Part shown: positions 1 to 45,514 of the stretch, piece by piece | Layout of the letters: every line of letters begins with the position of its first letter | How positions within the stretch are numbered: the first letter of the stretch is position 1 | Assembly: GCF_012912105.1 (NCBI RefSeq) | Contig: NZ_QMEA01000039.1 | Location: 1 to 45,514, forward strand | Direction: 5' to 3' | DNA: 45,514 bases | From: Brasilonema sp. UFV-L1 | Lineage (GTDB): Bacteria > Cyanobacteriota > Cyanobacteriia > Cyanobacteriales > Nostocaceae | The notes under the pieces: model-generated | Database searches by the model: none | The model's input: only the letters and a program-made list of their open reading frames with translations | Told to the model about the DNA's origin: nothing | Position numbers and translations under genes: made by a program

Positions 1-1720
1 GTAACCTTTCACACCCCCGCATTTAGTGCATGAAAATTAGCCAGTTAGCACGTAAGTAAAGAATTTCCGGCTCTAAAGATGGTAATGTAAGGCTTGACAG
101 GCACTTGAGACTTCATGAATCGACTGAGTAAAGATGACCGATCACAAATGAGCCGGGACTACTTCCAATCTCTGGACAAGGAGAAGTTGGTGGAAGTAGC
201 AGGTAATCTCCACGCCTTTGCAGTCGAACAATTAGAGCGATTAGAGCAGAATTCAAACAATAGTTCCAGACCGCCATCATCAGACAGCCCCTTCCTTAAG
301 GAAGCAGCAGAGTTTGACTGTGGAAAGACACAGACAGCCAATCAGCATAAACATCTAACTGATACTGAAGACCTTGAGAGTGAGAAAGTTGAGGAAAAGC
401 AAAAACAGAAGTCTATAGCTCAAGGGTTTGGGAAGCGATTGCCTTCGGCAGAGCTTCGCTTAACGCCGGGAAAGCAACCAGGAGCTAGGGGGATGTGGCG
501 GACAACGCCCTTAGTTCCAAAGATCACGATTCCTCATTATCCAGAAAATTGTGCTGCCTGCAATGCCGAACTGACAATAACATCAGACAACAAACCCTAT
601 ATGGGGTATTACGTCCTGGAACTAGAAAAACAGGAATCTGGTGTTGAGGTGATTTGCCAACTTCATCATTACTACTCAGCCACCTGTGAGTGTGGACACC
701 ATACCAAAGCTCTTCCTGGGTTTGGGTATGTGTCTGTAGTTTCGGGAAGGAGCAAAGATTTGCAATTACAGGAGTACGGACTAGTCGGACCGATGCTAGT
801 CTCCTTCATCGCCAGCCTTGCGGTGCGCTACCGGATGTCCCGACCCAAGATTCAAGAATTCTTACTTGAGTGGGTAAGTGTGGAACTAAGTATTGGCACT
901 CTAGACCGCTGCATTCGAGAAGCAGGGATTGCTTGCGCCCCAGTAGTTAAGCAGTTGCTTTGTGAATTGCAAGCAGCAGAAGTGATCCATATCGATGAAA
1001 CACCCTGGTACGAAAAGGGGAAATTGTGTTGGTTATGGGTGGCAATTACCAACACAATTGCGGTGTACCATATCGGTAGTCGCAGAAAAGAAGAATTGCT
1101 GCACCTGATAAGTAGCGCTTTTATCGGTTGGTTAGTCACCGATGGTTATGGAGCCTATAGCAGTTATGAAAAACGCCAGCACTGTCTGGCACACTTGATT
1201 CGCAAAGCGATCGCCCTGACCCAGGTTGTAAATAAAGAAGCTTCAGATTTAGGACAGTGGCTTCTAGAAGAGTTGAGGGAATTAATACAAACCCTCTCCT
1301 CTGGCGACGGGGATAACAGCGATGACCCAGTCCCCGGTCGCCTCTACCGGGTCTGCCTCCTGGGTCGCGCCGCAGAACATCCCAAATTAAAAGCTCTAGC
1401 ACAAGAGATTTTAAGGGATTGGGATGCTGTAGTTGCGTTTGTCTATCATCCAGGATTGCCACCTACCAATAATGAAGCTGAACGTGCTCTAAGACATGCA
1501 GTCATTGCACGACGGATTAGCTATGGTACACGTACCTCCGAAGGCAGTCTGGCTTATTGTTCTCTATTAAGCGTGATTGAAACCTGTCGGTTGAGAAAAG
1601 TCGATCCTTGGTATTACATTGCCCAAGTAATTGCTTTAGGCCGCAAAGGAATATTACCTCCTCTGATTTCCGTTGCTCTTTAAGTTGCTGCGCTATGGGG
1701 GGGGGAGAGTGAAAAGTTAC
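1..1720 (+). mobile_element. Complete IS66-family insertion sequence (single-ORF type)
   Basis: The element is bounded by imperfect inverted terminal repeats. The left end begins GTAACCTTTCACACCCCC at base 1; the right end, read on the minus strand from base 1720, begins GTAACTTTTCACTCTCCC. Termini starting GTAA are typical of IS66. The only gene inside is the DDE transposase (115-1683); the accessory tnpA and tnpB found in many IS66 members are absent, as in the shorter single-gene subgroup. IS66 usually duplicates 8 bp of target. The right flank is GTGAGCCT (1721-1728), but the left flank lies outside the window, so the duplication cannot be checked. Confidence 0.85.
115..1683 (+). CDS. IS66 family transposase
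   Basis: This 522-residue protein catalyses transposition of the surrounding IS66 element. It has the family order: an N-terminal helical region with the NSNNSSRPPSSDSPF motif (about 46-60), a zinc-binding region (C146, C149, C191, C193), then the catalytic DDE domain. The acidic triad can be read as D294 (HIDETPW), D343 (VTDGYGAY) and E454 (NNEAERALR), so the enzyme looks intact. The ATG at 115 gives a full-length product. One oddity is a short segment, LPSAELRLT (about 109-117), just before the conserved GKQPGARG. It is encoded by a sequence resembling an iterated cyanobacterial repeat (about 434-465) and is not expected in the family at that point. Confidence 0.93.
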   Translation: MNRLSKDDRSQMSRDYFQSLDKEKLVEVAGNLHAFAVEQLERLEQNSNNSSRPPSSDSPFLKEAAEFDCGKTQTANQHKHLTDTEDLESEKVEEKQKQKSIAQGFGKRLPSAELRLTPGKQPGARGMWRTTPLVPKITIPHYPENCAACNAELTITSDNKPYMGYYVLELEKQESGVEVICQLHHYYSATCECGHHTKALPGFGYVSVVSGRSKDLQLQEYGLVGPMLVSFIASLAVRYRMSRPKIQEFLLEWVSVELSIGTLDRCIREAGIACAPVVKQLLCELQAAEVIHIDETPWYEKGKLCWLWVAITNTIAVYHIGSRRKEELLHLISSAFIGWLVTDGYGAYSSYEKRQHCLAHLIRKAIALTQVVNKEASDLGQWLLEELRELIQTLSSGDGDNSDDPVPGRLYRVCLLGRAAEHPKLKALAQEILRDWDAVVAFVYHPGLPPTNNEAERALRHAVIARRISYGTRTSEGSLAYCSLLSVIETCRLRKVDPWYYIAQVIALGRKGILPPLISVAL

Positions 1721-1820
1721 GTGAGCCTCTGCAAACCTCATTGCATTTGAAGTTCACGCCCCAAATCGGCTTGCTCCACTGTCTGTTTATGCAAATACCC
1801 CGCCACGCAGGTTTTTAGAG

Positions 1821-2027
1821 TAGGACTTACGCACGCTCTCAAAAGGGACATCATATGTAGAACGTAATTTGGTCGTTCCAGACTTTTGAGAATTACCACC
1901 AGATGAGTGGCGATAAGCCGGAGGCTTGACGCAAAGCGTATCGCGCTCAAGATTATCCAAAAATCAGGTTTGAATGCCCCAAACCCATACCCCATATTTG
2001 GTATTTCGTGCTCAAAAGTAAGTCCTA
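1821..2027. mobile_element. MITE-like element with 10-bp terminal inverted repeats and 5-bp target duplication
   Basis: The sequence starts TAGGACTTAC (1821-1830) and ends with the exact reverse complement GTAAGTCCTA (2018-2027), 207 bp in all. It is flanked on both sides by TAGAG (1816-1820 and 2028-2032), a perfect 5-bp direct repeat consistent with a target-site duplication. The interior has only an 85-codon minus-strand ORF that crosses the element boundary and resembles no complete transposase, so it is most likely a non-autonomous deletion derivative mobilised in trans. An alternative is chance similarity at the flanks, but the matching ends and flanks together make this unlikely. Confidence 0.75.
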
Positions 2028-2701
2028 TAGAGTAGATACGGTTTGTCAGTTGCGTGGCTACGATATCCGCTAGGGTGTAATAGATGAAAACTATTGATAA
2101 AAGTCTATGTTAATCACAAATAATTAGGTTTAAACTTATATATTAAATTATCATGAAATTTAGTCCAGCTCAAAGATTTGCAGATTTTGAATTGCCGATG
2201 ATTGATATCGAACAGAATCTATGCCAAGATACACATCGTTCGACTTGAATATGAACTACCTACGGACTTTGCTTCGGCACCGCTTCATTAGACCTCTTGC
2301 AAAAGTCAGAGATCATAAAATGGGAGAGCTTTAAATATTGAAAACTATGCGCGGATGGCGTTCGCCGTGCCTAGACACCGACGGATAACCGCTCCCATGC
2401 TCCGGTTGAAGTGTCAATTAAAACCTACGTCATAAGTTGTCTAGGTTTTGAATAGCAGTTTTACTCATAAAGCTCAAAAAAGAGAGTTTAGGCATCCTCC
2501 ACGGGGGATTATTCGGAGAAACTGAGAGTTAGCGATCTGCAAAACGCTCATGCGCTCGCGCTTTGCGCTCGTAAGGCAAGCGTTAGCGCAGGCCCCCTAA
2601 GGGGCTAGCGATCGCCGATTACCCTATTTCTGACCGGAATGCATCATTCTCAACAAGACCTAAAAAACCGGGTTTCTAAACGGAAAATTAAGGTTTTAAA
2701 A

Positions 2702-2840
2702 CAGTCAACAGTGAACAGTGAACAGTGAACAGTAAACAATAAACAATAAACAATAAACAAAAAATCTGCTTGACAACTGACAACTGGTAACTGATACTGC
2801 GCTTCCTTGATAACTGATAACTGATAACTGGTAACTGTTA
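2702..2840. repeat. Short tandemly repeated heptamers
   Basis: From about 2702 the sequence is built of 7-base units, first ACAGTGA/ACAGTAA-like, then ACAATAA-like up to about 2760. A second series of GATAACT-like units follows (about 2775-2840). Related TTATCAG units recur on the other side of the apcF terminator (about 3038-3080) and run up to the apcF stop codon. Such heptamer arrays are a known feature of heterocystous cyanobacterial genomes. Confidence 0.8.
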
Positions 2841-2976
2841 AAGTGTTGTCGTTCTCAACAAACCCGCGCTTTTTGACCTTGGTGCAAGATATAAGATTTG
2901 ATCAAGGAAGTTGAGTGACAGCCGGACGACACGCCGCTTAAACTCGGATACATGCAAAAGCAGCTTTGCGCTTCAG

Positions 2977-3012
2977 AAAAAAGCGAGTTTCCTTGAGGAG
3001 ACTCGCTTTTTT
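2977..3012 (-). terminator. Intrinsic terminator of apcF (U-tract on both strands)
   Basis: AAAAAAGCGAGT (2977-2988) and ACTCGCTTTTTT (3001-3012) form a perfect 12-bp stem including the A/T tracts, with a 12-base loop. It lies about 70 bases past the apcF stop codon. Because it has T runs on both strands it could also stop transcription coming from the left. Confidence 0.85.
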
Positions 3013-3079
3013 AAACCAACAGAGCAACTCAAACCAGTTATCAGTTATCTGTTATCAGTTATTGAGCAACTGATAACTG

Positions 3080-3589
3080 TTAAACATCTTTTTCGCTGAA
3101 CTCTGCACTCATGTGGTCAAATGGCTCATCGATAAAAGAAGTATCTGTCAAACCTGCAGCAGCTGCTTGCCCTTTTGCAATATCCTTCATAATCTGGATA
3201 CCACGAACCGTTGGACCAATGGGTACTCCTAAAGAATTGTAAGTTTCCCGTAGCCCTTGCAGCACCCGTTCATCTAACACATCCATACTCCCAGCAACGA
3301 GAGCATAGGTAGCATAACGTAGGTAGTAGTCCATATCGCGCAGACAAGCTGCATAACGACGAGTTGTGTAAGCATTTCCACCTGGGCGAATCAACTCTGG
3401 TAGTTCTTCAAACAGTTGAGAACCAGCCTGCTTGACAATTGCTGCCGCATTTGAATTGATAGCTGCTGCTGCTTGCACACGTGCCGTACCGCTTTCAAAG
3501 TAAGACTTGAGGCTGTCAATGGCATTCCGGTCGAAATACCGGCCTGCAACGTCATAATTCTTAATTAAGCTGGTTACTGCATCCCGCAT
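3080..3589 (-). CDS. apcF: Allophycocyanin beta-18 subunit (phycobilisome core)
   Basis: This 169-residue biliprotein replaces one beta subunit in the terminal-emitter region of the phycobilisome core, on the cytoplasmic face of the thylakoid. It has the globin-like phycobiliprotein fold. C82 in the [20 protein letters not shown] region is the expected phycocyanobilin attachment site, and N72 in GGNAY is the asparagine that beta-type subunits methylate. The length and the C-terminal [18 protein letters not shown] region fit ApcF rather than ApcB (about 161-162 residues). The ATG at 3589 has an AGGAG ribosome binding site (3598-3602, minus strand). It is divergent from glnA and monocistronic, with its own terminator at 2977-3012. 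Confidence 0.95.
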
Positions 3590-3812
3590 TTCTTTTTCTC
3601 CTAATCAATCCTTTCTATGGTTTGATATTAATTTGACTACTTTTAGCAAGCTGCAACCTTAAAGTGCCTCTTGTAAAAAAAGCCCCAGCACAAAAACAAT
3701 CTATAGCGCTAATTATGGATTCTATGCCAAAGTTGACCCCTACGAGATAACTGTCTACTTTTGTGAAACTAGTTAAGGAAAGGTTAAATATAACCTTTTG
3801 ACCTAATCTTTT

Positions 3813-3861
3813 GTTACAAAAGATACAAAATAATCCAATTTTAAATATTTACGATATTTCA
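3813..3861 (+). promoter_or_regulatory. NtcA-activated promoter of glnA
   Basis: GTT-N8-TAC (3813-3826) differs from the NtcA consensus GTA-N8-TAC at one base. A -10-like TACGAT lies at 3850-3855. If transcription starts near 3861, the NtcA box is centred at about -41.5, the normal position for NtcA-activated promoters. The arrangement resembles the nitrogen-regulated glnA promoter known from Anabaena. The leader is then about 90 bases. The remaining bases between 3590 and 3812 hold no other motif I can name. Confidence 0.75.
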
Positions 3862-3952
3862 GGTGTCTCATAGATTTGGATTTACAAGCAGGTCATCATG
3901 CATTGAGCGCTCAGGTCTTACTATTAAAAAATCGGCAGATTAAGGAGTAACC

Positions 3953-5368
3953 ATGACAACCCCACAAGAAGTTCTGAAGTTGATTCAGGACAACAACATT
4001 CAGATGATTGATCTGAAATTCATCGATATGCCAGGAATCTGGCAGCACCTCACGGTTTTCCACAACCAAATCGATGAGAGTTCCTTTACAGACGGCGTAC
4101 CTTTCGACGGTTCTAGTATCCGGGGTTGGAAAGCCATCAATGAATCAGACATGGCGATGGTACTCGATCCAAACACTGCCTGGATCGACCCTTTCATGCA
4201 AGAACCAACTCTCTCGATCATTTGTAGCATCAAGGAACCACGGACAGACGAGTGGTACAGCCGTTGTCCCCGTGTTATTGCCCAAAAAGCAATAGATTAC
4301 TTAGTCTCCACTGGTCTTGGTGATACAGCGTTCTTTGGTCCGGAAGCTGAATTCTTCATTTTTGATGATGTCCGCTTTGACCAAACAGCGCAGCAGGGCT
4401 ACTACTACGTAGACTCAGTTGAGGGTCGTTGGAATTCTGGCAGACAAGAAGGTCCGAACCTGGGTTACAAACCTCCTTACAAACAAGGCTACTTCCCAGT
4501 TCCCCCTACGGATACTTTCCAAGATATTCGTACAGAAATGTTGCTGACAATGGCAAAGTGCGGAGTACCAATTGAAAAGCAGCACCACGAAGTCGCCACA
4601 GGTGGACAGTGTGAATTGGGCTTCCGCTTTGGTAAGTTAATTGAAGCCGCCGACTGGCTGTTGACTTACAAATATGTCATCAAGAACGTAGCCAAGAAGT
4701 ATGGCAAGACTGTCACCTTCATGCCTAAGCCAATTTTTGGCGATAACGGTTCTGGAATGCATACCCACCAGTCCATTTGGAAAGATGGTCAACCCCTGTT
4801 TGCTGGAGATAAATACGCTGGCTTGAGTGAAATGGCGTTGCACTACATTGGCGGTATCCTCAAGCATGCACCAGCACTGCTGGCAATTACTAACCCTACC
4901 ACCAACTCTTACAAGCGCTTGGTACCTGGGTATGAAGCACCTGTAAACTTGGCTTACTCCCAAGGTAACCGTTCTGCTTCTATCCGCATTCCTTTGTCTG
5001 GTACTAACCCCAAAGCTAAGCGTTTAGAGTTCCGCTGTCCTGATGCGACTTCTAACCCCTACCTGGCATTTGCTGCTATGCTGTGTGCTGGAATAGATGG
5101 GATTAAGAACAAGATCGACCCAGGTGAACCTCTGGATAAGAATATTTACGAACTCTCTCCAGAAGAACTCGCGAAAGTTCCTTCAACTCCAGGTTCTCTG
5201 GAACTGGCATTAGAAGCGCTGGAGAAAGACCACGCTTTCTTAACAGAATCAGGTGTGTTCACTGAGGATTTGATTGAAACTTGGATTTCCTACAAGCTGG
5301 ATAATGAAGTCAACCCCATGCGGTTACGTCCTCATCCCTACGAATTTGCTCTTTATTACGATGTTTAA
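3953..5368 (+). CDS. glnA: Glutamine synthetase, type I
   Basis: GlnA makes glutamine from glutamate, ammonium and ATP and is the entry point of the GS-GOGAT pathway; in heterocysts it captures newly fixed nitrogen. The 471-residue length is normal for bacterial GSI-beta. Family signatures are visible: the beta-grasp domain with DGSSIRGW, the [12 protein letters not shown] glutamate-binding strand, the ATP-binding [10 protein letters not shown] segment, and the NRSASIRIP active-site arginine region. AAGGAG (3942-3947) is a good ribosome binding site for the ATG at 3953. In cyanobacteria the enzyme is controlled by small inactivating factors, and gifA for such a factor lies convergently just downstream. 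Transcription is probably driven by the NtcA box at 3813-3826. Confidence 0.98.
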
Positions 5369-5564
5369 TTGAGGACAGTCGTAAGGCAGGTTTCCTGACC
5401 AAGATTCACAGGAGTGAACCAATACGGTTCAGTTAAGGGTAGGTCGTGTGCTTAGAAACCCGGTTTCTTTGAAAGTTACCGCGTTTCTGTTCGAGTGCTT
5501 ATCCGAACCGTATTGAGGAGTGAATCGTCTGTTAGTGCCGTTTGAACAGGTAAAAACATAAGTT
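5369..5564. repeat. glnA 3' spacer with long-range inverted repeat and dispersed repeats
   Basis: CAATACGGTTC (5420-5430) pairs with GAACCGTATTG (5505-5515). Between them is the palindromic GAAACCCGGTTTC repeat (about 5456-5468). The block GAGTGCTTATCCGAACCG-TATTGA (about 5492-5517) recurs with small changes at about 6396-6420, before the ferritin-like gene, so this is a dispersed repeat family. Confidence 0.7.
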
Positions 5565-5595
5565 AAGCCACCCTCACAGAACGGGTGGCTTTTTT
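5565..5595 (+). terminator. Intrinsic terminator of glnA
   Basis: AAGCCACCC (5565-5573) pairs with GGGTGGCTT (5583-5591) around a 9-base loop and is followed by a T run. It lies about 200 bases past the glnA stop codon, after the repeat block, and before the convergent gifA. There is no other hairpin with a T tract nearer to glnA. Confidence 0.85.
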
Positions 5596-5703
5596 ACAAC
5601 TATTAAGCAAGAAAGCCTATGTCTATGGCTTGCACCACGATTTTTGGCCGTGGAATGAATTGTTAGCACATTCAGGATGACGTGGGATGACTGTACCGAT
5701 GCT

Positions 5704-5904
5704 CTAGCTCATAGTCGCACTGCTGCGATCATAAGTTATGCGAGTGGTCGGATCAATTTTTCCTTGTATCGGGTTCCAGTAGTGAGAGACTTCTCCAGGA
5801 AGACCTAATTCCTCACCAGCACGCCCCAGCATTGATTGTTGACGATTCTTAATGAGCTGATAGTGACGCATCATCAAAGCACGAGCTTTTTCTTGAGTAG
5901 ACAT
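5704..5904 (-). CDS. gifA: Glutamine synthetase inactivating factor IF7
   Basis: A 66-residue basic protein that binds glutamine synthetase directly and inactivates it when ammonium becomes available, replacing the adenylylation used by enteric bacteria. The sequence matches the IF7 family: MSTQEKARALMMRHY, the basic core LIKNRQQSMLGRA, a WNPIQGK segment and the C-terminal TYDRS motif. The chosen start is the ATG at 5904, preceded by GGGAGGAC. The longer reading frame upstream would add about 40 residues that the family lacks and would run through the promoter. The gene is convergent with glnA, its target, and has its own NtcA box. Confidence 0.92.
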   Translation of the reverse strand: MSTQEKARALMMRHYQLIKNRQQSMLGRAGEELGLPGEVSHYWNPIQGKIDPTTRITYDRSSATMS

Positions 5905-5958
5905 ACCAAAGTCCTCCCTAGTAGTTTCAGCAATGTTATGATTGGCTAACTTTGCTTT

Positions 5959-5993
5959 CTTATAGTCTAGCAAAAATCTGTATCCAAATTTAC
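5959..5993 (-). promoter_or_regulatory. NtcA box over the gifA promoter (expected repressor site)
   Basis: On the minus strand GTA-AATTTGGA-TAC (5993-5980) is a perfect GTA-N8-TAC NtcA site. A -10-like TATAAG lies at 5964-5959, and a -35 hexamer 17 bases upstream would fall inside the NtcA box. An NtcA dimer there would block RNA polymerase, which fits the known repression of gif genes under nitrogen limitation. The box sequence and spacing are directly seen; the repressor role is inferred from the family. Confidence 0.8.
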
Positions 5994-6030
5994 AGAAAAA
6001 TAGATTTTGAGAAAAATTAATATGTAGCAA

Positions 6031-6543
6031 CCAGAAGCAAGAAGGATCGATTCACCAGTCGGGAACCCGAAGACCGGACTGGTGAACCACAGCACTATCC
6101 TCCCCAAGTTGAGCAATACCGCTCCTCGCGTCACCGAGTCTAACACGGAAAAAATGGGGACAAATTGGTCACTCGCTAGCCCCTAAGAGGGGCGCTACGC
6201 AAACGCTCAAATTCGCTCATTCGCTCATTCAAAATTAAGAACCACCAAAATAAATTTAGGGGCTTGAAACAAGGACGCCGTTTTCCGCACTTCGTGCCGC
6301 TCCGCTAACGCGCTATGCGTCTTTTGAAAACATTTTTTACATTCTCCATACCATAAGTTGGGGGCTTGTATCCTTTTCTTTTTCGGTCAATTGAGAAGTG
6401 CTTATCCGAACCGCATTGATGCCTGAATCAAACTGATTTATCAGACTTTTCTGCAAAGCTTGCTTGATGTGAAGAAAAGTTACTCCGGTTACAGATAACT
6501 TATGTAAGATTAATATTAGTTTACATAACTCTCACAAAAAGTT
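6031..6543. other. Divergent intergenic region (gifA / ferritin-like gene)
   Basis: About 500 bases without a gene. It contains a 10-bp stem hairpin TTCACCAGTC/GACTGGTGAA (6051-6060 and 6077-6086), GC-rich dispersed repeats (about 6176-6225 and 6285-6320), the second copy of the TTATCCGAACCG repeat (about 6396-6420), and a 7-bp inverted repeat TATGTAA/TTACATA (6501-6507 and 6521-6527) centred about 30 bases before the ferritin-like start codon, which may be an operator. Confidence 0.6.
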
Positions 6544-7443
6544 ATGGCTGTTGCTTACCCACGGAAATTTCAAAACGCAATCGGTGCAAGGGAAATCTTG
6601 ACACGAATTGTTGGCGATCAAGAAGCACATCTGGTCACTCTCAACCGCTATCGCTACAGCGAACAACGCAGTTGCAAAGACTTGACTGAAATTATTGAAC
6701 GACTCAATGGACAGCCACCTCAACTGGTACGGGATTTATCTCACCATATTTCAGATGAAGCCCGTCATGCCATGTGGCTAACTGATTTGTTAGTGGAACT
6801 AGGAGCAAATGTAGGAACCCCTCCAGGTTCTTCCTACATTGATGAGTTTGAAAGGCTAATAGACCGTGAACAAAAAGATCCAAGCAAAGACCTTGAGGAT
6901 TTTTTGATTTCAACCCTTGCTGCAATTAACGTAACTGAAAAACGCGGTTGTGAGTACTTCTCGGCACATATTTACACTCTCAAGCAAGCGCCACAAACCG
7001 AAGAAAACATCAAAATCCGCGAAACGATTGAGAAAATTCTTCCAGAGGAAGCAGGACACGTTCGCTGGGGTAACCGTTGGTTAGCACAATTAGCAGATAA
7101 AAGCCCAGAACATCGTCAAAAGGTTGAGCAAGCTAAGCTCAAATATGCTGCTATTGAACAAGCAGCCTTTGAAGCTGGGATGGATATTACTTTGGGTGCA
7201 GAACTGCGTAGAGTCGCCAACCTATTGGAAGTCGCAAACACACTGCCTGTATGGCAACGTCCTCAATACCTGATGGAACGCTTACCGCAGACTCTGTTGG
7301 CACCAGATTTGCAAATGACTCGCATTAATGTTGTTCAACGAATTTGGAAGCGAGATCCACAGGCATTGATGGAAAAGTTTGTGCCGATGTTTCTCAATGG
7401 TTTACAAGGGACGCGAGATCAGCGTCAGAAAAGAATATCATAG
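6544..7443 (+). CDS. Ferritin-like diiron domain protein
   Basis: A 299-residue, mostly helical soluble protein with the two ExxH motifs of a four-helix diiron bundle: DEARHAMW (about 76-83) and EEAGHVRWG (about 172-180). Upstream acidic residues, including those in GDQEAH (about 24-29), could complete a diiron site. The C-terminal third (about 220-299) lies outside the bundle and looks helical. The substrate is unknown; related proteins include oxidases, hydroxylases and ferritins. The ATG at 6544 follows an AT-rich leader without a strong ribosome binding site. A terminator at 7471-7499 closes the gene, so it is a single-gene unit. The diiron assignment is well supported; the biochemical role is not. 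Confidence 0.75.
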   Translation: MAVAYPRKFQNAIGAREILTRIVGDQEAHLVTLNRYRYSEQRSCKDLTEIIERLNGQPPQLVRDLSHHISDEARHAMWLTDLLVELGANVGTPPGSSYIDEFERLIDREQKDPSKDLEDFLISTLAAINVTEKRGCEYFSAHIYTLKQAPQTEENIKIRETIEKILPEEAGHVRWGNRWLAQLADKSPEHRQKVEQAKLKYAAIEQAAFEAGMDITLGAELRRVANLLEVANTLPVWQRPQYLMERLPQTLLAPDLQMTRINVVQRIWKRDPQALMEKFVPMFLNGLQGTRDQRQKRIS

Positions 7444-7470
7444 AACATTTGTTCTATATATGATGTATGT

Positions 7471-7499
7471 AGAGTGGGCAATGTCCACTCTATTTTTTT
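7471..7499 (+). terminator. Intrinsic terminator of the ferritin-like gene
   Basis: AGAGTGG (7471-7477) pairs with CCACTCT (7485-7491) around a 7-base loop, and a run of seven T follows. It lies about 30 bases past the stop codon at 7443. Confidence 0.85.
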
Positions 7500-7875
7500 A
7501 GTAAAACCAACCCGAAGAGTTGTTTCATAATCAAGCCCAATTCAGGAGTGATGACAAAGGAGCATCTGTGCAAAAACCTTAAAGTCCACATCTGGTGCTC
7601 CCAGCCCCTGGAGCGAGCCCACCTGTAGTCTTAATGAAATGAAAAAGCATAATCTGTATGGCATTTTTATGCCAAACTAAGTACGGTGACTAGGTATACA
7701 GATACTTACGGACAGCAATTAAGAATAATTGCTTAGATTGACTGTATTTTTTCCCCAATATCTACACTAGAAGGGTGTGTAACATTTTTTTTGGAAAACA
7801 CCCTGGTTGAGAGTACTTTGATTTCCTTTCTACAAAACAATTGTCACCCCAACAAATAGCATTGACTGACTGTCA
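7500..7875. other. Spacer downstream of patX
   Basis: About 375 bases between the ferritin-like terminator and the patX stop codon. Small hairpins are present (GGCAT-TTTT-ATGCC near 7660-7673; GCAATTA-AGAA-TAATTGC at 7715-7732; GGGTGT/ACACCC near 7774-7813). No ORF or known RNA motif was recognised. A minus-strand 3' UTR for patX is possible. Confidence 0.4.
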
Positions 7876-8088
7876 TTAAACAAGAGGATGTGTGCTCTTG
7901 ATTTGTTGCACCAATTGTTTGCGACCACTACCCCTCCAGTCTTTGCGAGGTCTTTTGGTATTGCCAATTGCCGCCATCAACTCTTGTGACTCAGAGTTAG
8001 ATACCTGTATGTCAGGTGCTTGGTTGTTAATCACTGCTAAGGAGCTAAACAACAATCCTGTGATGAAAAGTGAAATGGCAGCACGCAT
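7876..8088 (-). CDS. patX: Heterocyst-inhibiting peptide precursor PatX
   Basis: A 70-residue protein with a hydrophobic signal-type N terminus (MRAAISLFITGLLFSSLAVI) and a basic C-terminal half containing RGSGR at residues 52-56 (bases 7921-7935). RGSGR is the pentapeptide by which PatS and PatX act on the master regulator HetR; PatX proteins are secreted-type precursors with an internal motif, unlike the 13-17 residue PatS. After export or processing, the peptide would suppress differentiation in neighbouring cells. An in-frame stop just upstream fixes ATG 8088 as the first start; no clear ribosome binding site is seen. The gene follows the FAD oxidoreductase on the same strand and has its own TCCGGA promoter element. 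The synteny with apcF, glnA and gifA supports the call. Confidence 0.85.
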   Translation of the reverse strand: MRAAISLFITGLLFSSLAVINNQAPDIQVSNSESQELMAAIGNTKRPRKDWRGSGRKQLVQQIKSTHPLV

Positions 8089-8112
8089 AATAAATGTCTA
8101 TTTTGGAACTCT

Positions 8113-8151
8113 TCATTTCACTACTACTGAGTTTTATTTACTGCATCCGGA
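8113..8151 (-). promoter_or_regulatory. DIF1-type promoter element of patX
   Basis: TCCGGA (8146-8151) lies about 60 bases upstream of the patX start codon. This hexamer, centred near -35, is the DIF1 motif of genes induced during heterocyst differentiation and is reported in front of patX genes. Centring it at -35 puts the transcription start near 8113 and gives a leader of about 25 bases. The -10 element is not clear; TAGTAG-like bases occur 17-19 bases further on. The site is only about 30 bases past the stop codon of the FAD oxidoreductase. Confidence 0.7.
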
Positions 8152-8181
8152 AAATTCCTTAAATAGTATTTTTTTTTACTG

Positions 8182-9957
8182 TTATTTTTTTTTGGATCTG
8201 CTGATGTTTTCAACTATCAACCAATTAAGCGCACGATTTATTCGACCCCAAATCGTAAGCAGTTGCTGATCACAAAAAGTTTGCAACGCCTCATTGATGT
8301 GGGATCGCAAAGTTACTATCTGCCAAGTATGCCCCCTATGTATACTTGGCGCAGTGATAGTAAATTTGTAATCTTGCTCAGATATATGGTGAAAGATGCC
8401 CTGGAAACAACAAGTGTCCTGTATGGTTACAGTGTTATCGCGATCAACGTCATAATATTGACGAGGCGATAAAAAAGGGCAGTTTCCATTAACTGGATAG
8501 AATTCTGGATCTTCTAAATAGTGCAGTTGCCAATGTAACCAATCCGGATCTTTTGGTAGCAAATTCAATAATGGAATCATTGCTGCAGGTGCATATTGAT
8601 CCTGCAACAAAGCTTTTTGTAGAACTTTAACTGGCAGATTTCGGGGACTAACATTCAACTGGACACACAAAGCAGCAGCCATTCCTGCAGCTTGACCAAT
8701 ACCCATCACCACAGGCTGCAATCTGGTTGCTCCATTAGCGATATGAGAGACAGAAATGTTCTTCTCGCATACTAGTAAACCATCCGTTGCTATGGGAATT
8801 AGACAACCATAGGGAATTGTGAAAGGAGTTCCCGTCTTCCGTCCTCCCCAGCGCATTGATTTGGGTTGTACCTGGAACTCAACACCTGGATAATGATGGT
8901 CGTTGGGATAGTTTGCGATCGCTATTGTATCTGTATTTAAAGGTGCAACCTGACCTCCAGCTATAGGCAAAATATCTTGTTCTCGCACAGTCGTTAGTCC
9001 AACTACGCGGCGGCTTTCTCGGTAATAGGGGTGAAGGGCAAACGAGGAGTTAGGAAAGATATTGTGAGCTAAACCGTAGCGACGACCAAGCTGATTTTGA
9101 ATAAAACAAGCAAAGTTTTGACTGTGCCAAAGGGATTCTTGGAGAAACTCACGCTTAGTTTCTTCTGTTTCTATTAATCGTCCTACACCATTACCGTAGT
9201 CATTGCCACGAATCGGCCAGTTAATCATAAATAGACCACCAGGCAAGCGTCCGTAATTTAAAAACTGTTCCGCACCGCAGCTATCCCAAGCGCCAACAAA
9301 CTGTGATGAGTTGTTGTTAGGTGCATTTGGAATTTCTGGTGCAACTGCCTCACCAAAGTCTTGCATGATCACCACCCAAGTGGGGGCTTGCACTGGATAT
9401 CTTTGTGTGAGATGATTAAAATTTGCTGGGGCACTTTGCTCTCTCCACTCAGAATGTAATTCCCAGCCCCAACGGTAAGGTATATCAGCCAAAGCTAAGA
9501 CATCTCCTAGTTCCGTCGCGTCCAGAGTGATCTTGGCTTTGACAGTCAAATCTGCAAATCGGACGCCACAAACACAATTTCCCTCTTGGAAAACCTCTAA
9601 TGGCACTTGTCCTGTTATCCAAAGCAAATTAGGCAATTCCTGAACCCAATCTGCAAAAATCTTTGCCCCAATACGCGGATCGTAACTAAAAAAGCTAACC
9701 CAGCAATTGTCTAATCCTCCCGGTTGTCTGTGCTGCAATTCTCGTAAAAATGCACCCCATAATCCTGTCTGAAAAGCTTCTAGTTCATTTCCATCCGGTG
9801 CAGACACTCCGGCGGAAGTCAGCATTCCTCCTAACCAAGGAAATTCACTCACAAGGATAGTTTTTGCTCCCCGTCGCGCCGCTTGAATCGCAGCAGCGGT
9901 TCCTCCTGTTCCTCCGCCGACAACTAAGACATCAGCTGTGTATGTTTGATGAAGCAT
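8182..9957 (-). CDS. FAD-dependent oxidoreductase
   Basis: This 591-residue flavoprotein has an N-terminal dinucleotide-binding motif, VLVVGGGTGGTAAAIQAARRG (about 11-31), followed by EFPWLGGMLTSAGVSAPDG, the signature of the FAD_oxidored family of bacterial flavoproteins. A second conserved stretch, CGVRFADL...LDATELGDVLALA (about 130-155), and the C-terminal GIGQAAGMAAALCV segment contact FAD in this fold. The substrate cannot be told from sequence. The ATG at 9957 gives a start right at the Rossmann strand. The C terminus ends in a lysine run encoded by a poly-T tract on the plus strand. The gene lies immediately upstream of patX, but patX has its own promoter. Confidence 0.85.
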   Translation of the reverse strand: MLHQTYTADVLVVGGGTGGTAAAIQAARRGAKTILVSEFPWLGGMLTSAGVSAPDGNELEAFQTGLWGAFLRELQHRQPGGLDNCWVSFFSYDPRIGAKIFADWVQELPNLLWITGQVPLEVFQEGNCVCGVRFADLTVKAKITLDATELGDVLALADIPYRWGWELHSEWREQSAPANFNHLTQRYPVQAPTWVVIMQDFGEAVAPEIPNAPNNNSSQFVGAWDSCGAEQFLNYGRLPGGLFMINWPIRGNDYGNGVGRLIETEETKREFLQESLWHSQNFACFIQNQLGRRYGLAHNIFPNSSFALHPYYRESRRVVGLTTVREQDILPIAGGQVAPLNTDTIAIANYPNDHHYPGVEFQVQPKSMRWGGRKTGTPFTIPYGCLIPIATDGLLVCEKNISVSHIANGATRLQPVVMGIGQAAGMAAALCVQLNVSPRNLPVKVLQKALLQDQYAPAAMIPLLNLLPKDPDWLHWQLHYLEDPEFYPVNGNCPFLSPRQYYDVDRDNTVTIQDTCCFQGIFHHISEQDYKFTITAPSIHRGHTWQIVTLRSHINEALQTFCDQQLLTIWGRINRALNWLIVENISRSKKK

Positions 9958-10059
9958 TTTTGAACCTTACAAAAATAGTGCTAAGTACCGAGTACTCAAA
10001 CACTATCTCAAAATAGATATATAGTAATCTTATTTAGTTTGTAAAAATCTATGTCATTC

Positions 10060-10092
10060 AGATTTCCCACTTTTTAGAGAAGTCGGAAATCT
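10060..10092. repeat. Hairpin-forming inverted repeat
   Basis: AGATTTCC and GGAAATCT (8 bp), continued by ACTT/AAGT after a single mismatch, enclose a short loop. It lies between the Rieske gene stop and the FAD oxidoreductase start. No T tract follows on the minus strand, so it is more likely a dispersed repeat than a terminator. Confidence 0.55.
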
Positions 10093-10232
10093 TCGTGTAT
10101 ACGAATGATTTAGAATTGCTATAATAGGTTGCACTTGAATGCAATAAATTAAGAAATAAGGAACTACTGATGTAGACGCAAAGCAGCTTTCTGCATGATA
10201 CACAAATAATTCTGCGCTACAATTGCCATTTT

Positions 10233-11222
10233 TTACCGAGAGAAATTCGGTTCAACAACTATTGGAAAACTCTCAAAATTTCGCCGCACCCAATCCATAC
10301 CAACTTCATTATTAAGCTTGATATGTTGAGGGGTGTTCGCATAAACTTTGCTTAAAATGTCAGCGTCTTGCTCCACAACAATATCTATCAGTCGCAGCAG
10401 ATTTCGTTTAATCAAATGAGCAATGGGAATATGTGCTTTTATGAACATCAAAACGAAGACGCGGGAGCGATTTGGTGATTCTGGAATATAAAAATGACAC
10501 TCTTTAAGACTGAGGATTGCATTCTCACCATGCATCACCGCCATGCATGGGAAAAAGTTTTCTAAATGAGCTTGAAGTACTTTTGGCATGACTATAAGAG
10601 CGGGATTTTTTAGAATGTCGCGAAGTGTCGGTTGCTTCCTGAACTGATCAATGTAGGCGTGGGAGTGAAATCCTTCATCGATGAACTGCTTCAACTGCAC
10701 TTGTTCAATTTCAAATAACTCACGATGGGTTCCATTTTGGTGGTTGTAGTCGTGCATATTTAGCAGAAGGCTGAGGAAATCAGTTTTGATGCTGCAATCG
10801 CCTGTGAATCCAATAAACTCATACTCTGCTGCAATCTCATTCATAATTGTTGGGATAGGAATCTTCGCCTCATATCCACCGTAGGACCAAATAAAGTCGC
10901 CTTGAATCACTAACTCCAATGGTTCTATCAAAGATTTTGTTGGCTTGTTAGAACCTGGTAAAACTGTACAGCCAGATCCATCAAATTCCAACGCATGAAA
11001 CGGGCAAACCACCACACTACTGCCATCTGGCTTGCTTACACACCATCCTTCCGAAAGCATGGCACCCATATGAGGGCAGGCATTTGGCAAGCAACTAATT
11101 TTACCTGTGCTGTCTTGCCAGAGAACGTAGTCATTGCCGTAGAGTGAAACCTTCACAGGTTGATTGGGCTTGAGCATCGAACGATGTGCCAACAGCCACG
11201 GTGTACCTTGGAGCATAATCAT
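10233..11222 (-). CDS. Rieske non-heme iron oxygenase (alpha-subunit type)
   Basis: A 329-residue protein with an N-terminal Rieske [2Fe-2S] domain, C49-x-H51 and C73-xx-H76 (ACPHMG and CPFHALEF), and a C-terminal catalytic domain with N155-xx-D158-xx-H161-x4-H166. That spacing is the mononuclear iron signature of ring-hydroxylating oxygenases, where the aspartate bridges the two metal centres. It would receive electrons from a ferredoxin or reductase, and none is encoded nearby. Cyanobacterial relatives act on pigments or aromatic compounds, but the substrate here is unknown. Translation may start at either of two close ATG codons (11222 or 11216). The gene is divergent from a TetR regulator, with a palindrome close to its own start. 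Confidence 0.88.
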   Translation of the reverse strand: MIMLQGTPWLLAHRSMLKPNQPVKVSLYGNDYVLWQDSTGKISCLPNACPHMGAMLSEGWCVSKPDGSSVVVCPFHALEFDGSGCTVLPGSNKPTKSLIEPLELVIQGDFIWSYGGYEAKIPIPTIMNEIAAEYEFIGFTGDCSIKTDFLSLLLNMHDYNHQNGTHRELFEIEQVQLKQFIDEGFHSHAYIDQFRKQPTLRDILKNPALIVMPKVLQAHLENFFPCMAVMHGENAILSLKECHFYIPESPNRSRVFVLMFIKAHIPIAHLIKRNLLRLIDIVVEQDADILSKVYANTPQHIKLNNEVGMDWVRRNFESFPIVVEPNFSR

Positions 11223-11235
11223 AAATACTTCTTCA

Positions 11236-11259
11236 AACTTACTAATTAATTAATAAGTT
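11236..11259. promoter_or_regulatory. Candidate TetR operator between the Rieske gene and its regulator
   Basis: A 24-bp near-perfect palindrome with half-sites AACTTACTAATT and AATTAATAAGTT; only one base pair breaks the symmetry. It lies 14 bases upstream of the Rieske start codon and about 107 bases from the TetR gene. Divergent TetR regulators usually bind such palindromes to control both genes. The sequence is AT-rich, so chance symmetry must be considered. Confidence 0.5.
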
Positions 11260-11365
11260 AAATGATGAGTGATTTTGTAGTCAAGCTTAAACTCAACGAA
11301 ATAAGATATCTGTTGATACTATGAAAAAGCAAACGAGAGATTGTCATGCTGTGGTTTGAAAAGTC

Positions 11366-12004
11366 TTGACTAAGCGAGTTACCAAATCAGTTCGTCAAAT
11401 TCGAGATGCGGATGTGACGCAGCAGCAGATTCTTGATGCTGCAGAAGTAGAGTTTGCTAGGCACGGTTTAAAAGGTGCCCGGTTGAGTGCGATCGCAACT
11501 CGTGCCTGCATTACAACTGCCACAATTCATTACTACTTCGAGAATAAAGAGGGCTTATACAAAGCGGTGTTGCAGCGCCCAGTTGATGAAGTTCAGGCAA
11601 TGGTTAGTCAACTCAATCTCGACCATTTGCCGCCCGAAGACGCACTTGAGTATATCATTCGGACTGCGATCGCCTACGAAGCGACCAATCCCCATCGTCA
11701 GATGCTGTGGTTTCAAGAAGCGAGTCAAAATCAAGGCTTGTATTTCAAGCAAGCCAATGTGTCAAGTCTACACGAACACCTTCTCAAAGTTCTTGAGCGA
11801 GGTATGGCACAGGGGTGTTTTCGTCCACTCGATCCATTTTTAACGCTGACGCATATTCTCAGCGTTTGTATTTTCTATTTTACTGTCCATGAAAACTGGA
11901 AACACCTGACTCCTGAGATTAATCGCCTCAGTCCAGAGATGGTAGAAAAGCATACTGAGGCAGCAATCAAATTTACTTTAGCAGGTGTGAAGAAAACTGC
12001 ATGA
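11366..12004 (+). CDS. TetR/AcrR family transcriptional regulator
   Basis: A 212-residue repressor-type protein. The N-terminal helix-turn-helix spans about 20-65 (QQQILDAAEVEFARHGLKG through TATIHYYFENKEGLYKAVL), the hallmark of TetR proteins. The C-terminal ligand-binding and dimerisation domain has no recognisable ligand signature. The start is taken as TTG at 11366 because an in-frame TGA lies three codons upstream (11357); a further downstream start would cut into or close to the DNA-binding domain. Its divergent position suggests that it controls the Rieske oxygenase gene and itself in response to a small hydrophobic ligand. Confidence 0.9.
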   Translation: MTKRVTKSVRQIRDADVTQQQILDAAEVEFARHGLKGARLSAIATRACITTATIHYYFENKEGLYKAVLQRPVDEVQAMVSQLNLDHLPPEDALEYIIRTAIAYEATNPHRQMLWFQEASQNQGLYFKQANVSSLHEHLLKVLERGMAQGCFRPLDPFLTLTHILSVCIFYFTVHENWKHLTPEINRLSPEMVEKHTEAAIKFTLAGVKKTA

Positions 12005-12152
12005 ACTCGTTGACTGCTTACGGATACAAAATGATACTGAATAACTGTTAAAAATTTCCTGTTTCAAAGATTTGCTGTCAGTAATTTATTAAAAATATGA
12101 TGTAGTTAAATGTGTTTCACAAAAAAGCCCGTGTTCAAGAGTTAATCAAGCC

Positions 12153-13823
12153 GTGAAAAAAATCCTGATTTTGTCAGCCAATCCCCAGAATACAGACAAG
12201 CTACGTCTGGATGAAGAAGTGCGGGAAATTCAGGCTGGGCTGGAACGCGCTAAAAATCGGGAGAAGTTTGAAGTCATCTCTAGATGGGCGTTGCGTCCTG
12301 ACGATTTGCGCCGTGCGCTTTTGGATTTCGAGCCTGAAATTGTTCACTTTTCTGGACATGGGGCAGGAAATCAGGGCTTAGCGTTGGAAAATAATGCGGG
12401 AAACACGCAACTGGTGAGTACAGAGTCACTGGCAAAGCTATTTAAGTTATTTAAGGACAAAGTTGAGTGTGTCTTATTAAATGCCTGCTATTCAGAAGCG
12501 CAAGCTGAGGCAATTTACCAACATGTTAACTGCGTAGTTGGTATGAATCAGGCGATTGGGGATAGGGCTGCTATAGAGTTTGCAGTCGGATTTTACGACG
12601 CGTTGGGCGCTGGTAGATCCTATGAAGATGCTTATGAATTTGGTTGTAGTGCTATTGATTTAGAGGGTATTCCAGAGTTTTCAACTCCAGTGCTAAAAAG
12701 CAGGAAGACAACAAAAGATTCATCAATAATAAACAAAGAGATTTTTTACCAAGAGCTAAAACCAAACGAGATAGTAAAGACACAAACCGTTTCAGTAGTT
12801 GTCCCAGAAGATCCAGAAGGTCAAGTACCGCTAGATTCTGCATTTTATATTGAACGTCCACCAATTGAAGCAGATTGTTACGAAACGATTCTCAAACCTG
12901 GTGCTCTGATTCGGGTCAAAGCTCCTCGGCAAATGGGCAAAACTTCATTAATGACGCGGATTTTGCACCATGCGACTGGGCATGGTTATCAAGCAGCATC
13001 GTTGAACTTCCAGTCAGCAGATGCAGAATTTCTCAACAGCTTGGAGCAGTTCTTGCAGTGGTTTTGTGCCAGCACTACCTACGAACTCAATCTACCAGAT
13101 AAGTTAAGCGACTATTGGAAAGGTGGTATTCTGGGTAGCAAGAACAAATGTACAAATTACTTTCAGCGGTATTTGTTATCCGAGATTAACAGTCCAATTG
13201 CTTTGGGATTGGATGAAGTCGATGAAGTCTTCAAGCATCCCCAAATTGCTGCTGATTTTTTTGGGCTGCTGCGAGCATGGCATGAGCGAGCAAAAAATGA
13301 GCCAATCTGGAAAAAGCTGAGGCTGGTGATTGTTCATTCCAAAGAAGTTTACATCCCGCTCAACATTAATCAGTCCCCCTTCAACGTTGGCTTACCAGTT
13401 GAGTTGCCAGACTTGAATCAGGCACAAGTGCAAGAACTGGTACAGCGTCACGGACTTCAGTGGACTCAAGAACAACTAGAACAACTGATGATGCTTGTGG
13501 ATGGACATCCTTACTTGGTGCGGGTGGCTTTGTATCAAATTGCTCGTGGTAGGATGACTTTACAAAAGTTAAAGCAAGTCGCGCCTACAGAGGAAGGACC
13601 ATTATGTGACCACCTACGCCGCCACCTGCGAAATTTAGAAGAGGATGCAGAGTTGCTGGCTGCGGTTCAACTAGTTATGACATCAGATACACCAGTGGAT
13701 GTTGGTTCTGTGGAGGCGTTTAAGCTCCGGAGTATGGGAATCATCAAGTTTCAGGGCAATAAGGTGATGCCTTTGTGTGATTTGTATCGTCAGTACTTTC
13801 GCGATCGCCTAGAGGTTAGCTGA
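12153..13823 (+). CDS. CHAT-like protease domain fused to AAA-like NTPase
   Basis: A 556-residue cytoplasmic protein. The first 185 residues have a caspase-like (CHAT) fold: MKKILILSANP strand, EIVHFSGHGAG with H69, and VECVLLNACYSE with C112, giving the expected His-Cys dyad. After a linker (about 186-225) comes an AAA-like ATPase of the kind common in cyanobacteria, with APRQMGKTSL as the phosphate-binding loop (257-266) and ALGLDEVDEV as Walker B (about 349-358). The C terminus (about 460-556) is a helical winged-helix-like segment. The start is GTG at 12153, without a clear ribosome binding site. Its stop overlaps the start of the next gene by one base (TGATG), so the two are probably translationally coupled. 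Proteolytic activity is inferred from the dyad only. Confidence 0.82.
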   Translation: MKKILILSANPQNTDKLRLDEEVREIQAGLERAKNREKFEVISRWALRPDDLRRALLDFEPEIVHFSGHGAGNQGLALENNAGNTQLVSTESLAKLFKLFKDKVECVLLNACYSEAQAEAIYQHVNCVVGMNQAIGDRAAIEFAVGFYDALGAGRSYEDAYEFGCSAIDLEGIPEFSTPVLKSRKTTKDSSIINKEIFYQELKPNEIVKTQTVSVVVPEDPEGQVPLDSAFYIERPPIEADCYETILKPGALIRVKAPRQMGKTSLMTRILHHATGHGYQAASLNFQSADAEFLNSLEQFLQWFCASTTYELNLPDKLSDYWKGGILGSKNKCTNYFQRYLLSEINSPIALGLDEVDEVFKHPQIAADFFGLLRAWHERAKNEPIWKKLRLVIVHSKEVYIPLNINQSPFNVGLPVELPDLNQAQVQELVQRHGLQWTQEQLEQLMMLVDGHPYLVRVALYQIARGRMTLQKLKQVAPTEEGPLCDHLRRHLRNLEEDAELLAAVQLVMTSDTPVDVGSVEAFKLRSMGIIKFQGNKVMPLCDLYRQYFRDRLEVS

Positions 13824-16800
13824 TGAACACTGCACCTGACTCAGCCTACGAATATCAAGTCGGTGGCAGTTTACCAGTTTATGCTCCCACCTACGTCAGG
13901 CGACAAGCTGATGAAGACCTCTACAAGAACTTGAAGAAAGGAGAGTTCTGTTACGTCCTCAACTCCCGGCAGATGGGGAAATCGAGCTTGCGGGTGCAGG
14001 TGATGCAACAGTTGCAATCAGAGGGAGTCGCCTGTGCTGCTATTGATATTACTGCTATTGGCACCGCAGATATTACCCCAGAGCAATGGTATGCCGGGAT
14101 GATTGATAGTCTCGTAGGAAGTTTGAATCTTTACACCATATTTGATTTAGAAATTTGGTGGTCAGATAACAGTTTGCTTTCTCCAGTTCAGCGATTAAGC
14201 AAGTTTATTGAAACAGTTTTAATCCAAGACATTACTGAGAGAATAGTTATATTCATTGATGAAATTGACAGCATTCTTAGTCTCCAGTTCAATCTTGATG
14301 ACTTTTTTGCAGTCATCCGGGAGTGCTACAATCGTCGGGCAGATAAACCTGCTTATAACCGCTTAACCTTTGCCTTGATTGGAGTGTCTACGCCATCAGA
14401 CCTGATTCAAGACAAAAGGCGGACACCATTTAATATCGGTTGTGCAATTAACTTGAGCGGCTTCCAAGTACAAGAGGCGCAACCGCTAGCACGAGGACTA
14501 GCGGCGGTGGGAAATCCCCAAGTTTTGATGCAAACAGTGCTGGACTGGACTGGAGGACAGCCGTTTTTGACGCAAAAAGTTTGTAAGTTAGTGCTGAGTG
14601 CAGGTGCTGCTAACATTCGCATAGGAGAGGAAGTAGCTTGGGTAGAACGTCTGGTGCAAGAACGAGTTATTGAGAACTGGGAAGCGCAGGACGAACCAGA
14701 ACATCTAAAAACGATACGCGATCGCATCTTATGCAGTGGTGATCAACGTACTGGAAGACTACTAGGGTTGTGTCAGCAAATTTTGCAACAGGGAGAGATA
14801 GCAGCCGATGACAGCCCAGAACAAACAGAACTAAGGCTGACAGGATTGGTGGTGAAGCGTGATAGCAAGTTACGAATTTATAACCTTATTTATGCGGAGG
14901 TGTTTAACCAGGAATGGTGTGATAAGCAACTGGCAAAATTGCGTCCCTATGCTGATACACTGGATGCTTGGGTAAACTCCGACCGTCAGGATGAGTCGCG
15001 CTTGCTGCGAGGACAGGCTTTACAGGATGCTCAGGAATGGTCAGTAGGTAAAAGTTTGAGCGATTTGGATTATCAGTTCTTAGCTGCTAGTCAGGAGTTA
15101 GATAAGCGAGACGTTCAAAAAAGACTGCAAGCAGAAGAACGGGCAAAGCAAGTTTTGGAAAGAGCAAATCGCAAAGCAAATCGACGGATTCGTATTGGCT
15201 TTGTGGTATTAGGGGTGACTTTGGCAGGCGCAGTTGCATCGGGAATATTTGCTCAATGGAGTACTCAACAAGCAAACGCTGCTAAAGAAAAACAAAAAAA
15301 TACCGAGGCACAAATTAATAAGATTATCAAAGAAAAAGATTTGGCATCAACAGGAGTAGAAATGGCTAAGGCAGTTTTAAAAAAAGCGAAACAAGAAACT
15401 AACAAAATTCGCTCAGAAAATCAACACATATTGAAAGAAGTAGCAACTGCCAAGGCAGATTTCAAAAAAGCGAAACAAGAAACTAACAAAACTCGCTTAC
15501 AAAATCAGCAAATATCAGCAGAAAACCAGCGAATATCTAAACAAGCAGAAAATGCAGAAGAAAGACGCAATGCAGCAGAAGCTAAAGCTAAAGAAGCCCA
15601 AAAAACCTTCAAGCAAGCCCAAAGAGACCTTCAAGCCGTGCAACTAGAGCAAGCTGGAATTAAAGCTTTACAACAGTTTGAGTCTGGTGAAGGTATAGAG
15701 GCTCTGCTGTTAGCAATTGACAGCGGACAAAAGTTACAGAAATTGCTGAAAGAGGGAACTTTGGCAACCTACCCAAACTCTGTTCTGGTTGCTCTACAAA
15801 CGATTCTAGATAATCCTAAAGAACAGAATCGGCTATCTGGTCACCAAAGAGTAGTCAACACCACAAGTTTCAGTCCTAATGGGCAACTGATAGCTACAGC
15901 AGGAGCAGACGGTATAGTTAAAATATGGAATCAGTCCGGAGAACTACAAACTCAGTGGCAAGCCCACCAAGGTGAGATTGATGTTTTGCAATTTGCTCCA
16001 GATGGACAGCACCTTGCAACAACTACGAAAAACAATACTGTACAACTCTGGAATATTTCTGGAAAGCAACTAGCTAAATGGCAGGTTCCCCAAATTAGCA
16101 GTGTGAGTTTTAGCTCAGTTAAGAATATCCTAGCCACAGGAGGACATGATAGTAAAATTCGGCTGTGGGACTGGTCAGGAAAACAGCTAGCTCAGTTGAA
16201 TGGTAATCAACAGGCTGTTTACAGCGTAAATTTTAGCCCTGATGGGCAACACTTGGTTACGACAGGAGAAGATAAAATCCTACTTTGGGATCTCTCTACA
16301 CAGCAATCAATTACATTGGTGGAAAAATCATCCGGAAGTGCAGCTTTTAGCCCTGATGGACAACGCATAGCTGCTTCAGACGGAGATGGTGTAGCACGAA
16401 TTTGGAATCTTTCAGGGAAGCAGCTAGAGGAATTTGATGTCGGCAACGGGATCTGGATCAGTAGCATCAGTTTTAGTCCAGATGGACAGCGTTTGATGAC
16501 GGCAGGAGGGAAATCTGTGCAAATTTGGGATTTATCAAAACCTCAAATCCGTTTATTTACAAAGTTCAATTCGATAATTGGTGTTAAGCAAGCAAGGCTT
16601 AGCCCTGATGGAAAGCGTATTCTAATATTATCCGCAAGTGATATAGCCCGAATTTGGAAACCGTCAGAAAGGCAAAAAATTTTACTGAAAAGTGAGTGGG
16701 GTATCAGAGATGCAACTTTTAGCCCTGATGGAAAGCGAATTGCCACAGCAGGACAGGACAACACAGTTCGGCTTTGGGACTATCTATCAGGCAAGCAACT

Positions 16801-17653
16801 GGCTGTATTAAACGGGCACACATGGCACGTTGAGAGAGTAGACTTTAGTCCAAATGGTGAGTATTTAGCCAGCACCTCACGAGATGGCACAGTCCGCTTG
16901 TGGAATCTCTCTTCCCAGCAACCGATTGCTTCATTGAAAGGGTATCAGAACGGAGGTGGAGATGTTGATTTTAGTCCAAATGGGCTGCTAATTGCTACTG
17001 CTAGCCAAGATGGTACTCGACTGTGGAATCTTACAGGGAAGGAGCTAGCTTTACTGCAAGGACATATAGGAGGAAGAGTTAATCGTGTCAGATTCAGCCC
17101 TAATGGGGAACAACTAGCAACAGCTGGAGCCGATGGCACTGTCAGACTGTGGAACATTGCTTCTAGAAAGCAACTCGTCTCACTTGAAGGCCATCACGGA
17201 GATATTTTTCGTGTCAGATTCAGCCCTAATGGGGAACAACTAGCAACAGCTGGAGCCGATGGCACTGTCAGACTGTGGAACCTTTCCTCAAAGCAGCATT
17301 TGGTTTTGAAGGGACATCAAGGTTACGTTTATAGCGTGAATTTTAGCCCTGATGGAAAAAGCATAGCCAGCGCGGGGGAAGATAGTATAGTCAGGGTGTG
17401 GAATCTTTTTGGTCAGCAATTAACACAGTTTTATACTCACCAGTATGATATCTGGAGTGTAAAGTTTACTCCTGATGGGCAAAGTCTTGTAACAGCCGGA
17501 CAAGATGGCACAGTACGGTTGTGGAAGTTGGAGGGATTCAATAATCTAGATAAACTGCTTGAGCGAAGTTGTCAGTCGCTCAAAGATTACCTTGCTAGCA
17601 ATCCTAAAGGGCAGCATCCCAAATGTGTAAGTTATATTAAACCCAGGTTATGA
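13823..17653 (+). CDS. AAA-like NTPase - transmembrane - coiled coil - WD40 protein
   Basis: A 1276-residue protein. Residues 1-380 hold an AAA-like ATPase of the same kind as in the upstream gene, with LNSRQMGKSSLRV (46-58) and Walker B IVIFIDEIDS (141-150). A hydrophobic segment (about 455-478, GFVVLGVTLAGAVASGIFA) should anchor it in the membrane. A charged coiled coil with repeated KKAKQETNK units follows (about 485-620). About 14 WD40 blades (about 672-1245) then form one or two propellers, each ending in variants of VRLWNL. A Cys-containing cap (RSCQSLKDYLASNP) closes the protein, as in many cyanobacterial WD40 proteins. The WD40 part probably senses or binds a partner and the ATPase transmits it. 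Two neighbouring blades carry an identical 72-base stretch. Confidence 0.85.
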   Translation: MNTAPDSAYEYQVGGSLPVYAPTYVRRQADEDLYKNLKKGEFCYVLNSRQMGKSSLRVQVMQQLQSEGVACAAIDITAIGTADITPEQWYAGMIDSLVGSLNLYTIFDLEIWWSDNSLLSPVQRLSKFIETVLIQDITERIVIFIDEIDSILSLQFNLDDFFAVIRECYNRRADKPAYNRLTFALIGVSTPSDLIQDKRRTPFNIGCAINLSGFQVQEAQPLARGLAAVGNPQVLMQTVLDWTGGQPFLTQKVCKLVLSAGAANIRIGEEVAWVERLVQERVIENWEAQDEPEHLKTIRDRILCSGDQRTGRLLGLCQQILQQGEIAADDSPEQTELRLTGLVVKRDSKLRIYNLIYAEVFNQEWCDKQLAKLRPYADTLDAWVNSDRQDESRLLRGQALQDAQEWSVGKSLSDLDYQFLAASQELDKRDVQKRLQAEERAKQVLERANRKANRRIRIGFVVLGVTLAGAVASGIFAQWSTQQANAAKEKQKNTEAQINKIIKEKDLASTGVEMAKAVLKKAKQETNKIRSENQHILKEVATAKADFKKAKQETNKTRLQNQQISAENQRISKQAENAEERRNAAEAKAKEAQKTFKQAQRDLQAVQLEQAGIKALQQFESGEGIEALLLAIDSGQKLQKLLKEGTLATYPNSVLVALQTILDNPKEQNRLSGHQRVVNTTSFSPNGQLIATAGADGIVKIWNQSGELQTQWQAHQGEIDVLQFAPDGQHLATTTKNNTVQLWNISGKQLAKWQVPQISSVSFSSVKNILATGGHDSKIRLWDWSGKQLAQLNGNQQAVYSVNFSPDGQHLVTTGEDKILLWDLSTQQSITLVEKSSGSAAFSPDGQRIAASDGDGVARIWNLSGKQLEEFDVGNGIWISSISFSPDGQRLMTAGGKSVQIWDLSKPQIRLFTKFNSIIGVKQARLSPDGKRILILSASDIARIWKPSERQKILLKSEWGIRDATFSPDGKRIATAGQDNTVRLWDYLSGKQLAVLNGHTWHVERVDFSPNGEYLASTSRDGTVRLWNLSSQQPIASLKGYQNGGGDVDFSPNGLLIATASQDGTRLWNLTGKELALLQGHIGGRVNRVRFSPNGEQLATAGADGTVRLWNIASRKQLVSLEGHHGDIFRVRFSPNGEQLATAGADGTVRLWNLSSKQHLVLKGHQGYVYSVNFSPDGKSIASAGEDSIVRVWNLFGQQLTQFYTHQYDIWSVKFTPDGQSLVTAGQDGTVRLWKLEGFNNLDKLLERSCQSLKDYLASNPKGQHPKCVSYIKPRL
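17084..17281 (+). repeat. Identical 72-bp duplication inside adjacent WD40 blades
   Basis: Bases 17084-17155 and 17210-17281 are identical over 72 bases and are offset by 126 bases, exactly one 42-residue WD40 blade. Other blades of the same gene are far more divergent, so this is a recent duplication or gene conversion event. Confidence 0.9.
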
Positions 17654-17845
17654 ATTGTCATTGCGAGCACAACGTAGTGAGACCAGCGCTGCAGGAGGGT
17701 TTCCCTCACTTGGCGACTGGCGTTAGCCTTTGGCGTGCGCTTTGCGCATACCTCGAGGGTGGAGCGTAGACCCCGAAGGGGGCTTCCCGCAGGGTAGCAA
17801 TCCCACATCTTGCGATTGCTTCACAACGTGCTCCGCTTCGTATAT
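17654..17845. repeat. Dispersed GC-rich repeat block
   Basis: The spacer after the WD40 gene starts with CATTGCGAGCACAACG and ends with GCGATTGCTTCACAACG-type sequence, with TTTGCGCATACC and CCCCGAAGGGGGC hairpin-like units between. This is the usual composition of dispersed cyanobacterial repeats. Its right end runs into the last codons of the HicB-like gene at 17821. Confidence 0.65.
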
Positions 17846-18033
17846 CCTAATCGAGAATGCAACAGTTTTTTTATATCTTCTAGAGCTTGCTCCTGGTTAG
17901 GGGCTTCAACAAAACAGTTGGGAAGTTCTAAAACAGAAGCAATCATCATTTCCTCACTGCTGTGTTCTATCAAAATATGTAGCTTCAGATTTGCAGATTG
18001 AGACAATGTTGTATTTGATAAATTGAGAGTCAT
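17821..18033 (-). CDS. HicB-like antitoxin-type protein, C terminus apparently replaced by repeat
   Basis: A 70-residue protein from ATG 18033. Residues 30-62 (ASVLELPNCFVEAPNQEQALEDIKKLLHSRL) have the pattern of HicB-type partial RNase H-fold domains: ASV-LP-C, then EQAL-NIK. No DNA-binding domain or HicA toxin gene is visible next to it. The last eight or so codons (GYTKRSTL) lie in dispersed repeat sequence, so the original 3' end was probably lost by repeat insertion or deletion. A longer reading from 18063 adds ten residues outside the conserved part. The protein may be non-functional; family assignment is tentative. Confidence 0.5.
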   Translation of the reverse strand: MTLNLSNTTLSQSANLKLHILIEHSSEEMMIASVLELPNCFVEAPNQEQALEDIKKLLHSRLGYTKRSTL

Positions 18034-18154
18034 AAAGTTTTTGATGACTAAGCCTTTTCCCAATCATAGCTTCTGAGTTTGCAAGGTAGCAGCACAAGTC
18101 ATCCTGATACATCCAAAGTCTGCTTAAGGGACTTCCAATTAAAAAAGTATCAAC

Positions 18155-18200
18155 CTGTAGAGTGGTGCGCTATAGCGGGACGCCATAACGCACCCTACTA
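18155..18200. repeat. Hairpin-forming dispersed repeat
   Basis: GTAGAGTGGTGCGCTATAG is followed by an imperfect reverse complement ending CATAACGCACCCTAC. Such GGTGCG/CGCACC hairpins are scattered in cyanobacterial intergenic regions. It lies between the HicB-like and Uma2 genes. Confidence 0.6.
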
Positions 18201-18307
18201 TCGAATAATTTATTTTTTGGTTCTCTCTAAATCAGCGAGTTATTAACAAATCATTGTGAGTTGGCAAAGGTAATGCTGAGTTCACGAATGAATGACTAAA
18301 AGCTCTC

Positions 18308-19015
18308 TCAAACTTCTGGTTCTACTCCCAAAGCACGCAGTTGAGCTGCCAATCTTTCTGCTCGCTGTCGTTCCTTAGCTGCTAACTCCAAACCCCATAG
18401 CAAGAGTTCTCCTGTTTCATCCCACCAACGCAACCAATAACCAGTGCGATTTTCTCGGCTTCCCTGCCATATTCCCAAAAATAAGTTCATTTGAGCAATC
18501 CAGTAACGGTTATTTTCATCTGGTGTCTCAAGTTGATACTGCCCAGAATTATCTAGCTGATACACTTCTAACACTCCCGTTTCTGGTTCAAAAATGCCGT
18601 AGTTAGGAACTTTTAAAACTTGTTCGTAATAGAACCATTTACCAGGTGGATAAGTTGGTTTACTAGAGTATTCTCCACCTTCAGTATCCGAAAGAAATTC
18701 CATTACGATGACTGGAAAATCGCCCTGGAGTTGTGGGGTGTAACTCCGCTTGACTTCTTCTCGTGGCACTTTAATAGAAGGTATAAATCCCCAATCAGGT
18801 GCTTTCACGATAATTTTGTGATTTAAAGTGGCACAGATGCCGTAGTTCGTTACAGTTAAGGCGTTGGCGGGTAATCTTCCAGCAAGTTCTAAGCTTTCTG
18901 TTAAAGCCGCTGCTAGTAGTGGTTGATTAATGTTATCCACTGGTTCGTCATCTAAAACAAAATCATCTGGTAACTTTTGCCAGGTAATTTCATATGTGGT
19001 TGCACTGGCTAGCAT
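18308..19015 (-). CDS. Uma2 family endonuclease-fold protein (DUF820)
   Basis: A 235-residue protein of the Uma2/DUF820 family, very abundant in cyanobacteria and built on a PD-(D/E)XK nuclease fold. Visible family features are the N-terminal helical LLAAALTESLELAG, the KAPDWGFIPS segment carrying the acidic residue, GDFPVIVMEFLSD carrying the second acidic residue, and the PPGKWFYYEQVLKVPNYGIFEP block. The C terminus ends in the usual charged AAKERQRAERLAAQLRALGVEPE helix. The biological role of the family is uncertain; transposon-linked or defence functions have been suggested. It has no partner gene here. Confidence 0.88.
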   Translation of the reverse strand: MLASATTYEITWQKLPDDFVLDDEPVDNINQPLLAAALTESLELAGRLPANALTVTNYGICATLNHKIIVKAPDWGFIPSIKVPREEVKRSYTPQLQGDFPVIVMEFLSDTEGGEYSSKPTYPPGKWFYYEQVLKVPNYGIFEPETGVLEVYQLDNSGQYQLETPDENNRYWIAQMNLFLGIWQGSRENRTGYWLRWWDETGELLLWGLELAAKERQRAERLAAQLRALGVEPEV

Positions 19016-19167
19016 AGTAAGAATACCTCTTCAATGCCATTGATAAATCTAGCTTAACTGTTGACAGTTGGTGGAAACGTTTCACAACAAAAAGTATAGA
19101 AAATCAAACTTTGATATCAATGCTATCATTAAGTAAGATTCTCTAGCACAAGCATGAAAAAAAAGCT

Positions 19168-19401
19168 ATGGCACAGCTCATCGTTCGTAACTTAGATGAG
19201 GAGGTGGTTCGCCGATTGAAGCTTAGAGCTGCTCAAAATGGTCGTTCTACCGAAGCTGAACATCGGGCGATTCTGGAAGCAGTTTTGCTTGAGCGTTCTT
19301 CTCAAGAGTCTCTGAAACAACTCTTGCAGTCGATGCCGGATGTTGGCGAGGATACTGACTTTGACCGGATAGAAGATCGCGGTCGTAAGGTAGATTTGTG
19401 A
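19168..19401 (+). CDS. FitA/VapB-type ribbon-helix-helix antitoxin
   Basis: A 77-residue antitoxin with an N-terminal ribbon-helix-helix DNA-binding domain (MAQLIVRNLDEEVVRRLKLRAAQNGRSTEAEHRAILEAVL), typical of the FitA (Arc-like) family. The C-terminal tail would block the PIN toxin encoded next. Its stop codon overlaps the GTG start of the toxin gene (GTGA), the usual coupled arrangement that keeps antitoxin in excess. It likely autoregulates its operon; an AT-rich promoter lies between 19016 and 19167. Confidence 0.88.
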   Translation: MAQLIVRNLDEEVVRRLKLRAAQNGRSTEAEHRAILEAVLLERSSQESLKQLLQSMPDVGEDTDFDRIEDRGRKVDL

Positions 19402-19817
19402 AGGGCTACTTGTTCGATACGAATATTCTGTCCGAATTACGCAAAGGTAAGCGTTGCCATCCGGGGGTAGCGGGGTGGTTTGAGCTCGTTGACGAACAAG
19501 ATATTTTTCTCAGCGTCTTGGTGATTGGCGAGATTGAAAGCGGAATCGAGAGAATTCGGCGACGCGACCAAAAAGCCGCTACAAATTTAGATATTTGGTT
19601 AAAAAAAATTGTGACTGGCTACGAGAACCGTATCCTTCCAATTACTCAGGCAATTACCCTGGAGTGGGGAAGAATCAATGTTCCTAATCCGGTTTCTGGT
19701 GTGGATGGCTTACTGGCTGCTACTGCCAAGGTTCACGATTTGACTTTGATTACCCGCAATGTTAAGGATATTCAAAACATCGGAGTGGAATTTTATAATC
19801 CTTTTACTTATGCTTGA
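19398..19817 (+). CDS. PIN-domain ribonuclease toxin, VapC/FitB type
   Basis: A 139-residue PIN-domain toxin. The metal-binding acidic residues are visible: D7 in YLFDTNILSELRKG, E45 in SVLVIGEIESGIERI, and D-containing VSGVDGLLAATAKVHDLTLITRNVKDI near 100-125. PIN toxins cleave specific RNAs and arrest growth when released from their antitoxin. The GTG start at 19398 overlaps the antitoxin stop. The active-site residues and length look intact, so the system should be functional. Confidence 0.9.
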   Translation: MKGYLFDTNILSELRKGKRCHPGVAGWFELVDEQDIFLSVLVIGEIESGIERIRRRDQKAATNLDIWLKKIVTGYENRILPITQAITLEWGRINVPNPVSGVDGLLAATAKVHDLTLITRNVKDIQNIGVEFYNPFTYA

Positions 19818-19880
19818 CATTTACTTTTTGAGTTATTCTGGAACCATAATGAAACCATAATAGTTCCATTGTCATACCTG

Positions 19881-20129
19881 ATGTCTATGGTCACGTTAAC
19901 CCTTAAAAATATTCCAGAAACGCTTTACGACAAACTGAAGCAAAACGCCGCTCAGAATCGTCGTAGTCTAAATAGCGAAATTCTAGTTTGTCTAGAACAA
20001 GCCGTAGCAACTCCAAAACTCAAGAAAACTGAAGTTTTGGAAAGAGTTCGTGCTCTTCGCCAGAAAACAGTCAATCATTTGTTAACACAAACAGAGTTGC
20101 TTGAGGTGAAAAACGAGGGAAGGTTGTGA
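19881..20129 (+). CDS. Ribbon-helix-helix antitoxin, second vapB-like gene
   Basis: An 82-residue protein from ATG 19881 (ATG 19887 is also possible; an upstream TTG is less likely). The N-terminal segment VTLTLKNIPETLYDKLKQNAAQNRRSLNSEILVCLEQAV is a FitA-like ribbon-helix-helix domain, only distantly similar to the antitoxin 700 bases upstream. The stop codon overlaps the GTG start of the next PIN toxin. It is expected to neutralise that toxin and repress its own promoter. Confidence 0.85.
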   Translation: MSMVTLTLKNIPETLYDKLKQNAAQNRRSLNSEILVCLEQAVATPKLKKTEVLERVRALRQKTVNHLLTQTELLEVKNEGRL

Positions 20130-20536
20130 TTGTTGTAGATACGAATGTCATCGCCTACTTCTTTTTGCAGGGTGAACAAACACAACAAGCAGAAGCAGTT
20201 TATGAACAAGATCCAGAATGGGTAGCTCCCTATCTTTGGCGATCAGAATTCCGTAACGTTCTGGCGTTGTATCTGCGTCAAGGATACCTATCTTTAGAGG
20301 ATGCCATTCAGATTTATCAGGAAGCAGAAACCTTGATGCAGCAGGGTGAGTATGCAATTGATGCGATAGCAGTTTTACAGTTAACTTTTGAATCAGGTTG
20401 TTCTGCTTATGACTGTGAATATGTCGTCTTAGCACAGCAGTTGGGAGTGCCTCTGATTACAGCCGATCGCAAACTGATTGCGAGTTTTCCATTGGTGGCA
20501 ATTCCAATAGCAACATTTTTGCAAAATTTAGCGTAA
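20126..20536 (+). CDS. PIN-domain ribonuclease toxin, second VapC
   Basis: A 136-residue PIN-domain protein. Acidic residues fit the family: D5 in MIVVDTNVIAYFF, E41 in WRSEFRNVLALYL, and D94 or so in SAYDCEYVVLAQQLGVPLITADRKLI. It differs clearly from the first toxin in sequence, so the two pairs are not a recent tandem duplication. The GTG start overlaps the antitoxin stop by the GTGA arrangement. Confidence 0.9.
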   Translation: MIVVDTNVIAYFFLQGEQTQQAEAVYEQDPEWVAPYLWRSEFRNVLALYLRQGYLSLEDAIQIYQEAETLMQQGEYAIDAIAVLQLTFESGCSAYDCEYVVLAQQLGVPLITADRKLIASFPLVAIPIATFLQNLA

Positions 20537-20733
20537 GCAGTTTATCGCCATTTCAAGTTTGAGCTAACTCATGTTGTCACAACCAACGATGCTCTTTTTT
20601 GCGATTTTGCGATCTACAATCATTTCATCGTAATTAGCCCCGATCATGTTTCTCAAGTTTCCTTTGGCGGATCACACTCAATATTTTGTGCTGAAATGGT
20701 AATTCATTACAGACAACAGATAAGGAAAATTTC

Positions 20734-22293
20734 ATGACTCAATATGACTATATTGTGATAGGTGCAGGTTCGGCAGGCTGCGTTGTCGCCAACCGTCTGA
20801 CACAAGACAGTAAAACAACGGTGTTATTGCTCGAAGCTGGCAACCCAGATACTAAACCGGAGATTCAAATCCCATCGGAATGCATAAACCTACCGGGTAC
20901 CGAGGTGGACTGGGGATATTTTTCTGAACCAGAACCGTACCTAAATAACCGCAAAATGTTTTGTCCGCGTGGGAAAGTCTTGGGTGGTTGCAGTTCGATT
21001 AATTTCTTGCTTTATGCCCGAGGCAATCATCATGATTATGATCACTGGCAGGAATTGGGAAATCCCGGTTGGTCGTACCTTGATGTACTGCCATATTTCA
21101 AGAAATCTGAAAACCAGCAACGCGGTGCCTCCGAATACCACAGTGTTGATGGCGAGTTGAGCGTGACCGATGTTATTTCCCCTGCTGTGGCATCCCAACG
21201 ATTTGTAGACGCATGTGTGGCAATGGGATATAACCACAATCCTGATTTCAACGGAATGCAGCAGGAAGGTGCCGGACCCTATCAGTTTACTATCAAAGAT
21301 GGTAAACGGCACAGTGCCGCTGCTGCATTCCTAGTGCCAATTCTCAAGCGTCCCAATTTGACAACGATAACAGGAGCGTTGGTGACTCGATTGTTGTTTG
21401 AGGGAACTTGCACTGTTGGGGTAGAATACCTGCACGATAATCAGCTGCACCAAGCCAGGATCAACTCTGAAGTGATTTTAAGTGCTGGCGCGTTCAATTC
21501 GCCCAAGCTGCTGATGCTTTCAGGCATTGGTGATGCAAAACACCTGCAAGCATTGGGGATTTCTGTAGTCGTTGATTTGCCGGGTGTCGGTCAAAACCTC
21601 CAAGACCACGTTTGCGTTTTTCTGCCATATCAGGCAACTCAGGATTTACAACCTGCAATCAACGGTACTGGTATCAGTGAAACCGGATTGTTTTTGCATA
21701 GCGAGGGTAATCTGGATGCTGCGCCAGATTTACAGTTTTTCTTCGGTCCCATTCTGTGGGCACCTCCTGGCTATGCTGGTTCTGGTCCGGGATTCATTGG
21801 TACAGTCAGTTTGACTCATCCCCAAAATATTGGGAGTGTCAGTTTGCGTTCGCCTGACGCCAAAGATGCACCGATTCTTCGGATGAACTATCTCCAAAGT
21901 CAATCCGATGTGCAAAAGCTAGTTGCCGGGATTAAATTAATGCGCAAATTGTTTGATACAAGTGCCTTTGATGAGTTTCGAGGTGAGGAAGTCGCTCCTG
22001 GTGCCGACGTGACTAGCGATGAAGCACTCGTTGCCTACATCCGGGAAACTTGCAGTACTATGTTTCATCCTGTTGGCACCTGTAAAATGGGAATTGACCC
22101 AATGGCGGTTGTAGACCCCGAACTACGGGTATACGGGGTTGAGGGGTTACGTGTCGTGGATGCATCAATCATGCCAACTCTGACTACGGGAAATACTAAT
22201 GCACCCACAATTATGATTGGCGAAAAAGCAGCCGATTTAATTAAAGCCGCAGATCGCGTTTCACAGCAAGCACTTTCAGCAATTGCAAACTAA
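20734..22293 (+). CDS. GMC family FAD oxidoreductase (choline dehydrogenase-like)
   Basis: A 519-residue flavoenzyme. The N-terminal FAD motif is YDYIVIGAGSAGCVVANRL (about 4-22), followed by LLEAGNPD. The GMC signature 1 region is GKVLGGCSSINFLLYARG (about 80-97) and signature 2 is SAGAFNSPKLLMLSGIG (about 250-266). The active-site His lies in MFHPVGTCKMG, and the C terminus has TTGNTNAPTIMIGEKAADLI. Family members oxidise alcohols such as choline or aryl alcohols; the substrate here is not evident. No betaine aldehyde dehydrogenase gene lies nearby. A GGAAA-type ribosome binding site precedes the ATG at 20734. Confidence 0.92.
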   Translation: MTQYDYIVIGAGSAGCVVANRLTQDSKTTVLLLEAGNPDTKPEIQIPSECINLPGTEVDWGYFSEPEPYLNNRKMFCPRGKVLGGCSSINFLLYARGNHHDYDHWQELGNPGWSYLDVLPYFKKSENQQRGASEYHSVDGELSVTDVISPAVASQRFVDACVAMGYNHNPDFNGMQQEGAGPYQFTIKDGKRHSAAAAFLVPILKRPNLTTITGALVTRLLFEGTCTVGVEYLHDNQLHQARINSEVILSAGAFNSPKLLMLSGIGDAKHLQALGISVVVDLPGVGQNLQDHVCVFLPYQATQDLQPAINGTGISETGLFLHSEGNLDAAPDLQFFFGPILWAPPGYAGSGPGFIGTVSLTHPQNIGSVSLRSPDAKDAPILRMNYLQSQSDVQKLVAGIKLMRKLFDTSAFDEFRGEEVAPGADVTSDEALVAYIRETCSTMFHPVGTCKMGIDPMAVVDPELRVYGVEGLRVVDASIMPTLTTGNTNAPTIMIGEKAADLIKAADRVSQQALSAIAN

Positions 22294-22426
22294 CTCGCTT
22301 GCGCCCAGATGCAGAGTAGTGAGGGAATCATCACCTAAAGCAGTACTCTTGTTCTACCATAGTAAAGGCGACAATGATAACATTAAGAACTGTTTCGCCT
22401 CTACTGCTTTTTCCCAGACTGCTCAT

Positions 22427-25303
22427 ATGTCAAATACCCAGCTAGCCACATCCTTAAATGGACATCTTCCCAACTCTAGCAACAACCAAAACACAATCCG
22501 CATTCGTGGTGCTCGGCAGCATAATCTTAAGAATATTGATTTAGAACTGCCACGCGATCGCCTGATTGTCTTTACTGGTGTTTCTGGTTCTGGCAAGTCT
22601 TCCTTAGCATTTGACACTATTTTCGCAGAAGGGCAACGCCGTTATGTGGAATCCCTCAGCGCTTATGCACGGCAATTTTTAGGACAGGTGGAAAAACCTG
22701 ATGTGGAGGCGATAGAAGGTTTAAGTCCAGCAATTTCTATTGATCAAAAGTCAACTTCTCATAACCCTCGTTCTACGGTGGGGACGGTGACTGAGATTTA
22801 CGACTATATGCGGTTGCTGTTTGGACGGGCGGGTGAACCTCATTGTCCGATATGCGATCGCTGTATTGCTCCTCAGACAATAGATCAGATGTGCGATCGC
22901 ATATCTGAACTTCCTGATCGTACTCGCTTTCAAATCCTTGCGCCTGTTGTTCGCGGGAAAAAAGGGACTCATAGCAAGCTCTTATCAAGTTTAGCTTCTC
23001 AAGGTTTTGTCCGTGTCCGGGTAGATGGCGAGGTACGAGAACTTGCTGATGCAATTAAGTTAGATAAAAATGTTACTCACACGATTGAAGTCGTCATTGA
23101 CCGTCTTGTGAAAAAGCCTGGTATTCAGGAGCGTTTGGTCGATTCTCTTACCACTTGTTTGAAGCAATCAAGTGGAATTGCGGTTATTGAAATTACAAAA
23201 GATACAGAAAATCAAGAATTACCTTCAGAATTAATATTTTCCGAGAACTTCGCGTGTCCAGAACACGGGGCGGTTATGGAGGAATTATCACCGCGCTTGT
23301 TCTCGTTTAATTCACCGTATGGTGCTTGTCCTCATTGTCACGGGATTGGAAGTTTAAGAAGATTTTCGCCAGAGTTGGTAGTTCCTGACCCGAAAGCGCC
23401 TGTGTATTCTGCGATCGCTCCTTGGTCGGATAAAGAGAATTCTTATTATCTGGAGTTGTTGTATCATTTGGGACAAGAGTTTGGGTTTGAATTGCAGAGA
23501 TTGTGGAATCAGTTAACTGAGGAACAGCGGGAGGTCATTTTACATGGAACCACCCAGACGCAGAAGTCGCAGAGTTTATTTAAAGGGGTGCTTCCTATGT
23601 TGCAAAAGCAATACGAGGGGAGTTCAGAGTTAATTAAGCAAAAGTTGGAACAGTATTTAATAGATCAACCGTGTCCTGTGTGTGAGGGGAAACGGTTGAA
23701 ACCGGAGGCGTTAGCGGTGCGGTTGGGACAGTATGGAATTTTGGATTTGACTGGTACCTCAATTCGGGAGTGTCGCGAGAGGATTGATAAGTTAGAGTTG
23801 AGTCAACGTCAGGTGCAAATTGCAGATTTAGTACTCAGAGAAATCAAAGCGCGATTGCAGTTTCTCTTGGATGTGGGTTTAGATTACCTGACACTTGATC
23901 GTCCGGCGATGACGCTTTCGGGTGGTGAAGCACAACGAATTCGTCTGGCGACTCAAATTGGTTCTGGGTTGACTGGGGTTTTATACGTTTTGGATGAACC
24001 GAGTATTGGTTTGCATCAACGAGATAATGCACGGTTGCTACGAACTTTAACAAGATTGAGGGATTTGGGTAATACGTTGATTGTAGTAGAGCATGATGAA
24101 GAAACAATTCGTGCTGCTGACTATCTTGTTGATATTGGTCCTTTTGCAGGTATTCATGGCGGAAATATTGTGACTCAAGGTAATTTGCAAGCGTTACTGG
24201 AGTCGCAAGAGTCGCTGACGGGTGCATATTTGTCCAAACGAAAAGTGATTACAACTCCGGCTGTACGCAGAGAAGGAAACGGGTTGAGTTTGGCGATCAA
24301 AAATGCTCATCGCAATAATTTAAAAAATATAAATGTAGAAATACCTTTGGGTAAACTTGTCGCCGTGACTGGTGTTTCTGGTTCTGGTAAATCGACTTTA
24401 ATGAATGAGTTACTCTATCCTGCACTACAACATCAGCTGACGCGTAAAGTTCCATTTCCCAAAGAAATAGATGCAATTGAAGGATTGGATACTGTTGACA
24501 AAGCAATTGTCATTGACCAATCACCCATTGGTAGAACACCACGTTCTAACCCAGCGACATATACAGGTGTTTTTAGTATTATTCGTGAAGTGTTTACACA
24601 AACAATTGAAGCGAAAGCAAGAGGTTATAAAGCAGGACAATTTTCCTTCAATGTCAAAGGTGGACGTTGCGAAGCTTGCGGCGGACAGGGTGTAAATGTC
24701 ATTGAAATGAACTTTTTGCCGGATGTTTATGTACAGTGCGAAGTTTGTAAAGGTGCAAGATATAACCGCGAAACTTTGCAGGTGAAGTACAAAGACAAGT
24801 CTATTTCTGATGTTCTTAACATGACGGTTGAGGAAGCTTTGGAGTTTTTTAAAAATATTCCGAAAGCGGTTAGTAAATTACAAACTTTGGTGGATGTAGG
24901 GTTGGGATATATTAAACTTGGACAACCAGCAACGACTTTATCTGGTGGGGAAGCACAGCGGGTGAAATTAGCAACAGAACTTTCGCGCCGCGCTACAGGT
25001 AAGACACTTTATCTTATAGATGAACCGACAACAGGTTTATCTTTTTATGATGTTCACAAGTTGTTAGATGTGTTGCAACGTTTGGTAGATAAAGGAAATT
25101 CAATTTTAGTGATTGAACACAATTTAGATGTGATTCGTTGTGCGGATTGGTTGATAGATTTAGGTCCAGAAGGGGGTGATCAAGGGGGAGAAGTGATTGC
25201 TGTAGGTACGCCAGAAGAAGTCGCAGAAAATTCTCGCTCATATACTGGGCAGTATGTTAAGCATGTGTTGCAACAGTATCCAGTAGAGACAAAAGTTCTG
25301 TGA
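22427..25303 (+). CDS. uvrA: Excinuclease ABC subunit A
   Basis: UvrA recognises DNA damage in nucleotide excision repair and loads UvrB. The protein has 958 residues from ATG 22427, the usual size. The open frame extends 48 codons further upstream (22283), but that part is not conserved-looking and overlaps the end of the GMC oxidoreductase gene. Both ABC ATPase modules are complete: Walker [16 protein letters not shown] and [15 protein letters not shown], and signature [13 protein letters not shown] and [13 protein letters not shown]. The zinc modules [15 protein letters not shown] and [16 protein letters not shown] are present. The unusual [13 protein letters not shown] after the second Walker B ([11 protein letters not shown], where GLHF is common) is a mild variant. 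No neighbouring repair gene is seen. Confidence 0.97.
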
Positions 25304-25399
25304 ACAGCGATCGCTCTAATACCAAATAATCAGTTCAGATTGCAAGAATACTCACCTCTGGTTTTGATAAACTATTGAGAACAGTGGGTTAAGTTTGGT

Positions 25400-26245
25400 A
25401 TGTCCTTTGATAACCTGTGTAAGCTGCTATCTGAAAAATATCCTGATCGTTTCGCCTCATGGGTACTAGGGACACCCCAACGCTCAGTCGAAATTCTCAA
25501 AACCGAACTCAGCATTGAACCAATTCGGGCAGATTATGTTACCTTCTTGCAATTGCAAGGACAAATCTTACACCTAGAATTTCAAACCAAACTAGAATCC
25601 AATCCTCCGATACCGTTACGAATGCTCGATTACTGGGTACGGCTGCATCGCCTCTAGCGCTTACCAATTACCCAGGTTGTTGTGTTGCTGCTACCTCCAC
25701 CTGAAGATACAGTGATTGAAACCGCCTTTGTCGCAGCCACAACCCGTCATGAATATCGCGTCATCCGACTGTGGGAGCAAGAACCAGAAATCTTCCTGAA
25801 TGACTCGGCGTTGTTACCCCTTGCTCCTTTAGCAAGCACAACGTCTCCAGAACAGTTACTGCAGCAAGTAGCACAGCAAGTCAATCGCTTAGCACAAGAA
25901 CAACGACAGGAAGTTTCGACTTACGCCCAAATTTTGGCAGGGTTAAAATTTAAGAAGGACTTGATTCGGCGAATATTTCGGGAGGGTATGATGCGCGAGT
26001 CAGTAATTTACCAGGAAATTTTAGAAGAAGGACGCCAAGAGGGTGAACAGCTAGGACGTCAAGAGGAAGGACGATCGCTTGTTCTGCTTTTACTTGAGCA
26101 AAAAGTGGGGCAGTTGTCAGAAATTGAGCACGAGCGCATTTCGGCTTTAAGCCTGGAACGATTGGAAGCGTTAGCATTGGCACTACTCAATTTCTCTTCA
26201 AAGGCAGATTTTACAACTTGGTTGCAGCAAGAACAAGCATTGTAA
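25400..26245 (+). pseudogene. Rpn family nuclease/DUF4351 protein, interrupted by an in-frame TAG
   Basis: The reading frame starts at ATG 25400 and shows an Rpn-type PD-(D/E)XK domain (FASWVLGTPQRSVEILKTEL, HLEFQTK) up to residue 85 (DYWVRLHRL). A TAG at 25655-25657 then stops it, and the same frame continues with RLPITQVVVLLLPPPEDTV to the C-terminal DUF4351 segment (LVLLLLEQKVGQLSEIEHERI) at 26245. Homologues read through this point with an aromatic residue, so a single TAC/TAT to TAG change explains the break. The family (recombination-promoting nuclease/putative transposase) is common in cyanobacteria. The frame is otherwise clean, so the mutation is recent, or the second part is expressed alone. 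Confidence 0.82.
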
Positions 26246-26638
26246 TTCGGTTGCTTCATAGTAGCACAGCAAGTCAATCGTTTAGCACAAGAACAACGAC
26301 AGGAAGTTTCGACTTACGCCCAAATTCTGGCAGGGTTAAAATTTAAGAAGGACTTGATTCGGCGAATATTTCGGGAGGGTATGATGCGCGAGTCAGTAAT
26401 TTACCAGGAAATTTTAGAGGAAGGTGAAGAACTTGGGAGAAGAAAGGGAGAACGATCGCTTGTTCTGCTTTTACTTGAGCAAAAAGTGGGGCAGTTGTCA
26501 GAAATTGAGCACGAGCGCATTTCGGCTTTAAGCCTGGAACGATTGGAAGCGTTAGCATTGGCACTACTCAATTTCTCTTCAAAGGCAGATTTTACAACTT
26601 GGTTGGAGCAAGAACAAGCGTTGTAATTCGGTTGCTTG
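25868..26638 (+). repeat. Tandem duplication of the 3' half of the Rpn-family gene
   Basis: Bases from 25868 (GTAGCACAGCAAGTCAATCG) to about 26256 recur from 26261 to about 26637, nearly identical except for a block where the second copy is 12 bases shorter (EEGRQEGEQLGRQEEGR replaced by a shorter EEGEELGRRKGER). The copies share the sequence TTGTAATTCGGTTGCTT after the stop codon. The repeat is in the same frame as the first copy. Confidence 0.92.
26246..26626 (+). pseudogene. Duplicated C-terminal fragment of the Rpn-family gene
   Basis: Open in frame from just after the first stop codon (26245) to TAA at 26626, encoding VAQQVNRLAQEQRQEV through a DUF4351-like C terminus. There is no ATG with a ribosome binding site at the beginning; only a TTG (26354) or an internal ATG could start it. 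It lacks the nuclease domain and is best treated as a by-product of the tandem duplication. Confidence 0.75.
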
Positions 26639-26744
26639 ATTGCGAACATATATTTTGGCGATCGCTAAGATACAAAATACTCACAAGAGTGATTGTCCTC
26701 TGAAATCAAGCCAGAGCGATCGCGCTTTAGTTCTGTAGAAGAAT

Positions 26745-27713
26745 TTATAGCATTGCATGATCATCAAATAACTCATTGCTATCAGGAGCAACACACTGCT
26801 TGGTGTCAACAAGACATTTATTAATCCAATCTAAAATGGCTTGATTTACCAATTCTGGGCGTTCATCGTGAGGACAATGACCGACATCTTCCAAGTTAAG
26901 CAGTTCTAACTTTTCGTTAAAATGAGCAAATTGACCAGCAAGTGCAGAGGGAATAAATCGGTCTTTTTGCCCCCAAACCAAAAGCATGGGAATTTGTAAG
27001 GTTGGTAGTACTGTCTTGACGCTGGGGCTAAAGTTAATACCAATAGTCGCTTTAAACAAGGCGCTGAAAGCACGCGCAGAACCCCGATCTTGAGCAGGAC
27101 CAACTAAAATTTCTACGAGTTCATCGGTAATTGCTTCTGGGTTAGCATAGGCGATACTAGCCCAGCGACGTACTATTGTTGGTCGGCGCAATACCTGAAA
27201 TAAAGGTTTAAGTAACAGTGGGGAAGCAACAAGATTTTTGATTCCCATGACAATCGGTCGCAGTATAGCAGGAATAGCTTCTTGCTCTAATGACGGATCG
27301 GGCAAACTCATCATCACAACACCTTGTACCATTTCGGGATGAGCTGCTGCTGCTGCTAAAGAAACAAGTGAACCAAGGGAGTTACCTATTAGTACAACTG
27401 GTTGACGGATAAAGACTTTCCAAAAATCGTAAATCTGTTCTGCCCAAAGATGTGTGCTGTAATTTACCGGAGCTTTTTCAGAAGCGCCCCAACCCAACAT
27501 ATCAAGCGCATAAACGGTGTGGTGTTCGCCTAGTACCTCTAAATTGTGTCGCCAATGACCAATAGACGCACCAAATCCGTGTAGCAATATGAGGGGAGTT
27601 GTCTTGCGATTGTTTTGAGCTGGACGAATATATGTGTAGCGAGTTTGCCAGCCTCTCCAAACCCAGTCTCTTTGATTTCCAACTCGTTGTTGCCAATGCA
27701 CTGTGGTATTCAT
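26745..27713 (-). CDS. Alpha/beta hydrolase
   Basis: A 322-residue alpha/beta hydrolase. LILLHGFGASIGHWRHN is the oxyanion-hole HG motif, VVLIGNSLGSLVSL is the nucleophile elbow with the catalytic serine, WGQKDRFIP carries the probable acid, and VGHCPHDERPE carries the catalytic histidine. It resembles cyanobacterial hydrolases of the haloalkane-dehalogenase/epoxide-hydrolase branch that are probably esterases or pheophytinase-like enzymes; the substrate is unknown. ATG 27713 (MNTTVHWQQR) is preferred over a TTG four codons upstream. There is no signal peptide, so it is cytoplasmic or peripheral. Confidence 0.9.
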   Translation of the reverse strand: MNTTVHWQQRVGNQRDWVWRGWQTRYTYIRPAQNNRKTTPLILLHGFGASIGHWRHNLEVLGEHHTVYALDMLGWGASEKAPVNYSTHLWAEQIYDFWKVFIRQPVVLIGNSLGSLVSLAAAAAHPEMVQGVVMMSLPDPSLEQEAIPAILRPIVMGIKNLVASPLLLKPLFQVLRRPTIVRRWASIAYANPEAITDELVEILVGPAQDRGSARAFSALFKATIGINFSPSVKTVLPTLQIPMLLVWGQKDRFIPSALAGQFAHFNEKLELLNLEDVGHCPHDERPELVNQAILDWINKCLVDTKQCVAPDSNELFDDHAML

Positions 27714-28194
27714 GGTTTTCTCCAATGTATCGTACTGAAAGATTTTTTATCAACAAAGAATTCATTGAGTCAGTCGTCAGAATACAGAATATATTCTGTG
27801 CGACTAGCGAATGAAATTTAGCTTTCAACTCCAGTTGATTGATTCTGACCGGAGTTCCACTAAAGTTAGGGGGAATGCTCCTGACTTAGTGGCTTCTGAC
27901 TTCTGTTTTATCAGACTGAGCAATTTCTTTATAATTTTTAGATAGCATTCAAAGCAGATTTCGTATAAAATATGAAAAATTTAATCTTTCTGTAAAAAGT
28001 GATGAAAAAAATAGAAAACATTCCAGCAGGAGTCTGGCTTAGCTTTTGTCTGTATCCTTACTAACTTAATTGTAAATAAAATTTGAAATTTTCATTTTTG
28101 CAATTCCTATAGCAAGTTTAATATAGAAGTAGAGAAAAAGCTTTTTATGCTTTCTCATGTTTATTTTTGAACCTATATTTAAAAACATGTGCTT
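27714..28194. other. AT-rich divergent spacer
   Basis: About 480 bases between the hydrolase and SirB1-type genes. No ORF, known RNA or clear operator was recognised. It includes GACTTAGTGG/GACTTCTG-type short repeats near 27885-27905. Promoters for both divergent genes must lie here. Confidence 0.4.
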
Positions 28195-29019
28195 ATGAAC
28201 TTCTCGTCAGCGCGGCAATATTTTGACCAAGAAATCCAGCAGCCTGATGAGCATCTTGACTTGGCGAGGGCAGCTTTATACATAGCACAGGAAGAATATC
28301 CCAACCTGGATCCAGAGGAATATCTTAATGCCCTTGATACAATGGCTCTAGAACTGCAAGAACGCTTACCATCCCAAAGATATCCCTTGCGAGTTATTCA
28401 AAGTCTCAATCATTATCTCTATGATGATTTAGGATTTGCTGGAAATAAGAAAAATTACTATGATCCTCGCAACAGCTTTTTAAATGATGTGATTGACCGT
28501 CGGTCAGGAATTCCTATTACCTTAGCACTTGTTTATCTGGAAGTCGCCCGAAGAGTAGACTTTCCTATGGTGGGGGTGGGAATGCCAGGACATTTTCTGA
28601 TTCGTCCTGATATTCCAGATACGGAGATTTTTATTGATGCGTTCAATAGTGGTGAAGTCATGTTTCCACAAGATTGTCAAGAACGCCTAAATCAAGTTTA
28701 TCAACAAACAGTGCAGTTGCAACCGGAATTTTTAGCCACAGTCAGTAAGAGGCAGTTTCTAGCACGAATATTGGCGAATCTGAAATATATTTATCTAAGT
28801 CAACAGGAATTAGAGAAAGCTTTAGCAGCTGTTGAGAGGATTTTACTTTTGTTTCCTGGTGCGGCGCTAGAATTGCGCGATCGCGGTCTTTTGTGCTATG
28901 AACTTGGTTTATTTGCTCAAGCTGCTAACGACTTGGAAACTTATTTGACAAAAGCTCCCCAAGCCCAGGATGCTGTTACTATTCGGCAGATACTGAGTCT
29001 GCTGAAAAGGACTGAGTAG
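28195..29019 (+). CDS. SirB1/transglutaminase-like protein with TPR-like C terminus
   Basis: A 274-residue protein from ATG 28195 (a GTG two codons upstream is also possible). The first 180 residues match the SirB1/YchA family: NHYLYDDLGFAGNKKNYYDPRNSFLNDVIDRRSGIPITLALVYLEVARR and VGVGMPGHFLIRP, with the His-containing GMPGHF and the FIDAFNSGE segment. The C-terminal part (about 190-274) has helices with ALAAVERILLLFPGAALELRDRGLLCYELG, a tetratricopeptide-like pair. The molecular function of the family is not settled; it is conserved and soluble. The gene stands alone and is convergent with the next one. Confidence 0.87.
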   Translation: MNFSSARQYFDQEIQQPDEHLDLARAALYIAQEEYPNLDPEEYLNALDTMALELQERLPSQRYPLRVIQSLNHYLYDDLGFAGNKKNYYDPRNSFLNDVIDRRSGIPITLALVYLEVARRVDFPMVGVGMPGHFLIRPDIPDTEIFIDAFNSGEVMFPQDCQERLNQVYQQTVQLQPEFLATVSKRQFLARILANLKYIYLSQQELEKALAAVERILLLFPGAALELRDRGLLCYELGLFAQAANDLETYLTKAPQAQDAVTIRQILSLLKRTE

Positions 29020-29028
29020 TAGACAAGG

Positions 29029-29481
29029 TTAGTAAAATCCTTGTTGTATTTCCTCTGCAACGCGCTTGAGCCGACGCAATTGAGCTTGCATATCTTCTTT
29101 TGTCCAACTTTGGGCAAAGGTTTTGAAACCCCAACTCACAACAGGGTTAGGAATCTGGAATTCAAAGCGGTTAAGGAGGCATGTTCCTTTGTCTATCGGT
29201 TGACATTCCCAGCGATCGCGCCCTTTAAAAAAACCTTGGAACTCCCATACGACTAAACCTGGCTGTCTTTCCACAATTATACTATTCAATGTCGGTTTTA
29301 TGATTGGTATTTGAATGACAAACCGACTTTTGCTACCAACATTGGTACTCCACTGACCAATCGGTTCACAACGCAAGACAGGATTAAGCCAGCGATGCAT
29401 CAGAGCATATTCGGTAATGCAGCGCTCTACGGTCGTTGCTGTGGCATTAATTTGAATTGATTGTTCAAAGACTTGAGACAT
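29029..29481 (-). CDS. SRPBCC family protein (START-like fold)
   Basis: A 150-residue protein. It begins SQVFEQSIQINATATTVERCITEYALMHRWLNPVLRCEP, the N-terminal strand-helix of the SRPBCC/polyketide cyclase fold, and ends with a long helix (WTKEDMQAQLRRLKRVAEEIQ). Such proteins enclose a hydrophobic pocket and bind lipids, pigments or other small molecules. No ligand can be assigned. The ATG at 29481 gives the standard family start. Confidence 0.85.
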   Translation of the reverse strand: MSQVFEQSIQINATATTVERCITEYALMHRWLNPVLRCEPIGQWSTNVGSKSRFVIQIPIIKPTLNSIIVERQPGLVVWEFQGFFKGRDRWECQPIDKGTCLLNRFEFQIPNPVVSWGFKTFAQSWTKEDMQAQLRRLKRVAEEIQQGFY

Positions 29482-29829
29482 TCCACATCTGTTTTGCTAT
29501 GGCTGCATTTAGAGTAACGCGAAATTCTACACGCCACACAAATTCTTAAAATACGACAACTCAGTTAAGTGTTGAACTTTACATATTATAAGCAGCTTAT
29601 CATCTTATAACTTTTTGATTAGAAAAATCAAGAAAAAATAACAACAAATTAAAAATAACAAAGTAAAAAGTCATTCTTGATATCTATTTTTTTGTAGAAA
29701 TTTACCACTCAATTTATAGACAAAACACTGATAAACTTACGGGAGTGTAGGATAATCAGGACAATCCACATTCAGAAGCATCTAAAGTGTTTTCTGCATA
29801 ACACTCAACTTTAATTTTGAACAACAACC
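29482..29829. other. AT-rich spacer before the MscS-like gene
   Basis: About 350 bases without ORFs or recognisable RNA motifs. A small hairpin TTGATT-AGAAA-AATCAA occurs near 29613-29630. Promoters for the two divergent genes are expected here. Confidence 0.4.
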
Positions 29830-31470
29830 ATGAACACAACTTGGCAAGAAATGATCCAGGTGATGGAAGTTGGTTTGTCAATGAGGGTGCAAAGTTTTTT
29901 AGCACAATCGCCAACATTACCATCGGAACAACCCGATGCGAGGAGTTACTTGCAAGGGACTTTACAACAGGTGCTGAATTTTCTGCCCCAATTGCTGGGA
30001 GCAGTGCTAATTTTGTTAATTGGCTGGCTAATTGCTGCTATTGTATCTGCTGTAGTACGCTCCCTCCTCAAACGCACCAATCTAGACAACCGCATTGCTT
30101 CAGGAGTAACTGGTGGTCGAGATGTTCCCCAAATAGAGTCAATTATCTCTGGCTTTGTCTTTTGGGGCATCCTACTTTTAACTATAGTTGCCGTTTTAGA
30201 CACGTTACAACTTAGAGTCGCTTCGCAGCCGCTGAACAATTTTCTTAATCAAATTGGTGAGTTTTTACCCAGATTGGCTGTAGCTGGGGTGATTTTGGGA
30301 GTCGCCTGGTTAGTCGCGACTTTAGTCAAGCTTATAACAGTACGCGGACTGCAAGCGTTACGAGTAGATGAACGATTAAACCCACCACAAGATGAAACTC
30401 CAAGTCTCAATCAATTATCTCTGAGTCAGACGATTGGCAATGCTTTGTATTGGTTTGTCTTTTTAGTCTTTCTCATACCGTTGCTTGAAAGCCTAGGATT
30501 AACTCAGGCATTAGAACCAGTCAAACTTCTGGTCACAGAGGTTACATCAATTCTACCCAATATTTTGGGTGCAACGTTAATTGCTGCGATTGGCTGGTTT
30601 GTGGCGAATGTGGTGCGTCGTATTGTCACAAACTTACTAGCGACAACAGGAGTTGACAGTTTAGGACGTCGCTTTGGGTTGAGTACAGCTTCAGGGACAC
30701 AATCCCTATCTAGCATTCTCGGCACAATTGTCTATGTCTTGATTTTGATTCCTGTAGCAATTGCCGCACTCAATCAACTACAAATTCAAGCAATTTCCGT
30801 TCCGGCGATCGCAATGCTGCAACGGATTTTGAATACGCTACCAGCTGTCTTTACAGCAATCGGTATTCTAATTGTTGCCTATTTCATTGGACGGTTTGTT
30901 TGTGAACTGGTGACTAGTATCCTTACAAGTATAGGGTTTAACAACATTTTCTCTGTTATCGGTCTACCATCGCCTACCAGACGAGTCGTTATTCCAGAAG
31001 AACCAACAGTATCGTCAGTACCAAACCGCACTCCATCAGAAATTGTCGGCATTATCGCCCTTGTTGGCATTATGCTATTTGCAACTTTGGCAGCGGTTAA
31101 TATTCTGAATATTCCAGCGCTCACAGCATTGGTGGCTGGTATTGTCATAATATTGGGGCGAATTTTGGCTGGATTAGTCGTATTCGCTATTGGTTTATTT
31201 CTGGCAAATCTTGCTTTCAATATCATTACCAGTTCTGGCAATCGCCAAGCACGGATTTTAGGACAAATCACCCGAATTGCGATCATTGCGTTTGTCTGTG
31301 CAATGGCGCTGCAACAGATTGGTGTTGCCAGTGATATTGTCAACTTAGCTTTTGGACTTTTACTAGGGGCGATCGCTGTTGCCATTGCGTTAGCATTTGG
31401 TTTAGGTGGTCGCGATATTGCTAGAACACAAGTCCAAGAATGGCTTGATTCTTTCAAAGGAAGAAGTTAA
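29830..31470 (+). CDS. MscS-like membrane protein with repeated conserved TM_helix units
   Basis: A 546-residue inner-membrane protein with at least ten hydrophobic segments. Several are repeats of the MscS-associated conserved TM helix, pattern LP-L-GA-LIL-IGW-IA: about 52-80 (LPQLLGAVLILLIGWLIA), 142-168, 240-266 (LPNILGATLIAAIGWFVA), 340-368 and 432-470. The soluble beta domain of true MscS channels is not visible, so gating function is uncertain. The protein ends with LGGRDIARTQVQEWLDSF. The related family is widespread in cyanobacteria. The ATG at 29830 is used; a shadow frame starts slightly earlier. Confidence 0.85.
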   Translation: MNTTWQEMIQVMEVGLSMRVQSFLAQSPTLPSEQPDARSYLQGTLQQVLNFLPQLLGAVLILLIGWLIAAIVSAVVRSLLKRTNLDNRIASGVTGGRDVPQIESIISGFVFWGILLLTIVAVLDTLQLRVASQPLNNFLNQIGEFLPRLAVAGVILGVAWLVATLVKLITVRGLQALRVDERLNPPQDETPSLNQLSLSQTIGNALYWFVFLVFLIPLLESLGLTQALEPVKLLVTEVTSILPNILGATLIAAIGWFVANVVRRIVTNLLATTGVDSLGRRFGLSTASGTQSLSSILGTIVYVLILIPVAIAALNQLQIQAISVPAIAMLQRILNTLPAVFTAIGILIVAYFIGRFVCELVTSILTSIGFNNIFSVIGLPSPTRRVVIPEEPTVSSVPNRTPSEIVGIIALVGIMLFATLAAVNILNIPALTALVAGIVIILGRILAGLVVFAIGLFLANLAFNIITSSGNRQARILGQITRIAIIAFVCAMALQQIGVASDIVNLAFGLLLGAIAVAIALAFGLGGRDIARTQVQEWLDSFKGRS

Positions 31471-31690
31471 CGACAACCTAGTCTTCAATTAGGTGGCGCT
31501 ATAGTACTCCTCTTAATTGTATCTATTACCGGAGGTAGAGCGTAGGCATGGGGTAAACTAAATCTACTTAAAGCTATGCAATAGGTAGAAATGTCTGAAA
31601 TTGCTGGTTTCATCCGTACTGGTTACTGCGATTAGAGCGTTGTCGTTCAACTGGTTTGAACTTCCAGTCATCGGAGCTTAACCATACTCG
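31471..31690 (-). ncRNA. Right-end region of the IS607-type element, probable reRNA (omega RNA) scaffold
   Basis: TnpB proteins work with an RNA that overlaps the 3' end of tnpB and reads into the element end and flank. Here the minus strand after the tnpB stop codon shows two perfect hairpins: ACTCGC-N7-GCGAGT (about 31688-31706, overlapping the last codons) and GTTCAA-ACCAG-TTGAAC (about 31646-31662). This fits such an RNA. The exact element end and guide start cannot be set because IS607 elements lack terminal inverted repeats. Confidence 0.45.
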
Positions 31691-33124
31691 CTACCCCTGC
31701 GAGTGATACTTATCTTCAAGTTTCAATGCTTTTGCTTTAAACTTAGGTAGAAGCCACCCAAGATTTAATGCATCAGTGACTGACGAACCTATCGAAGCTA
31801 AGTACCGCACAGTCCGAGTTAACAACTCAGATTCAACATCACTCGATTTCATGTAGCGGGTGATGTTGTTGTCTGTGCCTCGAATGCGAATATTTATCGA
31901 CGCATTCAGATCAGCTTGGATCACGTCCCCCGTGTACCGGATAAAGCAATCGCGCTCCCGACGACCTAAAAGCGTCCCGGTTGCAGAATCAACTTGCGAC
32001 GTGTAAGCAGGATTTACCACTGACACTTTTGATCCTGTCTCCAATGAGATTTTCTCAATCGAAGCTTGTAGCTCACCGTTCATCCATTGGTTCAGCTTGC
32101 GGTTGATGTGTTTTGCTTGCTGCTTACCAATAATCGGTTGAGTGAGATCTTCGCAGAAGATTTCAACGGGTGTTGTGATATTCAGTCTTAAATCTTTACG
32201 AATGAAATTCTGTATGGTCGCCTTCTCACGCTGTAGACGACGTTTCTTAGTTTTATAACCTAAATTATTTTTGAGAATAGTTGCAGACTTAGCAGGATTA
32301 ATCCTGGATATCGCAAAGAGTCTATAACGATTACGATTAGTTTTAGTAATCCTATTTGTCTTTGCTGTCAGCAGTTTACCTAAACCCTCAGCAATTTTAG
32401 TACCTTCTGACGTGTAGTACCCTTCTGTATACCCTTTATCAATTCCTAACTTTTTATTAGGTTCCCCCTGTGGCAGAATTAGAGTTTTAGTCCGAATACA
32501 ATGAACCTCTAAACCCCCATGTTCGTTGCGGATTAACCGAATTTGACCTTTAATAATATGACGACAACGCAATTTTAAAGTGATGCGTTTGCCTCTAGTT
32601 AACCCGGCAACTTCTAACTGTATAGTATTTCTGGTTAGACGCTTAGAGGAATATCCTGCACCCTGGTAAACAATCTGATTTCTGACAAACGTATGACCTT
32701 TCAAGTACTGTTTTCTAAACTGACGATGTAGCCAGTTGTCAACAGTTGGATTGGTCTTAAGTAGGTCTATTAAACGTTTGCGCTTGTCGGGGTCATTGGT
32801 GTGGTTGTAGATATCTTGAGTTAAGAAAGTTTTCGCAGATTCCTGTTGGGCGCTAATAGCTTTCATCGTGTCATTTACCGACCATTCCCATAGTTTACCA
32901 GGAAGACCAATATCATCCGGTTTTAAGACTGTTCTAACTATAGGGTCTGCTTTTTTCCAATCTAGACCCCAGCCTTGTAAAGAGCCGAGTTTGTTGTAAG
33001 TTAATCTTCTTGGTACACCACACAGGTGCATGATTCGGTCAATCTGTGATTCGTCTGAGCAAGAAACAACAGGAACAACCTGAGTGTAGGTGTATTCAGT
33101 TTTCTGTTGCTTCTTTTTTTCCAT
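31691..33124 (-). CDS. tnpB: TnpB-family RNA-guided nuclease-like protein of an IS607-type element
   Basis: A 477-residue TnpB-like protein. The split RuvC nuclease motifs are present: LGIDKGYTEGY (D229), EIFCEDLTQP (E325) and IQADLNASINI (D405). In standard TnpB the segment between SQ and the last motif is a four-cysteine zinc finger. Here residues 376-404 read TSQVDSATGTLLGRRERD..., with only one cysteine (C393), so the zinc finger is replaced by a metal-free variant. The N-terminal half (about 1-225) shows a recognition/wedge-like region rich in basic residues. It lies 53 bases downstream of tnpA on the same strand. The catalytic triad looks intact, so nuclease activity is plausible. Confidence 0.88.
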   Translation of the reverse strand: MEKKKQQKTEYTYTQVVPVVSCSDESQIDRIMHLCGVPRRLTYNKLGSLQGWGLDWKKADPIVRTVLKPDDIGLPGKLWEWSVNDTMKAISAQQESAKTFLTQDIYNHTNDPDKRKRLIDLLKTNPTVDNWLHRQFRKQYLKGHTFVRNQIVYQGAGYSSKRLTRNTIQLEVAGLTRGKRITLKLRCRHIIKGQIRLIRNEHGGLEVHCIRTKTLILPQGEPNKKLGIDKGYTEGYYTSEGTKIAEGLGKLLTAKTNRITKTNRNRYRLFAISRINPAKSATILKNNLGYKTKKRRLQREKATIQNFIRKDLRLNITTPVEIFCEDLTQPIIGKQQAKHINRKLNQWMNGELQASIEKISLETGSKVSVVNPAYTSQVDSATGTLLGRRERDCFIRYTGDVIQADLNASINIRIRGTDNNITRYMKSSDVESELLTRTVRYLASIGSSVTDALNLGWLLPKFKAKALKLEDKYHSQG

Positions 33125-33177
33125 AGAATTAATTGAATAAATCTTTTCTTGAGACTAACGTGCTAAGATTTCATCTG

Positions 33178-33813
33178 TCAATTCTCGGCAGCAAGAATTT
33201 TATCTACACATTCGTGCATTGCTTGCATTGCTTTTAGGTTACGTTTAGAACGCTTTCCATACAGACGAGCGGACATGACTGTGATTACAGCTAAGACATC
33301 ATCTACCAATTCTTGTTCAGGTTCTTGAGTAATAGGTTTGTTTAAAATGATCACTTCAGTTCTATTATTCTCACATAGAGCAAATACTAGCTCTGAACCA
33401 AACCTGAGCAAGCGGTCTTTATCAGTAATGAGCAAACGCTCTACTTGATTACGCTGCAACAACTCAAGAAGTTTTAGTAACCCACGTTTTTTATAGTTGA
33501 GTCCAGATCCTACATCTTTTAAAGTGTAAATTTCTTCATACCCTTGCTGCTGGCAATAAAGTTCAAGTACCCCTATTTGACGAGCTAGATCGTCTTTCTT
33601 ATCCGGAGTGCTGACTCGACCATAAATCACAGTATGCCGCAAGTTGGGATTGTCCGCTTTAAGTAAGTCTGCTACACGGTAGCGACGATGACCTCCTTCT
33701 GTTCTCACAGCTTGAATCTTTCCTGTTTTCTCCCAACGACGGAGTGTGTCAATACTGACTCCCCTAAGTTTTGCGGCATCACCAATCTGGAGTAAATCTT
33801 CTAACCTATGCAT
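33178..33813 (-). CDS. tnpA: IS607 family serine transposase TnpA
   Basis: A 211-residue serine recombinase with the IS607 layout: an N-terminal MerR-like helix-turn-helix (IGDAAKLRGVSIDTLRRWEKTGKIQAVRTEGGHRRYRVADLL, about 10-50), then a resolvase catalytic domain beginning TVIYGRVSTPDKKDDLARQI with the nucleophilic serine in GRVST. The C-terminal oligomerisation helices contain SARLYGKRSKRN. It would move the element through a circular double-strand intermediate using a short core, without terminal repeats. Direct repeats of GCATAGATT lie just upstream (33835-33843 and 33845-33853) and may be its binding sites. Confidence 0.95.
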   Translation of the reverse strand: MHRLEDLLQIGDAAKLRGVSIDTLRRWEKTGKIQAVRTEGGHRRYRVADLLKADNPNLRHTVIYGRVSTPDKKDDLARQIGVLELYCQQQGYEEIYTLKDVGSGLNYKKRGLLKLLELLQRNQVERLLITDKDRLLRFGSELVFALCENNRTEVIILNKPITQEPEQELVDDVLAVITVMSARLYGKRSKRNLKAMQAMHECVDKILAAEN

Positions 33814-33860
33814 ATTATTTTATTGCTAGCTTATGCATAGATTAGCATAGATTTCAGGTG
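33814..33860. mobile_element. Probable left end of the IS607-type element with direct repeats
   Basis: GCATAGATT occurs twice in tandem (33835-33843 and 33845-33853), and TATGCAT recurs near 33808-33839. Repeats next to the element end are the likely TnpA contact sites. The precise boundary cannot be determined from one copy. Confidence 0.4.
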
Positions 33861-33972
33861 ATCTGCCCAACCGCTCGCCTCCTAAATTCTTTGTGTATGA
33901 ATCATTAGTATTAAAATTTATTAAAGTAACGATGAATGATCATTGATGTTCATCAAAAATGTGTTAATTTTC

Positions 33973-34191
33973 ATGATCCAAAAAACAACCAGTGAAAATT
34001 TGGGAGTACAATTATAGAGCGAGATAATAATCAAGCAAACAAAAATTATAGAAAGAACAGATGAGGTTGAACGACTAGTTGCGACCATTGAGGGAATCTG
34101 TGTGGTAAACAAGCAGCATCTTCTTAGCTCAGAACCAAAACTACAAAAATGTCTTCTAGCATTCAAAAAACATTTGCGGAATGACTGTTGA
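33973..34191 (+). pseudogene. Possible degraded small gene
   Basis: The frame ending at TGA 34189-34191 starts at ATG 33973 (MIQKTTSENLGVQL), meets a TAG near 34015, and continues as SEIIIKQTKIIERTDEVERL and further to LAFKKHLRNDC. The continuation is amphipathic and protein-like (about 58 codons) but has no start codon after the stop. It may be the remains of a gene cut by the IS607 insertion or a point mutation. I do not recognise a family. The rest of this spacer (to 34516) has no other gene or known motif. Confidence 0.3.
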
Positions 34192-34516
34192 GTGAGTTGT
34201 AGTTAGCATTAAGACTAAAACTTGGCTGAGCACGAATTGTAACACCACGAGTAGAGGAAAAAAAACCCCAGAGGAAGTTAGCGGTTGCTGAAATTCCTAA
34301 TAGACGCGTAACCACCTCTTGTTAGGGTGCTAGTGTATTGCCAAAAACACTACGTTGGTATTCTCTCCTTTGTTGTAGCGACTGACCTCAGCCTGACTTC
34401 TTATCGATTCCTGTCTGTCAAACCAAAAAAGACGGGTTCGACCTAAGAATCTCCGACGAGATGTTGCTTAAGTGTCAAAGAGTTTACGTGTCACTCAATT
34501 ACTTTTTTTATGTCTT

Positions 34517-35113
34517 ATGCTTAATCAAAATCGTCTTAAAGCCGAAATCACCAAAAGCTGGTTCAATAAGTTAGCTTGTGTTGTAGGAATTGCTGGAACT
34601 GCTACCCTCGTTAGTGTTCCTGTTTTAGCCAAGTTCTATCCTCCCCCAGCTCTTTTTCAGCCATCTGCTCATCGTAGCTATCCCTATCGTAACTCAGAGA
34701 AAAACGTCGCTGATACTCTTGCCCAAAATAGTAAATTTGCTAATCTTTATTATGAGTTGAAACAAGCAGGTCTTCTTCAAACTCTCAAGCAATCAGGTAA
34801 TTTCACAATTTTTGCTCCAACTAATGAAGCCTTTAATGCTTTACCTAAAGATGTGTTTGAGCGATATAGCCAGCCACAAAATCGGCAGAGAGTATTAAAG
34901 TATCATTTAGTTGCTGGTGAAGTTAATGCTAAAGATGCTAAAGAGCTAAATGGTAAGTCAATCACAACTGTTGAAGGTGAGCAAATCAAAATTGCTGTTG
35001 ACTCAGAAGGTACAGTCAAGTTGAATAATGCTATTGGTAAGCATCCTTCTACGAGAGCAAAGAACGGTGTGATTATTGAAGTGGATAAGGTGCTTCTACC
35101 ATCTGGGTTTTAG
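34517..35113 (+). CDS. Secreted fasciclin (FAS1) domain protein
   Basis: A 198-residue protein from ATG 34517; a GTG at 34472 would add 15 residues ahead of the signal peptide. The N terminus has basic residues, a hydrophobic core (LACVVGIAGTATLVSVPVLA) and a likely signal peptidase site after VLA. Residues about 65-198 form one FAS1 domain with the conserved blocks FTIFAPTNEAFNALP (H1) and GVIIEVDKVLLP (H2), and a YHLVAGEV segment between them. FAS1 domains mediate adhesion; a periplasmic or extracellular location is expected. A terminator follows at 35239-35268. Confidence 0.9.
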   Translation: MLNQNRLKAEITKSWFNKLACVVGIAGTATLVSVPVLAKFYPPPALFQPSAHRSYPYRNSEKNVADTLAQNSKFANLYYELKQAGLLQTLKQSGNFTIFAPTNEAFNALPKDVFERYSQPQNRQRVLKYHLVAGEVNAKDAKELNGKSITTVEGEQIKIAVDSEGTVKLNNAIGKHPSTRAKNGVIIEVDKVLLPSGF

Positions 35114-35238
35114 CTCATTCCACAATTCTTCTCATCACTCACCTCGAAAGCATAGGTGATGGTAATAACCTTCATCATTACTCATCGTTAGTCATTTTTG
35201 GTTTGCTCTAATATGAGTTTGGTCAATCAAATTTCTTC

Positions 35239-35268
35239 GCCGTTCTTTCTTAGTTAGGAACGGCTTTT
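35239..35268 (+). terminator. Intrinsic terminator between the fasciclin gene and murD
   Basis: GCCGTTC (35239-35245) pairs with GAACGGC (35258-35264) around a 12-base loop, followed by TTTT. The T tract overlaps the murD stop codon, so the hairpin serves the convergent pair. Confidence 0.75.
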
Positions 35269-36889
35269 AAGTTTTTAAAAACTCTGAACATAACTGGCGA
35301 AAATGGTCACCCCGTTGTTCAAAATTAGCATATTGGTCGAAACTTGCACAAGCAGGAGATAGTAACACCACAGATGCTTGATGGTGTTTTGCCAATGCTG
35401 CTGATTTGGGAACAGCTTTCTCCATTGTTTCTACAATTTCGTAGTTGCTATATCCTTCTTTTTGCAAGCGTTGGGCAAATGCAGGTGCAGCAGTGCCAAT
35501 CAGCAAGACTGCAGTCGCTTTGTCTTTAATTTTTGCTATCCAGCCAGTGTCATCTCCGGCTTTAGCTTCACCACCAGCAATTAATACAACTGGACTTTTG
35601 ACAGAGATTAAGCCAACTTCAGCGGCGTCATAGTTAGTGGCTTTGCTGTCGTTAATGAAATCAATACCTTCCCAGGTACAAATGTGTTCCAAACGATGGG
35701 GAACACCAGGAAATGTAGTTATCGCGCGAGTAATAGCATCTTTATCAATTCCCGCTAAACGCGCTGCTGCAACTGACATTAGCAAATTTTGTTGGTTGTG
35801 TTCTCCAACCATCCGCAAAGCGGAAGCTTTCACAATACGTTCGGGCTGGGAATTTGCATCCAACTTTTCTACAACCCAACCATCTTCTATGTAATAGCCT
35901 TTTGAACCGATTAAATCATCTTTACCTTTGACACTTGTCCAATAAGCGTCAAACCAATCACTTGCACTGACTTTCCTCAGATATGGATCATCACCGTTAA
36001 ATACTTGCAACTGCGACTGACGCAACAGAGAAGCTTTAATGTTGTAGTAGTTCTCTAAGGTTTTATGGCGACTGAGGTGATCTGGCGTAAAAGTTGTCCA
36101 TATACCGATGCGAGGCGCAAGAGAACAAGATGATTCTATTTGATAGCTACTAACCTCTGCAATCACCCAGTCTATTTGATTGTCTGATGAGGGGGATGGG
36201 GAGGTGGGGAGGTGGAGAGAAACTTCTAATAATTTTGTTAGCGCAGCGGGACGCAGTCCATTTTGAATTTTGAGAGAAGTTGGAGATGTGGTTTCCTCCG
36301 TCCCTTGCGCATCTGGGATAGCGAAGCGTGGCGGAACGCCATAGGAGAATCCAATCTTCGGTAATTTTGAATTGTCTTGTTCTCTTGTCTCTACAGACAG
36401 GGCAACTTCACAGGCAGCATAGCCAATGTTACCGCAGGCAGGAGCGTTTAATCCTGCTTCTTGAAAAATTGCAGCAATTAGGGCTGTGGTAGTCGTTTTA
36501 CCGTTTGTGCCAGTAATTCCTACCCAGGGGACGGATTGCAAATGTTGCCAAGCAAGTTCCATTTCCCCAATAGTTTTAATACCTAATTCTCGTGCCTTAA
36601 CTAATACAGGGATATCCCAAGGCACGCCAGGGCTAACAACTATCAATTGAGGTAAATCAGGATCATTGAGGTCTAGCGTATACCCCAATTTCACAGTAAT
36701 TTCCTCTGCGGTAAGTTCTTGTTGTTGCTTTAGAAGGTCAAGAGAGGTGTTGCGATCGCCAATTTCCACCTCCCAACCTTCCTGTCTCAACAATCTTGCC
36801 GCAGCAATACCAGACTTTCCTAATCCAATGACGTGGGCTTTGGGCATAGTGGGCATAGACTGTGGCAGAGGTCCCTGGTTAAGCATCAT
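35267..36889 (-). CDS. murD: UDP-N-acetylmuramoylalanine--D-glutamate ligase with an in-frame insertion
   Basis: MurD adds D-glutamate to UDP-MurNAc-L-Ala in peptidoglycan synthesis. The signatures are [15 protein letters not shown] (about 20-34), [12 protein letters not shown] (124-135, ATP loop), [11 protein letters not shown] (151-161) and [14 protein letters not shown]. The usual length is about 450-460 residues, but this protein has 540. The excess lies in one place, about residues 165-238 between CEVALSV and [14 protein letters not shown], where other MurD proteins have only a few residues. The extra codons (about 36178-36397) include sequence such as GCGAAGCGTGGCGGAACGCC and a G-rich low-complexity run, which look like dispersed repeats. 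The reading frame stays open. M16 (MPKAHVIG) is a possible alternative start. Confidence 0.93.
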
Positions 36890-36937
36890 TATGGTAACGT
36901 TTCTTGGTCAGAATCACACAACTTTTTTTTACTCATG

Positions 36938-39088
36938 TTACAAATTTTTTACTATGGCACCAAAATCCGCTAAAACACGGGCGTGATTGCGAAGTAATCC
37001 CAGCAAATTTAACCGATTACGTTTGATTTCCGGATTAGAATCCATGACTAATACGCTTTCTGGTCCGTCAAAAAAGTTACTTACGGTGGGGGTAATTTGC
37101 TCTAATGCTGTGAGTAGCTGTCCATAGTCTCGTGATTGTTGTGCGGCTTGAGTTTGTGGCACTAAATCGACAATGGCATTGTAAAATGCTGCCTCAGATG
37201 ATTTTTGGAAGAGTTCTTTATGAACTATAGTTTTGGGGTCAAGTTGTTTTGTATCCAAATCGCCTTGAGCTGCTAAACGAGTGGAACGATTTACGGTTTC
37301 GTAAATGTTCTCTAATGTACCATTGTTACGGATTTTTTGCAGGAAAGTTGCGCGATCGCCGACATCCAATAAATCCTTTAACGCCCTTTCTGTATACTCT
37401 GGATCGTTTTCTCCCAAAACAGCATTCACTAAATCATAGTCAATGTGCTTCTCTTCTTGCAGTAGGCTACGGATGCGTTGCAGGAAGAATTCTTGTAAAG
37501 CAGCAACTAATTGATTTTTATCTTTGTTATATTCACCAGCAAAGTCTGTCGCAATTTTTTCCAATAACTGTTGTAGATTGATAGGTAGATGAGCCGTCCA
37601 TGTGATATTTACAATCGCATTTGCTGCTCGTCGCAAAGCAAAGGGGTCAGAAGAACCTGTGGGTATCATCCCCAATCCAAAAATGCTGACTAATGTGTCA
37701 AGTCTATCTGCCAAACCAACAACTTGTCCTGTCAAAGTTTGGGGTAATATATCATCTGCAGAGCGAGGTAAATAATGTTCAAAAATTGCTGTTGCAACTG
37801 CTGTATCTTCTCCACTTGCCAAAGCATATTTTTGTCCCATGACTCCTTGTAATTCTGGGAATTCATACACCATTTGACTGACTAAATCAGCTTTGCATAA
37901 AAGAGCTGCTCTTTGAATATTTTCTCGTTCTTTTTCGCCTAATTGCAGTTGTTCTGTGATTTGTTCGGCAATTAGGCCAATCCGGTTGACTTTTTTCAGC
38001 AGCGAACCTAAATCCTCTTGGAAAGTAACTGTTTCCAATTGAGGTAAAAAGCTTTCTAGAGGTTTTTCTAAATCAGCGTCGTAGAAAAATTGACCATCAG
38101 CCAAACGTGCGCGGATGACTCTTTCATTTCCCCGAGCAATGATATCTGATTTTGTGGGGTCACCGTTAGAGATTGTGATAAAATTGGGTAGTAATTCTTT
38201 AGCGTTTGGACTTTGGAAGACAGGAAAATAACGCTGGTGACTCACCATGACTGTGGTAATCACTTCTGTAGGTAAGTTCAGAAACTCTGATTCAAAATTA
38301 CCAACAACTGCTGAAGGAAATTCTACAAGGTTTGTGACTTCTTCTAATAAATCTGGATAGATTTGTGCAAAACCGTTTAACTTTTGTACAGATTCTTTGA
38401 CTTGCTGTGTGATGGTATTTGCTCGTTCGTCGATATCAACGACAACATGTGCAGAACGAAGCGTGCTGACATAATCATTCGCGTGGGGTATTGTCACAGG
38501 TTCTGGATGTAAGACACGATGACCACAAGAAGTGCTATCGCTTCTGATTGTCTCGGAACCATTATCTAATTCTATTGGCAGTATCGCCTCATCTAACAAA
38601 GCAACAATCCAGCGGATGGGACGAGAAAAAATCTTATCTCCATCACCCCAACGCATCAACCGCTTGCCTTCGAGTTTGAAAATCCACTGGGGAACAAGTT
38701 CTGTTAAGATATCGACAACTGGACGACCGGGGGTGAGTTTTTGGACAAAGACAAAATCTCCTTTATCAGTGGGACGAACTTGCAATGCAGAGACTTCCAC
38801 ACCTTGCTTTTTGGCAAAACCTTGTGCTGCTGGTGTTGGTTTTCCATCTTTAAAAGCTGCTTGTGCGGGAGGACCTTTAATTTCAAGGGAGCGATCGCTC
38901 CCTTGAGATGGTAAATTTTTGATGAGAACAGCTAAGCGTCGGGGAGTTCCGTAAACTTCCACAGCATCATAAGTCAGGTTGTTTTCTTGCAGAGTTTGGG
39001 GAATGCGAGATTTCCACTGTAAGACAGCGCTACTGAGGAAACTAGCAGGGAGTTCTTCTGTACCAACTTCTAATAAAAACGAAGGCAT
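36938..39088 (-). CDS. glyS: Glycyl-tRNA synthetase beta subunit
   Basis: A 716-residue beta subunit of the bacterial alpha2-beta2 glycyl-tRNA synthetase; it binds tRNA-Gly and supports the catalytic alpha subunit (glyQ, not in the window). The N terminus, [17 protein letters not shown], is the family signature. The regions [35 protein letters not shown] and [18 protein letters not shown] are all conserved blocks. The C-terminal anticodon-binding region is complete ([21 protein letters not shown]). The length is normal. It lies about 50 bases upstream of murD on the same strand. Confidence 0.96.
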
Positions 39089-39211
39089 AGGACTATTTTT
39101 CTAGCAAGTGGCATAACTATATTAGTCAATTCAACTAGTTTACCGTGCTTGTTATGCTTGCGTTACATTGATGCTAACTTCTTTTCTACTTTTGTTACTT
39201 GAGTTCTCGTC

Positions 39212-39826
39212 ATGGCTAAACCCAAAATTCTTCAGGAAAACCGAGACTACACGTTCGGTTCGTACTTTGAGATGAATTATGAGCCTGATGAAATCTTAGC
39301 AGAGCTTGGTTATCAGTTGATTGGTCAGTTGCTGTCCTTGCCAAGAACGAATAAAGAACTCGATAGACTAGCTGATTTACAAGACCGCATTGAAAGAACA
39401 CTACCACGAGTCAGTCTGACGAGCGAAACTGCTCGCAGAGAAACTTTAGTTGCTCCTATTTTACTAGAGGTTGCGACATACTACTGTGACTGCCAGTTAA
39501 GAATTGAATATTCACTGACAGTCAATAATTGGCTAAAGGGAAACTTAGATTATTTATTACGCTCAACCCAAAGTCTTTTAGTTGTAGAAGCTAAAAATGA
39601 TGATATCACCAGAGGTTTTACCCAACTTGCCGTAGAACTGATTGCTCTTTCTAAAATAGAAGAGCAAGAGGTGTTTTATGGTGCAGTTACAATTGGTGAA
39701 GTTTGGAGATTTGGGATATTAAGAGTGAACTCGCAACAGATTATTGAGGATATCACCTTATATTCGCTACCTGATGATTTAGAAGAGCTAATGACGATTT
39801 TGGTAGGGATTGTTGAGAGGTCTTGA
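39212..39826 (+). CDS. Hypothetical protein with PD-(D/E)XK-like nuclease motif
   Basis: A 204-residue soluble protein with no name that I recognise. LKGNLDYLL (D113) followed by LLVVEAKND (E126-x-K128) has the D-(x)12-ExK spacing of restriction-endonuclease-like folds, and TRGFTQLAVEL (Q138) resembles the downstream helix motif. The N-terminal 100 residues are helical and begin with KPKILQENRDYTFGSYFEMN. Related proteins occur in several cyanobacteria. It may be a nuclease or a degenerate one in a defence or mobile context. The ATG at 39212 is used. Convergent with the next gene, with a large hairpin between them. Confidence 0.65.
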   Translation: MAKPKILQENRDYTFGSYFEMNYEPDEILAELGYQLIGQLLSLPRTNKELDRLADLQDRIERTLPRVSLTSETARRETLVAPILLEVATYYCDCQLRIEYSLTVNNWLKGNLDYLLRSTQSLLVVEAKNDDITRGFTQLAVELIALSKIEEQEVFYGAVTIGEVWRFGILRVNSQQIIEDITLYSLPDDLEELMTILVGIVERS

Positions 39827-39828
39827 AG

Positions 39829-39912
39829 TTACAGCAGAATCATTCTTCAGAAGTCAGAAGCGGAGCAAGGAAAGCTCCGCTCCTGACTCCTGACTCCTGA
39901 ATTCTGCTGTAA
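39829..39912. repeat. 84-bp nested inverted repeat (large hairpin)
   Basis: The outer arms TTACAGCAGAAT (39829-39840) and ATTCTGCTGTAA (39901-39912) are perfect complements. The inner arms AGTCAGAAGCGGAGC (39852-39866) and GCTCCGCTCCTGACT (39874-39888) match at all but one position. It lies between two convergent genes and contains TGACTCC repeats. It may act as a terminator or be a dispersed REP-like element. Confidence 0.85.
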
Positions 39913-39920
39913 AACATCTT

Positions 39921-40679
39921 CTAAACATCACTAATTATCTTTTTTAAGATAGCATTCACATCTGTTCTTCTCAAACAGCTTCCATAGATTTCCTCAAACG
40001 ATTGAATTGCTGCTTGGTATGTTTTTTGTGAATCATATTGCTTCTCAAAATATTCACCATCTTTATAACCGTATACAATGAGGTTTGAATCAATTTTTTT
40101 CAAAAATGGTTGAACAATAGGAATTGGTTTTAAACTCTGAAAATATCCAGTTATATAACCATAGAAAAAGCTGAAAAAATAGTTAATCTCTTGCCTGGAG
40201 AATTCCAAAGCGAATGGCTCACGCAATTTTTCAGTATCATAATCGTTGATACCATTTTCCAGGATTCTATATATACTGAAGTAAACAGTACTTCGATGGT
40301 CATAAATACGCATCAAGTAAAAGAAATCTCCTCTCGCCTTCTTGACCACCAGTAAGATTGGAAAACAGAAAGAGCCTTTCCAATCATCAAAGAAATCACT
40401 ACTGTCTCCAAATAGCCACTCTAAGGTGACAAATAGTTCTGCTAAGTTCAGCCTATCCTCTTTCTCTCGCTCAAAAAGATAAAGTTCTATGTAAAAGCTG
40501 TAATCATCTGCTATTGGGAGACTATTCGAGCGTAACTTTTGGTATTCTGTAGTATCCAAACTCCAAAGCTGATAATTGATTCCCCTAGAGTGCAAGTCAA
40601 TTTTGTTTCGCTCTTTTAGTTGCCTGACTACCTGCTTCATAAGTTTGATGGCATAATTAATAACAAAGGAACTTGTCAT
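39921..40679 (-). CDS. Hypothetical protein, coupled to a small upstream gene
   Basis: A 252-residue protein of unknown function. It has no signal peptide; it is rich in aromatic residues (DDYSFYIELYLFEREK; YFFSFFYGYITGYFQSL), with one moderately hydrophobic aromatic stretch near 173-190. No catalytic motif stands out. Its ATG overlaps the stop codon of the 63-residue gene upstream (ATGA), so the two are co-translated. The low G+C content and lack of any family signature suggest an accessory gene. Confidence 0.6.
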   Translation of the reverse strand: MTSSFVINYAIKLMKQVVRQLKERNKIDLHSRGINYQLWSLDTTEYQKLRSNSLPIADDYSFYIELYLFEREKEDRLNLAELFVTLEWLFGDSSDFFDDWKGSFCFPILLVVKKARGDFFYLMRIYDHRSTVYFSIYRILENGINDYDTEKLREPFALEFSRQEINYFFSFFYGYITGYFQSLKPIPIVQPFLKKIDSNLIVYGYKDGEYFEKQYDSQKTYQAAIQSFEEIYGSCLRRTDVNAILKKIISDV

Positions 40680-40867
40680 TCCTCAATTATCATGACTTCC
40701 TTTCCAGGAATATACCTAACAGGTAGACCTTCATTTATTTCTCTTGGTTCCCAGTCATAAGGTTCATAACGACTCAAGTGAGATAATTGACACTCTTCAG
40801 CCGCAGCAAGTGCATCGTCTGATAGGTGTTCTAGTTTTTCAACAATTTGTTCTTTGAGAAAATCCAT
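40676..40867 (-). CDS. Small acidic hypothetical protein
   Basis: A 63-residue acidic protein (MDFLKEQIVEKLEHLSDDALAA...), with an N-terminal amphipathic helix that could support dimerisation and a C terminus PVRYIPGKEVMIIEE. It has the size and charge of an antitoxin or a small partner protein and overlaps the following gene by four bases. There is no recognisable DNA-binding domain. Function unknown. Confidence 0.55.
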   Translation of the reverse strand: MDFLKEQIVEKLEHLSDDALAAAEECQLSHLSRYEPYDWEPREINEGLPVRYIPGKEVMIIEE

Positions 40868-41017
40868 GATGATGTGCTACAAATTATAGTTTATACTAGG
40901 AATAGTATGGACATTATCATCTGACGAGAGTGTATTAAGACAAAGATTCAGCAACAGCTCATTCGGAATTTGAACGAACGGAAATGAAGATAAATATAAA
41001 GATGAAACTCTCATAGA

Positions 41018-41101
41018 ATTGTTTATCTAAGAACATTGAGTCATAAAACGACTTAACCTTATCTGAGAGCGGTGTCTTTCCTTCTTCCTCGCTCTGTCCC
41101 T
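41018..41101 (+). promoter_or_regulatory. Leader conserved between the two HEAT-NACHT paralogues
   Basis: The roughly 85 bases before this start codon closely match 45069-45154 before the second paralogue: AATTGTTT, then GAGTCAT, then a near-identical AACGACTTAA block, then GAGAGCGG and TCTTCCT, up to ATGCTGAAAAC. Because the spacer upstream is unrelated, the leader was duplicated together with the gene and may hold the promoter or 5' UTR control. Confidence 0.7.
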
Positions 41102-44100
41102 ATGCTGAAAACTAACCAAAAAATCAGAAAGCTATCTCCCATTTTCCTTTTTCCTTTCACTGTTTTTCTTGTTCTTCTGTTATCTCTTCCTTGGGTAAAT
41201 GCCAAAGAAGCGCCCAAACCCAAGCCGCAAGATTGGGAGATAAAAGGTATTGTCGCAGCGCTAAGAGATCCAGGCGCTAACGTAAGATTGAAAGCAGCGG
41301 ACAAGTTGGCATTATATCAACTAGATAACCCCAACTCGCTCATTCAAAATTATAAAGATGTGGTGGATGAGCTTGGCAAGCAGTTGGAAGACAAAGACGC
41401 GGTTTCTCTGAACGCCGCAGCAGTTGCATTGGGACAGATGCAAGCCAAAGATTATACCTCAAAGATTGCCGAACTGCTCAAAAATTCTGACATCAATGTT
41501 CGTTCTGCTGCAGCAGCTGCGCTGGGACAAATGCAAGCCAGAGAGTATGCCTCAACGCTTGTTGAATTACTCAAAGATTCTGACATCAATGTCCGTAATG
41601 CTGCAGTAGAAGCGCTAGGACAGATGCAAGCCACAGAAGTCGCCCCAACAGTTGTCGAACTTCTCAAAAATTCTGACGTCAGTGTTCGTAATGCAGCAGT
41701 AGAAGCGCTAGGACAGATACAAGCTACAGAGTATACCTCAACACTTGTCGAACTGCTCAAAGATTCTGACATCAGTGTTCGTAATGCTGCAGCCGAAGCA
41801 CTAGGACAGATGCAAGCCAAAGAAGTTGCCCCAACGCTTGTCGAACTGCTTAAAGATTCTAACATCAGTGTCCAGTATGCCTCAGCAAGAGCATTAGGGC
41901 AGATGCAAGCTACAGAAGTTGCCCCAAAAATTGCCGAACTGCTCAAAGATTCTGACTCAAGTGTTCGTAATGCTGCAGCAGATGCACTAGGACAGATACA
42001 AGCTAAAGAGTATACCTCAACGCTTGTTGGACTCCTCAAAGACGTCAGTGTTCGTAATACTGCACTAGAAGCGCTTGGGCAGATGCAAGCCAAAGAGTAT
42101 GCCCCAAACAAAGTTGCCGAACTGCTCAAAGATTCTGACATCAGTGTTCGTAACACCGCAGCATTTGCATTGGGGCAGATGCAAGCCAAAGAAGTTGCCC
42201 CAAACAAGATTGCCGAACTGCTCAAAGATTCTGACTCAAGTGTTCGTAATACCGCAGTAGTTGTATTGGGGCAGACGCAAGCCAAAGAAGTCGCCTCAAA
42301 GAAGATTGCTGAGTTGCTCAAAGATTCTGACATTAGTGTTCGTAATGCTGCAGCACTTGCATTGGGGCAGATGCAAGCCAAAGAGTATGCCTCAACGCTT
42401 GCTGAACTGCTCAAAAATTCTAACATCAGTGTCCGTTATACCGCAGCAAGAGCACTGGGGCAAATGCAAGCCAAAGAGTATGCCCCACAACTTGCCGAAC
42501 TGCTCAAAGATTCTGACTCAAGTGTTCGTAATGCCGCAGTAGAAGCACTCGCAAAGCTAGAACAGCAAGATTTCTCGTTTGTTGTGCAAGTTCTGGACGT
42601 AGTTCAGCAATATCCTTCTGAAGTTGGGCAGCTCAGATTCTTAGCTCATTTTATAGGTAGTGGGGAGCAAGATGTAGAACCTCTGATGCAATGGGTTGGT
42701 AAGCCCAAAAGTAAACCAGAAAAATTGACTCGCGAACAGGGTAAGAAAACAATGGAAGTTTTCGAGAAAACTTGGAAACTGAGTGAGTCTCTGCCCGACT
42801 TGCGACAAGAACTAGCAGCAGAAATTGCCGAAGTTGCTAAAAAAGTTTCTTGGAAAGCACAAGACATCACTTTACTTCAAAATCATTATAAGCGCCTCCA
42901 AAAAGCCAAATCCACTCAGGCTGATGCAGTCAAGTCAGTTATAAATAATCTGGAGTTTTGGAAGTACTTTTTCAAAGCACGAAACACCATCCTCATTCAT
43001 GCTAGCTTTTGGCTTGCCCTCATCTTTGCTTATCCCAAATTTCCCCAAATCCAAGCAATCTTTTTCTGGAACCCTTGGGTACGTCGCATTTTGGGTGTTG
43101 GCTACGTCGGCTTTCTCCTCACCTGGGTTCCCTTTCTGCGCCGCAAACTGTTTGAACCGTTTAAGCCTTCGCTACTCGCAGATGCAGGGTTAGATAATTT
43201 CAACCTTCAAGCATACTTCCCAGAATCTAAGGTGAAATATTTGGGATTATTAGGATCAGGAAAAAACAAAGCTATTACCGAAGCATTGCCCAAGATTAAT
43301 GGGCAAATTGTCTTAATCGGTGATTCTGGCTTAGGCAAGTCAATGTTTCTGCGCTATCTAGCAAAAACCTCCGAGCAAATAGTCGTCTACTTACCTGCCC
43401 AAAAATGTGAAAAAGGTGTGATTGAGGCAATTCAAGCAAAGCTACATGGACACGCGCAAGATGCAGAATTCCTCAAAAACTTGATTTACAGTGGCGCGAT
43501 AGATATCTATATTGATGGACTCAACGAAGTCACGGCTGACACGCGGGCAAAAATCACCCAGTTTGTTGAGTTCTATTTCCGGGGTAATATCATCATGACA
43601 ACCCAGCCCTTGGAATGGATACCTCCGTCAACAGCAAAGGTATATGAATTGCAACCTCTTGAAGGCGAACAAATTGAGCAGTTTTTGAGTTTGCGTCAGT
43701 TGCGACTGCCCAAAGATGCCAAAGTACAAGGTGATAAATATCAGCAAGCTTACAAGAACTATTTAGCAGATGCTCTTAAAGAACAGCAATCCCCTGAAGA
43801 GTTAGATGCAGCACAAAAAATTCTTTCTAACCCAATGGATTTATCACTAGTTGCCTTGATGCTATCACAAGGTAAACAGCCCAATTTGTTTTATCTACAA
43901 GAAGAACAATACAATTTGATGGCAGCAGAATACCAGCGAGAATGGAATCAGGAATTTCCGTTAAAGAAATTTTCTGAAGCAGTGTATGAAATGCGACTGA
44001 ATGAGCAACAAGCGCTCCCTGCAGATGAATTTTATCAAGCTTTAATTTCTTTAGAAGACGAGAAATATAAAATGGTCGTCAGCCGTCAGTGGCTGGATGA

Positions 44101-44374
44101 CAAAGGAGAAGCGAAGAAAGAATGGTATTTTCGCCATGACAAAATTATGGATTTCTTCCTTTTGCAAAACTTTTTAGGCAAAGGTGAAGAAGTGGAAAAA
44201 CGTTTAATTGACCACATGACTAAACCGCATTTTCACGGAGTTTACTATTTACTCGCAACCTTGCTAGAGTTGGATGCGGCTAAAGAATTGCGGGAGAGGT
44301 TGATTCAATACGCTGCGAATATTAAAGATCATGCAGTGAGTGATACATTTGTGCAGTTGTTGAGAGCGAGATGA
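41102..44374 (+). CDS. Membrane-anchored HEAT-repeat protein with NACHT-like NTPase
   Basis: A 1090-residue protein from ATG 41102 (a GTG ten codons earlier is less likely, since the second paralogue also starts at MLKT). An N-terminal hydrophobic segment (about 10-34) is a signal anchor, followed by KEAPKPKPQ. Residues about 115-488 hold twelve HEAT-like repeats of about 31 residues (KEYASTLVELLKDSDISVRNAAAEALGQMQA type). A helical linker leads to one or two transmembrane segments (about 625-683: NTILIHASFWLALIFA; GVGYVGFLLTWVPF). The NTPase follows: Walker A LIGDSGLGKSMFL (about 738-750), Walker B IYIDGLNEV (about 802-810), MTTQP sensor. The C terminus (about 900-1090) is helical. The layout fits a STAND-type receptor; there is no visible effector domain. 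Confidence 0.8.
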   Translation: MLKTNQKIRKLSPIFLFPFTVFLVLLLSLPWVNAKEAPKPKPQDWEIKGIVAALRDPGANVRLKAADKLALYQLDNPNSLIQNYKDVVDELGKQLEDKDAVSLNAAAVALGQMQAKDYTSKIAELLKNSDINVRSAAAAALGQMQAREYASTLVELLKDSDINVRNAAVEALGQMQATEVAPTVVELLKNSDVSVRNAAVEALGQIQATEYTSTLVELLKDSDISVRNAAAEALGQMQAKEVAPTLVELLKDSNISVQYASARALGQMQATEVAPKIAELLKDSDSSVRNAAADALGQIQAKEYTSTLVGLLKDVSVRNTALEALGQMQAKEYAPNKVAELLKDSDISVRNTAAFALGQMQAKEVAPNKIAELLKDSDSSVRNTAVVVLGQTQAKEVASKKIAELLKDSDISVRNAAALALGQMQAKEYASTLAELLKNSNISVRYTAARALGQMQAKEYAPQLAELLKDSDSSVRNAAVEALAKLEQQDFSFVVQVLDVVQQYPSEVGQLRFLAHFIGSGEQDVEPLMQWVGKPKSKPEKLTREQGKKTMEVFEKTWKLSESLPDLRQELAAEIAEVAKKVSWKAQDITLLQNHYKRLQKAKSTQADAVKSVINNLEFWKYFFKARNTILIHASFWLALIFAYPKFPQIQAIFFWNPWVRRILGVGYVGFLLTWVPFLRRKLFEPFKPSLLADAGLDNFNLQAYFPESKVKYLGLLGSGKNKAITEALPKINGQIVLIGDSGLGKSMFLRYLAKTSEQIVVYLPAQKCEKGVIEAIQAKLHGHAQDAEFLKNLIYSGAIDIYIDGLNEVTADTRAKITQFVEFYFRGNIIMTTQPLEWIPPSTAKVYELQPLEGEQIEQFLSLRQLRLPKDAKVQGDKYQQAYKNYLADALKEQQSPEELDAAQKILSNPMDLSLVALMLSQGKQPNLFYLQEEQYNLMAAEYQREWNQEFPLKKFSEAVYEMRLNEQQALPADEFYQALISLEDEKYKMVVSRQWLDDKGEAKKEWYFRHDKIMDFFLLQNFLGKGEEVEKRLIDHMTKPHFHGVYYLLATLLELDAAKELRERLIQYAANIKDHAVSDTFVQLLRAR
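41446..42565 (+). repeat. Array of about 12 units of 93 bp encoding HEAT repeats
   Basis: About twelve consecutive units of 93 bases (one of 87 and three of 96) encode the HEAT repeats. Units share long near-identical stretches such as CTAGGACAGATGCAAGCC and CTGCTCAAAGATTCTGAC. The high DNA similarity points to recent expansion by unequal exchange. All ORFs on the opposite strand in this range are by-products of the repeat. Confidence 0.9.
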
Positions 44375-45068
44375 TACCTGTTAATACTCAAAATTCCTTC
44401 TGGTGCGAGACGCACTCGCGCTCAAAACCTCACCCTGCCCTGTCGGGCATCCCTCTCCTTGCTGAACCTCACCCTGCCCTGTCGGGCATCCCTCTCCTTG
44501 CTGAACCTCACCCTGCCCTGTCGGGCATCCCTCTCCTTGCTAAGGAGAGGGAAAGATTTTAGCGCAGCTAAAAGCGAGGGCCAACTCGTCCAACTCGTTC
44601 CCATGCTCTGCATGGGAATGCAGTACAGGAGGTTCCGCCTCCCAATGATTATATTGCAATACGCTTGGGTTAAGCATTTTTTCTCTTCTGTTTTCTTCTC
44701 TGGTGCGCTCTCTGTCTTGGAAAGCTCTGAGCCTCGCTCCTTTGAGGAGCTTACGCGCTCCGGAGGAAACCTCCGCTCAGACTTTCCGCTGCGCCTGGTG
44801 CGGTATGCCCTCCGGGCACGCTACGCGCTCCGTTAAAAAATTAACTTTGACAAAGAGTTTTAGCCTTAACTGAACCGTATTGGATTATATTGAGGCAGCA
44901 GCCCACAGTTATGCATTCCCTGGCAGAGCCAGGGAACGAGGAATGCAGAGCCAGGGAACGAGGAATGCAGAGCCAGGGAACGAGAAGCAGCAACAACTCA
45001 ACCGGAATCTACCTGAAATAAGATGAAGAAGAAGTAAAAGATAAAACTTTTGCTCTCAAGTGAATATA
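44375..45068. repeat. Spacer of dispersed and tandem repeats between the two paralogues
   Basis: Three head-to-tail copies of a 39-bp unit start at 44426, 44465 and 44504 (AACCTCACCCTGCCCTGTCG and so on). The last is followed by the hairpin CTCTCCTT-GCT-AAGGAGAG. Hairpins with perfect 9-bp stems lie at 44598-44618 (TTCCCATGC/GCATGGGAA) and 44916-44936 (TTCCCTGGC/GCCAGGGAA). Three copies of a 22-bp unit (GCAGAGCCAGGGAACGAG...) start at 44923, 44945 and 44967. GC-rich hairpin repeats fill 44700-44835. The ORFs here are translations of the repeats. Confidence 0.85.
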
Positions 45069-45154
45069 ATTGTTTCTTTGGAAACATGAGTCATTTAACG
45101 ACTTAATATTATATCGAGAGCGGCATCTCCCCCTCTTCCTGGCTGTGTCCTCCA

Positions 45155-45514
45155 ATGCTGAAAACTGCCCGCAACACTAGAAAGCTGTTTCCCTTTCTCC
45201 TTTTCCCTTTCATTCTTGTTCTTATTCTCCTTTTCTCCCTGTCTTGGGTGATTGCCAAAGAAGCACCCAAGCCCAAGCCGCAACTGTGGCATATTAACGG
45301 CATAGTCGCTGCCCTCGACGATGGCTATGACAGAGTGAAGCAATATGCTTTGGAAAAATTAGCAGAATATAAGCCGCAAGACTTGAAAAACGTGGTGAAG
45401 AAACCGGAGGATATTGCTCAGAAAGCTGCCAACATCCTCAAAGATGAAAAAGTTGACTACAACCTTCGTTATGGTGCGGCAGTGGCATTGGGCAACCTGG
45501 GGGAAGCTGCGGCG
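45155..45514 (+). CDS. Second HEAT-repeat/NACHT paralogue (partial, cut by the window edge)
   Basis: Only the first 120 codons are in the window. They start MLKTARNTRKLFPFLLFPFI with a hydrophobic anchor (to about residue 30), then KEAPKPKPQLWHINGIVAALDDG, closely matching the gene at 41102 (KEAPKPKPQDWEIKGIVAALRD). A HEAT-like repeat begins (NLRYGAAVALGNLGEAAA). The leader upstream is shared with the first copy. The rest of the protein, including any NTPase domain, lies outside the window and is only inferred. Confidence 0.8.
   Translation, partial: MLKTARNTRKLFPFLLFPFILVLILLFSLSWVIAKEAPKPKPQLWHINGIVAALDDGYDRVKQYALEKLAEYKPQDLKNVVKKPEDIAQKAANILKDEKVDYNLRYGAAVALGNLGEAAA

What the first reader, a model, noticed from the sequence alone, without database searches (positions are those of the whole stretch)
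41018..45514. Tandem paralogues of a membrane HEAT-repeat protein (first copy with a NACHT-like NTPase) sharing the same leader
A complete copy (41102-44374) and the start of a second (45155 onward) share the N-terminal anchor, the KEAPKPKPQ segment and about 85 bases of upstream sequence, though the spacer between them is unrelated repeats. HEAT sensor, transmembrane hinge and NTPase in one chain resemble STAND immune receptors, but the HEAT array would face the other side of the membrane from, or be tethered away from, the NTPase, which is an unusual topology.
Basis: partly seen in the sequence, partly recalled or inferred. Interest (0 to 1): 0.7.

Follow-up and report, generated by a model that had tools for sequence, protein, structure and literature searches.

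The report
Membrane-spanning NACHT receptor with swapped ectodomains
A cyanobacterial gene pair encodes what looks like a surface receptor: a secreted repeat domain outside the cell joined through the membrane to an immune-type molecular switch inside, and the outer part has been swapped between related genes while the inner part stayed the same.

Summary
ORF1 (41102-44374, 1090 aa) has a signal peptide, a KEAPKPKPQ leader, a HEAT array, a cap, a transmembrane segment and a NACHT-like STAND NTPase. ORF2 (45155 to contig end) shares upstream DNA, signal peptide and leader, but starts a different class of HEAT ectodomain; its NTPase lies beyond the contig. Relatives are patchy: strong matches in 38 of 149 relatives and 19 of 386 genomes over the phylum, plus rare Bacteroidia, alphaproteobacterial and one myxobacterium-like member. 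Signal peptides and cysteine-poor ectodomains suggest the HEAT array is outside the cytoplasm; the NTPase should then face the cytosol if it uses ATP. Topology is not proved. The new result is ectodomain exchange. Two ectodomain classes are cleanly separate on the cap tree but need 6 changes on the NTPase tree (AU p=1.4e-5 against one clade). Three pairs with 94-96% identical NTPases have caps 45-49% identical. At one syntenic site median dS is 1.05 for the cap, 0.31 for TM+NTPase and 0.39 for a flanking gene. Best reading: a transmembrane STAND receptor for an envelope ligand, probably non-self. Ligand and role are inferred.

The parts
40978..41101 (+). upstream region of ORF1, shared with ORF2
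   Evidence: 72-80% identity to the region upstream of ORF2; 72-82% to L051, L052, L111
41102..44374 (+). ORF1, 1090 aa: signal peptide, leader, HEAT ectodomain class A, cap, TM, NACHT-like NTPase
41102..41203 (+). signal peptide of ORF1, predicted cleavage VNA|KE
   Evidence: home-made rule, not SignalP
41204..41230 (+). KEAPKPKPQ leader of ORF1
   Evidence: leader matches in relatives
41237..42640 (+). N-cap and HEAT array, class A (93-nt spacing, about 31-aa units, ALGQMQAKEYAP)
42641..42985 (+). C-terminal cap of the ectodomain
   Evidence: goes with the HEAT class
42986..43042 (+). transmembrane segment 1
   Evidence: Kyte-Doolittle peak of at least 1.3 in 33 of 34 rows
43088..43138 (+). 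second, marginal hydrophobic segment (ILGVGYVGFLLTWVPFL)
   Evidence: reaches 1.3 in 9 of 34 rows
43319..43342 (+). Walker A, GDSGLGKS
43511..43528 (+). Walker B, IDGLNE
43598..43609 (+). sensor-1 motif TTQP
   Evidence: the name sensor 1 is recalled
43829..43843 (+). NPMDL motif (HD1-like)
44129..44143 (+). FRHDK motif (winged-helix-like histidine)
   Evidence: the role of the histidine is recalled
44426..44988 (.). spacer with dispersed repeats
44991..45154 (+). upstream region of ORF2
   Evidence: 86-88% identity to upstream of the single genes in L111, L051, L052
45155..45514 (+). ORF2, 120 aa seen, open at contig end: signal peptide, leader, class B ectodomain start
45300..45320 (+). 5' border of the exchanged ectodomain in ORF2
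   Evidence: identity to L111/L051/L052 falls from 72-98% to 48-68% here

Best explanation
ORF1, and by inference ORF2, are membrane-spanning STAND receptors. A Sec-type signal peptide puts the HEAT solenoid and its cap outside the cytoplasm. The chain crosses back once at TM1, and the NACHT-like NTPase with its winged helix sits in the cytosol. An envelope ligand, most likely a phage or competitor component or a product of envelope damage, binds the HEAT ectodomain. This releases the NTPase to exchange ADP for ATP, oligomerise and signal. In variant members the C-terminus carries an output part: an EAD11 adaptor in Bacteroidia, a second STAND-like ATPase in long cyanobacterial forms. New specificities arise by exchanging the ectodomain as a cassette, with the upstream/signal-peptide/leader DNA and the TM/NTPase DNA as flanking homology. 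Shown: architecture, NACHT-like sequence, two ectodomain classes, mosaic history with two borders. Inferred from sequence: topology, route of exchange. By analogy only: ligand, oligomerisation, output, non-self role.
For: NACHT-like core: hhalign 98.2%, 176 columns; P-loop G and K and D-G-L-N-E invariant over 44 rows. Ectodomain outside: signal-peptide rule met by 60 of 78 ORFs, including one Bacteroidia and 4 of 5 rhizobial-type members; ectodomain cysteine 1.2 per 1000 residues against 9.2 on the NTPase side in 54 proteins, and 5.9 per 1000 in 13 other HEAT spans of the genome. A small related protein with a signal-peptide-like start follows the gene in 5 of 5 rhizobial-type loci. EAD11 ends both tandem copies of L126. 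Exchange: class A/B needs 1 change on the cap tree and 6 on the NTPase tree, AU p=1.4e-5; NTPase against cap identity; dS contrast; borders.
Against: Charges round the TM region are inconclusive, and a two-segment hairpin, which would put the NTPase on the HEAT side, is not excluded. In the window protein itself the cysteine contrast is only 0 against 1, and six relatives have 3-4 ectodomain cysteines. The Pfam NACHT score is below its cut-off (14.4 against 26.7 bits), and the NACHT set is nearer to nSTAND1 (99.2%, 210 columns) than to this family. Sensor 1 has Q where NACHT usually has R (recalled). No effector or conserved partner was found for the short form. Phage records have none and the defence library nothing credible for the NTPase. 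No structure could be predicted. ORF2's NTPase is unseen.
Confidence: 0.5

Rival explanations
1. The ectodomain simply evolves fast under weak constraint; there was no exchange. Classes A and B diverged in place.
For: HEAT repeats can turn over by recombination inside the array (repeats), which can mimic replacement. The identity step at TM1 also appears in a same-class pair (L060-L120).
Against: The contrast is in synonymous sites too: cap dS 1.08-1.87 against 0.14-0.52 in TM+NTPase for five A-B pairs; at one syntenic site medians 1.05, 0.31 and, for a flanking gene, 0.39. Two A-A pairs show no excess (0.18 against 0.23; 0.20 against 0.51). The NTPase tree rejects class A as one clade.
Confidence: 0.07
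2. Both hydrophobic segments cross the membrane, so HEAT array and NTPase lie on the same side: either all is cytosolic with an unusual anchor, or the NTPase is outside and does not use ATP.
For: The second segment is strongly conserved and reaches the threshold in 9 of 34 rows; charges do not decide.
Against: Signal-peptide features in several phyla and low cysteine; invariant Walker A lysine; EAD11 and ATPase regions fused C-terminally.
Confidence: 0.2
3. A cell-cell recognition or envelope-state sensor of filamentous cyanobacteria, not a defence receptor; exchange of ectodomains would change kin type.
For: Most named relatives are filamentous Nostocales; exchange of a surface domain fits allorecognition as well as immunity.
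Against: Members on rhizobial plasmids, in a Bacteroidia bin and on a myxobacterium-like contig; in Mesorhizobium a trypsin-like/EEP fusion gene lies close upstream, though not in the other rhizobial loci.
Confidence: 0.25
4. Housekeeping membrane protein, for example a chaperone-like scaffold.
For: Conserved synteny in a glyS/murD group (5 of 80 loci) and a Nostoc group (20 of 80 loci).
Against: Strong matches in only 38 of 149 relatives and 19 of 386 genomes; split copies and remnants; exchange of the ectodomain.
Confidence: 0.05
5. ORF2 is an assembly artefact or a truncated pseudogene.
For: The contig ends inside it and no second NTPase is in the assembly.
Against: It differs from ORF1 (48% identity), and its upstream DNA is 86-88% identical to that of single genes in relatives.
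Confidence: 0.15

Closest known systems
NACHT-clade STAND NTPases (bacterial NACHT proteins, NLRs)
   Same: P-loop, DGLNE Walker B, NP motif and winged-helix-like FRHDK motif; hhalign 98.2% over 176 columns
   Different: Repeats are N-terminal and carry a signal peptide; a TM segment separates them from the NTPase; sensor 1 is TTQP; Pfam NACHT cut-off not reached. A usual order, NTPase then HEAT without visible signal peptide, exists in the same genome on contig C72.
NTP-dependent conflict systems (Kaur et al. 2020, PMC7159879; passages only)
   Same: STAND NTPases and HEAT repeats among the parts of systems of multicellular prokaryotes; a membrane two-gene system (EACC1) there includes cases with an extracellular PBP domain
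   Different: The passages do not describe a secreted HEAT ectodomain in one chain with a NACHT-like NTPase.
EACC2/TRADD-N proteins (PMC8195603; passages only)
   Same: Variable regions that can be extracellular with TM helices or contain STAND NTPases; bivalve expansions with an extracellular domain, a TM helix and, in the variable region, STAND NTPases
   Different: Constant parts are other domains (EACC2, caspase, DED, TRADD-N); no HEAT ectodomain in the passages read.
Toll-like receptors and plant receptor kinases (recalled)
   Same: Working plan: repeat ectodomain, membrane pass, cytosolic signalling domain
   Different: No homology claimed; the signalling domain is a STAND NTPase.
KAP family NTPases (recalled)
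   Same: Membrane-associated P-loop NTPases with repeats in some members
   Different: KAP TM helices lie inside the P-loop domain; here the TM lies before Walker A.
DGR-diversified putative antigen sensors (PMC10907252; search listing and start of abstract only)
   Same: Diversification of putative sensors in multicellular bacteria
   Different: Here whole ectodomains are exchanged; I did not search for a retroelement.

Membership tests
STAND/NACHT NTPase | Walker A P-loop | tested here: met
   GDSGLGKS; P-loop G and K invariant in 44 rows
STAND/NACHT NTPase | NACHT-type Walker B (hhhhDGxxE, recalled) | tested here: met
   D-G-L-N-E invariant in 44 rows; rhizobial plasmid members, not among the 44, read IDGYNE
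STAND/NACHT NTPase | sensor-1 arginine (recalled as typical) | tested here: inconclusive
   TTQP in at least 90% of rows: Q instead of R; whether R is required I do not know
STAND/NACHT NTPase | profile-level homology | tested here: met
   hhalign 98.2%, E 4.2e-14, 176 columns against 17 NACHT-matching proteins of the genome; 66%, 18 columns against 9 nSTAND1 proteins; the two reference sets share one protein and match each other at 99.2%, 210 columns
STAND/NACHT NTPase | Pfam NACHT gathering score | tested here: not met
   14.4 bits for the window; 19.3, 19.4 and 18.5 for three relatives; cut-off 26.7. Hence NACHT-like, not filed as PF05729
STAND/NACHT NTPase | NTP-dependent oligomerisation | not testable with these tools
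KAP NTPase | TM helices between Walker A and Walker B (recalled) | tested here: not met
   hydrophobic segments lie before Walker A
EAD-coupled conflict system | effector-associated domain | tested here: not met
   none on the window's cap-TM-NTPase part; EAD11 only on the two L126 proteins (E 5.2e-11 and 2e-7)
Catalogued anti-phage systems (PADLOC 2.0.0) | credible family match of the signalling part | tested here: not met
   best E 0.0018 (a cap stretch) and 0.0063 (C-terminal stretch); the stronger HEAT matches lie in the repeats

The most novel reading that the evidence does not exclude
Bacteria have a cell-surface counterpart of NLRs: a one-chain receptor with an extracytoplasmic HEAT ectodomain and a cytosolic NACHT switch, whose specificity is renewed by homologous exchange of the ectodomain between conserved arms. 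Tandem genes carrying different ectodomain classes, as in this window, are the donor and recipient store for this exchange.
Probability: 0.4. Interest if true: 0.9.

Novelty: new variant of a known kind. Interest (0 to 1): 0.72.

Why it matters
STAND immune receptors are known mainly as cytosolic sensors (recalled). A version with its repeat sensor outside the membrane would let bacteria read an attack before entry, with the plan of a Toll-like receptor. The mosaic history makes sensor diversification directly testable: natural alleles with near-identical signalling parts and very different ectodomains are a ready set for mapping specificity.

Tried and rejected
Plain tandem duplication was rejected: the two ORFs belong to different ectodomain classes, and ORF2's upstream DNA is nearer to single-gene relatives (86-88%) than ORF1's is (72-82%). 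A housekeeping role was disfavoured by distribution. A conserved short-form partner: the commonest neighbour (20 of 80 loci) is a 158-aa gene that marks one syntenic site; only neighbours of 150 aa or more were clustered. The continuation of ORF2 on another contig: none found; C72 has HEAT repeats at its edge, but that ORF runs off at its 3' side and belongs to a NACHT protein. Solved structures by sequence: nothing significant (NLRC4 at E 0.4). Charge rule for topology: inconclusive. More Bacteroidia members: only L126's own genome of 22 in its order. Literature: searches listed no paper that I could recognise as describing this architecture; most subscription papers are not held. Passages were read only in PMC7159879 and PMC8195603.

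A control was mended: the 6.5 cysteines per 1000 counted the longest ORF of each locus, some of them not HEAT proteins and one twice. One search repeats it on HEAT spans only: 16 cysteines in 2709 residues of 13 spans (15 loci, 2 duplicates left out), 5.9 per 1000. Two of the 13 (L010, L019) have signal-peptide-like starts and no cysteine in the span.

Rows dropped before counts; of the L051-L130 ORFs only those with one BLAST piece above 500 bits and a P-loop fitting my pattern entered, so long forms L124, L125, L127-L129 and L051 (GNSGLGKS) were left out; 13 short and 1 long row had no HEAT class; pattern B was widened in that script before the tree; 53 of 70 rows; the class labels preceded the tree, the AU test was chosen after seeing the tree; 54 of 78 for cysteine; 33 of 34; 13 of the 20 syntenic loci, picked by hand among those with a single long ORF; saturated dS set to 3.0.
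Full report
Where it is. The window is a whole contig (C270) of an 8.3-Mb genome of 337 contigs. The named relatives are mostly Nostocales, and the best matches come from Scytonema and Tolypothrix. ORF1 is 41102-44374; ORF2 starts at 45155 and runs off the contig.

Anatomy of ORF1. A positively charged start, a hydrophobic stretch and VNA|KE make a Sec-type signal peptide, followed by KEAPKPKPQ. Then come an N-cap, a HEAT array (Pfam HEAT_2 E=1e-78), a cap of about 115 residues, a firm hydrophobic segment (aa 629-647), a marginal second one (aa 663-679), and the NTPase with Walker A, Walker B, TTQP, NPMDL and FRHDK. The NTPase scores below Pfam's NACHT cut-off (14.4 bits). Profile-profile comparison with 17 NACHT-matching proteins of the same genome gives 98.2% over 176 columns; the same test against nine nSTAND1 proteins aligns only 18 columns round the P-loop. 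The two reference sets share one protein and match each other better (99.2%, 210 columns) than either matches the family, so this is a distant NACHT-like branch.

Which side of the membrane. A simple signal-peptide rule is met by 60 of 78 family ORFs. Of the 18 that fail, 16 are ORFs that lack the leader (split, truncated or masked); L144 and L148 miss the threshold narrowly. Cleavage-like sites in Bacteroidia (LLNA|QL), an alphaproteobacterial bin (AVA|AD) and the myxobacterium-like contig (AQA|AQ) follow unrelated leader sequences. Over 54 proteins, ectodomains hold 1.2 cysteines per 1000 residues and 39 have none; the NTPase side holds 9.2 per 1000 and always some. Six ectodomains have 3-4. 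Thirteen other HEAT spans of the genome hold 5.9 per 1000. In the window protein itself the contrast is just 0 against 1. The first segment passes the hydropathy threshold in 33 of 34 rows, the second in 9 of 34. One pass puts the NTPase in the cytosol; two would put it outside, without ATP. Charges do not settle it. I take one pass as likely, at about 0.7.

Spread. In one search, 48 of 149 genomes, the own genome included, match at E<=1e-3; by my reading of the table 38 are strong (E below 1e-80) and 10 weak or remnants. Over the phylum 19 of 386 match at E<=1e-20, the own genome and some short remnants included. The named-genome scan confirmed 105 relatives and kept 80 loci. Outside cyanobacteria: a Bacteroidia bin with two tandem copies (L126; no other genome of 22 in its order), an alphaproteobacterial bin (L130; 3 of 397 genomes in its order, itself included), three rhizobial plasmids, and one contig of the viral collection that looks bacterial, myxobacterium-like, by eye (L144). 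A Calothrix plasmid also has one. Phage records: none of 50,697.

Variable ends. The short form ends after the NTPase. Twelve of the 80 loci have a long form with a second ATPase region weakly like nSTAND1 (L114: E 7e-6, just below cut-off). All 12 carry a further ATPase gene in the locus, directly downstream in the four mapped. Both L126 proteins end in EAD11 above its cut-off. Two rhizobial members scanned show no HEAT family and an unassigned C-terminal region. In all five rhizobial-type loci the gene is followed by a small protein with a signal-peptide-like start, the five 50-81% identical to each other where compared. In Mesorhizobium a trypsin-like/EEP fusion and a hypothetical gene precede it; in the other four loci I saw neither, by annotation or eye.

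Exchange of the ectodomain. Two HEAT classes occur. Class A has about 31-aa units (ALGQMQAKEYAP); class B about 35-aa units (ALGNLGEAAKPY; length by eye). ORF1 is A. ORF2 starts as B: its N-cap averages 66% identity to 24 B proteins and 36% to 5 A proteins, ORF1 included. On the cap tree A and B are the two sides of one branch (support 100); on the NTPase tree of the same 53 rows the class changes 6 times, and one A clade is rejected (AU p=1.4e-5). Conversely, the long form needs 1 change on the NTPase tree and 2 on the cap tree, where one long clade is rejected (p=2e-4). These are quick trees, and ORF1 has a long end branch. L114 (B) and L121 (A) are sisters with support 98, with 91% NTPase and 47% cap identity. 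Three A-B pairs have 94-96% NTPase and 45-49% cap identity; a fourth, L053-L116, 87% and 57%. L054 (A) sits at the same site as B genes, marked by a 158-aa gene upstream.

Synonymous sites speak for exchange against fast evolution. Five A-B pairs: cap dS 1.08-1.87, TM+NTPase 0.14-0.52. Five B-B pairs: cap 2.2- to 7.7-fold higher, so replacement also happens inside class B. Two A-A pairs: no excess. Thirteen syntenic loci, 78 pairs: medians 1.05 cap, 0.31 TM+NTPase, 0.39 flanking gene. The cap exceeds twice the NTPase value in 48 of 78 pairs, and the flanking gene does in 10 of 78.

Borders. ORF2 against L111, L051 and L052 is 72-98% identical in DNA from 44991 through the leader to about 45310, then 48-68%. 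L051 and L052 have class A caps, and L111's N-terminus is nearer to ORF1's (72%) than to ORF2's (57%). ORF1 keeps 68-88% to L111 over the compared stretch except its first 40 bases. At the other end, identity rises to 90-100% at the TM1 codons in three A-B pairs, from 68-78% in the 40 bases before and mostly 50-75% further up. In L053-L116 and L114-L121 the rise is gradual. The B-B pair L060-L120 shows the same step. Conserved arms on both sides make homologous exchange the simple route; this is inference.

How it most likely works. Sensor outside, switch inside, output at the C-terminus or in trans. Ligand and output are unknown for the short form. Defence against phage or competitors fits patchiness, split copies, exchange and EAD11; kin recognition fits most of this too.

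Novelty. The searches made and the passages read in PMC7159879 and PMC8195603 show no secreted HEAT ectodomain in one chain with a NACHT-like NTPase. They do show other conflict-type proteins with extracellular domains, so the idea of a membrane-spanning member is not without precedent. The genome has 35 NACHT and 37 nSTAND1 matches, so STAND proteins as such are ordinary here.

Noticed in passing
window 44426-44542; L121 9053-9367; L114 9064-9250: The dispersed repeat of the spacer (AACCTCACCCTG..CTTGCTG) also lies in frame inside the NTPase gene of the long-form relatives L114 and L121, read as NLTLPYRASLSLLRRGKDFSEAKSEG, in a loop after sensor 1; another repeat-like peptide (STPPLAPPRKRGG) sits before Walker A in some members.
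   Followed up: partly
window 12153-13823 and 13823-17653: By eye, a CHAT/caspase-like protein with an ATPase region, directly followed by a gene for an ATPase with WD40 repeats: looks like another conflict-type pair.
   Followed up: no
L151 2-2113 and 2382-4586 (contig C72 of the same genome): Two neighbouring NACHT genes, one with HEAT repeats after the NTPase and no visible signal peptide: the usual order, a useful contrast.
   Followed up: partly
L108 7854-9437: A member whose HEAT array is missing: signal peptide and leader run almost straight into TM and NTPase, at the glyS/murD site.
   Followed up: no
L132 10202-10702, L133 10229-10729, L134 10016-10522, L147 7050-7589, L148 5518-6024: A small protein with a signal-peptide-like start and a YLRFDLPAGW-type motif follows the rhizobial family gene in 5 of 5 loci; the two scanned reach no Pfam family.
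   Followed up: partly
L144 7274-8311: Next to the family gene on a viral-collection contig lies a protein weakly like the eCIS core domain (17.3 bits, below cut-off 22).
   Followed up: no
L010 and L019 (other contigs of the same genome): Two further HEAT proteins with signal-peptide-like starts and no cysteine in the HEAT span: exported HEAT proteins may be commoner here than this family.
   Followed up: no
window 115-1683 and 31691-33124: Transposase-like genes by eye (IS66-like and TnpB-like); not checked by a family search.
   Followed up: no
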